Source: Planctomycetia bacterium
GTDB lineage: Bacteria; Planctomycetota; Planctomycetia; Gemmatales; HRBIN36
Assembly (NCBI GenBank): GCA_016795155.1
Contig: JAEUIE010000015.1
Location: 1-64,000 of the forward strand
DNA: 64,000 nt
Reading direction: 5' to 3'
Shown: one piece after another, positions 1 to 64,000 of the stretch
How positions within the stretch are numbered: position 1 is the stretch's first letter
Layout of the letters: the number at the start of each line of letters is the position of its first letter
The notes under the pieces: generated by a model
Told to the model about the DNA's origin: nothing
Seen by the model: the letters and a program-made list of their open reading frames with translations, nothing else
The model's database searches: none
Made by a program: the position numbers and the translations under genes

Positions 1-65
1 TCCTCAGCCGGAAAGAGGTGACGAATCCGCTCATACTTCTCTTCGGATATCGAATGCCGTTCCAT
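1..65 (-). CDS. Transposase N-terminus, truncated by window edge
   Basis: An ATG at 63-65 on the minus strand is preceded by AGGAG at 8-base spacing and opens a frame that runs off the left edge. The 21 visible residues begin MERHSISEEKYERIRHLFP. This matches the general look of the N-terminus of IS5/IS4-type transposases, where a short helix with a (W/Y)ERI..L(L/F)P pattern precedes the helix-turn-helix. Inference: start of an insertion-sequence transposase whose upstream end lies somewhere in 66-138, just beyond the stop of the neighbouring aminotransferase. I could not identify a terminal inverted repeat. Too short to be certain. Confidence 0.45.
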   Translation of the reverse strand, partial: MERHSISEEKYERIRHLFPAE

Positions 66-138
66 GGCAGAATCTCCTGATTTGACAGAAGACCCTATAC
101 CTGATTACGCTGGCTTGCCTAGAGTATTTCCACACGCC

Positions 139-1242
139 CTAGTTCAGGCATTTCTGCATTGCACTGAGGAATTTCTCAACGTTCTGGATGGAGCTTCCAT
201 AGCCCATCAGGCCAATTCTCCAGATTTTGCCTTTGAGTGGTCCCAGACCGCCTCCGATTTCGATTCCATATTCATTCAGCAGTTTTTTCCTGATCGTCAA
301 ATCGTCGATGCCGGATGGTATTTCAACAGCGGTAAGGGCAGGCATCTGGCACGATTCATCGGTCAGCAACTTGAGCCCCAATTGCAGCAAGCCTGATTTT
401 AGAGCCTGCCAGTTCCGTTGATGCCTTTGCCAGCGAGTTTCCAAGCCTTCCTGCAGTACCAGCTTGAGTCCTTCATGCAGTGCATAGAAGGAAGTGATTG
501 GTGCGGTATGATGATAAGCTGGCGCAGAACTCCAGTATTTCATGAGTTCGAGGATATCGAGATAGTAACTCTGCACTGGTTGCTTGCGTTGTCTGACTTT
601 TGTAATGGCACGCTCATTCATGGAAACCGGCGCCAGTCCGGGTGGACAGCCGAGTCCTTTCTGACTGCCTGAATAAACTGCATCGATCTGCCATTCATCC
701 ACTTTCAGCGGTATCGTTGCCAGGCTGGTAACAGCATCAACTACGAGCAGGGTGTTATGAGTCTGGCACAGTCTGCCGAGGTCTTGCAAAGGTTGACAGG
801 CTCCGGTTGATGTTTCAGCATGGACGATGCCCATTACTTTGGGTTGGTATTGAGCGAGTGCCGATTGGATGGCTTCTTGGTCAAAGCTAGTTCCCCAAGT
901 GGCACGAACGACTTCGACATTAGCGCGGCTGCGTTTGGCGATATCACCCATGCGCTCGCCGAAAAAGCCTGCTGCACAGATGAGTACTTTATCGCCAGGT
1001 TCAATCAGGTTGGCGAAGACACATTCCATGCCCGCCATGCCGGTGCCGCTAACAGCTAAGGTGTGTTCATTCCGTGTTTGAAAAACTTTTCGGAGAGCAT
1101 CCTGTGTTTCCAACAGGATTTGCATGAACACGGGATCCAGATGCCCCAGCATCGGCTTCGATTGTGCTTGCAAAACATCAGGGTGTGGCTCACTGGGGCC
1201 TGGGCCAAGCAAGATGCGAACAGGAGGCTGAATACTCTTCAT
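139..1242 (-). CDS. PLP aminotransferase, alanine/serine-glyoxylate type
   Basis: Fold-type I PLP enzyme of class V, 367 residues, the usual length for the alanine-glyoxylate / serine-pyruvate aminotransferase family. The N-terminal LLGPGPSEPHPDVL, the AVSGTGMAGME phosphate-binding segment near 63-73, the cofactor aspartate D169 in LLVVDAV and the Schiff-base lysine K195 in SGSQKGLGCPPG are all present. It would transfer an amino group to glyoxylate or pyruvate in the cytoplasm; substrate choice cannot be read from sequence. The stop of the Gfo/Idh gene lies 12 bases upstream, so the two are probably co-transcribed. No clear Shine-Dalgarno precedes the ATG. A phosphonate or hydrogenase-linked relative is possible but less likely. 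Confidence 0.88.
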   Translation of the reverse strand: MKSIQPPVRILLGPGPSEPHPDVLQAQSKPMLGHLDPVFMQILLETQDALRKVFQTRNEHTLAVSGTGMAGMECVFANLIEPGDKVLICAAGFFGERMGDIAKRSRANVEVVRATWGTSFDQEAIQSALAQYQPKVMGIVHAETSTGACQPLQDLGRLCQTHNTLLVVDAVTSLATIPLKVDEWQIDAVYSGSQKGLGCPPGLAPVSMNERAITKVRQRKQPVQSYYLDILELMKYWSSAPAYHHTAPITSFYALHEGLKLVLQEGLETRWQRHQRNWQALKSGLLQLGLKLLTDESCQMPALTAVEIPSGIDDLTIRKKLLNEYGIEIGGGLGPLKGKIWRIGLMGYGSSIQNVEKFLSAMQKCLN

Positions 1243-1254
1243 AAGTTCTAATTT

Positions 1255-2544
1255 CTATAAGCTCCAACCCTGACGATAAGTTTTTCTGAGAAGCTTATCC
1301 ACTTCAGGCTGGCTGTTTTTCACCCAAGACGCTGATTGATCCCACTCAAGGGTTTTACCCGTGCGGTATGAGACCGTACCGAGCAGGACTGCCATGGATA
1401 ATGGACCGCTGTAATCGAATTGGCAAAGTGGCTGGCCGTTGCCTTTGATCGCTTCGCACCATTCGCGATGGTGTCCCTTCGTAGCAGGAATAGTCTGCTC
1501 GAGTTTAAGGTTGGCGAATTTGTCCTGTGGTAAGAGCAAATACTTGCCGTAATCGGCAAGAAGCATGCCTTCGGTGCCTACAAACAAGTTGCCAGCACCC
1601 CACTTTGGCATGCCTTCCTTATCGAATTGTGGTGGTCGTTTTCCACCATCGTACCACGTCAATGGAATCGGACTACCTCCGCAGGGTCTGGCAAATTGGT
1701 AACGGGCAATGACCCATGTGGGACAGCCGGTTCGGTGCACCGGTGAACCTTCAGCAGTTACCTGTAAAGGCATACTCAGCCCGAGTGCCCAGAATGGCAG
1801 ATCCATATGATGGCATGCCATATCACCAAAACAACCTGTACCAAACTTCCAGTATTTTCTCCAGTAGAACGGTACAAAACTGGGGTGATAGGCCTGCTCT
1901 TCAGCGGGCCCCAGCCACAAATCATAGTTCAAGCCGGGTGGAATTGCTGGCTTATCAGCGGGAAAATCCTCAGCGGCATAGCTTCCACCAACCCATGTGT
2001 GGACTTCCTGAATGGTTCCCAGTTTGCCACTTTGAACAATTTCTACCACTCGACGATAATTATCACCCGCATGGATTTGCGTTCCCATTTGGGTGACCAA
2101 CTTTCGCTTCCTGGCCTCGTTCATCAAAGCCTGAACTTCATGGATAGAGTGACAGAGAGGCTTTTCACAATAGACATGCTTGCCTTCCTTCATGGCTGCT
2201 ATGGCTATCGGGGCATGCGTATGATCCGGCGTGCAGACAGCAACAGCATCCACATCACGACGTGTAACAATTTCTCTGAAATCCTGACTGAAGAATGCCT
2301 GCGAATGAGTAGATCGTTCCTTCTTGACGCGATCGCTATCAACATCGCAAAGGGCAACGATGTTCTCGATTGCAGCCAGGTTGCCAAGACTGAACCCACC
2401 CTGCCCGCCTACGCCAATAATGGCAATACCAAGTTTCTGATTGGCTCCGGGAATGCGGGCATAACTCGAAGCGGAAAGGGTGAGAGATGAGATTCCTGCA
2501 AGAGATGCATGAAGAAAATCTCTTCGAGAGTGAGCGGTTTTCAT
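1255..2544 (-). CDS. Gfo/Idh/MocA oxidoreductase, Tat-exported
   Basis: NAD(P)-dependent oxidoreductase of 429 residues. The N-terminus has a twin-arginine signal (SRRDFLHASLAG, residues 7-18) with a hydrophobic stretch ending near residue 30, so the protein is likely exported folded with its cofactor. The Rossmann glycine motif GVGGQGG is at 44-50, and the family's hallmark EKP triplet is at 127-129, its lysine being catalytic. Such enzymes act on sugars and inositols; planctomycetes carry many exported copies with unknown substrates. The sugar isomerase gene lies 30 bases upstream and the aminotransferase 12 bases downstream, suggesting an operon for oxidation of a carbohydrate or glycine-type compound. 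Function beyond the family is inference. Confidence 0.9.
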   Translation of the reverse strand: MKTAHSRRDFLHASLAGISSLTLSASSYARIPGANQKLGIAIIGVGGQGGFSLGNLAAIENIVALCDVDSDRVKKERSTHSQAFFSQDFREIVTRRDVDAVAVCTPDHTHAPIAIAAMKEGKHVYCEKPLCHSIHEVQALMNEARKRKLVTQMGTQIHAGDNYRRVVEIVQSGKLGTIQEVHTWVGGSYAAEDFPADKPAIPPGLNYDLWLGPAEEQAYHPSFVPFYWRKYWKFGTGCFGDMACHHMDLPFWALGLSMPLQVTAEGSPVHRTGCPTWVIARYQFARPCGGSPIPLTWYDGGKRPPQFDKEGMPKWGAGNLFVGTEGMLLADYGKYLLLPQDKFANLKLEQTIPATKGHHREWCEAIKGNGQPLCQFDYSGPLSMAVLLGTVSYRTGKTLEWDQSASWVKNSQPEVDKLLRKTYRQGWSL

Positions 2545-2574
2545 ATGACGTGGCCTGAGTGAATCCTGGTGGTT

Positions 2575-3396
2575 TTACTGATTGGCCTGTTTCATTACTT
2601 CAAAACAGGCAGCGACATCATCGTAAGGATTGGCTGGGTTGGCTTCATACTCCAGGCTGACCATGTATTTGAAATTGACATCGCGGAGTGCCTGGAAAAC
2701 CGATTTGACGTCAAGAACTCCCTTGCCGCAGATAACATCAGTCTTGCGCTGATTGTCGTGGTCTTTCAGGTGAACGCCAAAGTTTCGGGCGCCCATGGTT
2801 CGAATTTCTGCAGCGGGGTCCAGATGATGTCCCATTTGTGCTGAGCGAATCAGGTGGCCGGTATCAAGACAGGAGCCAATTAATGGATGGTGATCCTTCA
2901 CTGCCTTCATAATGATCTCAGCAGAATACCAGCGGTGCATTTTGTTACCGCCGACGGGGCCATGAGGATGAATGGCAATTGCGATTTTGTATTCTTCGCA
3001 TAGTTTATCCAGATTGTCGAAGGCATCGGGATCAGGATCAGCACTGAGCACCTTGATGCCAAGAGATTTTGCAAATTCAAAGAGCTTGCGATTCTGTTCA
3101 ATGTCCTTGGTGAACCTCTGAACGCCAAACGCTGCAGGCTTCACCTGGTATTCATTGCAAAGTTTCAGAACGGTCTTCAACTGTTCTGGAGTACTATTCA
3201 GGGGGATATGGTTGTTGAAAAACTCAGCATGTCCTATTCCCAGTTTCTGCATGAACTGCAGGGTGCGTTCAAGATTGAAGTTGCGGAAAGTATAGCTTTG
3301 CAAACCCAGTGTAACAGGCTTAGCCTGGGCATTGGCATACAGGTAACCTGAGGTAAATAAGCTGGCCATGCTGGCCAAAAACGTGCGACGATTCAT
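2575..3396 (-). CDS. Exported sugar phosphate isomerase/epimerase (TIM barrel)
   Basis: Protein of 273 residues in the xylose-isomerase-like TIM-barrel (AP endonuclease 2) family. I chose the ATG at 3394-3396 because it places NRRTFLASMASLF, a twin-arginine-like signal, at the very N-terminus; an upstream ATG at 3435 would add 13 residues before it. Barrel landmarks are LGLQSYTFR after the signal, GIGHAEFF, AIHPHG, GSCLDTGHL and YMVSLEYE near the end, where metal-binding Glu, Asp and His residues normally sit. It is the first gene of the run into the Gfo/Idh oxidoreductase 30 bases downstream, a very common planctomycete pairing. The substrate is unknown. Confidence 0.85.
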   Translation of the reverse strand: MNRRTFLASMASLFTSGYLYANAQAKPVTLGLQSYTFRNFNLERTLQFMQKLGIGHAEFFNNHIPLNSTPEQLKTVLKLCNEYQVKPAAFGVQRFTKDIEQNRKLFEFAKSLGIKVLSADPDPDAFDNLDKLCEEYKIAIAIHPHGPVGGNKMHRWYSAEIIMKAVKDHHPLIGSCLDTGHLIRSAQMGHHLDPAAEIRTMGARNFGVHLKDHDNQRKTDVICGKGVLDVKSVFQALRDVNFKYMVSLEYEANPANPYDDVAACFEVMKQANQ

Positions 3397-3483
3397 TATC
3401 AATTCCAGGTAGGAAAATCTGGTAGGAATGTGCAAGCCTCTACAGCATAATTATCTCGTCAGACAATTGCCAACCTTTTCCCG

Positions 3484-3675
3484 TCATCTCATGAAATAAA
3501 CCAGGGCAAGACCGAAAAGACAGAGAATAGAAAACATCATCATCTCGATGAATGCTGCACCGAGCGACATGCCGAGCGTAATCATTACTGTTGGCACACC
3601 GATGATCAGAAGAAGAACAATCCAGATGGGAACAGGCTTGCGTTCATGTTGTGATTGGCTGGTTGTTGGTTTCAT
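3484..3675 (-). CDS. Small two-helix membrane protein, unknown
   Basis: A 63-residue frame with a polar, basic N-terminus (MKPTTSQSQHERKPV) followed by two hydrophobic helices at about residues 16-36 and 38-61, ending VYFMR. The arrangement looks like a genuine small inner-membrane protein, but no family is recognised and no Shine-Dalgarno is visible before the ATG. It lies downstream of the terminator of the S9 peptidase gene and upstream of the sugar isomerase, with about 90 bases to the latter. It could be expressed from its own promoter or be a weak annotation. Confidence 0.45.
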   Translation of the reverse strand: MKPTTSQSQHERKPVPIWIVLLLIIGVPTVMITLGMSLGAAFIEMMMFSILCLFGLALVYFMR

Positions 3676-3700
3676 TCTAATGTTTTAAGAACACGATGTG

Positions 3701-3733
3701 AAAAACAAATAACCCCGGAATGGTTCCGGGGTT
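3701..3733 (-). terminator. Rho-independent terminator of the S9 peptidase gene
   Basis: A perfect 10-base-pair stem (AACCCCGGAA at 3711-3720 with TTCCGGGGTT at 3724-3733) closes a 3-base loop. On the minus strand it is followed directly by ATTTGTTTTT (3710-3701). It begins 13 bases after the stop of the S9 peptidase gene on the same strand, as expected of an intrinsic terminator. Confidence 0.85.
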
Positions 3734-3746
3734 GTTTGCATCATTT

Positions 3747-5690
3747 TTACTTAACTGTAGCTGAATGTCCCTGCATGGTTCCCATCTCTTCGGCCCTGCC
3801 ACCCAGATGTTCGTAGAGAAACTTCTCGGTGATGGCAAAGAAATGCAGACTGTTTTCAGGTCGTGCAAAGCCATGACCTTCATCAGCATAGATGACATAC
3901 TGAACAGGGAGTCCAGCTTTCTTCATGGCATCATAAATCTGATCGCTTTCGGCTTGCTTGACACGAGGATCATTCTTGCCTTGACCGATCAGCAGTGGAG
4001 CTTTGATGCGATCCACCTTGTAGAGCGGGGAACGTTCCCTCAGGAAAGACTCTTCGGTTGCCAGATCGCCAACTCGCTTAGTGAAAATGGCTTTCATGGG
4101 TGCCCAGTAAGGCGGGATGGAATTCAGCAGAGTAATGATGTTGCTGGGGCCAACAATATCGACACCACAGGCAAATACGTCTGGTGTAGAGGTCAGTCCC
4201 ACCAGAGTGGCATAACCTCCATAGGAACCACCCATGATGGCGACCTTCTTCGGATTTGCATAACCCTTGTTTACGACCCAATCAACGCCGTCAATCAGGT
4301 CCTGATGCATTTTGCCAGCCCATTCGCGATTGCCGGCATTCAGGAATTGCTTGCCGTAGCCGGTTGAGCCACGGAAATTGACCTGCAGAACTGCATAGCC
4401 TCGATTAGCCAGGAATTGCACGAGGCCGCTGTATCCCCAGCTATCTCGTGCCCAGGGGCCGCCATGCACCAGAAGCACCGTTGGCAGGTTTTTGGGTTCC
4501 ACACCTATAGGTAATGTCAGATATCCACGAATCAACAATCCATCTTTTGCCTTGTATTCAATTGGTTCCATGCGGGCAAGTTTAACTTTCTCCAGTTTGC
4601 TGTTGTTGCTGTAGAGATAAGTAGCCTTTTTATTGGCTCGATCATAGAGATAAGCCGTTGCAGGACCATCATCTGCATCGTAAGAGACAATCCAAGTCTG
4701 ATCATCTACTGTAGTGCTGGTGATATCAAAATCGCCTCGTCGAACCGATGCGAGGTACTTGAAGTCTTCCGCTACGCTCTGGTCAAGAATTGTCCATTCC
4801 GTCTTTGCTTTTTCGAATGCGACAGCCAATGGGATTTTTCTTTTACGATCACTGAAAGCATTGCTCACGTCAAACTCAGGATCTTCTGCAATGACTTCTT
4901 CTTTGCCGCTAGCGATATCCAGCTTCAGAAGTCGGGCAGTGTTGGCATTGTGATTAGCGATTATCCACAATGCTTTGCCATCTTCAGTGAAGGCGATAGG
5001 AGCCCCCTGCTCTTCTGAAGGCCAGGATTTCAGAGGTCTCCAGGCATCCTTCTCCTGGTCTTTAACCATCAATGTCTGCACGCCATCGTTGGCGCCCATC
5101 GTCATGCCGGCACGAGGCTTCATGTTCGGATCGAGTACATACCCGAGCACATTTCCTGGATTTTTTTCAATCAATTCCATCTGGTTGGTAGCCAGGTCCA
5201 GTTTGTGCAGATCGAAAACTCGTTTGTCCCGTTGATTCATGGACAGCACGATGGTAGTGGGGAACTTTTCTTCAAGAAAAATATTCTGAACGCGGACACC
5301 ATCGAAGGGGGTGATATCAGTTGATTTCCCGGTTTCCAGTTCAACCTTGTGCAAGTGAAAATTCTCATCTCCTCCTGTGTCCTGGAGATAAAGAACATGT
5401 TTGTTGTCGAATGCCCAGAAGTAACGTCGGATGCCGCGTTTAGGGTCGTTGGTGATCTTGCGAGCATCATCCTTATCACGTGATCTGACCCAGACTTGTA
5501 GAACATTTTTGTCATCAGGAGCCAGGTAAGAGAGATGCTTGCCATCAGGTGAAATTTGTGTTCCGGCACGTTCTGGATTCCCGAATAACACCTCTCGCGG
5601 AATCAGTGGTGGTAACTTATCCTCAGCTTGAATATCATTTGACATCAATCCGATTCCAACGAGTGATAACAGGAGAATGGGCCATTTCAT
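3747..5690 (-). CDS. Exported S9 family peptidase (prolyl oligopeptidase type)
   Basis: Serine peptidase of 647 residues. A signal peptide (MKWPILLLSLVGIGLM, cleavage likely after IQA near residue 22) points to the periplasm. Residues 30-370 form the beta-propeller of the family, with repeated blades such as GKHLSYLAPDDKNVLQVWV. The alpha/beta hydrolase domain follows, with the nucleophile Ser489 in GGSYGG, Asp574 in GKNDPRV and His606 in DEGHGFA, so the catalytic triad is intact. It should trim short peptides, acylaminoacyl- or dipeptidyl-peptidase style. AAGGA sits 6 bases before the ATG. A strong terminator follows the stop, so it is transcribed alone. Confidence 0.93.
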   Translation of the reverse strand: MKWPILLLSLVGIGLMSNDIQAEDKLPPLIPREVLFGNPERAGTQISPDGKHLSYLAPDDKNVLQVWVRSRDKDDARKITNDPKRGIRRYFWAFDNKHVLYLQDTGGDENFHLHKVELETGKSTDITPFDGVRVQNIFLEEKFPTTIVLSMNQRDKRVFDLHKLDLATNQMELIEKNPGNVLGYVLDPNMKPRAGMTMGANDGVQTLMVKDQEKDAWRPLKSWPSEEQGAPIAFTEDGKALWIIANHNANTARLLKLDIASGKEEVIAEDPEFDVSNAFSDRKRKIPLAVAFEKAKTEWTILDQSVAEDFKYLASVRRGDFDITSTTVDDQTWIVSYDADDGPATAYLYDRANKKATYLYSNNSKLEKVKLARMEPIEYKAKDGLLIRGYLTLPIGVEPKNLPTVLLVHGGPWARDSWGYSGLVQFLANRGYAVLQVNFRGSTGYGKQFLNAGNREWAGKMHQDLIDGVDWVVNKGYANPKKVAIMGGSYGGYATLVGLTSTPDVFACGVDIVGPSNIITLLNSIPPYWAPMKAIFTKRVGDLATEESFLRERSPLYKVDRIKAPLLIGQGKNDPRVKQAESDQIYDAMKKAGLPVQYVIYADEGHGFARPENSLHFFAITEKFLYEHLGGRAEEMGTMQGHSATVK

Positions 5691-5814
5691 GAGGATTCCT
5701 TTATGTTAAGGTTTAATCAGGATTCGCGCAATTCGTTCCCTCATTCGATCGCTTACGATGTTTTTAGCGATTATGGTGCATTATTTAATACCTTTCACTG
5801 TATATTGCGGTTTC

Positions 5815-7083
5815 ATGATAAACAAAATTAATAACTATCTACGCTCACGTCTTCAGCCTGGCTTTCTGGCAATGATTGCTGGGTGCATCATTCTCGTTGG
5901 AGTGACATTGGCTGCTATCAGCTTTTCCACTTCGCATGAAGGTACCTCGGCGGTGGGCATTCCCTGGGGCGCTGATTTCGCAGGGTTCTATGTTGCTGCA
6001 CAGCTTCTGAGCGAAGGCCATGTAGACAGGCTCTATGATCGTGAGTTACATGCAACCTATTATCATCGCCTGTTTCCCAAGATACCAGCCGATGAAGTCA
6101 TTCCGTATGTGCACCCTCCATTTGTTGCCTCATTTTTTCGAAGTTTGGTCTGGCTGGAATACGATTATGCCGCACTCATCTGGCTGATCATATCTCTTGT
6201 GCTTTACCTCACTGGTTTGAGAACCATGCTGCTGGCATGTCCAAAACTGAAAAGCAGAGACTACTGGCTTGTTATCCTTCTGGCCCTTTCGTTCGAGCCG
6301 TTCCTGTTTGAATGCTGGCTGGGAGGCCAGTTATCAGCCATTGCATTCTTGAGCTATGCACTAACATTTGTTTTCTATCAGCGCAATCGACCGGTACTTG
6401 CCGGAATTGCTCTTGGGATATGTTTCTACAAGCCAACGATGGTGATCCTGATCATTCCGTTGTTATTGGTTGCGCGTCAGTGGAAAGTCCTGCTGGGAAT
6501 GACCATTACCGGTTCGGTGTTACTCATCTTCTCATTGATGACGACAGGTTGGGATGCAAATACAGGTTACGTTCAGGTGCTGCTGGAGTTCCGTCAATCG
6601 ACATCCTCCAAAGAACAATTAGCTATCAGAATATGGAAGTATGTTGATTTCAATCACTTCTATCGACTGCTGCTTGGTGCAACAATGTATCAGCGCGTTG
6701 CATTCGTAGTGACATCAGTCATCATCTCGTTGGTTCTTTTGCTGCCCGGCTGGTGGAATTGGAAAACACATATTGAAGAGCGGCGCAAGTTATGGGCGGT
6801 TACTCTGTTTCTGATTCCCGTGATCAATCTGTATGTAGGCGTGTATGACTCAATTCTGGGAGTGCTGGCTGTCATCATTGTTACTGAATGGATTCTGGAA
6901 CAAAGCCAGGAACCAGCAGGGTTGCTGTTCCGGACAAGCTGGGCCTATTGGCTGTTGGCACTGGCTGTGGCACCCTGGTTCAGTCAATATCTGGCAAAGT
7001 CAGCAGGTTTGCAGGTTTACACGTTGTTATTGTTACTTCTCGCAGTGCATGCATGGCGTATCAGAAAATCACTGTCTAGCTGA
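5815..7083 (+). CDS. GT87-type polytopic membrane protein (DUF2029)
   Basis: Integral membrane protein of 422 residues with about ten hydrophobic helices, resembling the GT-C fold glycosyltransferase 87 family that uses polyprenyl-phosphate mannose as donor. The first external loop holds GADFAGFYVAAQLLSEG and, further on, YVHPPF, matching the conserved acidic and aromatic loop of this family; GICFYKPTM lies midway. I chose the ATG at 5815, giving a short basic tail before the first helix; an in-frame ATG at 5758 would add a further hydrophobic stretch, and neither has a good Shine-Dalgarno. It is divergent from the S9 peptidase gene and overlaps the end of the convergent agmatine deiminase gene by 8 bases. 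Substrate unknown. Confidence 0.75.
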   Translation: MINKINNYLRSRLQPGFLAMIAGCIILVGVTLAAISFSTSHEGTSAVGIPWGADFAGFYVAAQLLSEGHVDRLYDRELHATYYHRLFPKIPADEVIPYVHPPFVASFFRSLVWLEYDYAALIWLIISLVLYLTGLRTMLLACPKLKSRDYWLVILLALSFEPFLFECWLGGQLSAIAFLSYALTFVFYQRNRPVLAGIALGICFYKPTMVILIIPLLLVARQWKVLLGMTITGSVLLIFSLMTTGWDANTGYVQVLLEFRQSTSSKEQLAIRIWKYVDFNHFYRLLLGATMYQRVAFVVTSVIISLVLLLPGWWNWKTHIEERRKLWAVTLFLIPVINLYVGVYDSILGVLAVIIVTEWILEQSQEPAGLLFRTSWAYWLLALAVAPWFSQYLAKSAGLQVYTLLLLLLAVHAWRIRKSLSS

Positions 7084-8098
7084 CAGCAGGTTGCTGCATC
7101 GTCATGCAATGTAGAGTCCCCAATCCCCAGACAAGATCGCCACAGTAAATTCCGACCACTTCACGATCTGGAAAACAGTGCGCCAGCGTGTTCAATGCAT
7201 GTCGGTCAGCGGGATCGTTGAATACAGGAACAAAGACCGTTTTGTTGGCGATCAGGAAGTTGGCGTAACTGGCAGGAAGCCGTTGGTTATCGAAAATGAT
7301 GGGTGCAGGCATTGGCAGCGTAATGACGTCCAGCGGTTTGCCTTCTTGCGATTTAATGGACCGAAGAATTTCGACGTTTTCCCTGGTTGCTTCATGATTG
7401 ATATCGCCCGCGTCTGACTCATACACGCAAACGACCGTGTTCCTGTTCACAAAACGTGCCAGGTCATCCACATGGCCATGCGTATCGTCGCCAGCGATGC
7501 CCTTATTGAGCCATATGGTTTGATGGATTCCGAGGTGTTTGCGAAAGATGGTTTCGTAGTCTGACTGGCTGCAACCTGGATTGCGGCATTGAACGTCACT
7601 CAGCAGGCACTCGCGGGTCGTCAGCAACATGCCGTTGCCATTGCCATCAATGCCGCCGCCTTCCAGTACTATTCTTCGGTTCTGATGTTGGGGAAACTCC
7701 TTGTCGCCATCAATGATCAAAGTGCCAGCTTCTTCATCGGCTTGCCAGTTGTCATATTTGGCCCAAGCGTTGAATTGCCATTTCACCGCAAGTGGCAGGC
7801 TGTTGTCCTGCACCCAGATGGGACAATAGTCGCGAGTCCAGACACGGTCGGTTGGAAAATCATGAAGTGAGAACTGATCGGGCGTCAGTCCAGTTCGTTC
7901 AAACAATTTCAGCATGTCAGGGCGCAAGTCTTTCGCTGCGATGATGTGAAGATGCTCGACACGGGCCACCTTGGTGAGAAAATCGGCATAAACCCATGGA
8001 ATCGGACCGAATCTCTCAGGCCAATCTGCTTCATGATGAGGCCAGGCAACCCAGATGCCCTGATGCTCTTCCCATTCTGCAGGCCAACGTCTGCTCAT
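7076..8098 (-). CDS. aguA: Agmatine deiminase
   Basis: Porphyromonas-type peptidyl-arginine deiminase family enzyme, 340 residues, hydrolysing agmatine to N-carbamoylputrescine and ammonia in the cytoplasm. Diagnostic segments are WTRDYCPIWV (residues 87-96), LEGGGIDGNG (145-154), the catalytic His209 in THGHVDDLARF and the nucleophilic Cys331 in GLGTLHCMTMQQ near the C-terminus. The start codon overlaps the stop of the N-carbamoylputrescine amidase gene in an ATGA, so translation is probably coupled. Together the two genes encode the arginine-decarboxylase-dependent route to putrescine. The 3' end overlaps the convergent GT87 gene by 8 bases. Confidence 0.94.
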   Translation of the reverse strand: MSRRWPAEWEEHQGIWVAWPHHEADWPERFGPIPWVYADFLTKVARVEHLHIIAAKDLRPDMLKLFERTGLTPDQFSLHDFPTDRVWTRDYCPIWVQDNSLPLAVKWQFNAWAKYDNWQADEEAGTLIIDGDKEFPQHQNRRIVLEGGGIDGNGNGMLLTTRECLLSDVQCRNPGCSQSDYETIFRKHLGIHQTIWLNKGIAGDDTHGHVDDLARFVNRNTVVCVYESDAGDINHEATRENVEILRSIKSQEGKPLDVITLPMPAPIIFDNQRLPASYANFLIANKTVFVPVFNDPADRHALNTLAHCFPDREVVGIYCGDLVWGLGTLHCMTMQQPAVS

Positions 8099-8985
8099 TT
8101 TTCATCTCCTTCGTGTGCACGCTGCGTGATGCCTCCATATGCATCGATGCGTCTGTCGCGGAGGAATGGCCAATGTTGCCTGGTAGTTTCTGCTATGGCC
8201 GGGTCACATTTCACGAGTATGACTTCTTCTTTGTCATTACTGGCACGGTGAAGTAGTCTACCGAAGGGATCGTAAACGAATGAGCCGCCCCAGAACTCAA
8301 TGCCACCGTTTATGGGGCCTTCGTGCCCAACCCGATTGACCGCAGCGACGTAACACCCGTTTGCAATGGCGTGCCCGCGCTGAATGCCTTCCCAGGCCCC
8401 TTGCTGGGCTTCGCCAAACTCAGCTTTCTCGGAAGGATGCCAGCCGATGGCTGTTGGATAAACGAGTATGTCTGCACCCTGCAAGGCAGTCAGGCGTGCT
8501 GCTTCAGGATACCATTGATCCCAGCAGACCAGAGTTCCAATATTGGCGTGCCGAGTATTGAACGACTTGAACCCAAGATCACCCGGGGTGAAATAAAACT
8601 TTTCCAGGTAGAGCGGATCATCAGGGATGTGCATTTTGCGATACTTGCCAAGGTACGTCCCATCAGCATCCAGCACCATGGCGGTATTGTGATAGATGCC
8701 ACTCATGCGTCTTTCAAAGAGAGACCCGACAATGCTCATGCCCGTTTCGCGGGCTATCTTGCTCAGAGTTTCGGTGGTGGGGCCTGGTACCGGTTCACTC
8801 CATTCATAAAATCGGTGCTCTTCAGTCTGGCAGAAATATGGACCCAGGAAGAGTTCTGGAAGAATTGCAACCTGGGCGCCTTGTTTGGCTGCTGTTCTCA
8901 ACATGACTGATGCATGCTGCAGATTCTCAGTAGCTGACCGGTTGCAGCTCATCTGTATCAAGCCAAGTATAAATGGTTTTCTCAT
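8095..8985 (-). CDS. aguB: N-carbamoylputrescine amidase (nitrilase family)
   Basis: Carbon-nitrogen hydrolase of 296 residues converting N-carbamoylputrescine to putrescine, CO2 and ammonia. The Glu-Lys-Cys triad is visible: Glu44 in LPELFLGPYF, Lys117 in KYRKMHIPDDP and Cys154 in TLVCWDQWYPEAAR. The KMHIPDDP and GIQRGHAIANGCYVAAVNRVG segments are characteristic of the AguB/plant NLP1 subgroup rather than of beta-ureidopropionase. It is the first gene of a two-gene operon and overlaps aguA by 4 bases. About 149 bases separate it from uvrA upstream; that gap shows no recognisable element. Confidence 0.93.
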   Translation of the reverse strand: MRKPFILGLIQMSCNRSATENLQHASVMLRTAAKQGAQVAILPELFLGPYFCQTEEHRFYEWSEPVPGPTTETLSKIARETGMSIVGSLFERRMSGIYHNTAMVLDADGTYLGKYRKMHIPDDPLYLEKFYFTPGDLGFKSFNTRHANIGTLVCWDQWYPEAARLTALQGADILVYPTAIGWHPSEKAEFGEAQQGAWEGIQRGHAIANGCYVAAVNRVGHEGPINGGIEFWGGSFVYDPFGRLLHRASNDKEEVILVKCDPAIAETTRQHWPFLRDRRIDAYGGITQRAHEGDEK

Positions 8986-9134
8986 GATGATCGTTTGCCT
9001 CGGGAGACACCCAACAAGTCTGGCTTAATCTTATACAGAAAGACGCTAAGAAATGCAGGGATTGCTCATCTCGATGAATAAATCTTTGCGAAACAGCAGG
9101 ATTCCATCTGGTCAGTAAACGGCCCAGATCATCG

Positions 9135-12100
9135 TTATTCCCCTGTGCCGTAATCCTGGATCAGGCCGGCACGAGATTCCTTGAGGAAGGCAACAAGTTT
9201 GAGAGGGTTAAATTCTTTCAAATCTGAATAACAGAATTGGGCTTCGTCAAGTTTTGGCTTATTGGTGATGAAATGGACATCCGATGCAATTTCTTCAATC
9301 CTGGCGAGATTGAACTGTCCTTTTTTGCAATAACAGATGACTTCCAGAGCATCTGCCAGCTTAGTCTTGATACGAAGCCAGAATGCTGAGGCACCTGATG
9401 GCTTAATGTGAATAGCATCGCGCAGGTTGTAATTGTAGGTTGCTTTGGGATCAAGTTTGCCAAGCGAGGTCAGTAGTTGTTTCAGAATTGCCTGATCCCA
9501 TTTGCAGCCCTGCCCGGGTGGAAAACCCTTGGAAGACAGATGCCATTGTTCGCCATTTTTGGCCCACGGCATCAGACTATCAATGCTGCGCTCCAGTTGA
9601 TCGGTGACTGAGGCGAAAGATTTCACTGCCTCGGTCAAAAAACGTTTGAAGGCAGGGGTTTCAATATCGGCCTTCTGGTAGACGCCAATTTCAACACTTT
9701 GCCAGGGGCCTTTCGGGTTGCTAACCTTAATCCGTCGTTGTCCACTATGAGCGACCATGCCGGGTATCTTAAGCAGCGATGTTAACTTCAACGAATGTTC
9801 CAGTGTAGATTCCTGGAATGTATTTTTGGCTACACGAAAACCAAGCCAGAGCAGCCACTCGTCACCTGTCGATGCATGAAGGAACCAGCCGCGGCTCTTG
9901 GTTTTATGAGCAATTTCAACCGTGGTGCGGTGATTCCAATTCACATTACCCAGAGATGATGAGTTCTGCAGTTCGATCAGCTCGATGGCATATTGCAACG
10001 CAATCCCATCCCACTTGCAAGGCCTGCCGCTGTAGCTGACTCGATCCTGGCAATGCCATTTGGGGCCGTCAGCTTCCCAAGGCATGGCAATGTTGCCAGC
10101 ATCGGTATCCTTGAGGGTTAACGGCACTTCGAGTGGTACCGCAACCTCTTTCGGCTTATGGAACTTCTCGCGTTCCAGATAGGGACCTGCCTGGAGGATT
10201 TCCTGCAGGATGGGCATGGTGACGGAGTTGTTCGCATGGTCTACAGCCCATTCCGGCGTGCCCTCCGTGACAATCTTGCCACCCGCTTCGCCAGCTTCGG
10301 GGCCAAGATCAATCAGCCAGTCTGATGATTTGATAACATCCAGGTTATGCTCAACGACAATAACGGTGTTCCCCAGATCAACTAATCGATGAAGAACGTC
10401 GAGCAGTTTGCGGATGTCGTCGAAATGTAACCCGGTGGTTGGCTCGTCCAGCACATAAATCGTTTTTCCCGTATTGGGTCGGCCCAGTTCTGCAGCGAGC
10501 TTTACTCTCTGTGCTTCCCCGCCTGAAAGAGTGGGGGCAGCCTGGCCCAGTTCGAGATAGCCTAGCCCCACATCGACCAGGGTTTGCAACAGTGCCTTGA
10601 TGCGAGGCACGTTGGTAAACACTTCAAGTGCCTGTGCGATTCGCATGTTCAGCACTTCTGCGATATTGTAACCCTTGTAGCGGATCTCCAGTGTTTCGGG
10701 TGAATAGCGTTTGCCCTGGCAGACATCGCAGGTGACCCAGACATCGGGCAGGAAGTGCATCTCGATTTTTTTCTGTCCCATGCCTACGCAGGCTTCGCAT
10801 CGGCCTCCCGGTTGATTGAAGCTGAATCGCCGTGGCTGGTAGCCTCGTACTTTGGAATCAGGCACCTGGGCATAAAGCTGCCGAATGAGATCAAACACCC
10901 CAGTGTAGGTAGCAGGGTTAGAGCTTGGTGCATTGCCAATGGGGGACTGATCAACATTGATGATTTTGTCGATATGTTCCAACCCGATCAGGTCGCGGTA
11001 GGCTCCACTTTGAATTTGGGCACGATGCAGTTTTCTTGCTAGTGCTGGATGCAGCACATCTTGCACCAGCGAACTCTTGCCGGAACCACTGGGCCCAGTG
11101 ATGGCGATCAGGCAGCCTAGTGGAAAATTAACATCAACACCTTTCAGGTTATGATGGAATACACCCTGGATGCTGAGCCATTGCTTCTTGGGTGCGTGAA
11201 TGGCATCAGCATTCATGCTGATTCGGCGATTACTCGGAACAGGAATGGTTAAACGCTGCGAAAGATAACCGCCTGTCAGCGATTCCTTCATCTTCGCAAC
11301 TTTAGCCGGGGAACCCTGTGCAGTGATGGTTCCACCATCGGTGCCAGCACCCGGACCAAAATCGAGCAAGTGATCAGCCTTCTGGATTACTTCACGGTCA
11401 TGTTCGACCAGGATCAGGGTGTTACCAAGATTCCTGAGCTTTTCCAATGCTTGAATCAAGCGCCTGTTATCCCTTGGATGCAATCCAATAGTAGGTTCAT
11501 CCAGCACGTAGAGCACTCCGGTCAAGCCCGATCCAATTTGACTGGCCAGGCGAATACGCTGCGATTCGCCACCAGACAGGGTCGGAGCGGAACGGAACAG
11601 CGTCAGGTAATCAAGCCCCACATCGACCAGGAACTGCAAGCGGTTGGAGATTTCCCGCAGCAAATCGCCCGCCACTTTTCTCTCGGTTGTGCTGAGTTTC
11701 AATGTTTTGAAAAAGTTCAGAGATTCACTGAGTGACAATGCACCCAGTCCGCCAATGGTTAAGCCACTAAACCTTGCTGCAGCAGCATCATCACGCAGCC
11801 GCGAGCCTAGACAGGTAGTGCAGATCGATTGTGTCAGTTGATCACTGAGTCGTTGTCTGAGCACATAACTGACACGGGCAGCTTCTTCGATAGCTGGGTA
11901 AATTCCCTTGTAAGTAAACTTGAGAGGTGGTTGTCCTTCAATCGGAGAAGGCATCTTCAGCCATTCGTTGCGATTACCATGCAAGACAACCCGCTTGGAA
12001 TCATTCCCCAAGCTTTCAAATTCGGAATCGAGATCGATGCTTTCCTGTTCAGCGAGTGTTTCCAGAACTGGCAGCAATCCGGGAACCGTGGTGGTTGGCC

Positions 12101-15100
12101 ATATGGAAAGTGCACCATCCCGCAGTGATGCTTGCGGATCGCGATAAAGAGAAGTCTGGCTGGTTCCTTGTCGAACACCCAGACCTTCACATGTGGGGCA
12201 CCAGCCTAATGGACTGTTAAAAGAAAAATGATGCGGCGCCAGTGGCTCAAAACTTCGATTGCACTTACTACAAGCCAGATGCTGGCTGTAGCGCTCCACC
12301 TTCCATTTCTTCTCTGCTACTCCATCCTGGACATGGGCGACGAGCATGACACCTTTGCCAAAGCTGAGGGCGGATTCAACAGCTTCCGCCAGCCTGCTCC
12401 GTTGAGAGCTTCGCACAATGGCACGATCAATCACCACTTCAACGTCGTGCTTGCGGCGATGATCAATCTCAGGCAACTGATCGATATCGTAGGTGGTGCC
12501 GTTGATCCGCACTCTGACAAATCCGCTCCGCCTGATCTCTTCCCAGATCGCTGAGTAACTTTCCTGCCCTTTACGCTCAATAGGAGCAAGCAAATAGAGT
12601 TTGGTGCCTTCAGGCAACTTCAATAGCTGCTCAATAATCTCATCGGCAGATTGGGTACCCACGGGTATCTGGCACCTGGGGCAATAACACTGACCAAGCC
12701 GGGCGTAGAGAACGCGCAGATAATCATGGATTTCAGTTACGGTGCCAACGGTTGATCGGGGGCTTTTGCTGGCTGTTTTCTGCTCAATACAGATGGCAGG
12801 CGATAAGCCATCGACATGCTCTACTTTAGGCTTTTGTAATTGACCGAGAAACTGCCGTGCATAGGAAGAAAGCGATTCAACGTATCGCCGTTGTCCTTCG
12901 GTGTAAATCGTATCAATGGCCAAGGTACTTTTGCCTGATCCGCTGGGGCCACAGAAAACTGACATGGCTTCACGAGGTATCTGGACATCTATATGTTTCA
13001 GGTTGTTCTGTGAAGCCCCTCGGATCATGATTTCCGTCAATTGTGGAACTTGATTCTTTGACTTTTTCCCATTACTTTTTCTGATGTCAGCAGCAGAAAG
13101 AAGATGTTGTCCTTTCAACACTGGTTTCAGTGATTGACCGGTGTAGGATTTGCTGTTCCTGGCAACCTCTTCTGGAGTGCCGACGCAAACCACCTGCCCG
13201 CCTGCTGCACCACCTTCAGGCCCAAGATCAATGATCCAATCTGCAGTTTTGATGACATCGAGGTTATGCTCGATGACCACCACCGTGTTGCCATCCTGCG
13301 TGAACTGATGCAATACTTGCAGTAGTTTTTGTATGTCATCGAAATGCAGGCCGGTGGTTGGTTCATCCAGGATATAGAGAGTGTGACCGGTACTCTTGTG
13401 ACAGAGTTCTTTGGCCAGCTTGATTCGCTGTGCTTCGCCACCACTTAAGGTGGGTGATGGTTGCCCCAACTTGATGTAATCCAGGCCGACATCATGTAGT
13501 GTTTGCAGCATCCGCTGAATGCGTGGGATTTCACTGAAATGCTGCAACGCTTGTTGTACATCCATTTCCAGAATGTCATGGATGTTCTTTTCCTTGAACT
13601 TAACCTGCAGGGTTTCTCGATTGAAGCGTTTGCCATCACAAATGGTACAGGGAACCCATATATCTGCCAGAAAATCCATTTCCAGTTTGTTGGAGCCATT
13701 ACCCATACAGGCTTCACATCTGCCACCAGGCACATTGAAGCTGAATCGTCCGGCTTTGTAGCCACGAATCTTGGACTGGTTCATGGCGACAAACAATTTG
13801 CGGATTTCATCGAAGACTTTGATATAAGTGCCAGGATTGGAACGCGGTGTGCGACCAATGGGCGATTGATCGATGGCAATCACCTTATCAATGTGCTCGA
13901 GGCCCTTAATCTTGTCGTGAGCGCCCGCTTCGTAGCTTTCAGCAACTTCTTCTTCATCGCCACGTTCTTCTTCAGCAGCTTTCCCGGAATTCTTCTTGCG
14001 AAGTTCCTGCCTGGCTGCAACTAACAGTATGTCATTGATCAAGGAGCTTTTTCCGGAGCCACTGACACCCGTTATGCAAATAAATGATTCCAGCGGGAAT
14101 TCAACATCAATGTCTTTCAGATTGTTGTGCTTGGCGCCGACAATCTTGATTTTCTGTTTTCCCGGTTTCTTTCGTTCGTCGGGAACTGGAATTTCCAATC
14201 GGCCAGAAAGGTAGCCGCCGGTTACCGAGCGATCGTTCTGCAATAGTTCTTTGAGGGAACCTGCATTCACCACTTCGCCGCCACGAATGCCAGGCCCTGG
14301 CCCGAAATCAACAATATAATCGGCGGCACGCATCGTCTCTTCATCGTGTTCTACTACGATCACCGTGTTGCCCATGTCACGCAAACGCATGAGGCTATGC
14401 AGCAACTTGGCATTATCTCGTGGATGCAGACCTATGCTCGGTTCATCGAGAATGTACAACACTCCCACCAGGCCGCAACCAATCTGGCTGGCAAGCCTGA
14501 TGCGTTGTGCCTCGCCACCACTCAAGGTTGGCGCAGTCCTGTCAAGGCTGAGATAATCCAGGCCAACATCAACGAGGAACTGCAATCGTGTTCGTATTTC
14601 CTTCAGTGCCTCTTCTGCAATGACTTTCTGGGTAGCATCCAGTTTTTTTTCCAACTCGCCAGACTTGGCAAACCAGTCAGCTAAGTCGCCTACCGGCATG
14701 TTTCCCGTTTCGATGATGGTCTTGTTGGCCACGCGAACCGAAGCAGCCTGGCGATTCAAACGTTGTCCCTTGCACTTGGGGCAAGTCATGGTGCGCATGT
14801 ACTTTTCCAATTGCATCTTCCGCGGGCCCGCTGAAACCTTTTTGTAGCTGGCCATCAGATCGGGAACGACACCAGCCCAGTCTTCGGCATGCTTCCAGAT
14901 AAATCCGCCCCGTGCCTTCCATTCGCAGATGATCTTTTCGGGCGTGCCATGCAATATCCAATCGCGTTCCTGCCTGCTCAACTTATTCCATGGCGTCTTC
15001 AGGTTGATATTCTTGCTGGTTGCAAGTCCGTTGAAAACATGCTTTCGCCAACGCCCCATATGTGTCATCGGGCCTACCAATGGAATGGCACCCTGATAAA

Positions 15101-16070
15101 AACTCTTATTGGGATCAGGCACCAGCAGTTCTTCAGCAAAGTCAATTTTGTTTCCCAGCCCATCACAGTCCATGCACATGCCAATGGGACTGTTGAAACT
15201 GAACATTTGTGGCGACGGAGGCTCATAACTATTGCCACAATGTGTACAGGCATAACGTGCCGAGAAAGTAAGTGTCTGCCAGGAAATATCAGCATTGACA
15301 GGCTTCTCAGTGGCAAACTGTTTGCTTTTCCGAGCAGAGTCTGGTTCTTGTGTTTCCACGAGAAGGATGAGATTACCTTCACCCAGTTTGAGTGCAGATT
15401 CTACAGCTTCCGAGAGTCGTGTTCGTCCCTTCTCTTCAATCACCAAGCGATCAACAATAATCTCAATATGGTGTTTGATTTGCCTGTCGAGTTTCAAGTC
15501 ATCAGTCAAGTTGATGATTGCGCCATCGACCCTGGCTCTGACATAGCCTTGTTTGAGCAGGTCCTTAAAGAAATCCTTAAATTCCCCTTTCTGACCTCGT
15601 ACAACTGGAGCCAGCACCTGGCACTTTTTGCCGTTCATGCTGGCGAGCAATCTGGTGACGATTTGCTCTTTGGTTTGTGCTGAAATGGGAATCTGGCAAG
15701 TTGGGCAATATCCCTGCCCAATGCGAGCGTACAGAACACGTAAAAAGTCATGAATTTCTGTGATGGTTCCAACAGTCGAGCGTGGATTTTGCGCGCCGGC
15801 CTTCTGTTGAATGCTGATGGATGGAGACAGGCCCGATAGGTAATCAACATCCGGCTTCGGAAGTTGTCCGAGAAACTGCCTGGCGTAACTGGAAAGTGAT
15901 TCAATATATCTGCGCTGGCCTTCAGCAAAGAGAGTATCAAAAGCCAGGCTGCTTTTTCCCGATCCGCTCACACCGCTAAAAACGATAAGTTGGTTACGAG
16001 GAAGCGTTAAATCTACCGAACGGAGGTTGTGTTCTCTGGCCCCCCGTACAATAATAGCTGCATCGGTCAT
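9135..16070 (-). CDS. uvrA: Double-length excinuclease subunit UvrA
   Basis: Nucleotide-excision-repair damage sensor, 2,311 residues where a normal UvrA is about 950. Two complete UvrA units are fused head to tail. Unit 1 runs from residue 1 to about 990 and unit 2 from about 1010 to 1960. Each has two ABC ATPase halves: P-loops near residues 33, 668, 1040 and 1658; four signature motifs (LSGGEAQRIRLAS, LSGGEAQRIKLAK, LSGGESQRIRLAS, LSGGEAQRVKLAA); and four Walker B sites (LDEPSIGLHPRD or LDEPTTGLHFDD types). The zinc Cys pairs, for example CTHCG with CMDC and CEAC with CTIC, are present in both units. The chain therefore resembles a covalent UvrA dimer. Residues from about 1990 onward are an additional module with two repeats of a W(x)n-CKWD motif (see findings). 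No other uvr gene is adjacent. Confidence 0.95.
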   Translation of the reverse strand: MTDAAIIVRGAREHNLRSVDLTLPRNQLIVFSGVSGSGKSSLAFDTLFAEGQRRYIESLSSYARQFLGQLPKPDVDYLSGLSPSISIQQKAGAQNPRSTVGTITEIHDFLRVLYARIGQGYCPTCQIPISAQTKEQIVTRLLASMNGKKCQVLAPVVRGQKGEFKDFFKDLLKQGYVRARVDGAIINLTDDLKLDRQIKHHIEIIVDRLVIEEKGRTRLSEAVESALKLGEGNLILLVETQEPDSARKSKQFATEKPVNADISWQTLTFSARYACTHCGNSYEPPSPQMFSFNSPIGMCMDCDGLGNKIDFAEELLVPDPNKSFYQGAIPLVGPMTHMGRWRKHVFNGLATSKNINLKTPWNKLSRQERDWILHGTPEKIICEWKARGGFIWKHAEDWAGVVPDLMASYKKVSAGPRKMQLEKYMRTMTCPKCKGQRLNRQAASVRVANKTIIETGNMPVGDLADWFAKSGELEKKLDATQKVIAEEALKEIRTRLQFLVDVGLDYLSLDRTAPTLSGGEAQRIRLASQIGCGLVGVLYILDEPSIGLHPRDNAKLLHSLMRLRDMGNTVIVVEHDEETMRAADYIVDFGPGPGIRGGEVVNAGSLKELLQNDRSVTGGYLSGRLEIPVPDERKKPGKQKIKIVGAKHNNLKDIDVEFPLESFICITGVSGSGKSSLINDILLVAARQELRKKNSGKAAEEERGDEEEVAESYEAGAHDKIKGLEHIDKVIAIDQSPIGRTPRSNPGTYIKVFDEIRKLFVAMNQSKIRGYKAGRFSFNVPGGRCEACMGNGSNKLEMDFLADIWVPCTICDGKRFNRETLQVKFKEKNIHDILEMDVQQALQHFSEIPRIQRMLQTLHDVGLDYIKLGQPSPTLSGGEAQRIKLAKELCHKSTGHTLYILDEPTTGLHFDDIQKLLQVLHQFTQDGNTVVVIEHNLDVIKTADWIIDLGPEGGAAGGQVVCVGTPEEVARNSKSYTGQSLKPVLKGQHLLSAADIRKSNGKKSKNQVPQLTEIMIRGASQNNLKHIDVQIPREAMSVFCGPSGSGKSTLAIDTIYTEGQRRYVESLSSYARQFLGQLQKPKVEHVDGLSPAICIEQKTASKSPRSTVGTVTEIHDYLRVLYARLGQCYCPRCQIPVGTQSADEIIEQLLKLPEGTKLYLLAPIERKGQESYSAIWEEIRRSGFVRVRINGTTYDIDQLPEIDHRRKHDVEVVIDRAIVRSSQRSRLAEAVESALSFGKGVMLVAHVQDGVAEKKWKVERYSQHLACSKCNRSFEPLAPHHFSFNSPLGWCPTCEGLGVRQGTSQTSLYRDPQASLRDGALSIWPTTTVPGLLPVLETLAEQESIDLDSEFESLGNDSKRVVLHGNRNEWLKMPSPIEGQPPLKFTYKGIYPAIEEAARVSYVLRQRLSDQLTQSICTTCLGSRLRDDAAAARFSGLTIGGLGALSLSESLNFFKTLKLSTTERKVAGDLLREISNRLQFLVDVGLDYLTLFRSAPTLSGGESQRIRLASQIGSGLTGVLYVLDEPTIGLHPRDNRRLIQALEKLRNLGNTLILVEHDREVIQKADHLLDFGPGAGTDGGTITAQGSPAKVAKMKESLTGGYLSQRLTIPVPSNRRISMNADAIHAPKKQWLSIQGVFHHNLKGVDVNFPLGCLIAITGPSGSGKSSLVQDVLHPALARKLHRAQIQSGAYRDLIGLEHIDKIINVDQSPIGNAPSSNPATYTGVFDLIRQLYAQVPDSKVRGYQPRRFSFNQPGGRCEACVGMGQKKIEMHFLPDVWVTCDVCQGKRYSPETLEIRYKGYNIAEVLNMRIAQALEVFTNVPRIKALLQTLVDVGLGYLELGQAAPTLSGGEAQRVKLAAELGRPNTGKTIYVLDEPTTGLHFDDIRKLLDVLHRLVDLGNTVIVVEHNLDVIKSSDWLIDLGPEAGEAGGKIVTEGTPEWAVDHANNSVTMPILQEILQAGPYLEREKFHKPKEVAVPLEVPLTLKDTDAGNIAMPWEADGPKWHCQDRVSYSGRPCKWDGIALQYAIELIELQNSSSLGNVNWNHRTTVEIAHKTKSRGWFLHASTGDEWLLWLGFRVAKNTFQESTLEHSLKLTSLLKIPGMVAHSGQRRIKVSNPKGPWQSVEIGVYQKADIETPAFKRFLTEAVKSFASVTDQLERSIDSLMPWAKNGEQWHLSSKGFPPGQGCKWDQAILKQLLTSLGKLDPKATYNYNLRDAIHIKPSGASAFWLRIKTKLADALEVICYCKKGQFNLARIEEIASDVHFITNKPKLDEAQFCYSDLKEFNPLKLVAFLKESRAGLIQDYGTGE

Positions 16071-16304
16071 GTCGATGTTTTCACTTGGGAATATAAGAGT
16101 TAGATTCGCAGGCCAGGCTGAAAAGACAAGTGAACATGACAGAACTTGTCTTCAATCACGCCGAATATGCCTGTTTTAGAGAGTTATTGTTTGTCAAGTG
16201 CGTATCCAGCCCTGAATCTGGAGAGTTCACGAACTATGGCTGCCGATTTGCAGAACCAGAATCGGGAACTTTCGCAGACTAATCCCCGTCCAAAGGACAG
16301 TGGC

Positions 16305-16865
16305 ATGGAGGCGGATGAACAATATCTGCTACGTGCATTTCAACGAGGTAATCTGGATGCTTTTGGCATTCTGGTTCATCGATATCAGGACAGGCTATAC
16401 ACGTCACTGGTGAGATTCCTGGATAACCAGGAAGATGCGCAAGATGTCATGCAGGAAACATTCCTGAGTGCATTTGCCAACGCCAGGAGGTTCAAAGGAC
16501 AATCGCGATTTTACACATGGATCTATCGCATTGCCATGAACCATGCCATCGACCTGCATCGAAGGAAAAAACCTCGTCAGACTCTTTCGATTTCTCAGGT
16601 CAATCAGGAAGAACCTGCTGATCCGAACGAAGCGGAAGGGCCACAACAGACTCTCATTCGTGAAGAAGACAGGCAATGGCTGAGGACCGCATTGAAATCG
16701 CTTTCCGATGAACACCGCATGGTGATCGTGATGAAGGAAATTGACGATATGCGTTACGAGGAAATTGCAGAAGTGCTGGATGTTCCTGTCGGGACGGTGC
16801 GAAGCAGATTGCATCGTGCCAGGCTTGAACTGAAAGATGCCCTCGAGCAGCAACAGAAACAGTAA
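16305..16865 (+). CDS. ECF-type RNA polymerase sigma factor
   Basis: Sigma-70 family factor of the extracytoplasmic type, about 186 residues. Region 2 is seen in LLRAFQRGNLDAFGILV through NQEDAQDVMQETFLSA and the FYTWIYRIAMNHAIDLHRR DNA-melting segment. Region 4 ends with EEIAEVLDVPVGTVRSRLHRAR, a helix-turn-helix that reads the -35 element. I chose the ATG at 16305 because AAAGGA lies 7 bases before it. An ATG at 16236 and a TTG at 16146 would extend the N-terminus with low-complexity sequence. The anti-sigma-like gene begins 12 bases after its stop, forming the usual regulator pair; the signal it responds to is unknown. Confidence 0.92.
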   Translation: MEADEQYLLRAFQRGNLDAFGILVHRYQDRLYTSLVRFLDNQEDAQDVMQETFLSAFANARRFKGQSRFYTWIYRIAMNHAIDLHRRKKPRQTLSISQVNQEEPADPNEAEGPQQTLIREEDRQWLRTALKSLSDEHRMVIVMKEIDDMRYEEIAEVLDVPVGTVRSRLHRARLELKDALEQQQKQ

Positions 16866-16877
16866 TAAAAGTGGATT

Positions 16878-18086
16878 GTGCGAGACATGCTTTCGGAGAA
16901 TTTACAGGAACTGCTTTCCGCCTATGTCGATGGCGAACTCGACTCGAAAGAGTACGAGCGCGTCATGGCGACATTGCGGGAATCCGAAGCGGCACAGAAG
17001 CATGTTGCTGAGTTACGTTCCATTTCGCAGAACCTGAAATCGCTGCCAGGCTATTCGTTCCCGCAGAAGGTCACGCAACAATTTTTGCAGAAGCAGAAAC
17101 TGGCCAGGAGTTATACTCTTTGGCGAACCGTTGGTTCCTCAGTCGCCATTGCAGCAGGGATGCTCGTCGCAGTTGGTGTCTGGTGGTATCTGTCAAAACC
17201 GGAGACGGTCAGTCAGCAACCTGTTCCAAGTCCTTCTCCTAACATCACACTGAATAAAGATTCGAAGGATGTGCATTCCCCTCTTGTCGTGGTGGAGCCC
17301 AAGAAGTCATTCGAACTCACGCCCTACATTGCGATGGCTCAACAAGCATTGGCTCAGGGGTATGATGAAATTGAGAGTGTAAACCACCGGTTTACTGAAT
17401 CAATCAACTGGCTAGCCCAGGCAGAGTCTATCCGCGAAGGCAAATATCTTGATCATCAAGCTTCTATCTTGACAGGCCCTGTCAAGAATATGGGATCGTA
17501 TTTCAAGACACTGGATCGACCTTTGCCTGCAATGCTCTCCGTTGCAGATTTCTCACTGGATAAAATGAAGTCTCATGTTCAGCTCAAGGAGACTTCGGTA
17601 CTAGATTTGTCGTCCAGAGATAACATCAAAACAATGACACGGCTGCTTGAAGCAGGCAAACAGGCCCAGTTGCCTATCGTCGTTGATGATGAATTGCAGC
17701 TTCGACTCAAAAAGAACCTGCCTGCTACGTTTATGGTCTACCTGGAAAATCTGACAGAAGCACAATTGAGTGCATATTTGAAGGCACTTGAAACGGTTGA
17801 TTACTGGAAGCATTCTGAATTGAAAAAAGATTCCACTGTTACCAGTATGCTGTTCTACCCACTCGATGTATCGGGTCGCAATCAGGTGGCCAAGAGTCTT
17901 GGGCTCAATGATGGGAAGTTGGAGCAAGCCAAGGTCAGCAAGCACCAGGCTGCGGTAGCGCTTTCTTATTTCTCATTACGATTGCCGCAATCGCTCAGCG
18001 AAAATACGCGCAAAGCTACGGCGACCTTGGAAGGTACTTCACCAGATCGCCTTTCACTGGTGATCATGGTGCGATCCACACGCTGA
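16878..18086 (+). CDS. Probable membrane anti-sigma factor
   Basis: Protein of 402 residues. The first 60 residues (LSAYVDGELDSKEYERVMATL) look like the N-terminal sigma-binding helices of anti-sigma factors, but the zinc-binding HxxxCxxC motif of the ZAS type is absent. One membrane helix lies at about residues 84-107, so the remaining 290 residues should be extracytoplasmic. That portion has no recognised family; it contains a stretch about cleanable or amyloid-like repeats in neither case, only mixed helix and strand. It follows the sigma gene by 12 bases, supporting a sequestering role. The start is a GTG at 16878 or an ATG at 16887. The function is inferred from position and N-terminal resemblance. 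Confidence 0.65.
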   Translation: MRDMLSENLQELLSAYVDGELDSKEYERVMATLRESEAAQKHVAELRSISQNLKSLPGYSFPQKVTQQFLQKQKLARSYTLWRTVGSSVAIAAGMLVAVGVWWYLSKPETVSQQPVPSPSPNITLNKDSKDVHSPLVVVEPKKSFELTPYIAMAQQALAQGYDEIESVNHRFTESINWLAQAESIREGKYLDHQASILTGPVKNMGSYFKTLDRPLPAMLSVADFSLDKMKSHVQLKETSVLDLSSRDNIKTMTRLLEAGKQAQLPIVVDDELQLRLKKNLPATFMVYLENLTEAQLSAYLKALETVDYWKHSELKKDSTVTSMLFYPLDVSGRNQVAKSLGLNDGKLEQAKVSKHQAAVALSYFSLRLPQSLSENTRKATATLEGTSPDRLSLVIMVRSTR

Positions 18087-18096
18087 TTGTTATCAG

Positions 18097-19338
18097 TTAT
18101 TTCAGTCGATACTTGGGATGAGTTTCCAGGTATTTGGCAACCCGATCCGTTCGCTTCACCGCTTCAGTTAAGAATTCCACAGCCTTAACCAGCTTGTCGT
18201 CTGGCTCAGCGCAACTGAAGCGTAGATACCCCTGTCCAGCTGGGCCAAAGCATTCGCCACCGAGGCAGGCAACGCCCAGCTTATCGTCAGCAGATTCCAG
18301 CAGGAACATAGCCAGGCCGTGGGATGTAATGCCAAGCCGTTTGCAAATCTTCGAGACATTGGGGAATACATAGAAAGTGCCTTTCGGCATTTCTACTGTT
18401 ACGTCAGGCACTTTTTTCAACGCTGCGACGAGGATTTCTACCTTCTTTTTGAACTTGAGCATGGTCTCATCGCGTTCCTTCTCGTCGAAATCAAGACCAG
18501 CCTGTGCTGCAAGTTGAGTAATGGGTGGCACACAGGATAACGAGGTGTTAATCAGTTTGCCAATCAGATCCGCATAATCAGGCCGGGTGATGCCGAAGCC
18601 GACTCGATAGCCGGACATACTGTAAGACTTGCTGAAAGTGAATACCGCAACTGCCTGATCAATCATTCCTGGACATTCAAGAATGGAGTGATGTCTGCCT
18701 TCCCAGACCATGTGTGCATAAGGTTCATCGCTCATCACCATGACGTCTTTGCCACGAATGAGATCAGCGATGCCGTTCAAATCTTCCAGGGTAGCAACGC
18801 CACCCGTTGGATTGTGGGGTGAGTTCAAGAAGATACCACGCGGCTTGGGGGCTTCTTTGAGAAACCGGGCCACGTCTTTCACATCAGGTCGGAACTGGTT
18901 TTCTTCCTTGAGCGGCACATACCATGCCTTGGCTCCCCGGCGATCAATATTAGGTGGATACGTTGGGAAATGTGGTGAAAAGACCAATACCGAATCACCC
19001 TCATTCAGAAATGCTTCGCAGAAGAACTGCTCCAGCACCTTGGCGCCGGGGACAACGACGCAATGGTCTGCAGTAACGTTGACACCAAACTCGCGATTGT
19101 AAAACTTGGCAATCGATTCACGGAACGAGAGCAGGCCTCGCGAAGGACAGTAATGGCTCTGATCAGAATTTACTGCATCAATAGCGGCCTTCTTGGCATG
19201 GGCTGTTGTCGGAAACGGGCTGTCGCCAATCTGAAGGAAGATGACATCTTTGCCTGCCGCTTTGAGTTTCTGAGCGATTGCGAGAACGTCAAATGCGGTT
19301 TCTACGGTAAGGCCTTGGGCGAAGGTACTGACGGACAT
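18097..19338 (-). CDS. PLP aminotransferase class I/II (AspC-like)
   Basis: Fold-type I aminotransferase of 413 residues. The sequence LNSPHNPTGG near 171-180 contains the conserved Asn that contacts the cofactor; SDEPYAHMVW near 203 gives the Asp; Lys237 in FTFSKSYSMSGYRVGFG is the Schiff-base lysine. The final Arg in YLRFSCAEPDD binds the substrate carboxylate. It probably interconverts aspartate, alanine or an aromatic amino acid with its keto acid; the exact substrate is not readable. It is convergent with the anti-sigma gene (10-base gap), and an imperfect inverted repeat lies upstream of its start. Another, shorter class I aminotransferase occurs at 55819-56916. Confidence 0.9.
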   Translation of the reverse strand: MSVSTFAQGLTVETAFDVLAIAQKLKAAGKDVIFLQIGDSPFPTTAHAKKAAIDAVNSDQSHYCPSRGLLSFRESIAKFYNREFGVNVTADHCVVVPGAKVLEQFFCEAFLNEGDSVLVFSPHFPTYPPNIDRRGAKAWYVPLKEENQFRPDVKDVARFLKEAPKPRGIFLNSPHNPTGGVATLEDLNGIADLIRGKDVMVMSDEPYAHMVWEGRHHSILECPGMIDQAVAVFTFSKSYSMSGYRVGFGITRPDYADLIGKLINTSLSCVPPITQLAAQAGLDFDEKERDETMLKFKKKVEILVAALKKVPDVTVEMPKGTFYVFPNVSKICKRLGITSHGLAMFLLESADDKLGVACLGGECFGPAGQGYLRFSCAEPDDKLVKAVEFLTEAVKRTDRVAKYLETHPKYRLK

Positions 19339-19353
19339 AGTGGATCTCGAGTG

Positions 19354-19452
19354 AGCTATCAGCTTTCAGCCATCAGCCGTCAGCTAAATAAGTTTTCAGA
19401 TGTAAGAATACTGCCAATATTCATTTGAATCTAGTCCTGAAAGCTGAGAGCT
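19354..19452. repeat. Imperfect inverted repeat between aminotransferase and moaB
   Basis: Left arm AGCTATCAGCTTTCAG (19354-19369) and right arm CTGAAAGCTGAGAGCT (19437-19452) match at 15 of 16 positions as an inverted repeat with a 67-base interior. The left arm runs into further CAGCCATCAGCCGTCAGC units, giving the segment the look of a dispersed intergenic repeat. The right arm reaches into the moaB stop codon. It may be a small non-autonomous mobile repeat or an mRNA-end structure. Confidence 0.5.
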
Positions 19453-19966
19453 ACTTTTTAATTTCCCACACCAGGTGTGCCAACTCCGGCAGAATCAGCT
19501 TCTCCATGGCCAGCTTGACTGCATGTGTGGAACCAGGCATGGAGAATATCAGTTTTCCCTGATACACACCAGCTACTGCTCTCGACAGCATGGCAGCGGC
19601 CCCGATTTCGCCATAGCTGATCATTCGGAATATCTCACCAAAGCCAACCAGTGTTTTCTCCAGCAACGATCCGATGGCTTCTACTGTACTGTCACGTCGG
19701 CCTATGCCTGTACCGCCATTTAACAGGATTGCTTCCACGTCTGCCTTTGCAGCAAGTGTCTGCACGGCTTTTACTATTTCGGCAGGTTCATCCTTGAGAA
19801 TGGAATATGAGGCAACAGGGTGATTATCTTGAATCAGGAAATCACGGATGGTCTGTCCGCTGGTATCGTTTCCTTCATTCCGTGTATCACTCACCGTGAT
19901 GATGGCACAGGAAACTCGCGGATATTGTTTCTTAGCACAGGTTTTGTGCTGTTCGCTGGTTTGCAT
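19451..19966 (-). CDS. moaB: Molybdenum cofactor biosynthesis protein MoaB/MogA family
   Basis: Protein of 171 residues of the MoaB/Mog (MoCF-biosynthesis) fold, which adenylylates molybdopterin before metal insertion. The family core is visible in SCAIITVSDTRN, the nucleotide-binding NGGTGIGRRDSTVEAI (residues about 83-98) and the C-terminal SMPGSTHAVKLAMEKLILPE. Length suits MoaB rather than the larger MoeA. No other molybdenum-cofactor gene is in the window, so it is isolated from its pathway. The 20058 gene is divergent with about 90 bases between, and an inverted repeat covers its stop codon. Confidence 0.9.
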   Translation of the reverse strand: MQTSEQHKTCAKKQYPRVSCAIITVSDTRNEGNDTSGQTIRDFLIQDNHPVASYSILKDEPAEIVKAVQTLAAKADVEAILLNGGTGIGRRDSTVEAIGSLLEKTLVGFGEIFRMISYGEIGAAAMLSRAVAGVYQGKLIFSMPGSTHAVKLAMEKLILPELAHLVWEIKK

Positions 19967-20057
19967 ACTTGACTTCTTTTGAGGATTTTCCGGCTTGTGG
20001 CTCTGTAACTCTCAGGGTATGGTTGAGATATCATTTTCAAACTCCAGGAGCAATGCG

Positions 20058-21101
20058 ATGGCTTCCTCGGAAACCGCTTCATCATCATCCGAAATCTTTG
20101 ATTGCCAGTCTTTCTTCCCTGATGGGAACAATGAACTGAACATGTCGCCTTTGGATTCTGCAGAGTTACCAGTTCATACGAACATTGAACCAGAAATCGG
20201 ATTCTGGAAGAAGTATTCGTCGCACTACGAGTTTCCGCTTTCCATTCTGATAGCTTTAGGCGTGCATGTGATTGCCGTACTGGTGGTAGTGGCCTGTATG
20301 AGCATTAGCTACTACTGGAAGCCGCCACAACAGCCTATTATGGAGCAGGAGGTAGTCGAAGCACGGATCAATTCTGATAAGGATACTCAGGATAAACCCA
20401 GGCACGCAGGTCATACTGGTGATGACGCCAGTGAAGTGAAGACAGATCTCATTACCGTTAAAGAACTCGACGTTCAGCAGTTGCCCAATCCCGACAAATC
20501 GGACTTGAATTCAACCATGCCAGCGTTGCCTAAGAATATTCAGACTGCGACTAATCCAGGGCGACCGGGGCCTAAAGGTAAAGGAGGTGGTGGAGAAAAA
20601 GGTGATACTATTGGCGATGGCGTTGAACAAGGGTATGCGATGGCCAGGAATAAACGCTGGCGCATTCAATTCAGCTACCACGAGCCTGAAGTTCTTCTCG
20701 AACAAATCTCCAATCTGGAACTGACGGTTGCTGGCAGGCTCAACAACGGACGCTACATCGTTTATCGAAACATCTCCAGCAAGCAACCTTTACGCTTTGT
20801 CGAGATGAATGACACCCAATTGAATTCGCTCATCGAACAAGGCAAGTTCCTGACTTTTGTAAACAACGACCGGGTAACATGTGAGAATTTTGCACTGGCT
20901 GTTCATGCAAGCGAAAGGCTTTTGACGCTGATCATGTTAATACCACCTGAACTTGAACAGGCGATTCTGGAAACCGAATTGAAGCATCACGGCAAAACGG
21001 AAGATGCCATTCGTGCCGGGAAAATATTCACCTGGTTCAAGGTAGAACGCCAAGGATCGCGGTGGAACATCAAAGTTCTGAAATCAAAAACCGAAGAATA
21101 G
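20058..21101 (+). CDS. One-pass membrane protein with Gly-rich linker, unknown
   Basis: Protein of 347 residues. The ATG at 20058 has AGGAG exactly 7 bases upstream, so I prefer it to the longer frame from 19995. A cytoplasmic tail of about 58 residues, rich in Ser and acidic residues, leads to one membrane helix (about 59-86, FPLSILIALGVHVIAVLVVV). Then follow a charged, Pro-containing linker, a glycine run (GPKGKGGGGEKGD) near 173-185, and a folded C-terminal domain of about 150 residues. The layout recalls TonB- or TolA-like energy-transducing proteins, but no TonB box or partner ExbB/ExbD gene is nearby. The gene ends exactly where the convergent propeller gene ends. No family recognised. 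Confidence 0.7.
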   Translation: MASSETASSSSEIFDCQSFFPDGNNELNMSPLDSAELPVHTNIEPEIGFWKKYSSHYEFPLSILIALGVHVIAVLVVVACMSISYYWKPPQQPIMEQEVVEARINSDKDTQDKPRHAGHTGDDASEVKTDLITVKELDVQQLPNPDKSDLNSTMPALPKNIQTATNPGRPGPKGKGGGGEKGDTIGDGVEQGYAMARNKRWRIQFSYHEPEVLLEQISNLELTVAGRLNNGRYIVYRNISSKQPLRFVEMNDTQLNSLIEQGKFLTFVNNDRVTCENFALAVHASERLLTLIMLIPPELEQAILETELKHHGKTEDAIRAGKIFTWFKVERQGSRWNIKVLKSKTEE

Positions 21102-22118
21102 TCAGTTTTTCAGCGTGGCGATTCGGGACTTAGGTCCCGCGGCCCAGGTGCTGCCATCTTTGCCAGCACTGACTACATTGTAATTCTCTGCATCGATACG
21201 GTTCCACTTCTTGCCATCTTGGGATTGGAACGATCCCGTGGTTCCTACTGCAATCCAATGGTTGCCTGCCCAGACAACACATGAACAAAAAGGCAATAGA
21301 CTTGGTTTCTCGGCAGCTTCCCAGGATATTCCGCCATTGGTTGTGAGTAGCCATGTTTGATTTGTCTGCAATGGAATCTTGTAATCTCCACCCACCATCA
21401 TGCCTGTGGATCGGTCCTTGAACGCCAGCGAGAAAATTCCGCGGGAATCCACCCCGGCCTGCATCTTTGATTCCAGTACAGTCCAGTTCCTGCCTTTGTC
21501 TGGCGAATGAAACAATCGCGCAGCTGATGCTCCTCCTGTAACGAACCAGATGTCATTGGTTCCGGTAGCAAGTAGACAGGCACCGCTGGCTGCAAAAGCA
21601 CCTTCGCCCTCCAACGCATCTGGCATGTTGGCAGAGAGTATAGGTTTCCAGTTAGCTCCTCCATCGCTGGTGATGAGCAATCGGAATTTGCCATCAACTG
21701 GATCGCTGATCGCCACGCCATGCTGCTCATCCCAGAAGGCGAGAGCATCATAAAACGCTTTGGGATTATCATTCGTGAACTGCAGTTTCCATTGCTTGCC
21801 GCCATCTGTTGTTTTGTAGATGCGGGAGTTTTCACCTGAGCCGATGCTGAGGATGTAAGCGACATCTTTGCTGAAGGCTTCAATGTCACGAAAGTCGAGT
21901 TTCTCCGCGCCGGGGACGGTGATGACTTCCCAGGTCTTGCCGCCGTCAAGCGTGCGACCCACGGTGCCTTTAGTGCCACTGACCCAGGCGACGTCGCTAG
22001 AGATGGCGCAAAGGCCTCGGAAGTCAGCAGTGGTGTTGATGGATTGTTGTACCCATTGTGCGTTGCTGGTTTGAGTAACAGCAATCATCAAGGCAAACGT
22101 GATGCAGATGAATTTCAT
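21102..22118 (-). CDS. Exported YCF48-like / BNR-repeat beta-propeller
   Basis: Protein of 338 residues with a signal peptide (MKFICITFALMIAVTQTSNA, cleavage about residue 20). The body repeats a W-x-GxxGxxxxSxDGGxxW pattern (for example VGRTLDGGKTWEVI, YKTTDGGKQWKLQF, LLITSDGGANWKPI, LFHSPDKGRNWTVLE, LLTTNGGISWEAA), typical of Asp-box propellers related to the photosystem II assembly factor YCF48 and to sialidase folds. The active-site arginines of sialidases are not evident, so a binding rather than enzymatic role is likelier. Its stop codon abuts that of the convergent membrane protein with no gap. Confidence 0.82.
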   Translation of the reverse strand: MKFICITFALMIAVTQTSNAQWVQQSINTTADFRGLCAISSDVAWVSGTKGTVGRTLDGGKTWEVITVPGAEKLDFRDIEAFSKDVAYILSIGSGENSRIYKTTDGGKQWKLQFTNDNPKAFYDALAFWDEQHGVAISDPVDGKFRLLITSDGGANWKPILSANMPDALEGEGAFAASGACLLATGTNDIWFVTGGASAARLFHSPDKGRNWTVLESKMQAGVDSRGIFSLAFKDRSTGMMVGGDYKIPLQTNQTWLLTTNGGISWEAAEKPSLLPFCSCVVWAGNHWIAVGTTGSFQSQDGKKWNRIDAENYNVVSAGKDGSTWAAGPKSRIATLKN

Positions 22119-22183
22119 TTGATGGCCTGGTTCGGGTTAATGACGCGCTTATTGTATTCTCAGCACACTTAATGACTTTGTAG

Positions 22184-22738
22184 TTAAGCGGTCTTGCTTG
22201 CGACTTTATCTTGATGATGCCCAAGATGATAGAGTGTGAAGAAGAGCATTTCACGGACGGACAATTTACCTAGCAGTGGATGTGGCAAGACAAGCCGATC
22301 CAAGTCTTGCTCTGTCCAATTCTCCAGTGCCTGGGAGAGCGACCGAATGGTTGTAGAGAGTTTCTCCACCTGTCGGCGTTGATACTCGACAACATCCGCC
22401 GGCTTCTTTGGCAACTTGGGCACATACTTTCCCGATGCCTGTCCACCCTGTGACAGCACTGATTGATACGCTTCGACGATCTTGTCGTAATGACGAGACG
22501 GAGCGTTTGACTTTCCAAACAGCAGCCGAGGGAGGAAGCGGGGCAAGCGTAATGCCATAACGACCGGTTTGGTTGCCTGGATCAAATGGATCACGTTCTG
22601 TGCGGGTGACCAACTGCGATCCAACGGCCGTTCGATGAACGTATCGGGGGAGAATTTGCCCCAGAAGGATTCGGCAGTGGTCGCAGCGTCGGTGAAGCCG
22701 GAGATTAGTTCGGGTTTGGTGAAAGGATCGGAAGTCAT
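22184..22738 (-). CDS. DinB-fold / DUF1569-like protein
   Basis: About 184 residues from the ATG at 22736-22738, where the recognisable fold begins; an upstream ATG at 22870 would add 44 residues unlike the family. The four-helix DinB/YfiT bundle is suggested by SWSPAQNVIHLI near residue 50 and by the terminal REMLFFTLYHLGHHQDKV, whose histidines, with the earlier one, would bind a metal. Members of this fold include thiol-dependent transferases, but most remain uncharacterised. It sits 98 bases downstream of the HEPN-like gene on the same strand. Confidence 0.7.
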   Translation of the reverse strand: MTSDPFTKPELISGFTDAATTAESFWGKFSPDTFIERPLDRSWSPAQNVIHLIQATKPVVMALRLPRFLPRLLFGKSNAPSRHYDKIVEAYQSVLSQGGQASGKYVPKLPKKPADVVEYQRRQVEKLSTTIRSLSQALENWTEQDLDRLVLPHPLLGKLSVREMLFFTLYHLGHHQDKVASKTA

Positions 22739-22836
22739 GTATGAGCCAAAAGAAAGAAGCAAATCACACGATTCAATTATCGTATTTCCTACTTTACGCA
22801 TTGATTGCCGTCGTGAAGTCCTTTGTACGCATTGTC

Positions 22837-23673
22837 TTACTTCATTTCTTTGGAAAAAACTGGAATGCAATGGGATATCAGTGTATCTGCCATTGATTTC
22901 AGAAGCTCATAGAGATTGCGATTGTTTTCCGGCATTACCTGCAACATACCATCAAGAACTGATATTCCATGCCTTATCTTCTTTAGTTCGTCTGTCTCCG
23001 TACCTCCAGCATGTGCGAGCGCATGCCGAATGAACCCTGCACAACTTCTTCGAGAATTAATCCAGCACTTTGTGGCGATGTTATCACTAAAGGTACTTCG
23101 AAGATCTGCGTTAAGGCTTGAATTGGTCATTCGATAGTTAGTGCGACCACTTACATGGAGAAACATAGAAAGCACAAAGTATTCGTATCCAAAATATAAT
23201 GATGAGTATGCTTGTCTTTGCCCCGACCAGATTGCAATTTGAAAATCAGTGTCACAAAAAAAATGGCTGAAGAGTTTGGATTCATCGACTTCGTTGATCA
23301 ACTCCCTTGTTACCCCCTCAATTGAATGACTCTTACTCTGAATCCATTGGCTAAGCAGGGAACGTTGAGATTCAGATAAAGCTAGGAACTCGTAATGTTC
23401 AAGGTGCGATTCGATGAGTTCGAGAGCCTGTTGTATGGATGACTTTGCGCTAACAAAACCTTTAGCCATACTTGCGATGCACTTTATCATCAATTGTTGC
23501 ATATGGTGGGTCAAATTGGCCGATTTCCAATGTAGAATTAAACGGCCCACAATTCTCTTTAGTGGCTCGGTTTGAATTTCCGCCCCAAGTTTTTCATTCC
23601 AAGAATAATCGATGAACTGATCGTATGAGCGATAGTCTGAATTTACGGTAATCTGAAATAATGAGCCATCCAT
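22837..23673 (-). CDS. Unknown protein with HEPN-like RHxxxH motif
   Basis: A 278-residue, mostly helical protein without a signal peptide or membrane helix. No family is recognised overall. Near the C-terminus, FIRHALAHAGG places Arg216, His217 and His221 in the R-(N/H/D)-x3-H pattern that defines the catalytic site of HEPN ribonucleases, with the following Gly-Gly-Thr-Glu typical of such proteins. Its base composition is visibly AT-richer than metH upstream, suggesting acquisition. It starts 19 bases after the metH stop, on the same strand, with AGGT upstream of the ATG. A role in RNA cleavage or phage defence is conjecture; the motif may also be chance. Confidence 0.6.
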   Translation of the reverse strand: MDGSLFQITVNSDYRSYDQFIDYSWNEKLGAEIQTEPLKRIVGRLILHWKSANLTHHMQQLMIKCIASMAKGFVSAKSSIQQALELIESHLEHYEFLALSESQRSLLSQWIQSKSHSIEGVTRELINEVDESKLFSHFFCDTDFQIAIWSGQRQAYSSLYFGYEYFVLSMFLHVSGRTNYRMTNSSLNADLRSTFSDNIATKCWINSRRSCAGFIRHALAHAGGTETDELKKIRHGISVLDGMLQVMPENNRNLYELLKSMADTLISHCIPVFSKEMK

Positions 23674-23692
23674 GTCTACCTACCTCATCAGT

Positions 23693-26600
23693 CTACTTCA
23701 CATTAAAATAAGTCGCCTCCGGGTGGTGGACTACCAACGCTGACGTTGATTGTTCTGGCTCTAACTGAAACTCTTCACTCAAGGTAATCCCAATGCGCTC
23801 GGGCTGCAGCAACTGGCATAGCTTTACCTGGTCTTCCAGGTTCGGGCAGGCGGGGTAGCCGAAGCTGTAGCGGCAGCCGCGATAAGCGAGCTTGAACAGC
23901 CGTGTGACATCGGGATCGTCGTCCTGGCCAATGCCCCAATCTGTACGCATTCGTTTGTGCCAGTATTCCGCAGTTGCTTCGGCGGCTTCGACGGAGAGGC
24001 CATGCAGGTACATATATTCGGTGTAGTTGTTCTGCTCGAAGAGCTGACGGGCGCGTTCGGATGCATAACGACCGACGGTAACGACGAAGAAGCCGGCGTG
24101 GTCAATGGCTTTGCCGTTCTCCCTCGGAGCGAAGTAGTCGGCCAGGCAGAGGTTATCGCGGCCTACCTGTCTTGGGAAGTGGAAACGGAGTTTCTCAGTG
24201 TGGTAGTCATCTTCAAAGATAATCAGATCGTTGCCTTCGCCGGCAGCGGGAAAGAAGCCGTACACTGCCGTGGGGCGGAGAATATTTTCGCGGATACACT
24301 GCTTCTTCATTCGGTCGAAAAGCGGGTAGGCGGTTTCCTGCATCTGGCGTTCATACTCGGCGGGTTTGACGTTGTTCTTGCGGAATTGCCATTGCGTGCC
24401 GATGAGCGTGCGTTCGTTGATGAAGCGGAAGACTTCGGCGATGTCGATGTTCTGGACGACTTTGGTGCCGAGGAACGGGGGCTTGGGGAGGTTGGGTGCG
24501 GGTTTTAGAGTGCGTTCGACAGGAAGCGCCTGAACGGCGGCGTTATCGAACTCCTCACCCCCGACCCCTCTCCCCGGGAGGGAGAGGGGAGCCAGACCGG
24601 CCCCTGCTCCGCCAGTATAGTTATCGGCGGTGGTGCCTCTTACTGGGGGTGCCAGGGTGATGATGGGTTCGTGGTTGGCGGTGAGGGTGGCGGGTTTGTG
24701 GCCGCAGAGTTCATCCATCAGGTGCAGGCCGCTGAAAGCATCCTCGCCATAAAAGACCGGGCCGGACTGATAGGTGCGTCGGAGATTGTCTTCGACATAA
24801 CGGCGAGTGAGCGCGGCACCTCCACAGATAACCGGAATCTTGTAGCCCCGCTGTTGCATCAGTTCCAGGTTCTCTTTCATAACGACAGTCGATTTTACCA
24901 GCAGGCCACTCATTCCGATGGCCTGGGCTTTGGTCTTTTCCAGCTCTTCGAGAATGGTTTCAATCGATTGCTTGATGCCGAGGTTGTAAACCTTGTAGCC
25001 GTTGTTGGTGAGGATAATATCAACGAGGTTCTTGCCAATGTCATGTACATCGCCCTTGACGGTAGCGAGGACGATCTTGCCTTTTTCGGAACCCTCGACC
25101 TTGGTCATGTATTGTTCGAGATGCTTGACCGATGCTTTCATCACCTCGGCAGATTGCAGCACGAAGGGAAGTTGCATCTGGCCGGAACCGAAGAGATCGC
25201 CGACGACCTTCATGCCATCGAGCAGGATGGTATTGATGATGTCGAGTGGTGTATAGGTTTTGCGAGCGGTTTCGAGGTCGTCGATCAGTGTATCGCGGCG
25301 ACCCATGATGATGGCGTTTTTAAGACGTTCTTCGATGGTGCTGCCGAGATCAACCGTTTTCTTGGCGTTCGTTTTCTTTTCGCCACCAAACGATTGATAG
25401 TGAGCGATGAGTTGCTGCAAGGGATCGCCATCTTCCCGCTGATTGAGCAACAGTCGTTCCGCTAATTTGAGCCCCTCCGGATCAATCTCATTCAGCGGTA
25501 GAATCTTGCTGGCGTTCAAGATGGCGGCGTCGAGCCCCGATTCGAGAGCGAGTTTGAGGAAAACGCTGTTGACCACCTGGCGGACGTATGGATCGAGGCC
25601 GAAGCTGATGTTAGAAAGGCCCAGCCAGGTGCCCGCTCCGGGAAGTTCGGCTTTGATCCGCTTCATCGAGTTAAGTGTTTCGACGGCGGCGTTGTAGAGA
25701 TCGCTCTGCCCGGTAGAGACGGGCAATGTCAAGGGATCGAAGTAGAGATCAGTAGGCTCGACTCCATGCTCATTCACACAGATATCGTAGATACGTTTGG
25801 CGACATCGAATTTCCAGTCGCACGTGGTTGCCTGTCCGGTTTCATCGATGGTGAGAGCGACGAGGGCTGCTCCATATTTCTTAGCCAGCGGCACGATGAT
25901 ATCGAGTTTCTTGCGGCCTTCTTCGAGGTTGATCGAATTGAGGAAAGGCTTGCCGGTAATATATTTGAGCCCCTCAGCCATCACCTGCCATTCAGTGGAA
26001 TCAATCACGATGGGCAGACGGACTGCTTCGTTGAAGCGGCGGAGAACCTTGTTCATATCTGCCACTTCATCGCGGCCTGGATAGGCGACGCAGACATCGA
26101 GCAGGTGAGCGCCTTCATCTTGCTGTTCGCGTGCCATGGCGGCCATGCCCTCGATGTCGTCTGCTTCGAGGAGTTTTTTAAACTTGCGACTTCCCGTGGT
26201 GTTGGTACGCTCTCCGACGATCAGCGGCCCGGGACTCTGTTTGAGTGTTTGTGCCTGGTATAGGCTGGCGACGCTCGGTTCAAAGACAGGCGTGCGAACT
26301 TTGGGTTTGATTCCTTTGACTGCTTCGACAAGTTGTCGGATGTGTTCAAAGGTGGTACCACAGCAGCCGCCGACAATATTGACGCCGTAGTCGCTGACGA
26401 ACTGCTTGAGAGCACGGGCCAGTTCTTCAGGACGGAGCGGGAAGTGAGCTTTACCATCGACGTTTTCAGGCAGGCCTGCGTTGGGTAAGCAACTGATCTT
26501 GCGGCGGCCATAGTCGCTGAGGTGGCGGATATGGCTGACCATGAGATCGGGGCCGGTGGCACAATTGATGCCAATAATATCGATGGATAGTGCTTCCAGG

Positions 26601-27238
26601 GTAACCATCGCACTGCCAATGTCTGAACCGGCGAGCATAGTGCCCTGTCGTTCAATGGTGACTTGTGCCATCAAAGGCAGTTTGATGCCGGCCCGCTGCA
26701 TTTCTTCAACGCAGACAATGCAGACAGCTTTGAGATTGAGCAGGTCGAAAGCGGTTTCGACCAGGAGTACATCCGCACCGTTTTCGATGAGGGCACGGGC
26801 CTGCAGGCGATAGCCTTCGAGCAGTTCGTCGAAGGAAATATGACCGAGGGTAATTGACTTGGTGCCAGGTCCAATGGAGCCGATGACATAGCGGGGCTTA
26901 TCGGGAGTGCTGTACTCGGCACAGGCTTCTTTGGCGATCTTCACTGCCAGGCGATTGATCTCTTCAACCTTGTCGCCTTCGCCGAATTCATTGAGGGCGA
27001 TTTTATTGGCACCGAAGGTATTGGTCTCAACGCCATCACTGCCGACTTCCAGGAAGCCCTTGTGGATGGCGTGCACCCATTCGGGGTGGGTATAGAGCAT
27101 CCATTCAGTGCAGTTGACGAACTCCTTACCACCCCAGTCAGCATCAGTGGGGTTGTAATTGTGGAGGTTGGTTCCCATGGCGCCATCGAGCACCAGAACA
27201 CGTTCGTTAAGTAATTGCAGAAAATCGGGTTTGATCAT
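23693..27238 (-). CDS. metH: Cobalamin-dependent methionine synthase
   Basis: Transfers the methyl group of 5-methyltetrahydrofolate to homocysteine through cobalamin; 1,181 residues from the ATG at 27236-27238 (the frame extends upstream, but MIKPDFLQLLNERVLVLDGA is the family start). Domains in order: homocysteine-binding with zinc ligands (GINCATGPD and GGCCGTT) to about 320; pterin-binding (VGERTNTTGSRKFK) to about 600; cobalamin cap; cobalamin-binding with GDVHDIGKNLV, the cobalt-ligand His near 733; and the activation domain with RYSFGYPACP and HPEA near the end. The linker before the activation domain contains an in-frame palindromic repeat. It is divergent from the RluA gene by about 124 bases; no cobalamin or SAM riboswitch is apparent there. 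Confidence 0.96.
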   Translation of the reverse strand: MIKPDFLQLLNERVLVLDGAMGTNLHNYNPTDADWGGKEFVNCTEWMLYTHPEWVHAIHKGFLEVGSDGVETNTFGANKIALNEFGEGDKVEEINRLAVKIAKEACAEYSTPDKPRYVIGSIGPGTKSITLGHISFDELLEGYRLQARALIENGADVLLVETAFDLLNLKAVCIVCVEEMQRAGIKLPLMAQVTIERQGTMLAGSDIGSAMVTLEALSIDIIGINCATGPDLMVSHIRHLSDYGRRKISCLPNAGLPENVDGKAHFPLRPEELARALKQFVSDYGVNIVGGCCGTTFEHIRQLVEAVKGIKPKVRTPVFEPSVASLYQAQTLKQSPGPLIVGERTNTTGSRKFKKLLEADDIEGMAAMAREQQDEGAHLLDVCVAYPGRDEVADMNKVLRRFNEAVRLPIVIDSTEWQVMAEGLKYITGKPFLNSINLEEGRKKLDIIVPLAKKYGAALVALTIDETGQATTCDWKFDVAKRIYDICVNEHGVEPTDLYFDPLTLPVSTGQSDLYNAAVETLNSMKRIKAELPGAGTWLGLSNISFGLDPYVRQVVNSVFLKLALESGLDAAILNASKILPLNEIDPEGLKLAERLLLNQREDGDPLQQLIAHYQSFGGEKKTNAKKTVDLGSTIEERLKNAIIMGRRDTLIDDLETARKTYTPLDIINTILLDGMKVVGDLFGSGQMQLPFVLQSAEVMKASVKHLEQYMTKVEGSEKGKIVLATVKGDVHDIGKNLVDIILTNNGYKVYNLGIKQSIETILEELEKTKAQAIGMSGLLVKSTVVMKENLELMQQRGYKIPVICGGAALTRRYVEDNLRRTYQSGPVFYGEDAFSGLHLMDELCGHKPATLTANHEPIITLAPPVRGTTADNYTGGAGAGLAPLSLPGRGVGGEEFDNAAVQALPVERTLKPAPNLPKPPFLGTKVVQNIDIAEVFRFINERTLIGTQWQFRKNNVKPAEYERQMQETAYPLFDRMKKQCIRENILRPTAVYGFFPAAGEGNDLIIFEDDYHTEKLRFHFPRQVGRDNLCLADYFAPRENGKAIDHAGFFVVTVGRYASERARQLFEQNNYTEYMYLHGLSVEAAEATAEYWHKRMRTDWGIGQDDDPDVTRLFKLAYRGCRYSFGYPACPNLEDQVKLCQLLQPERIGITLSEEFQLEPEQSTSALVVHHPEATYFNVK
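24551..24593. repeat. Palindromic CCCCTCTCCC-type repeat inside metH
   Basis: The sequence ctcctcacccccgacccctc (24551-24570) continues into a hairpin with arms CCCCTCTCCC (24565-24574) and GGGAGAGGGG (24580-24589), loop CGGGA. This is the form of the widespread intergenic repeat often seen as CTCACCCC..CCCTCTCCC..GGGAGAGGGG. Here it lies inside metH and is translated in frame as part of AGLAPLSLPGRGVGGEE, in the linker between the cobalamin and activation domains. Confidence 0.75.
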
Positions 27239-27362
27239 GATTGATTGTTCATCACGTCTGGAGAGGAGACACGAATGAACGAGGTGTGGTTCAGTTGAGT
27301 GTACTACATCATTAGAATAGCATGGAATAAGGGATTGGACGAGTGAGGTGCATTCAAATCGC

Positions 27363-28106
27363 ATGTCAAAGTCAGAGTATTCAGCCGGTTTTACTGTCTT
27401 ACGCGAAGATCAATGGTGTATTGCCGTGAGTAAGCCAGCGGGCTTGTTGACGCAAGCACCGCCGGGAATTGACAGTCTTGAATCGCGAATCAAGAGATAT
27501 TTGAGTAACACTCGCAAAATGGAAGAGGTTTATCTAGGAGTACCGCATCGGCTGGATCGGCCTGCGAGTGGATGCATGATCTTTGCAAAAACCAGGCTGG
27601 CCGCCAGGCGACTGGCGGAACAATTTCAACAGCGTCGGGTAAGAAAAGTTTACTGGGCACTGGTGGAGGGGCTGGTTGCTCAGCCTTCAGGGCATTGGGT
27701 TGATTATGTACGCAAAATCATCGATGAGCCACGTGGCGAAGTGGTAGCAAAGGATGAGCCAAATGCTCAGCGTGCTGAACTTCGTTATGAATGCCTGGAA
27801 AGAAATAGCGACTTTTCGTGGTTGCAAATTGAATTGCTCACCGGCAGAATGCATCAGATCAGATTGCAGGCCAGCACACGGGGGCATCCTTTGAAAGGCG
27901 ATTTGCTATACGGCGCCAGGACTACGTTTGCAGCAGTGTATGAAGATCCCCGATTCAATGCCATTGCACTTCATGCCAGGAAACTCGAACTGGTACACCC
28001 GGTTACGGAAAAACCACTAGTGATTGAAGCACCCGTGAATGAAGTCTGGCAGCAACTGATTGGTGAAAAAGAAAATAATGGAACGCTAACCACGAGAGCC
28101 GTGTGA
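27363..28106 (+). CDS. RluA-family pseudouridine synthase
   Basis: Protein of 247 residues converting uridines in rRNA or tRNA to pseudouridine. The catalytic aspartate is Asp65 in PHRLDRPASG, in the classic HRLDxxTSG-like context, and the C-terminal half has LTGRMHQIRLQ and GHPLKGDLLYG. There is no N-terminal S4 domain, so it resembles the short RluA/TruC-type members. The start is the ATG at 27363; a GTG at 27348 in the same frame is an alternative. The gene is divergent from metH, and a 225-base intergenic stretch follows its stop. Confidence 0.9.
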   Translation: MSKSEYSAGFTVLREDQWCIAVSKPAGLLTQAPPGIDSLESRIKRYLSNTRKMEEVYLGVPHRLDRPASGCMIFAKTRLAARRLAEQFQQRRVRKVYWALVEGLVAQPSGHWVDYVRKIIDEPRGEVVAKDEPNAQRAELRYECLERNSDFSWLQIELLTGRMHQIRLQASTRGHPLKGDLLYGARTTFAAVYEDPRFNAIALHARKLELVHPVTEKPLVIEAPVNEVWQQLIGEKENNGTLTTRAV

Positions 28107-28134
28107 CGTGCTTTTGAGAACCCGTTTTTAAAGG

Positions 28135-28271
28135 GGGACGTTACCGACCTGGCTTTTGGATCCTACCTCGGGTAGGCGTGCAAGCCCCAGATACGAGTGA
28201 ACATCCCACGGGTACTCTTATCGGTTCGTCAAAAGTAGTCACGCATCACGAGAACCGCAGAGTAACGTTCC
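28135..28271 (+). ncRNA. Candidate structured RNA in convergent gap
   Basis: The 225-base interval between two convergent genes contains nested complementary segments. A closing stem pairs 28135-28144 with 28262-28271 (GGGACGTTAC with GTAACGTTCC, one G-U). Inside lie, in order, an arm of GGCTT (28151-28155) with AAGCC (28182-28186) capped by CCTACC-TCG-GGTAGG (28162-28176), a stem ATACGAGT (28191-28198) with ACTCTTAT (28213-28220, one mismatch), and CGGTTC (28222-28227) with GAACCG (28252-28257). Together they form a multi-branch junction. The G-U pair favours the plus strand. No known RNA family, promoter or terminator was recognised; found by eye, so chance folding is not excluded. Confidence 0.3.
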
Positions 28272-28331
28272 ATTCCAAGTAGGATAGCATGTAGAGGTGA
28301 GTTGGGGTAGGTCGGTTTCATCCTGTCAACA

Positions 28332-29294
28332 TTATCCAAACAGATGCTTGGCCCAGCCAGCAGCGCCGATGTAGCCAGCTTTTTCAGCCAGGGATGCATA
28401 CTCTATTCTGGTGTTCTGTGCCGGCACCGGGAATGCAATGCGCAGTATCTGCTCACGAATCTGCTCTAGAAACTTCGGACCGGCAGCGACACTCATTCCG
28501 CCACCAAAAAGAACGATATCTGGATCAATCGTGTGCATCATGCAGGTGGCGCCAACAGCCAGTGAATATGCAGCATCATCTACTATTTTCTTTGCAAGCG
28601 CATCGTTCATCTCAGCTGCCCGAAACAAAGTTCTTGCATTAAGACCTTCTGATTGAACCAACTGGCTGAGCATTGTCGGTGGCGTTGCCTGTATTTCTTC
28701 GGTCATTATTTTTCGTAAAGCCGTTTCACTGGCATAAGCCTCTAGATGGCCAGTATTACCGCAGCCACACATTCTTCCACCAAAAGCCTGGATGACAATG
28801 TGACCAACCTCGGAGCCGTGGCTGTGCTCGCCTTCAATGATCTTTTTGTCCCAGATGATTCCACAGCCAATTCCAGTACCCAGTGTGAACAACACCAGGC
28901 TGCTGCTTCCCTGTCCTGCTCCAGCCCAGAATTCACCGTAGGCAGCAGCGTTGGCATCATTTTGAAAGGCGGTTGGTTTGCCGAGTTTTTTCTGAATGTG
29001 ATCGCGGACTGGAATGTTTCGCAAAGTGGGCATATTGACGGGATGCGTCATGATTCCCTTGGGAATATCCATAAGTCCCGGGGTTGCTACGCCAATGGCC
29101 TTGATGTCGTTTATGCTGACTGTTGCCTTTTCAATCGACTGATGAATAGAGAGTTCAACTTGACTAAGAAACACATCGGCGCCGAGTTCTGATTTTGTCG
29201 GAACGATGGAAATATCTTCTACGGGTTGGCCTTTGTAATCAACCACGCCCGTTTTGATGGTTTGCCCACCAACATCAACACCGATGTAATACAT
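28332..29294 (-). CDS. ROK family sugar kinase
   Basis: ATP-dependent hexose kinase of 320 residues, glucokinase-like. The phosphate-binding DVGGQTIKTGVVD is at the N-terminus, catalytic Asp113 lies in QNDANAAAYGE, and the ROK zinc cluster includes His165 (SEVGH), Cys176 and Cys178 (MCGCGN). The third Cys of the usual CxCGxxGCxE is His183 (TGHLEAY), a conservative change that could still bind zinc. The absence of an N-terminal helix-turn-helix rules out a NagC-type repressor. It is the last gene of a nine-gene run and lies 28 bases downstream of the PfkB kinase. Confidence 0.9.
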   Translation of the reverse strand: MYYIGVDVGGQTIKTGVVDYKGQPVEDISIVPTKSELGADVFLSQVELSIHQSIEKATVSINDIKAIGVATPGLMDIPKGIMTHPVNMPTLRNIPVRDHIQKKLGKPTAFQNDANAAAYGEFWAGAGQGSSSLVLFTLGTGIGCGIIWDKKIIEGEHSHGSEVGHIVIQAFGGRMCGCGNTGHLEAYASETALRKIMTEEIQATPPTMLSQLVQSEGLNARTLFRAAEMNDALAKKIVDDAAYSLAVGATCMMHTIDPDIVLFGGGMSVAAGPKFLEQIREQILRIAFPVPAQNTRIEYASLAEKAGYIGAAGWAKHLFG

Positions 29295-29322
29295 GACTGT
29301 AATCCTGGTGGAAAACCGAGTG

Positions 29323-30282
29323 TTACCATTCTGTGATGTTCAGTTGGTTGTGTCGAAGGAATATCTGGCATTCATTCTTCGTAAAGACGCTCGAAGTGGT
29401 GCCGACGGCACGAACGCAGGATGCACCAAGTGCGCTGGCTAATGAGAGACATCCTCGCTCATCCAGTCCTTCGATCATTCCAGTAATATACCCTGCATCA
29501 AATGCGTCGCCACTGCCAGAGCCATCCACATACTCGACCTGATAAATTCCAGACTTTAATCTCACATGCTTGTTGACCAGCACGGCACCCTGCTTTCCAC
29601 ACGTGATTACTACGGTTTTGGCTCCCATCTGATGGAATTCCTGAGCCTGCCTGCACGGTTCAGTAGTAGAAAGGATGATGGCGGCTTCATCTTCGTTGGG
29701 CAGGAAGACATCTACCCATGGCAGGAGTAAATTCAGCTTCGAGATGTATTCTCCAGGGTAAGGAATGCCAACATCCAGGACGGTTATGATGCCTTTGTCT
29801 TGCGCGGTGCGAAATAACTTTGACAGCCCGGATTGTTCCAGACCAGGCATGAGCAGGTAGCCACCTACATACAGAACTTTAATTCCATCAAGAAGGGCGT
29901 GAGAGATGTCGTTCGCAGTAAGGTGGGCATTAGCGCCGAAGGTATGCACAAATCGTCTATCTTCTCCTTTGACATTGATGATCATGGTCTGGCTGGTTTC
30001 AATTCCGGGAGTTTCCAGAATGCTCTCGGTATTAACGTTTGCACTCAGGAGAATTTCGCGGACTACCTTGCCGAACAGATCGTTGCCAACTCTGCCTACG
30101 ACAGATGCACGTACTTCCATTTTGGAAAGGTCAACAGCAGTGTTGGCAGCACAGCCACCGCTGGTTAACAGCATGGAATCAGCCAAAACCAGTTCGCCAG
30201 CTCGGGGGAGATGATTGATAGGTGTACAGACATGGTCGGCGACGATAATACCAACACACAGGACTTCAATGTTACTGTTCAT
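29323..30282 (-). CDS. PfkB family carbohydrate kinase
   Basis: Ribokinase-fold enzyme of 319 residues. The N-terminal GGCAANTAVDLSKM is the first PfkB signature, and DGSGSGDAFDAGYITG is the second, with the catalytic aspartate in GSGDAF. LPNEDEAAIIL shows the family's conserved NxxE. It phosphorylates a sugar or a nucleoside; ribokinase, fructokinase or 2-dehydro-3-deoxygluconokinase cannot be distinguished here. It lies 20 bases downstream of an ABC-2 permease and 28 bases upstream of the ROK kinase, so all are probably co-transcribed. Confidence 0.9.
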   Translation of the reverse strand: MNSNIEVLCVGIIVADHVCTPINHLPRAGELVLADSMLLTSGGCAANTAVDLSKMEVRASVVGRVGNDLFGKVVREILLSANVNTESILETPGIETSQTMIINVKGEDRRFVHTFGANAHLTANDISHALLDGIKVLYVGGYLLMPGLEQSGLSKLFRTAQDKGIITVLDVGIPYPGEYISKLNLLLPWVDVFLPNEDEAAIILSTTEPCRQAQEFHQMGAKTVVITCGKQGAVLVNKHVRLKSGIYQVEYVDGSGSGDAFDAGYITGMIEGLDERGCLSLASALGASCVRAVGTTSSVFTKNECQIFLRHNQLNITEW

Positions 30283-30302
30283 ACCAGGATCCGAGTTGAA
30301 CT

Positions 30303-32120
30303 CTAACTTTTGGCCCGTGCTTCTTCGAACCGTTTTTTCTCGGTGGCATCATCCTCTGCGGCTACACTGGCAGCGATGGCAACATGAAACTCGCTCAGCA
30401 GTGGAATGACAATAGCTGCAATGGTGAATCCAAATGCTCCTACGACAACCAGGAATGGCCAGAGCGCATCACCCCCACCACCGGTGCGAACATTGCCCAC
30501 CATCACATTGGTAATGGCATAGAAAATTCCAACCGGACAAATGATAGACGCAAGCAGCAGAGCTGAACTGGGTTTGTCGCCACTGAGCACCAGCCACAAG
30601 CCGCCAATACCAATGAACAGGAAAAGCAGGAAGTTCGTGATCTGCACTTCGAACCTGCCACCAATCATAATCAGATAAATACACAGGAAGGTGCAGACAA
30701 AAATAAAAAAGACCGTACCGAGACTCATCCCAATCGCCAGTCGAGTATTAACCCGGCTTAAGGCCACATGAATTCCCAGCACAATAATAAATGCTAATAA
30801 AACCAGCATCGTGATGAAGACAAACGAAAATGTTTCCAAAGGTAAATAGCCCTGGTAGCCAAGCCAACCAAGAAATATCAAAGGTGGCAGGATCATTTCC
30901 TTGGTGTTGAAGATAACACCCTTGATTTTCCCGAACAGGAATTCTGCAGGACTTAATTCGGTGACGAGAAGTAATTCCAGTGCACCCAGGTCTCTTTCGG
31001 AGGTAATAGAAGTTACTGCCTGTGCATTGATCAGGATAAAGCTCAACACCATCATGGGCACCAGTGCGTACGCCAGGTCGAAACGTGTTGCGATAGTCGG
31101 AGACTTCAAAGAGGTTACTGCGGACCAGATAAGGAACCCGATGACAACTAAGAAGAGCGCCTTGATGACTAGTGGTTTCCGCCCATAGGCTCGTGTCTTG
31201 ATTTCGCGCCAGGCGATGGGGTTCTCCCATACTTCACGAACTTTACCGGGGGCAGCATGGCGATTTCGGCCTTCCTGCAATTCCTGTTCAGATTCATCTT
31301 CTGAGCCTTCCGGACCTCGACTTTTTTCGTTGCTGGGATTCCAGATACGCAGCATCGCAATGCCGAGAATGTTAAGGAACAGAGAGATTCCCAGCATGGA
31401 GAAAAAGAAGGGCAGACTCTGCAAGCCAAGCAAATGCTGACTGTCTGGAGAAAGTACTCGAATCAAGACACGGTAAGGATTAAGACATTCACGCAGATAC
31501 AGTAAGGCTGATTCGGAAGCAGGAAACACCTGCGAGAGAAATCCAATCGCTTCGACCAGCACCAGATATAAGACAATTCCCAGCACGGTGACGGCTAGCG
31601 TTTGAAATGTTCTATCACGCCAAAGGGCAATCAGGCAACCCAGTGAACCGGCAGCCAGTGCGGAACCGGCAAGAACGAGAAACGCATCAATGACCTGCAG
31701 AAATGTTGTCCCTCCCAGGAGAACTGTTGCCCCGAGTATCGGCAGAGAAGCGATGAGCAGAATGCTGATCTGCATCAGACTACCGAGCAGTTTGCCGAGT
31801 ACCAACTCGTAATTCCGCAGGTCAGTCATCAAAAGCAGAATGAATGTTCTGCGATCTTTTTCCTGTGCGACGGATGCTGCAGCAAAAAGTGAAGAAAAGA
31901 AAATGACGAGGGTTAGTTGCAGGAAACTGAGAAGTTGAAAGAACAGAACGCCAAAATGTGAGTAATCTCCTAAGGTTACCGATTTCCCCCATCCATACAG
32001 TGTCTGCCAGAAAGTAACTCCAGTAACAAGCAGAAGTCCGAGATAAAGACTGCGTAACAAATAATGACGTGAATGACGCGGAACAGTCAGGGCTTCACGG
32101 TTAAAGATGGGGCCAAGCAT
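30303..32120 (-). CDS. ABC-2 type permease, internally duplicated
   Basis: Polytopic membrane protein of 605 residues from the ATG at 32118-32120 (MLGPIFNREALTVPR); the frame extends a little upstream. It contains two ABC-2 half-permease units: in each, a helix leads into an amphipathic coupling segment ending in GK, namely QEKDRRTFILLLMTDLR..LVLGKL (about residues 83-110) and SERDLGALELLLVTELS..FLFGKI (about 385-412). About twelve hydrophobic helices are visible. A charged cytoplasmic loop (EGSEDESEQELQEGRN) separates the halves. It follows the paired permease gene by 60 bases and needs an ATPase, presumably the one encoded at the start of the run. Confidence 0.82.
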   Translation of the reverse strand: MLGPIFNREALTVPRHSRHYLLRSLYLGLLLVTGVTFWQTLYGWGKSVTLGDYSHFGVLFFQLLSFLQLTLVIFFSSLFAAASVAQEKDRRTFILLLMTDLRNYELVLGKLLGSLMQISILLIASLPILGATVLLGGTTFLQVIDAFLVLAGSALAAGSLGCLIALWRDRTFQTLAVTVLGIVLYLVLVEAIGFLSQVFPASESALLYLRECLNPYRVLIRVLSPDSQHLLGLQSLPFFFSMLGISLFLNILGIAMLRIWNPSNEKSRGPEGSEDESEQELQEGRNRHAAPGKVREVWENPIAWREIKTRAYGRKPLVIKALFLVVIGFLIWSAVTSLKSPTIATRFDLAYALVPMMVLSFILINAQAVTSITSERDLGALELLLVTELSPAEFLFGKIKGVIFNTKEMILPPLIFLGWLGYQGYLPLETFSFVFITMLVLLAFIIVLGIHVALSRVNTRLAIGMSLGTVFFIFVCTFLCIYLIMIGGRFEVQITNFLLFLFIGIGGLWLVLSGDKPSSALLLASIICPVGIFYAITNVMVGNVRTGGGGDALWPFLVVVGAFGFTIAAIVIPLLSEFHVAIAASVAAEDDATEKKRFEEARAKS

Positions 32121-32180
32121 ATCAGTCAGTTGATTCCTATGGAAGCAATGTAGCCGGGTATTGGGACAGATGAACAATGC

Positions 32181-34058
32181 TTATGATTTAAGATTATGAA
32201 CCCGTCCGGTGTTGAGGTAGAACCGTTGCAGAGCTAAGAGGAAGAATAATGCCGATAATCCTGCATTAATCACCATTCCCGTAATGACATAGGGCATGAT
32301 TTCATTCCCGGCATTGAGATCAGAGAAATCCATGGAATGCTGGTGATGTGCCAGAAATCCGAACACAAAAGGTGGTGTCATTCCCAGCATGAAGAAGTAG
32401 ACCCCCTGCATACTGCCACTCGACGTCAGCAAGAGCACAAGGCCGACAAATACCCAGTGTAGACCCAGCCAGATGATCAGCCAGAAGACGGTGGTGAGTA
32501 AGGCACGCGTGGTTGATTTCAGTGCTGCACTGAAGTAACATCCCATTGATGCAGCGAAACTGTTGTAAATGAGAAATGCCAGTGTCAGGTAAAGGGTAGA
32601 GCGGAATTCCAACCCCTGAAAGATCAGCCCCAGTAACCAGATGATTCCCAATAGTACATAAGATGAACTGAAGCCCAGCCATGCCCCAAACCACTTCCCG
32701 AAAATGATTTCAAACGTGGTCAGTGGCGTAAGAAGCAATGATTCCAAAGTCTGTTTATCTCGCTCCACGGTGCAGGAATTGGCAGCACGTATCCCCGTTC
32801 CCAGTAGCATCAGGCACATGCAGACGGTACCGGCAATACGGATGTAGATATTCATAGAATCGCTGAGTATGCTCCAGTTCAGACTGGAGCGATTCTGTGC
32901 CATGATGAATATGACAACCACCGGAAACAGAAAACATGCCCAACTGAATCCGGTGATTAATTTCATCATTAAAGATCTGTGCGATTGTCTGGGAACAAGC
33001 CATTCTTTCCAGATCATGGGTTGCCAGTTTCCCAGCGACCAGCGAATTCCTCTTACTCTGGCTGGTTTCTGTTCCTGTATTACTGCTACCGGTACATTCG
33101 ATTTTCTGGACAGCGATTTCGTTCCAATTCTTTTTCTGACATCTCCGTACATCTGTTGGACGAAAATTCGGCGAAGATAAACAATCGAGTAAAGCAGACA
33201 GAGAATTGCAATGATGCCATGAAACAATAAGTAGTTTCGAATGAGGTCGGTAATCGAAGACGCCAGTCGAATTCCTGTCCATGATGTAAAAGCTACTCCT
33301 GGTAAGATTGATGATGAAAAGTAGAGATATGCAGCATGGAATGCATCACCAGCCAGGTAATACTCCGTGAAGTAACAAATCCCCTGAACAAACCACACAT
33401 CGTCTACCAAGTTCCCTGTTGCTCCCAGTCCACCTCTCAAACCTTTTAAAAACATGATGAGCCAACTGAGCAGGAACCCGAATATAAAGTAGCTGACAAC
33501 AATCAGATAGGATCGGATGATACCTTCCCGACTGTGTCGGGCTTGCACGGAGCAGGCAATGCTGACTGCAGCAACGCTCAATACTGTAATGAGAGTTGCG
33601 ATAAACCCATAGAGAAGTAGATCAGGGTCGATGCCACCGAAAAACTGTACAAAAGACAAGACAGGCAGGCCTGCAAGCAGGAACATAACGATGTTTCCCA
33701 CACGTGAAGCCAGCTTGCCGAAGATGATCTCCTGCGAATGCAAATCGGTAGCCAGTAGAAATTCAAGCGTGCGACGCTCTTTCTCTTCGGCAATGGCTGT
33801 ACCGACATAAGCCGGAGTGATCAGCAGCACTAGAAAATATTGAATTACGAGATACGCATAGCTGAATATCTGGGCGAAATCGACCAGTCGCTGCCTGGAG
33901 ACACGTTCCACATTAACGCTACCCAGTTGTTTCACATAGAAGACGTACAGAGTTAGAAACAGAAGCAGGGCAAAGAAAAACCGCATGACAAAGTAACGCG
34001 TGCGGCGTGCGGTGCACACCAGGTCGTATCTCAAAACTGGTCCAAAGATGCGAATCAT
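32181..34058 (-). CDS. ABC-2 type permease, internally duplicated
   Basis: Membrane protein of 625 residues beginning MIRIFGPVLRYDLVCTARRTR, a typical cytoplasmic N-terminus for ABC-2 permeases. Two half-permease units are seen through the repeated motif EEKERRTLEFLLATDL..IIFGKLA (about residues 90-115) and VERDKQTLESLLLTPL..IIFGKWF (about 430-455). The central loop is basic. This is the same architecture as the following gene at 30303-32120, to which it is probably a partner, forming a heterodimeric export channel. The manA stop lies 3 bases upstream. Confidence 0.84.
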   Translation of the reverse strand: MIRIFGPVLRYDLVCTARRTRYFVMRFFFALLLFLTLYVFYVKQLGSVNVERVSRQRLVDFAQIFSYAYLVIQYFLVLLITPAYVGTAIAEEKERRTLEFLLATDLHSQEIIFGKLASRVGNIVMFLLAGLPVLSFVQFFGGIDPDLLLYGFIATLITVLSVAAVSIACSVQARHSREGIIRSYLIVVSYFIFGFLLSWLIMFLKGLRGGLGATGNLVDDVWFVQGICYFTEYYLAGDAFHAAYLYFSSSILPGVAFTSWTGIRLASSITDLIRNYLLFHGIIAILCLLYSIVYLRRIFVQQMYGDVRKRIGTKSLSRKSNVPVAVIQEQKPARVRGIRWSLGNWQPMIWKEWLVPRQSHRSLMMKLITGFSWACFLFPVVVIFIMAQNRSSLNWSILSDSMNIYIRIAGTVCMCLMLLGTGIRAANSCTVERDKQTLESLLLTPLTTFEIIFGKWFGAWLGFSSSYVLLGIIWLLGLIFQGLEFRSTLYLTLAFLIYNSFAASMGCYFSAALKSTTRALLTTVFWLIIWLGLHWVFVGLVLLLTSSGSMQGVYFFMLGMTPPFVFGFLAHHQHSMDFSDLNAGNEIMPYVITGMVINAGLSALFFLLALQRFYLNTGRVHNLKS

Positions 34059-34061
34059 TCT

Positions 34062-35021
34062 CTAAGACGGATGCCAGTGTATTTCGTAAAGAACTGCAGT
34101 AGGCTGCAATTCGAAAGTGCATTGCTTCATCAACGCAGGAATCACGGTTGCATTCCCACGATGGTAAGATGAATCTGTTTCCATGCAAATGATGTCGGAT
34201 TGCCAGGGAATCACTATGGCTGGCGCATGGATTACTACTTGAGAGCAATCGCTCCATTGCCTGATGGAAAAATGACTGTTTTGCACAAGCAGTTTTGCAC
34301 CAGAGGGCTCACTTATGGCGGTTTGCAGTCCAACACCAGTTGGCGATTTACGGGCGCATGCCAACCCGGCTTCTACATGCAACGGGCGGGACTTTCCATC
34401 TGCCTCAGTTCTGCCCCAGTCATCCAGCCGGAATGTAGCATCACTGGACTGCTGAACTTCAAGCAGCATGATGCCTGCCCCAATGGCATGGACTGTGCCC
34501 GGCGGAATTGCATATACCTCACCAATTCGTGGTTCTATTCGATTCAAGCACTCGACTGTTTTTCCCTGTCTCACGGATGCTTCGAATTGCTCCATGCTGC
34601 AATCCTGTTTCAAATCGATGTAAAGAGCGGCATTCTTTTCGACAGATAATACAACCCAGGCTTCTGATTTGCCTCTTTCGCCAGGCGACCAGAGTCTTGA
34701 CTGATCATCATCGGGGTGCACCTGAATGGAAAGATTCTCGGCAGCATCCAGGATTTTGATTAGAATCGGGAAGGGTAAGCTGAATTCCTGACCAACCAAA
34801 TCACGCCCGTGATGCTGGATCAATTGACGGAGTGTCAGATGGTCAACTTGAGAAACAGTTGACTTGCTGTGATGCAGGTGATGATCGCTAAGCAACCAGG
34901 CTTCGCCTACAGGAGATGGGCTCGAGTTGAAGCCATAGAGAGCAGTTAGTTGCTTGCCACCCCAGGGCATCTTGCGCATCCATGGCTGAAAACTGAGAGG
35001 TGATGCGCCAATCACTTCCAC
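34062..35021 (-). CDS. manA: Class I mannose-6-phosphate isomerase
   Basis: Cupin enzyme of 319 residues interconverting fructose-6-phosphate and mannose-6-phosphate, the entry to GDP-mannose. Metal ligands are in IQVHPDDDQS (Gln and His), the Glu of KSEAWVVL, and the later PPGTVHAIGAGIMLLEVQQSSD with the catalytic Arg in FRLDDWGR. It overlaps the ispD gene by 10 bases and lies 3 bases before a permease gene. The protein is of the short type, as in Bacillus, rather than the enteric 390-residue type. Confidence 0.92.
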   Translation of the reverse strand: MEVIGASPLSFQPWMRKMPWGGKQLTALYGFNSSPSPVGEAWLLSDHHLHHSKSTVSQVDHLTLRQLIQHHGRDLVGQEFSLPFPILIKILDAAENLSIQVHPDDDQSRLWSPGERGKSEAWVVLSVEKNAALYIDLKQDCSMEQFEASVRQGKTVECLNRIEPRIGEVYAIPPGTVHAIGAGIMLLEVQQSSDATFRLDDWGRTEADGKSRPLHVEAGLACARKSPTGVGLQTAISEPSGAKLLVQNSHFSIRQWSDCSQVVIHAPAIVIPWQSDIICMETDSSYHRGNATVIPALMKQCTFELQPTAVLYEIHWHPS

Positions 35022-35749
35022 ATGTCCTCTTCAGAAAATGGATGAAATGCGCGTGCTTTGGGTTTGGGTCTTGATTTCAATATGGCATCTGCAAGATATA
35101 AATCTGACTTGGTGGTGATTTTAATGTTCGATGCGTCACTGCTAACCAGTGTTACAGGTACTCCCAGCATTTCAACAAGCTGTGCATCGTCAGTAATATT
35201 GGAATTCATTTTGCGGGACGCATATGCTTTTTCGATAATCTCTTTTCGAAAGACCTGTGGCGTCTGAGCTAACCAGAGATGTTCACGTGTAACGGTGCTT
35301 TCAATACATGAGTTGCCATTATCACGCTTGAGTGTATCAACAATCGGTGATGCCAGGATGGCAGCACCAGTTTCCTGAGCGGTAGAAAAGACCTTGTCAA
35401 TCATATCTGCAGTAGCACAAGGCCTCACCGCATCGTGGATGGCAACATAGTGAAGATCAGGTTGCAGTTTTGCCAGGCCATTGGATACGGAATCTGATCG
35501 TGTGGCTCCCCCTAAAGTCAGCATGACATTCATAAAGGCCATATTGGGGCCATACCGTCTGCGGACATTTTCCTCATCTTCTTCAGCTATCACAAGAATA
35601 GTCTGGACAACGTCTTTTCGACTGATGAAGAGATCTGCGGCACGAAGCCAGACTGCCCTGCCATCAATGTCCGCGTAGGGTTTTTTGACATCGTCTTTGA
35701 ATCGAGAGGACTTGCCAGCGGCAACGAGAATTACACCAAATTTCGACAT
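35012..35749 (-). CDS. ispD: 2-C-methyl-D-erythritol 4-phosphate cytidylyltransferase
   Basis: MEP-pathway enzyme of 245 residues joining CTP and MEP to give CDP-methylerythritol for isoprenoid synthesis. The nucleotide-binding VILVAAGKSSRF (the GxGxR-type loop) is at residues 6-17, with LGGATRSDSVSNGL, VAIHDAVRPCAT and LAQTPQVFRKEII as family landmarks and TDDAQLVE near 188. GGGAG sits 7 bases before the ATG. The usual partner ispF is not present here; instead the gene overlaps manA by 10 bases within the transporter run. A related sugar nucleotidyltransferase is less likely given these motifs. Confidence 0.92.
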   Translation of the reverse strand: MSKFGVILVAAGKSSRFKDDVKKPYADIDGRAVWLRAADLFISRKDVVQTILVIAEEDEENVRRRYGPNMAFMNVMLTLGGATRSDSVSNGLAKLQPDLHYVAIHDAVRPCATADMIDKVFSTAQETGAAILASPIVDTLKRDNGNSCIESTVTREHLWLAQTPQVFRKEIIEKAYASRKMNSNITDDAQLVEMLGVPVTLVSSDASNIKITTKSDLYLADAILKSRPKPKARAFHPFSEEDMWK

Positions 35750-35824
35750 GGCTGGACTCCCTCATCTGGAACTATCCATGATGATATATCATTGGTGACC
35801 GATGAGGGAGAAGAATTCAACAGT

Positions 35825-37777
35825 CTATTTCTTCGTCATCGTTTTGTCTTTTTCGCGATTTGTTTTAACTGCTTCTGGAATCAGATCATCAAAAGGTCCC
35901 CGTTCTGATGAAACCACGTCCTCAATCCAGTCAATATTCAGGATTGAAGGCGATACGACGCCGGACCACGAAGATACCGTGTTGGGGAATGCCGCGGTGA
36001 GCAGACTTGTGCTGAGATGCTGCCTCAGCAGCCAGACATGATATTCAGCTCGGAGTCGATCAGGTGCAAGATTTCTTGCGATGGTTCGCATGTACTTCTC
36101 CTGCAGGTCAAGCATTTCTTCCTGAATGGTATCATGACCTCCATACAGTGAAAGATTGAAACTGATTGCAGGAGTTACCTGAGCCAGTGTGGTTCCAATT
36201 CCAGGTGCCAGCATGCTGCACCTTAATCCAATTTCATCCGGGACAGACATGGAGTTACGGAACAATAGACTGAGCAGGCCAATGGCTCTTTGATAATGTG
36301 CAACCGAGACTGGCCAGTCAGTATAGTTCTGCTCAGCGAAATATCGCGACAGCGAGGCTTCTCGGTAGTTGTCTGATTTGTTGGCAGCAGAGGTCTGCTT
36401 CCAGTAATCGTAGCGACAGATTGATCGCAATTTGACCAGATTATTGATAAAGTTGAATGCCTTATAACAGTCCATTGCATGGGCATATTCTTCAGGGTTT
36501 TGCGATTTGAGATATTCAGGAGGTGCCATGAGATTTTCTGCCTGTTCCTTGTATTTCTCCTGATAGATTCCTGCCTTCTTAACCATATCCTGGTACTTGG
36601 CATCAGGCTGCTCAATATTACAGGCCTTACCAAGATCCAACCACATGGTGTGGCCTTTTTCAGCTATCAGCTGTCCCTGTTCTGCCCAGCCTTCTTTGTA
36701 AAGTTCCTGAGCGCTGCGGGATTGTGTCTGAGCGGGTTTAGCGCGGAACAACATGCTATGCATGTTTTTGTTAGTTCGGGTATATTTTCCCTGTTCAGGG
36801 GTTACATCTTCAGATAACTCTGTCTTGGGTGGTGGTAGCATTTCCGTGGAGAATTCGTACCAATGACCGGCAATATCCAAGCCATCCTGCATCAGTTCCT
36901 GGTCAATTACTTTGCCGAGTAAATCGCGGTCAGCCATATTGGGCCAACGGGGCCACGGATCATTGGCCAGTTTCACAGTGTTGTCGCTGTCAACCTGCCA
37001 TAGAGAAGGGACATCCTGATGCTCAGTTAAGAAGTTGATTAGCTCACGGTTTAATGCAGTTTCATCACCTTCCGGCACATTCAGATAGGCTTGTACTCTG
37101 CGCACAAATCGGGGATACTGCGATTTGAACCGCTCCAGTTGTGATGGATTGTTCTTTAAATTGACGGGTTCCCTCTGTGAGAGGGGGATGCAACTCATAT
37201 GAAGGAGTGGTCTGAAGATGGTTTGTTCATCTGCATAGTACATTTTCCCTGAAATGTATTGTGCTATTTCTGAACGCATTTCCGGGTCACCAATGACATG
37301 TACTTCATCCGGTCGCGAGGGATCATACAGTTTGATGCGGTTGATCTCTTCACCGTTGGCCAGCCAGCGAATCCCCTTGGAGATGTAGAAGTATTTGTCC
37401 TGTACCCTGTCGAATTCAACGGAAACATTGTACGCCAGGTTCCAGCCTTGATACTGCCAGGGCTTCTTGAAATGCGGCTGTAGTTTTGTCAATGCGGTCA
37501 GAATGATTTCAAGTTGCTTGTAGTCGTGTCGTTCCTGCAATTCGGTTACTTCCCACCACAGACCGCAAACAAGAGGTCCTCGAAAACTGGACAGAACAAA
37601 CCGCGAGATCGAACCACCCAAATCTACCTTACCCAGATTGGTTTCGCTAATGTCGTACTGTTTGGCAGCAGTGTCGATGACCAGCAGTTTATGTGCATAC
37701 GCCATCCCAAACAGTAGCACGATGGCCACCAGGTAAATGATTTTTCTTTGTCGTATGCGTTCGTAGGCTGTGGCCAT
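35825..37777 (-). CDS. Membrane-anchored 650-residue protein, unknown, in ABC operon
   Basis: One hydrophobic helix near the N-terminus (about residues 13-29, IYLVAIVLLFGMAYAHK) anchors a large, mostly helical, extracytoplasmic domain. It contains WYEFSTEMLPPP, WQYQGWNLAYNVSVEFDRV and other aromatic-rich stretches. No family is recognised. It lies between the permease at 37801 (23 bases) and ispD (75 bases), a constant place in this minus-strand run. The position suggests a periplasmic partner of the ATPase-permease pair, comparable in role to GldG, although there is no sequence match that I can point to. Confidence 0.72.
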   Translation of the reverse strand: MATAYERIRQRKIIYLVAIVLLFGMAYAHKLLVIDTAAKQYDISETNLGKVDLGGSISRFVLSSFRGPLVCGLWWEVTELQERHDYKQLEIILTALTKLQPHFKKPWQYQGWNLAYNVSVEFDRVQDKYFYISKGIRWLANGEEINRIKLYDPSRPDEVHVIGDPEMRSEIAQYISGKMYYADEQTIFRPLLHMSCIPLSQREPVNLKNNPSQLERFKSQYPRFVRRVQAYLNVPEGDETALNRELINFLTEHQDVPSLWQVDSDNTVKLANDPWPRWPNMADRDLLGKVIDQELMQDGLDIAGHWYEFSTEMLPPPKTELSEDVTPEQGKYTRTNKNMHSMLFRAKPAQTQSRSAQELYKEGWAEQGQLIAEKGHTMWLDLGKACNIEQPDAKYQDMVKKAGIYQEKYKEQAENLMAPPEYLKSQNPEEYAHAMDCYKAFNFINNLVKLRSICRYDYWKQTSAANKSDNYREASLSRYFAEQNYTDWPVSVAHYQRAIGLLSLLFRNSMSVPDEIGLRCSMLAPGIGTTLAQVTPAISFNLSLYGGHDTIQEEMLDLQEKYMRTIARNLAPDRLRAEYHVWLLRQHLSTSLLTAAFPNTVSSWSGVVSPSILNIDWIEDVVSSERGPFDDLIPEAVKTNREKDKTMTKK

Positions 37778-37800
37778 GTGATGGCTCTCAATAGTTCCTG

Positions 37801-39744
37801 TTAGTTAGCAATTTCTCTGCCACATAGCAGATAATATCCCAATAACAAACACGGAAACAGATACATGATCAAACGCAGAAATGAGGCAAACAGTTCACTG
37901 CCTGGGATGTCGAATCCTTCCGATACAAACAGCTTGCGATCATAGATTTCAAGATCTGGTAATGCTGCATGGATCAGCTTGAACACGTACCTGACAGAGT
38001 TGTCCATCGCAATGGCTGTTCTTGACGCAGCATTGTCAGTCAACGGTGTCACCATGTTTTCCTTGTTGATCAATCGCAGTGCTGATTCAAAGGCACGCCC
38101 GCCAGGTCGGTTGACAGGATCATCAGGGAGCGATTGTTCGTAGATGTATTTGAGAATGGTAGGTTGTCCCATAATCACCAGAAGGATGGTAATCAGCAGG
38201 CTGATGGGAGCATTCAGATAGGTGGACAACACGACACCAAAGGTGACAACCAGAACCATAAAGAACCAGACTCCAACCAGGCCCTTGAAGAAATTCAATA
38301 CCCAGTTGCCTTCATCCACCAGCATGAACAGATTACGCTGAGCAGTGCCCAGATACTGTGAATTGGATCGGCAGTTGACATGGACTTCCAGAATGGCATT
38401 GGAAGGGCTGTCAGCCATGATGCTTCCCGGGAAACTGACTAGCGTTGGTTCGCCTTCATCAAATACCCTTGCAGGCTTGGGCAATTCGTAGTAACCAAAC
38501 TTACGGGCTTTTTCGTCAGCGGAAAGTGGCAGGTTTGTTTTGGGATCACGTGCATTGCGGTATTCATCAAAATTACCTTTCCATTTCGCTCGGTTCACAA
38601 ATGAGAATTGAACAGCAACACCCTGTTCAAATCCGTCTGCACCACCTTTGCTCGTTCGGAAGATATCGAAGGTGGCCTCGATGGTTACCAGTTCCCGATT
38701 GGCAACTGCAGCTGGAAGTTTATCAAAGAACCACACTGCTTCCTGTCCAGTGCCTCCAGATAGATACTGGAAATATTCCCAGACACGTCCGACGTTATCG
38801 CCACCACGTTCTTTGACAACTACTTCGCCGGAAGGGGTAATATCCAGGAATAACAGGTTTCCGAAAGCAACAGTTCTCGCACGTATGGATTTCTTGACTT
38901 CTTGATCAACTCCTCGCGCAACATAGATAAGACTTACTGCACCAGCAAGAATCAGAATAACTGTCATCAACCCCACCAGGCCCAGAATTCTGCCCAGTAC
39001 GATTTCCAGTTTCTGGACTGGCTTCGTCACCACGGTAAAAATGGTCTGATGTTTAATGTCAGTCGGGATACTGAAACACGCCAGGATACCTGACGTTACC
39101 AGAATCATCGTGGTGACGACATAGAAAACGAGATTGATATACTGCTGCCACTGATCGTTCTTTTTCTCTGTGGTGATGAACCAACTGGCAAACAAAACAA
39201 CAATACCGAGGATGAGAAACACCCAGAGCACCTTCCTGCGTATGGCTTCCTTGATGCTGAACCGGGCTATGGCCATCAATCGACGGGGGCTGAATCTGAG
39301 AACTTCAAAAATAAATTCAATTGAGAGTGTCAGAAGTGCCAGAGCGCAGAAGAAGTTTACCGCAATATCGGTCCGAGTATGATCTCGATACTTGTTTTCC
39401 GGACTGGGGACATCAAACGGATCAAAAATGGTATTTTGAGTAAACAAATGGTATCCAAAGTAAGCAATCATGCCAATAAATGCAACTGCCGTCAGGCCGA
39501 GCAGTATCCAGAAGACCCTGGCACGCCAGTTGTTTTCTGTGCCTTCCGAACTCAACCTGCCGGTGAGTCCATAAGGCACCCATTGACCATCACGCAGTGC
39601 AGCCTTCAGGACAAACCACAGAGTCCAGATCAGCAATAAAATGATGGAACCAATTCCAGCCTTGCGGAGCCATATTTCTGCGTACTCGCCCATTCGCTCG
39701 AGTGTTGGATAAACCGTTTCAATATTAAACGCTGCAAACATCAT
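37801..39744 (-). CDS. ABC-2 type permease
   Basis: Membrane protein of 647 residues. The coupling segment occurs once, in SIPTDIKHQTIFTVVTKPVQ..IVLGRILG (about residues 225-252), so unlike the two other permeases here it is not duplicated. A large soluble region of about 200 residues (RARTVAFGNLLFLDITPSGEV onward) lies between the first and the last helices and should face the periplasm. Helices are concentrated in the first 275 and last 180 residues. It follows the ATPase gene by 41 bases, so it is the probable primary partner. Confidence 0.85.
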   Translation of the reverse strand: MMFAAFNIETVYPTLERMGEYAEIWLRKAGIGSIILLLIWTLWFVLKAALRDGQWVPYGLTGRLSSEGTENNWRARVFWILLGLTAVAFIGMIAYFGYHLFTQNTIFDPFDVPSPENKYRDHTRTDIAVNFFCALALLTLSIEFIFEVLRFSPRRLMAIARFSIKEAIRRKVLWVFLILGIVVLFASWFITTEKKNDQWQQYINLVFYVVTTMILVTSGILACFSIPTDIKHQTIFTVVTKPVQKLEIVLGRILGLVGLMTVILILAGAVSLIYVARGVDQEVKKSIRARTVAFGNLLFLDITPSGEVVVKERGGDNVGRVWEYFQYLSGGTGQEAVWFFDKLPAAVANRELVTIEATFDIFRTSKGGADGFEQGVAVQFSFVNRAKWKGNFDEYRNARDPKTNLPLSADEKARKFGYYELPKPARVFDEGEPTLVSFPGSIMADSPSNAILEVHVNCRSNSQYLGTAQRNLFMLVDEGNWVLNFFKGLVGVWFFMVLVVTFGVVLSTYLNAPISLLITILLVIMGQPTILKYIYEQSLPDDPVNRPGGRAFESALRLINKENMVTPLTDNAASRTAIAMDNSVRYVFKLIHAALPDLEIYDRKLFVSEGFDIPGSELFASFLRLIMYLFPCLLLGYYLLCGREIAN

Positions 39745-39785
39745 TCCTGATTACACCTGTTGAGAAGTTTGAAGAAATAACCGTC

Positions 39786-40724
39786 TTAAACTTTCTGATT
39801 TCCAGCTGGTCGATCACTGGGTGGAACATACCGTCTGCCTGGTCTGGCTTTACTGTCTTCTACGATGCGCAGGAATAGATCTTCCAGCGTGGTGGTTGGA
39901 TGGTCAATATTGTCAACATTCCCACCGTGCTTCTTCACGACTTCTGCAAGGTCGTTTCGTAGAGAATCGGTGATTTTCATTCCTCGTGCCGTCAACTGAA
40001 CCATTTCTTCAACTTCAAGCAGCTTGTCAACCGAACCAAGTTCCTGGAGTTCACCGTCAAACAAAATAGCAATGCGATCACAAACATCCTGCACATCTTC
40101 CAGACGGTGGCTGCACATTAATATGGTCTTGCCCTGATCACGCAATTCAAGGATGAGATTTTTCATCCATTTGGTGCCGATAGGATCAAGACCTGAAGTA
40201 GGTTCATCGAGAATGACAAGATCAGGATCGTTAATGAGTGCTTGTGCCAGCCCAATACGTTGCCGCATCCCCTTGGAGTATTCTTTCAGCGTCCGTTTCT
40301 TATCACGAGCCAGACCGACCTTTTCAATTAGCTCGTTGGCACGCTGCCGACGAACATCAGCTGGTATGTTGAATAATCTGCCGTAGAAATCGAGTGTTTC
40401 TTCCGCGGTGAGAAAACGATACAGATACGATTCTTCAGGCAGGTAGCCGATGCGTTCGTTCTTCTGAACATTAGTTCCCGGCTTTCCGAAAACCAGCCCT
40501 TCGCCTTCTGAGGGAAATAACAGACCGAGGAGCAATTTGATGGTGGTGGTTTTCCCTGAACCGTTAGGCCCCAGCAATCCAAAAACTTCACCCTTCTTGA
40601 TGTCGAGGTTGAGTGAACGAAGGGCCTGTTTCTTTTTTCGTCCCCAGAAATCAAGATAAACCTTGCTGAGATTTCGAGTTTCAACAATCACTTCCTGTGC
40701 TGTTGAATTGGGGCTTTCTGCCAT
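39786..40724 (-). CDS. ABC transporter ATP-binding protein
   Basis: ATPase of 312 residues that powers an ABC-2 exporter. Motifs in order: Walker [14 protein letters not shown] (about residues 49-61), Q-loop region [16 protein letters not shown], signature [13 protein letters not shown], Walker [15 protein letters not shown] and the switch His in MCSHRLEDV. The signature is SKGMRQR rather than LSGGQ, as in the CcmA/NatA/GldA group. The C-terminal 80 residues are an extension seen in that group. AAGGA lies 6 bases before the ATG. It is the first gene of a nine-gene minus-strand run ending at 28332. Confidence 0.94.
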
Positions 40725-40879
40725 GTTGTTTCCTTAATTGATCAGCCTGAACTTGCAAATTTCTCAAGGTAGATTGTGAAACGATACAAGGTATACGCAT
40801 CATTTCAGTTATTCGTTCGTCGATGCAGCACAATCCTGATACCAATGTTATAGAACAACCTAAGTTGAATGCCTGTCAT

Positions 40880-40891
40880 ACGATGCATCGT
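40880..40891. promoter_or_regulatory. 12-base perfect palindrome between divergent operons
   Basis: ACGATGCATCGT is fully self-complementary and lies in the 244-base space between the start of the ABC run (minus) and nadC (plus), 78 bases before the nadC start and 156 before the ATPase start. It could be an operator for either direction. No convincing -10/-35 pair was identified in the same gap. Confidence 0.25.
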
Positions 40892-40968
40892 TCGATCAAC
40901 GTCATGATAATAACCCTCTGCAAGGTGGCAAGCTGATGACTGGGACTTCTCACCTACAGTAACGAGAA

Positions 40969-41847
40969 ATGCCAATGCTATTCGGTCAAGCTGAGAAGCA
41001 GGCTGCAACGAAACTGATCAAACTCGCCCTGGAAGAAGATCTGGGAAGCCAAGGTGATATTACATCCCTGACGGTAATCCCAAGGGAATTTGCCGGTAAG
41101 GCGAATATTGTTGTCAGAAAGCCAGGAGTCATTGCAGGGATTCCAATCATCAAACTGGTAATGGATTCTTTCGATCCGTTCTTAACTCTTGAGACTGGAC
41201 TCTCCGATGGAGTGGAAGTTAAACCAGGCGACGTTCTGGTAACTCTACAAGGAAACCTGAGAAGCATCCTTGCCATTGAGCGAATCATTCTTAATTTTAT
41301 ACAACGGCTCTCTGGGGTCGCCAGCCTGACTCATCAGTATGTCAGTCGTGTTCGAGATACGAAATGTCAGGTGCTGGACACGCGAAAGACCACACCTGGC
41401 TGGCGATACCTTGAAAAATATGCAGTTCGGTGTGGCGGTGGCATCAATCATCGGATGGGATTATTTGACAGGATCATGATCAAGGATAACCACCTGGCCG
41501 CTTTGAAAGAGCATCGCGCGCCGATACTTGCAGCGATCGAAAAGGCGAAAAGAGTAAACGGCAGCCCGCTGGTTGAGGTTGAAGTTGAATCATTGGATCA
41601 GTTGAACGAGATACTGCCATCCAGACCGGATATTGTGTTACTAGACAATATGAAGCCTCATTTGCTGCTTGAAGCAGTAAAACTGAGGGACCGGTTGAAA
41701 AGTGTGACCAAGCTGGAAGCCTCAGGAGGTATTACTCTTGATAACCTGACCGAGATTGCCGAGACAGGTGTTGATTTCGTCAGCATCGGAGCACTGACCC
41801 ATTCCGCGGTTGCTCTCGATATTGCATTAGATTACACCGAATCATGA
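40969..41847 (+). CDS. nadC: Quinolinate phosphoribosyltransferase (carboxylating)
   Basis: Makes nicotinate mononucleotide from quinolinate and PRPP in NAD synthesis; 292 residues. Landmarks include LALEEDLGSQGDITS at the N-terminus, LNFIQRLSGVASLT, DTRKTTPGWRYLEKYAVRCGGG (substrate site), LFDRIMIKDNH, EVEVESLDQ and the phosphate-binding ASGGITLDNL and SIGALTHS. The ATG at 40969 is followed by another in-frame ATG at 40975. The last codons overlap birA in an ATGA, so the two enzymes of cofactor metabolism are probably translated together. nadA and nadB are not in the window. Confidence 0.95.
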   Translation: MPMLFGQAEKQAATKLIKLALEEDLGSQGDITSLTVIPREFAGKANIVVRKPGVIAGIPIIKLVMDSFDPFLTLETGLSDGVEVKPGDVLVTLQGNLRSILAIERIILNFIQRLSGVASLTHQYVSRVRDTKCQVLDTRKTTPGWRYLEKYAVRCGGGINHRMGLFDRIMIKDNHLAALKEHRAPILAAIEKAKRVNGSPLVEVEVESLDQLNEILPSRPDIVLLDNMKPHLLLEAVKLRDRLKSVTKLEASGGITLDNLTEIAETGVDFVSIGALTHSAVALDIALDYTES

Positions 41848-42596
41848 ACACAATAGGTAACTGCCGGATTCATCTGGAATCAGTCACCAGCACGAATGAC
41901 GTTGCCTGGCAGTACGCAACTGATGATCAATTCAACGGCCTGGTTGTTATTGCTGATGAACAACATTCAGGACGAGGAACTCGAGGCAGACGATGGCATG
42001 CGGAACGGGGCACTGCCCTACTCTGTTCAACTCTCATCAAATTGGATGAGCAACTTTGTCGGCCAGTTGTGTTGACCATTTGGGCTGGAGTCAGTGTCTG
42101 CAAAGTAATTGATCATTGGTCTCAAGTTAAACCCGTCCTTAAATGGCCGAATGATGTGTTGATTAACCAGAAAAAGTTATGTGGCATACTGGTTGAGATT
42201 CGTAATCCATGGTGTGTAATCGGTATTGGAATTAATGTTCACAAGCCAATGCACCATTACCACGAGAAGGGAATCAGCAACTCAACGTTTCTGAATGAAC
42301 ATACGAAACGCATGATCGAAGTTGAGGAAGTAACTGATTCCATCATCAGCAGCCTGAATGAAGGGTATGCCAAGTTGTTGCAAAATGACCAGCATCAAGA
42401 TCTTCTTGCAGGTTGGGAAAATTATAGTGGACTTTTGGGACGGCATGTTGAAGCAGTAACAACTCAAGGTGTCATTACTGGAAAAGTGAAGTCACTGCAT
42501 TGGAACGGAATCGTTCTCAATGATCAATCCGGGTTACGAACAATCCTGCCTGAGTCGATTCTCAAAATGAATCAGGAAGGTCAAGTAGACGTTTGA
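41844..42596 (+). CDS. birA: Biotin-[acetyl-CoA-carboxylase] ligase
   Basis: Biotin protein ligase of 250 residues that activates biotin as biotinyl-AMP and transfers it to carboxylase lysines. The GRGTRGRRWHAERGTAL adenylate loop and KWPNDVLINQKKLCGILVEI are diagnostic, and the C-terminal SH3-like domain is present (about 200-250). It lacks the N-terminal helix-turn-helix of the E. coli protein, so it should not act as a repressor. It overlaps nadC by 4 bases and the end of the convergent DUF1844 gene by 16 bases. Confidence 0.93.
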   Translation: MNTIGNCRIHLESVTSTNDVAWQYATDDQFNGLVVIADEQHSGRGTRGRRWHAERGTALLCSTLIKLDEQLCRPVVLTIWAGVSVCKVIDHWSQVKPVLKWPNDVLINQKKLCGILVEIRNPWCVIGIGINVHKPMHHYHEKGISNSTFLNEHTKRMIEVEEVTDSIISSLNEGYAKLLQNDQHQDLLAGWENYSGLLGRHVEAVTTQGVITGKVKSLHWNGIVLNDQSGLRTILPESILKMNQEGQVDV

Positions 42597-42973
42597 GTTC
42601 CCTGCTTGTCGATGCTTTGGCTCAAGTTGACAAATGCCATGCGTAATTCGTAGAGAATGGTCTTGAGCAGATTATGCTCTGCCGTTTCCAGGTTTCCCTT
42701 CGTCTTGTTTTCAACAACAGTTAGCAAATCAATATAGAACTGTGCTTCAGCCAGGTTAATTTGAGGTTTTTGCTGAGGCACGTGAATCAAACCAAGATTC
42801 AACATGGCAGGCATGGCCAGAGAATTGACCAGCACTTCGAAGGATGCCTGGGGCATACTTTTGCCTTGTTGAAGTTTTTCCTGCTCTAATTTTTCCTCCA
42901 GCATTTCTTTTTCTTGTTGTGCTTCGGATTTCCAGTCTTCATCAATGATGATTTTCTTTGACGCATCGCTCAT
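42581..42973 (-). CDS. DUF1844 protein
   Basis: Protein of 130 residues. The N-terminal 40 residues are charged and coiled-coil-like (EAQQEKEMLEEKLEQEKL). The rest fits the DUF1844 family: ASFEVLVNSLAMPAMLNLGL followed by INLAEAQFYIDLLTVVENKTKGNL and a final helix KTILYELRMAFVNL. Function is unknown; members are widespread in planctomycetes, delta-proteobacteria and related phyla. Its tail overlaps the convergent birA gene by 16 bases. Confidence 0.85.
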   Translation of the reverse strand: MSDASKKIIIDEDWKSEAQQEKEMLEEKLEQEKLQQGKSMPQASFEVLVNSLAMPAMLNLGLIHVPQQKPQINLAEAQFYIDLLTVVENKTKGNLETAEHNLLKTILYELRMAFVNLSQSIDKQGTQTST

Positions 42974-43137
42974 GTCGTTTATCCCTTAGACTGTTCTTCA
43001 TCCGTGATTATAGCAGTCTGAATGACAACTTCGTCTACTTCCTGATGAGATGAAAATCTCGAGGTTGATCTTTTATTGTAACTCAACTTGCTTAACAACG
43101 TTAAATCATGAACAATAAAACTGTTGGAGGTAGAGTA

Positions 43138-43818
43138 ATGAAAGCAATGTTGTTGTTTCTTATACTGGTTGCATTCGGTGCAAATAACAAGGCGTTGTCA
43201 CAGGAAAACACTCAGGTTCAACAGCTAATCGGTGATCTTAAAAGCAATCAGGCAGTCAAGAAGCGCAAAGCCGTTACAGAGATAGCCAAACTGGGTCAGG
43301 ATGCAAAATCTGCGAATCCTTATTTAATTCAGCTTCTCGAAAAAGATAGGGATGTGCTGGTCAGACGAGGAGCAGCAGAAGCTTTGGGTATGACGGGAGG
43401 TGATGCGAGTACCACGGTCCCTGCCCTGGCGAAGGCCTTGAAAGATAAGGATGTTGATGTTATCGCTGCGGCATCTGTTTCATTGAGAAAATATGGAAAG
43501 AAGGCTGTACCCGCCCTGCGAACAGCATTAAGTGATAAGGATAATCAGGTGAGACGACATGCTGCAGATGCCCTGGCTGCCATCGGCGTGGAGGCAAAAG
43601 ATGCTGTACCTGATCTGATCAAAGCCTATCAATCGGAGTCTCCGAATATGAGAAGAGGTAATGTTCAGATTAAAGCCAGCTATATCAATGCTCTGGGTGA
43701 AATCGGGCCTGATGCAAAAGATGCCATCCCTGTATTCGAAGCGGTTCTTGCAGAGGGAAATCCCGACAGACAATTACGACGTCTCGTGACGGATGCTTTG
43801 CGTAAAATAAGGAAATAG
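43138..43818 (+). CDS. Exported HEAT-repeat protein
   Basis: About 226 residues from the ATG at 43138, which has GGAGG at 7-base spacing and begins a signal peptide (MKAMLLFLILVAFGANNKALS). The mature part is a series of HEAT/PBS-lyase-like repeats of about 36 residues: VRRGAAEALGMTGGDAST, VIAAASVSLRKYGKKAV, VRRHAADALAAIGVEAKDAV and KASYINALGEIGPDAKDAI. Such solenoids bind other proteins; no partner is evident. It is followed 12 bases later by the 1,319-residue orphan, with which it may be co-transcribed. Confidence 0.85.
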   Translation: MKAMLLFLILVAFGANNKALSQENTQVQQLIGDLKSNQAVKKRKAVTEIAKLGQDAKSANPYLIQLLEKDRDVLVRRGAAEALGMTGGDASTTVPALAKALKDKDVDVIAAASVSLRKYGKKAVPALRTALSDKDNQVRRHAADALAAIGVEAKDAVPDLIKAYQSESPNMRRGNVQIKASYINALGEIGPDAKDAIPVFEAVLAEGNPDRQLRRLVTDALRKIRK

Positions 43819-43830
43819 TTTTGTCGAGGT

Positions 43831-46800
43831 ATGGATAACGTGGATGCTCAGCCAAGGGATGGATTAGACAAAATCGATGTTGCGAGCATCTTGGGCTATT
43901 TGAATTTTTCAAATGGAAGACCTGATCCGCGATTTCAGGTAGCGTGGAATACTGCACAACAATATTTCGATTTCACAGAATCAGCTGAGCCTTGCCTTGC
44001 CCTGATTGAATGGCTCAGGTTGCAGTGTCCCAGGTTGTCTGAAGAAGGCGGCAGTGCGTTTAAAGATCTTTCACATGCCGTCGCCATGCTGGAAATTCTC
44101 AAGCAGAAATTGATTCCGGAATATGGCAGATTTCATACTGATCTGCTCGGCCATGTAACCAGTCGTGAATTGTTCTCACCGTTTTTTATTGTTCGAATGA
44201 TCGAAACACTTCTCGCAGAAAGTTCACTGACAGTTCAACAGGATAAGCTTGTTTCTGCAGTATTGCACAGGCTGAATGATTTTCTGGGCTATCGGCCCAT
44301 AGCTACACTTGAGAACAGACAACTGGGCGAGCCTTATGCTCATGAGCGATTTCGACCCATTCCACTTTACATCAGACAGGCAGGTTGCGGACATACGAAA
44401 TACCACGCTTTAATATTGGAAGCGATGCAGGTGCTGACCTCCCTGCCTGAAGATATTCTCGATGAAGCATCGTTTGACTTGAATAGGCTTGAAGAATGGG
44501 CTTACGATCCGAGAAATTACGATCACTCACATCCTGCCAATCGTCGCCCGAATTATGTCTTTGGTGAATGGGACCCCCATTCGCTGGATGAAGCGGGCCA
44601 ATATCAGCGGTATGTGTCTCGAGCAGTCACTCTGCAAATACTTTCTGATCAAATGAAGACGACAGACCCGGAACTGCATCAGGAATATACCAGGGAAGCA
44701 GGCATAGTACTGGCTGGGACAGTGCTCATGGCATCAGCCATGAGTGGACGGGCGCCGGGAAGCTACGATTCGACCGTGAAACTTTCAACGCTGGTACCTC
44801 GCATTGCCAAGCTCCGCGACAATTTTTACAGCTATTGTTTTTCACGTCTGCACGGACAGCACAGAAAACGCATGGCAATTGAAGCTGAGGAACTCAGGCA
44901 GCCATTCGGGCGTGCCCGGCAGTCTCTCAACCAGGCTATTACCCGACACCGCGCAGAGCAGTTACAAAATAGGCACATTGCCTTTTTTTTGTCCGACCTG
45001 GGAAATCCACGGGAAGCAGTAAGACGACTTCGCGCAGATAGCCCACTTTCAGATCGTTTTCAGCAGTTATTGACGACAACATTGACCAACATACAGATCG
45101 CGGTCAAAATCAACTCGCTGAATTCAGCGGAAAGTGAATTCGTCAATCTGGAGGAAATATTGCATCGGGGAATTGAATGTGGTGCGTTGCCTGATCCTTG
45201 GAATGCTCTCGGATTTCAGGCTCAGTTCCCGATTTTCCAGTCCATGGAAGATGCAGTTCTGGACCATCGCCTGATTGAACTGTGCGAATTCATGGATTCC
45301 ACATTTCAACTGGCAGGCAGAGTGATGTGTGAGGCGGCAGCATCCGGGCAGCATCAGATTGCTAGTGGAATCAAGAAAATTTTCAAACGCATAGCCATGT
45401 GGTGGGATCAATACGCTACCTTTGAAGTCACCGAGTTGCCCAGGGCAGCAGGTGAAGAGAGCCTGTCGTCTGCCATGCAGGTGGCTGAAGCTCTGACGGA
45501 CTGGCATCAGCTCGGTCAAACTTCGGGTGATCTAGCGTTCTGGCGAAAGCATCTACATCGATTTCAATCTGCATCGTCGTTTGCAGCGGTGGTTGACGTA
45601 CTCCATCATCGTAAGGATTATTCAGCCGCCATGGCTCTCATGATCAGTTGGCTGAGCCACGCGACGGAAGTTCCTTTGGAAGATGGAAAAAGCAGCCTAT
45701 ACGACCTGATGTTAAAATGGTTCCTACAAGTGCTGCAATCATCGGAGTTAAGCAACTCCGAGCAATGGAAGCTGGTAAAACGGTTTATTGACCTGATCGA
45801 AGCCAATGCGGAAGATTATCTGGAGGTAACGTTTGATCTGGAAGCGGATTCGAGTGCAAATCGCAAGGAAGAGAATCCGTATGCAGCGGCTTACGAAGGC
45901 ATGGAGTATCGGGATACCACGGATGACGGTGTACAAGGCAGCCTGTCTGAAGAGCCTATGCACGGACGTCAGCAGGAATTCCCGCTGGAGCAGCAGTCTG
46001 AGGTAATTACTCAGAAAATTCATTTTCAGGCGCAGATGGCACACTTGTGGAAACTCGTTGCTCGCCAGGCAAAACGCTATGCGCAGCAGACGGAGTTGTC
46101 AGAAACACTTAGCTCATGGTGGAAAACGGCGGTCGCCCAGCGGGAAAAATTAATTCCACTTCTTGAAAAGATTCAGCGCTGTCCTGTACCTGAGCCACTG
46201 GGTAATCAGGCATCAATGATGGAATACGACAGGCAGCGGAACATTAAGGATAAGCTTCTTGAAGCGGGCATATCGGCAGTATTGGATATCTCCATGGCCG
46301 AGCGTTCCTTGCATGCTTTAAGCTATGCTATAGAGAACAAGGAAGTTCCCAGTACGACGAGCGAGGATTGGGAGCATCACGCGGTTCAAATGGAAAATTT
46401 ATTGTATCTTGGAAAGATTGAAAAGATTCCTTCTCGTCTGAAATTGTTCTTATCTGCCTTGGGCTCAGTCTCTCTCCTGTACAAACCAGTGGATGCCGGT
46501 GGACGAATTCATGAGATTATTCAAACTAGAACTGCACAAACCATTCTTCGTGAATTGATGATGTCTCTTCCCCGACAGGGGATGGTACAGGAAACTTACC
46601 AGGTATTGAAGGTTGTTCGAGACCTGGAACGGGCGCAATCGATACAAGGCCGCGTGGTTACCGAGTTCAACCGGCTGTTCGAATCCGCCATGAATGGTTT
46701 GACCTTGAGTATTTCGCGTTCAGCCCAGCAATGGAAACCATCACCCGAACCGGCCAAGCTGGTCAGTATGCTCGATCTGCTGGTGAAGCCATTCCTGATG

Positions 46801-47790
46801 CTGTGGATTGATCACAGTCATTCTGTTAGACTTTCCAGTGTCGAAGCGATTCATGGTGAAGAGGAATGGCTGGAGTTACGTGAATTCATTCGCAAGTTTG
46901 GATCGGAATTGTTTCATCCCAAGTTTATGACCCTGGCCAATCTGCGAGCTATACTCAGCCGGGGCGTGCATGCTTACCTGACGTACCTTGAGGAAGATGC
47001 ATCCGTTACGTACGGTGAAGATGCAAGCACCTGCGAAAAACTGCTGATTGCACTGCGTCGCAAGCTCGTGAATCGTGAACAGATTGTGCGACAGTTTGAA
47101 TTGGTACTGAAAGCGATAGTCGAAAATTACGAAGAGTACAAGGACTATAACGCGACAACCACCCAGTCGGATTACGGCGAAAATCTATTCCGTTTAGTGG
47201 CTTTCCTTCGTTTGAAAAGCACGTACGAACGCCATGTCTGGAATATCAAGCCGCTCATCTGGGTGCATGATACGCTGGCTCGTGAAGGTCAGTTTTCTGC
47301 TGCATTAATCTGGAAGCAGACCATTACCCGAATGACCAGTGAAATTTCTCAGCGGCATATGCAGCATCTGAAAGAATTGCAGTCTGAACACGGAATGCAG
47401 TTGCGCACCGTGGCAGATTTAATTGCGGAGCAATTCACGGCCACTCTCGATGTAGACACCATGACCGCGCTAGTAACTCCCGCGAATCTGGAATTACAAC
47501 TTCAGAAAAGTATCGGACCTGTTGTCGCAGATAGACCTTCTTCTACACTTGCTGCGTTTGAGAAACTACTTTCCGCTATCGATTTACAGACTCGTAAAAC
47601 GACTGGTTCCGGGCTGGATGTCCCCGTCTGGATTCGCAAACTGGAACAGGAAGTTGATTATGTGACACATCATCAGCAGTATGATAAAGCCATTGAGCCA
47701 CCTTTTTATGCTTTAGATGAAGCAAAATTCAGCAGTCAAATGGAATCCTGGAAAACCAATGATGGCGATGTCAACCTTCTGCCCAATTAA
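43831..47790 (+). CDS. Large helical protein of 1,319 residues, unknown
   Basis: A cytoplasmic-type protein without a signal peptide or membrane helix, predicted almost entirely helical from composition. I recognise no domain. A stretch near residues 165-250 (RPIPLYIRQAGCGHTKYHALILEAM, then YDHSHPANRRPNYVFGEWDPH) is rich in His, Tyr and Trp and looks like the best-conserved core. The remainder has long Leu/Glu-rich helices that may form solenoids. It sits between the HEAT-repeat gene and pyrG. Probably planctomycete-specific; the length and intact frame argue that it is a real gene. Confidence 0.8.
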   Translation: MDNVDAQPRDGLDKIDVASILGYLNFSNGRPDPRFQVAWNTAQQYFDFTESAEPCLALIEWLRLQCPRLSEEGGSAFKDLSHAVAMLEILKQKLIPEYGRFHTDLLGHVTSRELFSPFFIVRMIETLLAESSLTVQQDKLVSAVLHRLNDFLGYRPIATLENRQLGEPYAHERFRPIPLYIRQAGCGHTKYHALILEAMQVLTSLPEDILDEASFDLNRLEEWAYDPRNYDHSHPANRRPNYVFGEWDPHSLDEAGQYQRYVSRAVTLQILSDQMKTTDPELHQEYTREAGIVLAGTVLMASAMSGRAPGSYDSTVKLSTLVPRIAKLRDNFYSYCFSRLHGQHRKRMAIEAEELRQPFGRARQSLNQAITRHRAEQLQNRHIAFFLSDLGNPREAVRRLRADSPLSDRFQQLLTTTLTNIQIAVKINSLNSAESEFVNLEEILHRGIECGALPDPWNALGFQAQFPIFQSMEDAVLDHRLIELCEFMDSTFQLAGRVMCEAAASGQHQIASGIKKIFKRIAMWWDQYATFEVTELPRAAGEESLSSAMQVAEALTDWHQLGQTSGDLAFWRKHLHRFQSASSFAAVVDVLHHRKDYSAAMALMISWLSHATEVPLEDGKSSLYDLMLKWFLQVLQSSELSNSEQWKLVKRFIDLIEANAEDYLEVTFDLEADSSANRKEENPYAAAYEGMEYRDTTDDGVQGSLSEEPMHGRQQEFPLEQQSEVITQKIHFQAQMAHLWKLVARQAKRYAQQTELSETLSSWWKTAVAQREKLIPLLEKIQRCPVPEPLGNQASMMEYDRQRNIKDKLLEAGISAVLDISMAERSLHALSYAIENKEVPSTTSEDWEHHAVQMENLLYLGKIEKIPSRLKLFLSALGSVSLLYKPVDAGGRIHEIIQTRTAQTILRELMMSLPRQGMVQETYQVLKVVRDLERAQSIQGRVVTEFNRLFESAMNGLTLSISRSAQQWKPSPEPAKLVSMLDLLVKPFLMLWIDHSHSVRLSSVEAIHGEEEWLELREFIRKFGSELFHPKFMTLANLRAILSRGVHAYLTYLEEDASVTYGEDASTCEKLLIALRRKLVNREQIVRQFELVLKAIVENYEEYKDYNATTTQSDYGENLFRLVAFLRLKSTYERHVWNIKPLIWVHDTLAREGQFSAALIWKQTITRMTSEISQRHMQHLKELQSEHGMQLRTVADLIAEQFTATLDVDTMTALVTPANLELQLQKSIGPVVADRPSSTLAAFEKLLSAIDLQTRKTTGSGLDVPVWIRKLEQEVDYVTHHQQYDKAIEPPFYALDEAKFSSQMESWKTNDGDVNLLPN

Positions 47791-47849
47791 GCTGTTAGAC
47801 TAATTTCACAAGTTGTATAATACGTTTTTAAATTGACCGGAGTGTAGCC

Positions 47850-49568
47850 ATGGCAAAGCACATTTTCGTAACTGGCGGAGTGGTCAGTTCTTTAGGTAAG
47901 GGGATTACCTGCGCTTCCATGGCAATGTTGTTGGAACGTCGAGGCCTCAATGTACGCCTGCAGAAATTTGATCCATATCTCAATGTTGATCCTGGAACCA
48001 TGAATCCTGCTCAGCATGGAGAAGTGTACGTTCTGGATGATGGTACTGAAACCGATTTGGATCTGGGCCACTACGAGCGATTTACCAATGCAGAACTCGA
48101 TCGGCATAGCAATTACACTTCTGGTCGTATTTACCAGACTATCATCAATAAAGAACGACATGGAGACTATCTGGGCCAGACGATCCAGGTGATTCCCCAT
48201 GTGACTGATGAAATCAAGCGATGTATCCACTTGATGGCAAAGCCAGAAACAGATGTCGTCATAACTGAAATTGGCGGCACGGTAGGCGATATTGAAGGTC
48301 TGCCTTTTCTGGAAGCGATTCGCCAGTTTGCGCTGGATGTCGGCAAGCACAATTGCCTTTACGTTCACCTGACCCTCGTGCCATATCTGAAAGCGGCACA
48401 GGAGTTGAAGACGAAACCCACACAGCATTCTGTTGGTATGTTGAGGCAGATCGGTATTCAGCCGGATATTTTGATTTGCCGGACTGAAAGAGATCTCTCC
48501 GAGGAAATGAGAAAGAAAATAGGTCTGTTCTGCAATGTGGAAAATCGTGCAGTCATTGCTGAGAAAGATAGAGATTTCAGTGTTTATGAAGTGCCCATCA
48601 GCTTGCATGAAAAGAAACTCGATGAACTAATCATCGAAAAATTTGGACTGACATCTGCTGCTCAGCCACCCAATCTGGATGAATGGATGAAGATGCTTTC
48701 CAAGCTGAAGAATCCTGTGCATGAGGCCAATGTAGCAGTCGTTGGCAAATACATGGAAACACACGATGCCTACAAGTCCATTTATGAATCACTGGTTCAT
48801 GCAGGTATTGCCAATAGCACACGAGTTCGCATTACCAAGGTTGATGCTGAAGATCTCGAAGATGAGCAGCGGGCAGATAGTCTCTTGAGCGGGATGGACG
48901 GCATTCTGGTCCCGGGTGGTTTTGGAGACCGAGGCATAGAAGGCAAGATCATGGCAGTCAAATATGCCAGGGAGAACAACATCCCATTTTTTGGTGTCTG
49001 TCTGGGAATGCAATGCGCTACGATAGAATTTGCCCGCAATGTGCTTGGCCACAAGGACGCCAGCAGTACGGAATTCACCGATGATACGCGCTACCCGGTC
49101 ATTTGCATGATGAGCGAGCAGGAAAAAGTTCAGGACATGGGTGGTACCATGCGATTGGGACAGTATCCCTGTGACCTTCTTGTAGGCAGCAAGGCCTATG
49201 AAGCTTATGGCAAAGCATCCATCATGGAACGGCATCGGCATCGTTATGAATTCAATAATCAGTTCCGTTTCCAGTTCTCTGAAAAAGGATTTCTACTGTC
49301 AGGACTAAGTCCAGATGGGAAATTAGTGGAAGTCATTGAACTGAAGAATCATCCCTGGTTTGTTGCAGTACAATATCACCCGGAATTCAAATCCAAGCCC
49401 ATTCAGGCACATCCCTTATTCAGGGAATTTGTGAGAGCAGCCCGCGACCGGCGAAGGTCGCAGAACGGAATGATTGCAGAGGCCCCTGCCACCTCGAGCG
49501 TACAGGCTCGAAGTGCGAAAGAAAACATGCATAACAAAGATGAAAAGACGGCATCATACTCATGTTAA
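47850..49568 (+). CDS. pyrG: CTP synthase
   Basis: Makes CTP from UTP with ammonia from glutamine; 572 residues. The synthase domain begins [18 protein letters not shown] and contains [14 protein letters not shown] and [19 protein letters not shown]. The glutamine amidotransferase domain has [14 protein letters not shown], the nucleophile Cys in FFGVCLGMQ and the His-Glu of [14 protein letters not shown] lies 7 bases before the ATG. The C-terminal 30 residues ([16 protein letters not shown] onward) are a poorly conserved tail. A -10-like region and a small inverted repeat (ATACAA/TTGTAT, 49594-49612) lie in the 134 bases before the downstream kinase gene. Confidence 0.97.
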
Positions 49569-49702
49569 CGCTTTGGACCTGTTCGAAAGTACGATACAAT
49601 CAAGCGTTGTATTGATATGCCAGGTACTGTAAGCTACTTTATGCTATATTCAATCGAACTTCAGGTTGCAGCAGTTGGTAATTCAGAGCATCGAGTAAAA
49701 GC

Positions 49703-51550
49703 ATGTTGATCGGTCAAACCATAGGTCCATTCAAAATTGAAAAAGAATTGGGCAGTGGAGCTATGGGCACGGTATATCGTGCCACCTTCAGCAAGGATGA
49801 TACCAAACAGCGTCGAGTAGCTATCAAAGTCATTGCTCCCGGCCTAGGTGATAACGAAAGAATCCAGGCACGGTTCGAACGGGAAGCCACTATCCTCAAG
49901 CAGTTGAAACACCCAAACATAGTCAGATTGCTAGCAACGGGCAAGTTTCAGGGACGCCCGTTTTATGCCATGGAATACATCGAGGGGTATTCGTTAGATC
50001 ATCAGTTAGCCACCAAGGGAAGAATACACTGGGAAAAACTTATCGAACTGGGTAAGCAGATCTGTGCATCGTTGCAGCATGCTCACGATCATGGAATCAT
50101 CCATCGTGATCTGAAGCCTTCCAACTTGATGATTGACAGGCATGGCAATGTGAAATTGACTGACTTTGGAATTGCCAAAGACAGTGACATGTCCGGTCTC
50201 ACGTCTGCGAATTCAACCGTTGGTACAGCTGCTTATATGTCGCCTGAGCAGTGTCGTGGTGAACGCGATCTCACACCCAAGTCTGATCTATATGCATTGG
50301 GAATTGTCTTTTATGAACTGTTAACCGGTCGCAAACCATTCGCGGCTGAAAATGCGATGGACATGTTTATACAGCATGTCTCTGGTACTTTTGAACGGCC
50401 AGCTCGTATCGTCATGGATATTCCACCCTGGATGGATACGCTGGTTTGCCAGTTGATGGAGAAGAAGCCCGAACATCGCCCTGCTGATGCACGGACGGTG
50501 GCTCAGGCTCTGGATGAAGTGCGACAACGTGTTGAATCGCATAAAAGTCTTGGTGCTGAACTAGCGAACAAGGTCGCCCGTAAAGGCGATGGCAAAGATA
50601 AACAACTCGCTGAGGAAATTGTTGCTGGAAAGAAGATCAAAAAACGCAAGGAAAAGGCCAAAGTAGAATTCAGGAAACAACTGCTGGCTGCGGCAGGAAT
50701 CAGCGTGCTACTGATTGGCGTGGTTTTTATGATTATCTACGCCATGCAGGGTCCTGGACCTGTTGCCATGCTCAATTCAGCCGTGAAGAAAATGGAAAAG
50801 TTTGATGCAGCTTTAATGGCTGATACGAGCGATTCCTATAAAGTTTTTGAATATTGGGAGGATGCCAGAACGGAACTCGAGAAACTGCGAGGCAAATATC
50901 CTGAAAGCAAGGAAGCGACCATTGCAAAAGAGCATCTGGAGTTTCTGGAAGCGGGAAATTATTACCGATTAGGCAAAGGAATTCTGGGTACTGAACCTGT
51001 AAGTAATTGGGGTAATGCTTACAAAAAAGGCTATGAAAAACTCTACGAACTCAAGACCCCCGCATCGAAGACCTTTGTTGATCGTGCCCGAAAAGAGATT
51101 ATGGAGTATCATGCTCCGGTATTGCTCGCAGAAAGCAAAGCCAAGGCAGATATAGACAAAGAATCCGATTGGCCCGAAGCGATCAAAAAACTGACCATGG
51201 TACAGCAGTTTTATCCGGAATCACCTTCTTTTCCTGAAAGTATGGATTTACTCAATCGTTTATTGGCACACCAAACTGCGCTGGAGCAACTGAAAAAGAA
51301 AGACATACTGAATAATCCGGAATGGAAGCGAACCGCGAGTAAATTTGAGTATCAGGCGGTGCTGGCACTGAATGATGAACTTCAGGCGCAGCCCGAAGCA
51401 GCCATCGAAAAATGGAAAATACTCAAAGAGGAAGGATTCAAACAGCAGGACGAAAAAAAGAAATTTGTCGATAATCCGCAGTATCGTCCCTGGATTCAGT
51501 TGGCACAGGCGAAACTGGAAGCCTTCTCGAAATCGGGTTCTCGAAAATAA
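49703..51550 (+). CDS. Transmembrane Ser/Thr protein kinase (Hanks type)
   Basis: Eukaryotic-like kinase of 615 residues. The kinase domain occupies about 10-275: glycine loop LGSGAMGTVYRA, Lys42 (VAIKVI), HRDLKPSN with catalytic Asp136, DFG at 154-156 and the SPEQ segment of the activation loop. A basic juxtamembrane stretch leads to one helix (about 327-348). The C-terminal 260 residues lie outside and look helical with TPR-like spacing, without PASTA repeats. This layout is typical of planctomycete signalling kinases; the ligand and substrates are unknown. Its 3' end is 2 bases from the convergent photolyase gene. Confidence 0.93.
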   Translation: MLIGQTIGPFKIEKELGSGAMGTVYRATFSKDDTKQRRVAIKVIAPGLGDNERIQARFEREATILKQLKHPNIVRLLATGKFQGRPFYAMEYIEGYSLDHQLATKGRIHWEKLIELGKQICASLQHAHDHGIIHRDLKPSNLMIDRHGNVKLTDFGIAKDSDMSGLTSANSTVGTAAYMSPEQCRGERDLTPKSDLYALGIVFYELLTGRKPFAAENAMDMFIQHVSGTFERPARIVMDIPPWMDTLVCQLMEKKPEHRPADARTVAQALDEVRQRVESHKSLGAELANKVARKGDGKDKQLAEEIVAGKKIKKRKEKAKVEFRKQLLAAAGISVLLIGVVFMIIYAMQGPGPVAMLNSAVKKMEKFDAALMADTSDSYKVFEYWEDARTELEKLRGKYPESKEATIAKEHLEFLEAGNYYRLGKGILGTEPVSNWGNAYKKGYEKLYELKTPASKTFVDRARKEIMEYHAPVLLAESKAKADIDKESDWPEAIKKLTMVQQFYPESPSFPESMDLLNRLLAHQTALEQLKKKDILNNPEWKRTASKFEYQAVLALNDELQAQPEAAIEKWKILKEEGFKQQDEKKKFVDNPQYRPWIQLAQAKLEAFSKSGSRK

Positions 51551-51552
51551 CT

Positions 51553-52968
51553 TTAGCTTTTCTTCATTGCTGCATAGGCTTCCAGGGCCTTGTTGCGAGC
51601 TTGCTGATGATCGACAATAGGAAATGGATAGGATGATCCGAGTTTAATTCCAGCCTTTGTTAAAGTTTGCTGACCAGCCTGCCAGGGTTCATGAATGAAT
51701 TCGTCTGGCAATGATCCAATCTCTGGAATCCATTTTCGAATATAGGCTCCTTCGGGATCAAAACGCTTTCCTTGCTGCATCGGGTTGAAAATGCGGAAGA
51801 ATGGTGCAGCATCTGCGCCACACCCAGCAGTCCATTGCCAGCCCATCGTGTTGTTCGGCAAATCTGCATCAACCAGAGTATCCCAGAACCATTCCGCTCC
51901 CTGCTGCCACGGTATGAGCAGATGTTTTACTAGAAAGGATGCAACCACCATGCGAACTCGATTGTGCATCCATCCTGTAGTCCAGAGCTCGCGCATGCCC
52001 GCATCTACCAGCGGATAACCAGTCTGCCCCTTCTTCCAGGCATTAAACCACTTAGTATTCGACGACCACGGGAAATGACTGAAATGTTCTTTCAGCGGCT
52101 TACAGTCAGAATCCGGATAATGGTAAAGGAGATGGAATGCAAACTCCCTCCAGGCGATCTGTCGTAAAAACGGCAGAGCAGTTTGCCGGGAATCCGGCCG
52201 ATTGATGCAGGCATGCCAGATCTGGCGAGGACTGATCTCGCCAAAATGCAGGTGTGGCGAAAATTGACTGGTACCCTGGCTGCCCGGCAAATCACGTCGA
52301 CTTGAATATAACGCGATGGCGTTCCGACGAAATTGATCGAGTTTGGATATTGCAGTCTGTTCTCCCGGTTTCCAATAATGATAAAATTGCTCATCCCATG
52401 GGATTCGAGGCAAAAGTCGGAGTGAGTCGAGCTTTTCTGAAAAGGGCATCTTTTCGGGTGCTCGAATCCCCGAAGGCGGCGGTTCAGGTGCGCGAGGAAC
52501 TGCCTTGGACAGACACGCATTGCAGAACGGAGTGAACACCTGATAAGGTGTTGATGATTTATTTTGTATCTCCCATGGCTCAAACAGCAGGCTGCCATTG
52601 AAGCTCTCTACCTCAATCCCCTGCTCTTTCAGAGTAGTCTTGATTTTTTCATCGCGTTTTCGGGCATATGGCTCATAGCAACGGTTCCAGTGTATCCGTA
52701 CAGCCTTTGATTCCTGAATGACTGCAAAAAGCTGCTCGAGTGGATTTCCCGTCCTGAGAATCAGCCTGGAGCCTGCATTCCTCAGGCTAGTATCTAATGC
52801 AGCCAGTGAATGGTGCAGCCACCACTGGCTGGCTGCTCCAGGTTTCCACGGGTATTTGCTGTCATCCCAGATGTAGAGCGGAATCACATCGCCACGGCTG
52901 ACTGCTGAGTGTAACGCCGGATTATCATGAAGGCGCAGATCCTGCCTGAACCACATGATGGTAGTCAT
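51553..52968 (-). CDS. phr: Deoxyribodipyrimidine photolyase (class I CPD)
   Basis: Light-driven repair enzyme of 471 residues binding FAD. It begins MWFRQDLRLHDNPAL (after three residues), the photolyase antenna-domain motif. The FAD domain contains SQFSPHLHFGEISPRQIWH, WMHNRVRMVVASFLVKHLLIPWQ and GWQWTAGCGADAAPFFRIFNP, which match class I CPD photolyases rather than DASH cryptochromes. Together with the double uvrA, the window encodes two ways to handle UV damage, though the genes are 35 kb apart. Aconitase lies 20 bases upstream on the same strand. Confidence 0.94.
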   Translation of the reverse strand: MTTIMWFRQDLRLHDNPALHSAVSRGDVIPLYIWDDSKYPWKPGAASQWWLHHSLAALDTSLRNAGSRLILRTGNPLEQLFAVIQESKAVRIHWNRCYEPYARKRDEKIKTTLKEQGIEVESFNGSLLFEPWEIQNKSSTPYQVFTPFCNACLSKAVPRAPEPPPSGIRAPEKMPFSEKLDSLRLLPRIPWDEQFYHYWKPGEQTAISKLDQFRRNAIALYSSRRDLPGSQGTSQFSPHLHFGEISPRQIWHACINRPDSRQTALPFLRQIAWREFAFHLLYHYPDSDCKPLKEHFSHFPWSSNTKWFNAWKKGQTGYPLVDAGMRELWTTGWMHNRVRMVVASFLVKHLLIPWQQGAEWFWDTLVDADLPNNTMGWQWTAGCGADAAPFFRIFNPMQQGKRFDPEGAYIRKWIPEIGSLPDEFIHEPWQAGQQTLTKAGIKLGSSYPFPIVDHQQARNKALEAYAAMKKS

Positions 52969-52988
52969 GCGTTACCCGTCCAGAATGG

Positions 52989-55706
<2,718 letters not shown>

Positions 55707-55818
55707 CGTGCCTTGTCCTGTAAATGCATGGTATACGAGATTAACAGCTATTGTAGCTTTAGTTGCAACAGGGTGAACATGATCTTAAGAATTCTATTTC
55801 GGTACGAGCAAGAGGTTC

Positions 55819-56916
55819 TTACACCATGCTGTTGAGTATTTCTACTCCACGCTGCAGTGTCGTATCGTCAACAGCGTAACTTATCCGGAAATGTGTATCC
55901 TGCTGACTGAATACGTTGCCGGGCATAATTACCAGGTTGTTCTGAATGGCTTTCTCAGAGAATTGAGTCGCACTTCCAGCAGGACATTTTGGGAACACAT
56001 AGAAAGCGCCTCCAGGTTTGGTTACTTCATACCTGGGGTTCAAATTTGCCAGCACCCAGTCACGTTTGGTTTGGTATTCCTTTTTGTATTTATCCATCGC
56101 ATAATCCCAGGCGATCATTCCAGCAGCTTGAGCCATGGAAGGGGCACAGACGAATGTAGCCTGCTGAATGGCGATCATAGCTCGAATCAACGGAGCTGGG
56201 CCATAGGCGTAACCTAACCGCCAGCCGGTTAAAGCATGTGTCTTGCTGAAACTGGAACAAACAATGACGTGCTCGGCATACTTTGCTGGACTGATATGCG
56301 TTTGGTCGTAAATGAAGGTGGAATAGATTTCATCGCTGATCAGCCATATGCCTCGTATATCGGCAAGCTCAGCAAGTGCTTTCACACGTGCAGGTTCGGC
56401 CACAACACCAGTTGGGTTTCCGGGACTGCACAAGATAAATGCTTTGGTTTTTGAAGTGATGGCACGGGCAACCTGATCGGGGTCTGGTTGAAAATGTGGA
56501 TAGGTAGAAATGTAGGTGACTTTAGCGCCCAACAGGCCTGCCAGTTGCGGGTATGCTACAAAGTAGGGATCGAGAATCAGTAATTCATCATCGGGATTGA
56601 GAATGGCCTGCATGGCAAGTGTCAGCGCACCGAGTGTGCCACAGGCAATGATCACATCATTGTTCTTTTCATTTTGTTTATCGAGGCTGGTTTTTATCAA
56701 TTGTCGCAAATCTCCGTTTCCGCTGGGCAGAGTATACCCATTCATGCCCTGCTGAATGGCTCGTATAGCCTCACTTTTTATTTCATCGGGAACATCAAAA
56801 TGTGGCTGCCCAACTCCCAGATTCACGGGCTGTTTGAGCTGTCTCGAGAGCTCAAAGATTCGTTGAAACTGACTGGTAAGAAAAGGAACAGTACGGTCGG
56901 CTAATGTGGTGGGCAT
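55819..56916 (-). CDS. PLP aminotransferase class I/II
   Basis: Aminotransferase of 365 residues from the ATG at 56914-56916 (MPTTLADRTVPFL); a GTG at 56928 adds four residues. The motif LCSPGNPTGVV, the Asp of ISDEIYST, Lys225 in SSFSKTHALTGWRLGYAYG and the Arg near the C-terminus (FRISYAVDD) are present. The substrate is unclear: aspartate or aromatic aminotransferase-like. It differs strongly from the aminotransferase at 18097-19338. It is divergent from the beta-CASP nuclease gene, with 102 bases between. Confidence 0.9.
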   Translation of the reverse strand: MPTTLADRTVPFLTSQFQRIFELSRQLKQPVNLGVGQPHFDVPDEIKSEAIRAIQQGMNGYTLPSGNGDLRQLIKTSLDKQNEKNNDVIIACGTLGALTLAMQAILNPDDELLILDPYFVAYPQLAGLLGAKVTYISTYPHFQPDPDQVARAITSKTKAFILCSPGNPTGVVAEPARVKALAELADIRGIWLISDEIYSTFIYDQTHISPAKYAEHVIVCSSFSKTHALTGWRLGYAYGPAPLIRAMIAIQQATFVCAPSMAQAAGMIAWDYAMDKYKKEYQTKRDWVLANLNPRYEVTKPGGAFYVFPKCPAGSATQFSEKAIQNNLVIMPGNVFSQQDTHFRISYAVDDTTLQRGVEILNSMV

Positions 56917-57018
56917 AGTTCGATTCACGCGTTTATTTCAAGCTCTCAGCACATCTTATCAGTTTAATTGCCGCACAGATATATCTGCTGAATCGTGTTG
57001 TACTTATATCATGTCAGC

Positions 57019-58413
57019 ATGAAGAATCGTAAAGCAATTCCAGACAAAGGGCCGACTCTTACAACATGGGGGGCAACTCGAGCAGTATCGGGTTCCATGC
57101 ACATGCTGGCCACCGGGAAGCATCAAATACTCCTTGACTGCGGCTTGAATCTTGAGCCGAATAGCCAACGCAGAAATGATGAGTTCCCATTCGACCCTCG
57201 TGATATTGATGCTGTAGTTCTCAGTCATGCCCACCTGGATCATAGTGGCAATTTGCCGACCCTGGTGAAGCATGGTTTTCATGGGCCAATCTACTGCACA
57301 CCTGCAACTCAATCGCTTCTGTTTCCGTTGCTGGTTGATTCAGCCAAAGTGCAGACCCGTAAGATTTCGACATATCAGGGTGATAACTCTGTCCTTTACA
57401 ACGAATACGATGTTCATCAGACTTTAAAGCTGCTCAAGAGCATTCCGTATGATTGTCCATTAACACCCGTTGATGACGCGCAGTGCACCTTTCACGATGC
57501 AGGACATGTACTGGGTTCTGCACTGATTCATGTTCAATTCAGCAATGGCACCAGAGACAGGAGCCTTACATTTACAGGCGATCTGGGTCGCTTATCCTTT
57601 CCATTCCTCAAGCCAGTCAGTGCACTTCCTGAAAGTGATTTGATCGTCAGTGAAGCTACCTACGGAGGGCGCTTCCATGATAATCAACCTTCTCTGGAAT
57701 CCAAATTCGCATCAGTCGTACAGAGAACAATCGAACAGGGTGGCAAGGTTCTGATTCCCGCATTCAGCCTTGGACGGGTACAGTTGATTGTGCATACCCT
57801 GATGAAGTTGATCCGACAGGGTAAGCTGGATAAAGTTCCAATCTATGTTGACAGTCCTTTGGCAATTGAAATTCTGCAGATCATGAAAGAGCATCTTGAT
57901 CTTTTTGCTTCAAACATCAGTGATGTATGGAATACCAAAGAGGAGTTTCTTCAGGCCGATAATGTTCACTATGTTCTCGAAGCAAATGAGAGTACTGCGC
58001 TTGCTGAAGATGGTCAGCCATGCATTATCGTGGCGTCAAGTGGTATGGGTGAGGGTGGAAGAATCATCAATCATATGAAACATGCTATTGATGATTCTCG
58101 CTGTACCATCATTCTTGTCAGTCATCAATCTTCAGGTTCATTAGGCAGCCGATTGTTGCAACCGGGGCCGACCGTCAGGTTTGCTGGTCGTGAATGGAAC
58201 AAATGGGCAGAAGTGGTACAACTACAGGGGTTTTCAGGACATGCAGATCAGGGGGACTTGATGCAACTGCTGTTGCCCCATGTGGAGACAGGATCCCGAA
58301 TCAAACTGGTGCATGGCGAAGAAACATCCATGTTGGCCTTGCAATACGCATTAAATTCGGGTGACTCATCCCAGATTCAGATTGCAGAGACTGGAGAATG
58401 CGCAATAATTTGA
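57019..58413 (+). CDS. Beta-CASP metallo-beta-lactamase-fold nuclease
   Basis: About 464 residues from the ATG at 57019; a GTG at 56995 would add eight. The metallo-beta-lactamase core has the HxHxDH site in SHAHLDHSGNLP, then HDAGHVLGSALIHV and TGDLGR. The beta-CASP insert follows (about residues 200-380) with VDSPLAIEI and IVASSGMGEGGRI, and the C-terminal GFSGHADQGDL gives the final His. This matches the RNA-processing exonucleases related to the CPSF73 group. It lacks the KH domains of the archaeal proteins. It probably cleaves RNA 3' ends, but the substrate is not readable. Confidence 0.92.
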   Translation: MKNRKAIPDKGPTLTTWGATRAVSGSMHMLATGKHQILLDCGLNLEPNSQRRNDEFPFDPRDIDAVVLSHAHLDHSGNLPTLVKHGFHGPIYCTPATQSLLFPLLVDSAKVQTRKISTYQGDNSVLYNEYDVHQTLKLLKSIPYDCPLTPVDDAQCTFHDAGHVLGSALIHVQFSNGTRDRSLTFTGDLGRLSFPFLKPVSALPESDLIVSEATYGGRFHDNQPSLESKFASVVQRTIEQGGKVLIPAFSLGRVQLIVHTLMKLIRQGKLDKVPIYVDSPLAIEILQIMKEHLDLFASNISDVWNTKEEFLQADNVHYVLEANESTALAEDGQPCIIVASSGMGEGGRIINHMKHAIDDSRCTIILVSHQSSGSLGSRLLQPGPTVRFAGREWNKWAEVVQLQGFSGHADQGDLMQLLLPHVETGSRIKLVHGEETSMLALQYALNSGDSSQIQIAETGECAII

Positions 58414-58498
58414 ACAGGATAAGAGTGATAATTGTCCTTGCTACTTTTACGATGTATCTTACATTCAGGTCAAAGATTCCGCATATTATTGAGTTGCC

Positions 58499-59023
58499 AT
58501 GAAACGAGAAGATTGGATAGCGATACTTCAGAAAGTGCCCGAGAACTTACATGATCAAGTAGTTTTCTCGTTATCTACTGGAATTGACGTATATACGCAG
58601 CGATTGCTTCAGCAGGGTGAAGAAATGTTGTTGCTGCGAGGCCGACTTGGCGGTTCGGATGAAGGCGAACGAATCTTTATGATTCCATGGACTGAAATCA
58701 AACTTATGTTCTTCAGCAGGCCCGTTGAAGACGAGATTCTATTCAGGGTATTTGGTGATTTGATAGGTGGTGTGCGCAAATCGATGGCTGCCAAGGCTAA
58801 GAAGGATGAAGAGAACGAGGAAGCAGAAGAAATGGAAGAAGAAGCCAGGCCCATGCCAGTGAGGTTGCCGGCAGCAAGTGTACAAGCCATTGCAGATGCT
58901 TCACCCAAGAGTGGAGTCAGCATGGATGAATTACGTTCGCGATTGCTGCAACAACGCAGGCCGCCACCGAACACGCAAACTAATAAACCTGGGCCTGGCA
59001 CTAAATCGCAGGGTAAACACTAA
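58499..59023 (+). CDS. Small acidic protein, unknown
   Basis: Protein of 174 residues. Residues 1-95 form a possible Sm-like or PilZ-like beta domain (QGEEMLLLRGRLGGSDEGERIFMIPWTEIKLMFF), followed by a low-complexity linker (KDEENEEAEEMEEEARP) and a Pro/Gln-rich tail. The C-terminus contains a short helix MDELRSRLLQQRRPP that resembles a docking peptide. No family is recognised. It lies 6 bases upstream of the decarboxylase gene, so it is probably co-transcribed with it, and 85 bases after the beta-CASP gene. Confidence 0.7.
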   Translation: MKREDWIAILQKVPENLHDQVVFSLSTGIDVYTQRLLQQGEEMLLLRGRLGGSDEGERIFMIPWTEIKLMFFSRPVEDEILFRVFGDLIGGVRKSMAAKAKKDEENEEAEEMEEEARPMPVRLPAASVQAIADASPKSGVSMDELRSRLLQQRRPPPNTQTNKPGPGTKSQGKH

Positions 59024-59029
59024 TCAGCA

Positions 59030-60022
59030 ATGAAACCGGAACAGCAATCATACCCTGGTTTTGGCCAGGAATCGCCTATTCATAGTATTCAACCCGGCGG
59101 TGGTTGGGGTATGTCAGTTGAACTGTTATGGGGCAAGTTTCGTCGCTGGATATTGAAACGTTTCTGCAGAATGTATGTAACTGAGCAAGCTGCTTCCAGA
59201 CAAGGTGATTGCAGCACTTGTCCAGGCCGTGCACAGGGCTGTACCGGAGAAGTTATCGATTGCCGTGATCTCAAGTACTTCAATACCGTTTGCGGTTACT
59301 CATTTCCAGATCAGCAGCATCATCGTTTTGCCTGGCGTGAGAAACTGTTCTTCGCCAGATGGGGCTTGGCAGAACTTATTATGTTCACGCTGGGATGCAT
59401 GCTGGCATCCTGTGCAGTGGGTTTGTTGGCATATGCTGAAACACCGTATTGGCTAACCATCACCTTGTCTGTGCTTATATTCCTCTTTTGGCTTGAGATC
59501 ATCTGGTTCTTCCGTGACCCTCCGCGAAAGATCCCAGAGAATAATTTCGCTGTTGTTAGTCCAGCAGACGGCACCATCGTGGAAATTTCTGAAGTAGATG
59601 CTGAGGGCTTTCCTGAGGGTAAGGCATTCCGAATCGGTATTTTTCTTTCGGTATTTAACGTTCACATCAACCGTTCTCCGGTTACCGGAACCGTTACGAA
59701 GTTGCGGTATTTTCCTGGTCGCTTTCTCAATGCCATGAAGACTGTCTCCGCTCGTGTGAACGAGCAGTTATGGATCGATATGCAGCATGATCAACTGAAC
59801 TTTCCGTTACGGGTGACTCAAATATCCGGTGCACTGGCCAGGCGGATTGTCTGCGATTTGAAAACAGGGCAGAAAGTAATTAAGGGCCAGAAGTTTGGCA
59901 TGATCAAACTCGGATCGAGAACGGAATTGTATCTGCCACATAACCTGGATATTGATCTGCAGGTAAAAATCGGAGACAAGGTACGAGGTGGAAGTAGCGT
60001 ATTGCTGCACATCAAAAACTAA
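59030..60022 (+). CDS. psd: Phosphatidylserine decarboxylase (short type) with Cys cluster
   Basis: Makes phosphatidylethanolamine at the membrane; 330 residues. The proenzyme core starts at about residue 155 (WFFRDPPRKIPE, SPADGTIVEI, FLSVFNVHINRSP) and self-cleaves at Gly295-Ser296 in KLGSRTELYLP to give the pyruvoyl group, as in the archaeal-type Psd proteins. Two membrane helices lie at about 113-133 and 141-161. The N-terminal 100 residues have five cysteines (61, 64, 71, 78 and 88), a CxxC-type cluster that is not part of the standard enzyme. Its 3' end overlaps the U32 gene by 4 bases. Confidence 0.88.
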   Translation: MKPEQQSYPGFGQESPIHSIQPGGGWGMSVELLWGKFRRWILKRFCRMYVTEQAASRQGDCSTCPGRAQGCTGEVIDCRDLKYFNTVCGYSFPDQQHHRFAWREKLFFARWGLAELIMFTLGCMLASCAVGLLAYAETPYWLTITLSVLIFLFWLEIIWFFRDPPRKIPENNFAVVSPADGTIVEISEVDAEGFPEGKAFRIGIFLSVFNVHINRSPVTGTVTKLRYFPGRFLNAMKTVSARVNEQLWIDMQHDQLNFPLRVTQISGALARRIVCDLKTGQKVIKGQKFGMIKLGSRTELYLPHNLDIDLQVKIGDKVRGGSSVLLHIKN

Positions 60023-62580
60023 ACCAGTTGCAATGTGCCGCGGGTAACTCCGAGTTGTTGAGTTGCTTTCAGTTTCTGCCAGGCATGCTTGCCATCTTCT
60101 CTGCCATGCAGAATATTGAAATAGGTTTCGAGCAGGGTCTCCAGTTGTTCGTGGGTTTCGTGCAGTAGTTCAATCCTGAATTGTCTGACTCCCAGCTTGA
60201 TCATTGAGGGGATATATTCTGCTGCTGATTGTGGCACATCGTGATACACCGTGTTCCGACAACCGGCATCAGCCATCACAGGGAACCTTGCTCCCAGGTG
60301 ATCTTTCAATTCAACCCGATGCCGATCACACGGTCTCCCGCAATCACGCCAGTCTTTACCCTGCGAAAGCAGTGCAGCAAATACGCAGTGCTCATTATGG
60401 AACATGGGCATGTGATAATGCACAACCACTTCAAACCATTCCGGCCTGACTCGCTGCAATAACGACTGTATCTGCACCCAGTTGAGATCGTAACCAGGCG
60501 TAATGCGCTGGAGTTGTTGTTTGAGATACCAGTGTGTAGTTGCGTCATTGACGATGTTGAGAGAAAAGTCGCCAATGATTGGTATGTGAGCAGCATATCG
60601 TTTGAAATAGGCTATACTTGAAAGGTTTCTAGCCAAAATCACATCAGGTTGATAACTTGCAATCAACCTCAGCCAGCTTTCTTCACCAGGCTTGATGACA
60701 CGAAGAGTCGCGACACCGATGCGGATATCCGCAATCCGTGCCTGTTGAATTGCATCACGATACTTTCTGATATCTTCAAAGTCACAATACACGATCGCGG
60801 GTTTATGGTCTGGATGAGAACTGATGTACTCCACAACCATACCGAGTTGTTCCAGAGAACGAATCAGTAGGCATAATTGAGCATCAGGGTGTGTCTGTAA
60901 GGGTTGAAATGAGTTAAATAGCTGTTGACGCCATTCAGCTAGTCGCTTCTTCATTGGAATGACACTAATCTGGTGAGGCTTATTCTTCATTTCACGATTT
61001 AACAGCAATTGAACCACAGCTTGTCTGCGTAATTCGTTCAGTACACTTTTGGGAAGCATGACGTTATCGGGCAGATCAAGCTTCAGTCCTTCGAGTTTGT
61101 ATGGCGTATCGCCCAGGCGAGAAAGCTGATCAAACACCACTGGGCGTGCGGTAGGGTGTTTCTGCGCCAGTGTGAGTGGCCCTGGCCAAGTGGCTGATGC
61201 AGATTCCACATCGTCAGTGGTTAAGGTTAATTTTACATATGAGTTTAATCTGCCTTCGAGATGAGCATGAACCCTATTTCGCTCTATGGGCTTATCTCTT
61301 GCAAAGCTCTTTTCGAGTTTCTTGCGTAGTGCTGGATCATCTGTCTTCCAGACAATGGTGCCTGCTGCTATATGACTGATATTAATTGATTCACGATCAA
61401 ATTGGAGTTCAACAAGATCGCTTCTTCTCGCATGGGGGTTTAGTATCTTCCATACCCGTCCCCCGGTTTCATTTTCTTCAGGTTTACCTTCATCAAAAAC
61501 CACACCATCGCCAGGTTTGACGAGCCAATCAGTAGGGATACTGGCATCTGACAATTGAACAACAACGCCATGAGATGTTGTTCCAAGCACATTGCCTATC
61601 CTGACGCCTCGTTTCTTGGGAGATCGTCCAGGCACCAGTGTCTGGTGATTGATGCCAGTAAGAAAGCCGTGTGATAACCCGCGTGAAAATGTTTGTTCCA
61701 GCTCTAGAACTTCTTGACGTGTCAGTACGTCCTGAATTGTGGTAGCCGTGCTCGATTTATCCTCTTGAACAATGCTGTCAATGGCCTTGCGATAGGCTTT
61801 AACTGTCGCAGCAACATAGTCAGGCTGTTTTAGCCGCCCCTCGATTTTCAAGCTAACCACACCGTGTTGTGCCAGCGATTGAACGAGATCATAGGCAGCC
61901 AGGTCTTGCGGGCTGAGTAGATAGGATTTCGCATTCAGTTCTCGATGTTTGCCATCAACATAAAGATCATATGGCATGCGACACGCCTGGGCACATTGTC
62001 CGCGATTGGCGCTTCGCCCGCCAAGGGTTTCGGAAGTCAAACACTGCCCACTGTAGGCGACACAGAGGGCGCCATGCACAAATACTTCGATTGGTATATC
62101 TGATGCATGATGCACTTTGCTGATTTCAGCAATTGAGAGTTCCCTGGCTAATATCACTCGCTGAATATCCAGAGACTTCACCAGGCTAATACCCAATGAA
62201 TCAGTCAGCGACATTTGCGTTGATGCGTGTACATGAAGTGCAGGCATCAATTGCTTCAAAGCCCATGCCAGGCCAACGTCCTGCACGATGACTGCATCGG
62301 TTTCTGCAAGTTGGATGCGTTCCAGCAACTCGAGAACTGCTTCGAATTCATCAGAAAAGATAAGAATGTTGAAGGTGACATACCCTTTAACTCCCCGTTC
62401 ATGGAGATAGTTCATCAGCTTGGGTAATTCATCAGGTTCGAAATTATGGGCACGATGACGGGCGTTAAAGGTTGTCAAACCGAAATAGACAGCATCCGCA
62501 CCATTTGCCACCGCTGCCTTGATGCAATCCCAATCGCCTGCAGGGGCAAGCAGTTCAGGCTTATGTGCAGATGCGGGCAT
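60019..62580 (-). CDS. U32 family protein, RlhA-like
   Basis: Protein of 853 residues. The N-terminal half is the U32 peptidase-type TIM barrel (ELLAPAGDWDCIKAAVANGADAVYFG, VFVHGALCVAYSGQC, NRGQCAQACRMPYDLYVDG, SLKIEGRLKQPDYVA). The C-terminal half has DUF3656-like and tail domains ending in HNEHCVFAALLSQG and DCGRPCDRH. The architecture and Cys pattern are close to RlhA (YdcP), which hydroxylates 23S rRNA C2501, and to UbiU/TrhP relatives that bind Fe-S. The assignment between these is not settled; RNA hydroxylation is favoured because of the long C-terminal domain. It is convergent with psd, overlapping by 4 bases. Confidence 0.86.
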   Translation of the reverse strand: MPASAHKPELLAPAGDWDCIKAAVANGADAVYFGLTTFNARHRAHNFEPDELPKLMNYLHERGVKGYVTFNILIFSDEFEAVLELLERIQLAETDAVIVQDVGLAWALKQLMPALHVHASTQMSLTDSLGISLVKSLDIQRVILARELSIAEISKVHHASDIPIEVFVHGALCVAYSGQCLTSETLGGRSANRGQCAQACRMPYDLYVDGKHRELNAKSYLLSPQDLAAYDLVQSLAQHGVVSLKIEGRLKQPDYVAATVKAYRKAIDSIVQEDKSSTATTIQDVLTRQEVLELEQTFSRGLSHGFLTGINHQTLVPGRSPKKRGVRIGNVLGTTSHGVVVQLSDASIPTDWLVKPGDGVVFDEGKPEENETGGRVWKILNPHARRSDLVELQFDRESINISHIAAGTIVWKTDDPALRKKLEKSFARDKPIERNRVHAHLEGRLNSYVKLTLTTDDVESASATWPGPLTLAQKHPTARPVVFDQLSRLGDTPYKLEGLKLDLPDNVMLPKSVLNELRRQAVVQLLLNREMKNKPHQISVIPMKKRLAEWRQQLFNSFQPLQTHPDAQLCLLIRSLEQLGMVVEYISSHPDHKPAIVYCDFEDIRKYRDAIQQARIADIRIGVATLRVIKPGEESWLRLIASYQPDVILARNLSSIAYFKRYAAHIPIIGDFSLNIVNDATTHWYLKQQLQRITPGYDLNWVQIQSLLQRVRPEWFEVVVHYHMPMFHNEHCVFAALLSQGKDWRDCGRPCDRHRVELKDHLGARFPVMADAGCRNTVYHDVPQSAAEYIPSMIKLGVRQFRIELLHETHEQLETLLETYFNILHGREDGKHAWQKLKATQQLGVTRGTLQLV

Positions 62581-62595
62581 GTGATAAACGTGGTT

Positions 62596-63276
62596 TTATG
62601 ATGATCTGCGCGGGGTATTGGCCTGCGCCAATTTGAGTACTTCGTAAACCAGCTTGTTAATGCCCAGGGCTGCTTCACCAATGCGGTGTGCCAACATATA
62701 AGCTGGTGTTGTTACTATCTTCTGATCAGCATCAATCACAACATCATCCACAGGGCAACTGATGTGCTCGGCTCCCATGGCTTCAAGGTGATTAGCGGTT
62801 TCTGGATCAGTTCCGATGGTGAGTCGTGGTGAGCCGTTCATACCGAGTACTTTGGCAAGTATCACCGGAGCGATGCAGATTGCACCAATGGGCTTGCCGG
62901 CCCGGTTGATAGCGATGAGGAATTTACGAAGAGCCGGATCTACTTCACAATTGGCATTCCTGGTTGCGTAATCACAAAGATTCTTGGCCGCGCCGTAGCC
63001 TCCAGGGAGAATGACGGCATCGAATTCGTGTGGATCTGCCTTTGCCAAGTCACTGATATTGCCACGCACGATTCGGGCCGCTTCAATCATGACATTGCGT
63101 TCTGCATGCTCAGGTGTTTTGCTTACGTGGTTTATTGGCTTAAAATTTTTGTCAGGAGCAAGGCATTGTACCTGGACTCCAACCTTATCGAGGGCAATCA
63201 AAGTCAGAACTGTTTCGTAAATTTCGCTACCATCGTATACCCCTGCTCCACTGAGAATGACTGCCACGCGCAACAT
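62596..63276 (-). CDS. elbB: Isoprenoid biosynthesis glyoxalase ElbB
   Basis: DJ-1/PfpI-fold protein of 226 residues. The start VAVILSGAGVYDGSEIYETV and the middle DAVILPGGYGAAKNLCD, IGAICIAPVILA and ISCPVDDVVID are diagnostic of ElbB (ES1). The nucleophile is the Cys in AICIAPVIL. AGGAG lies 7 bases before the ATG. In E. coli it has glyoxalase III-type activity and genetic links to isoprenoid synthesis. The U32 gene begins 15 bases downstream on the same strand, so the two are probably co-transcribed. Confidence 0.92.
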   Translation of the reverse strand: MLRVAVILSGAGVYDGSEIYETVLTLIALDKVGVQVQCLAPDKNFKPINHVSKTPEHAERNVMIEAARIVRGNISDLAKADPHEFDAVILPGGYGAAKNLCDYATRNANCEVDPALRKFLIAINRAGKPIGAICIAPVILAKVLGMNGSPRLTIGTDPETANHLEAMGAEHISCPVDDVVIDADQKIVTTPAYMLAHRIGEAALGINKLVYEVLKLAQANTPRRSS

Positions 63277-63464
63277 GATCTCGCTCCTGCCAGATATCCT
63301 ATTACGATATCAACAAGCAATAGATCGCAACAGTCTTTTTCTCTATCAATTGAAATGCATCCGATTCTTGGTAGTACTATTACAACCCGCCGCTACCCAT
63401 TGTCAGCCTGTGTCTGTACAGGTAGCAAGAACAGTACATACGCAATCAGTTCAGAAGGAATGAC

Positions 63465-63902
63465 ATGCCTGTGAATGCCTACCCACCCGGAACCAAGACT
63501 GTTTTGGTAGTCGATGACGACCACGATATTCTTTTTGCAATACGTGCTGCCGTGGAAAGTCGTGGCTACCGTGTAATTACCGCAAGTGATGGTAATGCTG
63601 GCCTGAATGTCGCGGAACGTGAACGCCCGGATATGGTCATTGTCGACATGATGATGCCCAAAAAGAGCGGCTTCCTTGTGCTGGAAAGACTCAAGGCAAA
63701 AGGCCGGGACTGGACTCCCAAGATGATCATGATCACCGCCAACGAAGGTGGCAGGCATCGTGCTTATGCAGAGATGCTGGGAGTAGACGAATACCTGAGA
63801 AAGCCATTTTCGATGGATAAACTTCTGGACAGCGTGAAAAAACACTGTCCACTGGAAACTGTAGACACGACTCCCGCACCTACAGAAAGTGAATCACCCT
63901 GA
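63465..63902 (+). CDS. Single-domain response regulator
   Basis: CheY-like receiver of 145 residues with no output domain. Acidic pocket Asp17-Asp19 in LVVDDDH, phospho-acceptor Asp61 in VIVDMMMPKKSG, Thr91 in MITANEGG and Lys113 in YLRKPFSM are all present. AAGGA is upstream of the ATG (5-base spacing). The C-terminal 20 residues (CPLETVDTTPAPTESESP) are a flexible tail. No sensor kinase gene is nearby, so it probably works with a partner elsewhere. It is divergent from elbB, with 188 bases between that show no clear element. Confidence 0.93.
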   Translation: MPVNAYPPGTKTVLVVDDDHDILFAIRAAVESRGYRVITASDGNAGLNVAERERPDMVIVDMMMPKKSGFLVLERLKAKGRDWTPKMIMITANEGGRHRAYAEMLGVDEYLRKPFSMDKLLDSVKKHCPLETVDTTPAPTESESP

Positions 63903-63938
63903 TGATGGTAAGTATTACATCCGGAAACAATTACGAGG

Positions 63939-64000
63939 CTACAGAAGTTTGAGTTTTGTTATCCTGCCTGTCTGCACCCACTCTACCACGTAGATGTTCC
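63939..64000 (-). CDS. C-terminus of an NHL / 6-bladed propeller protein, cut by window edge
   Basis: On the minus strand the frame ending in TAG at 63939-63941 encodes NIYVVEWVQTGRITKLKLL before the stop. A G-N-(I/L)-(Y/F)-V-x-E-W pattern with GR(V/I)TKL near the end is typical of the last blade of NHL-repeat or 6-bladed beta-propeller proteins. The remainder lies outside the window. It is convergent with the response regulator, 36 bases apart. Confidence 0.5.
   Translation of the reverse strand, partial: NIYVVEWVQTGRITKLKLL

Follow-up and report, generated by a model that had tools for sequence, protein, structure and literature searches.

The established view of 6S RNA is that it mimics an open promoter and blocks the RNA polymerase holoenzyme, then serves as template for a pRNA, after which it refolds and comes off the enzyme (PMC8876501, PMC4227106). 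In both B. subtilis and A. aeolicus, the 3' strand of helix P2, once freed, has been inferred to pair with the distal part of the 5' bubble as a central-bubble-collapse helix (PMC8876501, PMC4227106); in E. coli, release involves a hairpin of 9 pairs within the 3' bubble (PMC8876501). The locus described here lies in a planctomycete contig, within the 64,000-nucleotide stretch of DNA that was analyzed as a whole (the window). By far the best explanation, and one about which we have very little doubt, is that an unusually wide intergenic gap in this window houses a 6S RNA gene, the only one of the genome, on the minus strand at about 28274-28065, whose RNA would act by the established 6S mechanism.

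The gap measures 225 bp (28107-28331), and its width is an outlier among the convergent gene pairs of the window. To its left lies a plus-strand gene for an RluA-type pseudouridine synthase (27348..28106, 252 aa), recognized from the ORF list and homologue alignments; to its right, upstream of the 6S gene and on the same strand, lies a minus-strand ROK-type kinase gene (28332..29294, 320 aa, from the ORF list), whose family name is that given in the first-pass annotation, plus the visible sequence. The flanking ORFs end at 28106 (+) and 28332 (-), with no ORF of 60 or more codons between them, as the first-pass annotation had described. The tightly spaced convergent pairs it cited for comparison are likewise as quoted wherever both ORFs are visible (7083/7076, 18086/18097, 21101/21102, 51550/51553 and 60022/60019). 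At its other end, the RluA-type ORF (GTG start) overlaps the start of a minus-strand ORF of 1223 aa (23693-27364) head to head by 17 bases (27348-27364). RluA homologues align only from residue 14-17 of the RluA-type ORF, and one start of this overlapping pair probably lies further in. A protein-based look-up for RluA relatives in named genomes returned none.

Scanned by E-value, the interval 28000-28450 yields a full-length match to the 6S/SsrS family of Rfam, RF00013, on the minus strand (28266-28083, model positions 1-187, E 6.2e-8); the next best family in the interval reaches only E 4.9. At 44.8 bits the match lies 1.6 bits short of the gathering score of 46.4, such that the RNA qualifies as a full-length member by E-value but not by the curated cut-off, and a whole-window Rfam scan at the gathering threshold returned zero matches because this one scores just below it. 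Across the 68 contigs of the genome (5.28 Mb), it is also the sole RF00013 match at E <= 10. A held-out covariance model, for which 31 relatives but not the window were used, recovers 28264-28083 on the minus strand at 113 bits (E 8e-29); its next best match in the 64-kb window scores only 6 bits. The comparison with Rfam that had been proposed for this gap therefore names a family, where the first-pass annotation had recognized no known ncRNA.

That annotation had instead read the gap as a new branched RNA transcribed from the plus strand, a four-way junction closed by 28135-28144 / 28262-28271; such an RNA might be a riboswitch or sRNA. The 10-pair complement between these segments, with one G-U, is indeed present in the sequence. 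However, the minimum-energy structure of the plus strand is not the proposed multi-branch junction, and the branched structure is unsupported because the plus-strand gap folds only as well as its shuffles (-64.8 kcal/mol, where dinucleotide shuffles average -65.25 and 107 of 200 do as well; z 0.10). Further, no plus-strand Rfam match of any weight occurs within 28000-28450, and both conservation and covariation track a 6S structure on the minus strand, one that extends beyond the gap into the RluA frame. We regard a branched plus-strand RNA as extremely improbable. What survives of the earlier reading is that this outlier gap holds a structured, conserved ncRNA with compensatory changes; its strand, branched fold and borders do not survive, the RNA being a minus-strand, unbranched rod with a central bubble. 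A formerly unknown branched RNA thus becomes the identified gene of a global regulator.

The 6S RNA is conserved among relatives of the window's genome. RF00013 finds a match in 85 of 101 genomes of the window's family and order (its own included), above the gathering score in 71 of them, with relatives' scores reaching 78 bits. Stretches around about 70 of the relatives' matches were fetched for comparison. They share a strong consensus, made up of CCUCUGCGGUGUUCGU (5' side), CUUUUGnCGAACCGAU (P2 and template region), GCUUGCAAGCCCACC...GUAGUGGGAUCC (apical part), GCGGGUUCUCAAAAG and ACGGCACAGGUGGAGG (3' side), the last with a U-run after it in most. As a DNA pattern, this consensus occurs in 32 records of the named collection, all titled as planctomycetes and many as Gemmataceae or Gemmatales, including Gemmata and Fimbriiglobus. 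Among 33 aligned sequences, pairing holds in 95.8% of cells, and 21 of 48 pairs are altered on both sides (99 such cells), with covariation values that none of 500 shuffles attained; sliding the 3' partners by 1-3 columns lowers pairing to 36-52%. The conservation and compensatory stem changes that the first-pass annotation had suggested looking for are both found, then, and the latter belong to the minus-strand 6S structure. RluA and ROK genes adjoin the 6S gene in none of the relatives' stretches: the RNA is conserved, its gene neighborhood is not.

Two weak RF00013 matches among these genomes (G002:C22 and G006:C49, 17-18 bits) lack all of the signature letters of 6S RNA and were set aside as spurious; G002, a member of the window's family, has a 6S gene elsewhere that scores 143 bits by the order's own model and 47.1 bits by Rfam. 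A separate feature, absent from the window, is a short hairpin with a GNRA loop (GCAA, GCGA, GAAA or GUGA) found just before the 6S core, 26 bases upstream of its CCTCTGC, in at least 10 relatives (L004, L009, L012, L014, L017, L023, L026, L028, L042 and L043). Seven of its nine stem pairs are changed on both sides in ten sequences picked for having the hairpin, and 0 of 500 shuffles reach the covariation score. In several relatives the hairpin follows a -10-like box, and the transcript would therefore begin with it; a 5' GNRA hairpin of this kind has, to our knowledge, not been described for any 6S RNA.

In the window, the putative 6S (SsrS) transcript (28065..28274, minus) is placed by the RF00013 match, the held-out model and an extended fold, its ends being predicted from the closing stem, a -10-like box and a U-rich run. 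The minus-strand segment 28274-28062 reaches -78.1 kcal/mol, an energy that none of 200 shuffles matched (z -4.23), and its fold is a rod of closing stem, central bubble and apical stem, the same architecture as in the 33-sequence consensus. The bare gap is unremarkable on this strand (z -0.63) because it cuts off the 3' end of the RNA; the structure is visible only with the right borders. The outer closing stem pairs AAUGGAACGUUA (28263..28274, minus) with UAGCGUUCCAUU (28077..28088, minus) in a 12-pair duplex of -14.6 kcal/mol. Immediately after it, the U-rich run AUUUUCUUUUUC (28065..28076, minus) may mark the 3' end; many relatives have U-runs at the equivalent place, and a terminator scan found none at the locus. 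Expression could start from an extended -10-like element, TGcTATCCT (28281..28289, minus), 6 nt upstream of the predicted start A28274. A strict sigma-70 consensus scan found no promoter at the locus, and no convincing -35 box lies upstream of the window's 6S gene; in many relatives the 6S core is preceded by a -10-like box, which is often accompanied by a cTTG -35-like box. Further in, helix P2 joins CUUUUGACGAACC (28223..28235, minus), also the presumed pRNA template, to GGGUUCUCAAAAG (28111..28123, minus), as placed by the RF00013 alignment, the consensus and the held-out model. The inner closing stem reads CUCUGCGGUUCUCGUGA in the window against CCUCUGCGGUGUUCGUGA in the order consensus, with several non-standard pairs in the held-out-model alignment. 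Two members of the window's family, L032 and L033, have a very stable outer closing-stem extension of their own (-30.5 kcal/mol), unlike the window's 12-pair stem in sequence. The 3' end of the 6S RNA runs antisense to the final 42 bases of the RluA frame. The closest RluA homologues' alignments stop at residue 235-238 of 252, leaving the tail after about residue 237 (28059-28106) without counterpart, and the overlap therefore falls in a non-conserved tail.

The divergent closing stem, the lack of a good -35 and a score below that of most relatives would also suit a decayed 6S pseudogene, whose closing stem has diverged and whose flanks have changed. However, this is the only 6S copy in the genome, and a perfect outer stem of 12 pairs, with its U-run, makes up for the divergence of the closing stem; L032 and L033 show that long outer stems of unrelated sequence occur elsewhere in the same family, and the signature positions of the bubble, P2 and apical stem are intact. 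We therefore consider decay very unlikely. Slightly less credible still is membership of a different 6S-like class, for instance that of the core-polymerase binder Ms1: although Ms1 is structurally related to 6S RNA (PMC9130861), it is described from Actinobacteria, whereas the RNA of the gap matches the 6S model and carries a 6S-like pRNA-template segment, GAACCGAU; no other Rfam family scored.

A functional 6S RNA thus remains the preferred reading, and its expected mode of action can be laid out on the predicted structure. The central bubble of the rod would imitate an open promoter, and the housekeeping-sigma holoenzyme would be bound and blocked at growth stop. Once nucleotides are back, the polymerase would copy the bubble into a short pRNA, predicted as AUCGGUUCGUCAAAAG (28220..28235, in plus-strand letters, copied from the 6S RNA rather than from DNA). 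By analogy with characterized 6S RNAs, synthesis is predicted to start opposite the U at 28220, with first letters AUCGGUUCG; the pRNA of E. coli begins with the same first letters, AUCGG. The corresponding template segment, GAACCGAU, is present in the 6S RNA of the window. Synthesis of the pRNA would open helix P2, and the freed P2 3' strand (ACGGGU, 28120..28125, minus) could then pair with the 5' bubble (ACCCGU, 28208..28213, minus) in a central-bubble-collapse helix, leading to polymerase release. The complementarity of ACCCGU and ACGGGU is retained in most relatives. Its mean score over 64 sequences is 7.06. Shuffling the letters lowers it to 5.14; exchanging the 3' strands among sequences, a control that ignores kinship among them, gives 6.73, with 6.98 as the maximum of 200 swaps. 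The excess over the swaps is small because the 3' strand hardly varies. These values are suggestive of a conserved collapse helix in the window RNA and its relatives.

In a sample of 392 genomes from across the phylum, 172 have an RF00013 match (E <= 0.01, strict filters), and the true number of carriers is probably higher because the filters are strict. The order's own model adds divergent candidates (L118-L125, E 1e-17 to 3e-3) in members of the class for which this survey gave no Rfam match, including G457 (E 1e-17), G469 and G453; several of these candidates are matched by Rfam as well, at 32-47 bits. This distribution bears on a small open point. PMC5673643 gives 6S RNA as absent from Pirellula staleyi and Rhodopirellula baltica, citing a 2014 survey, and as not found in Thermogutta terrifontis; the divergent candidates may fill part of this reported absence. 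We think it possible, although on balance somewhat doubtful, that the 6S RNAs of Gemmatales-type planctomycetes are a subclass of their own, not described to date and marked by order-specific motifs in the closing stem, release by a collapse helix and lineage-specific additions. If so, the additions would be the extended outer stem of the window's family and the 5' GNRA hairpin of some relatives, and the subclass would sit in a phylum in which some species are reported to lack 6S RNA.

Set against the known systems, the RNA of the gap is well supported as a new member of the 6S family with a locally rebuilt closing stem, and ordinary in kind. It resembles the 6S RNAs of RF00013 in its length, rod shape, central bubble, P2 and apical stem, and in its conserved template segment of the GA-CCGA type; it differs from them in a score just under the curated threshold, in the order-specific consensus (CCUCUGCGGUGUUCGU..., ...ACGGCACAGGUGGAGG), from which it in turn departs in part, and in the added 12-pair outer stem. 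With the 6S RNA of E. coli it has the overall architecture in common. With those of B. subtilis and A. aeolicus, to judge from their published description, it may also share a potential collapse helix, as predicted here.
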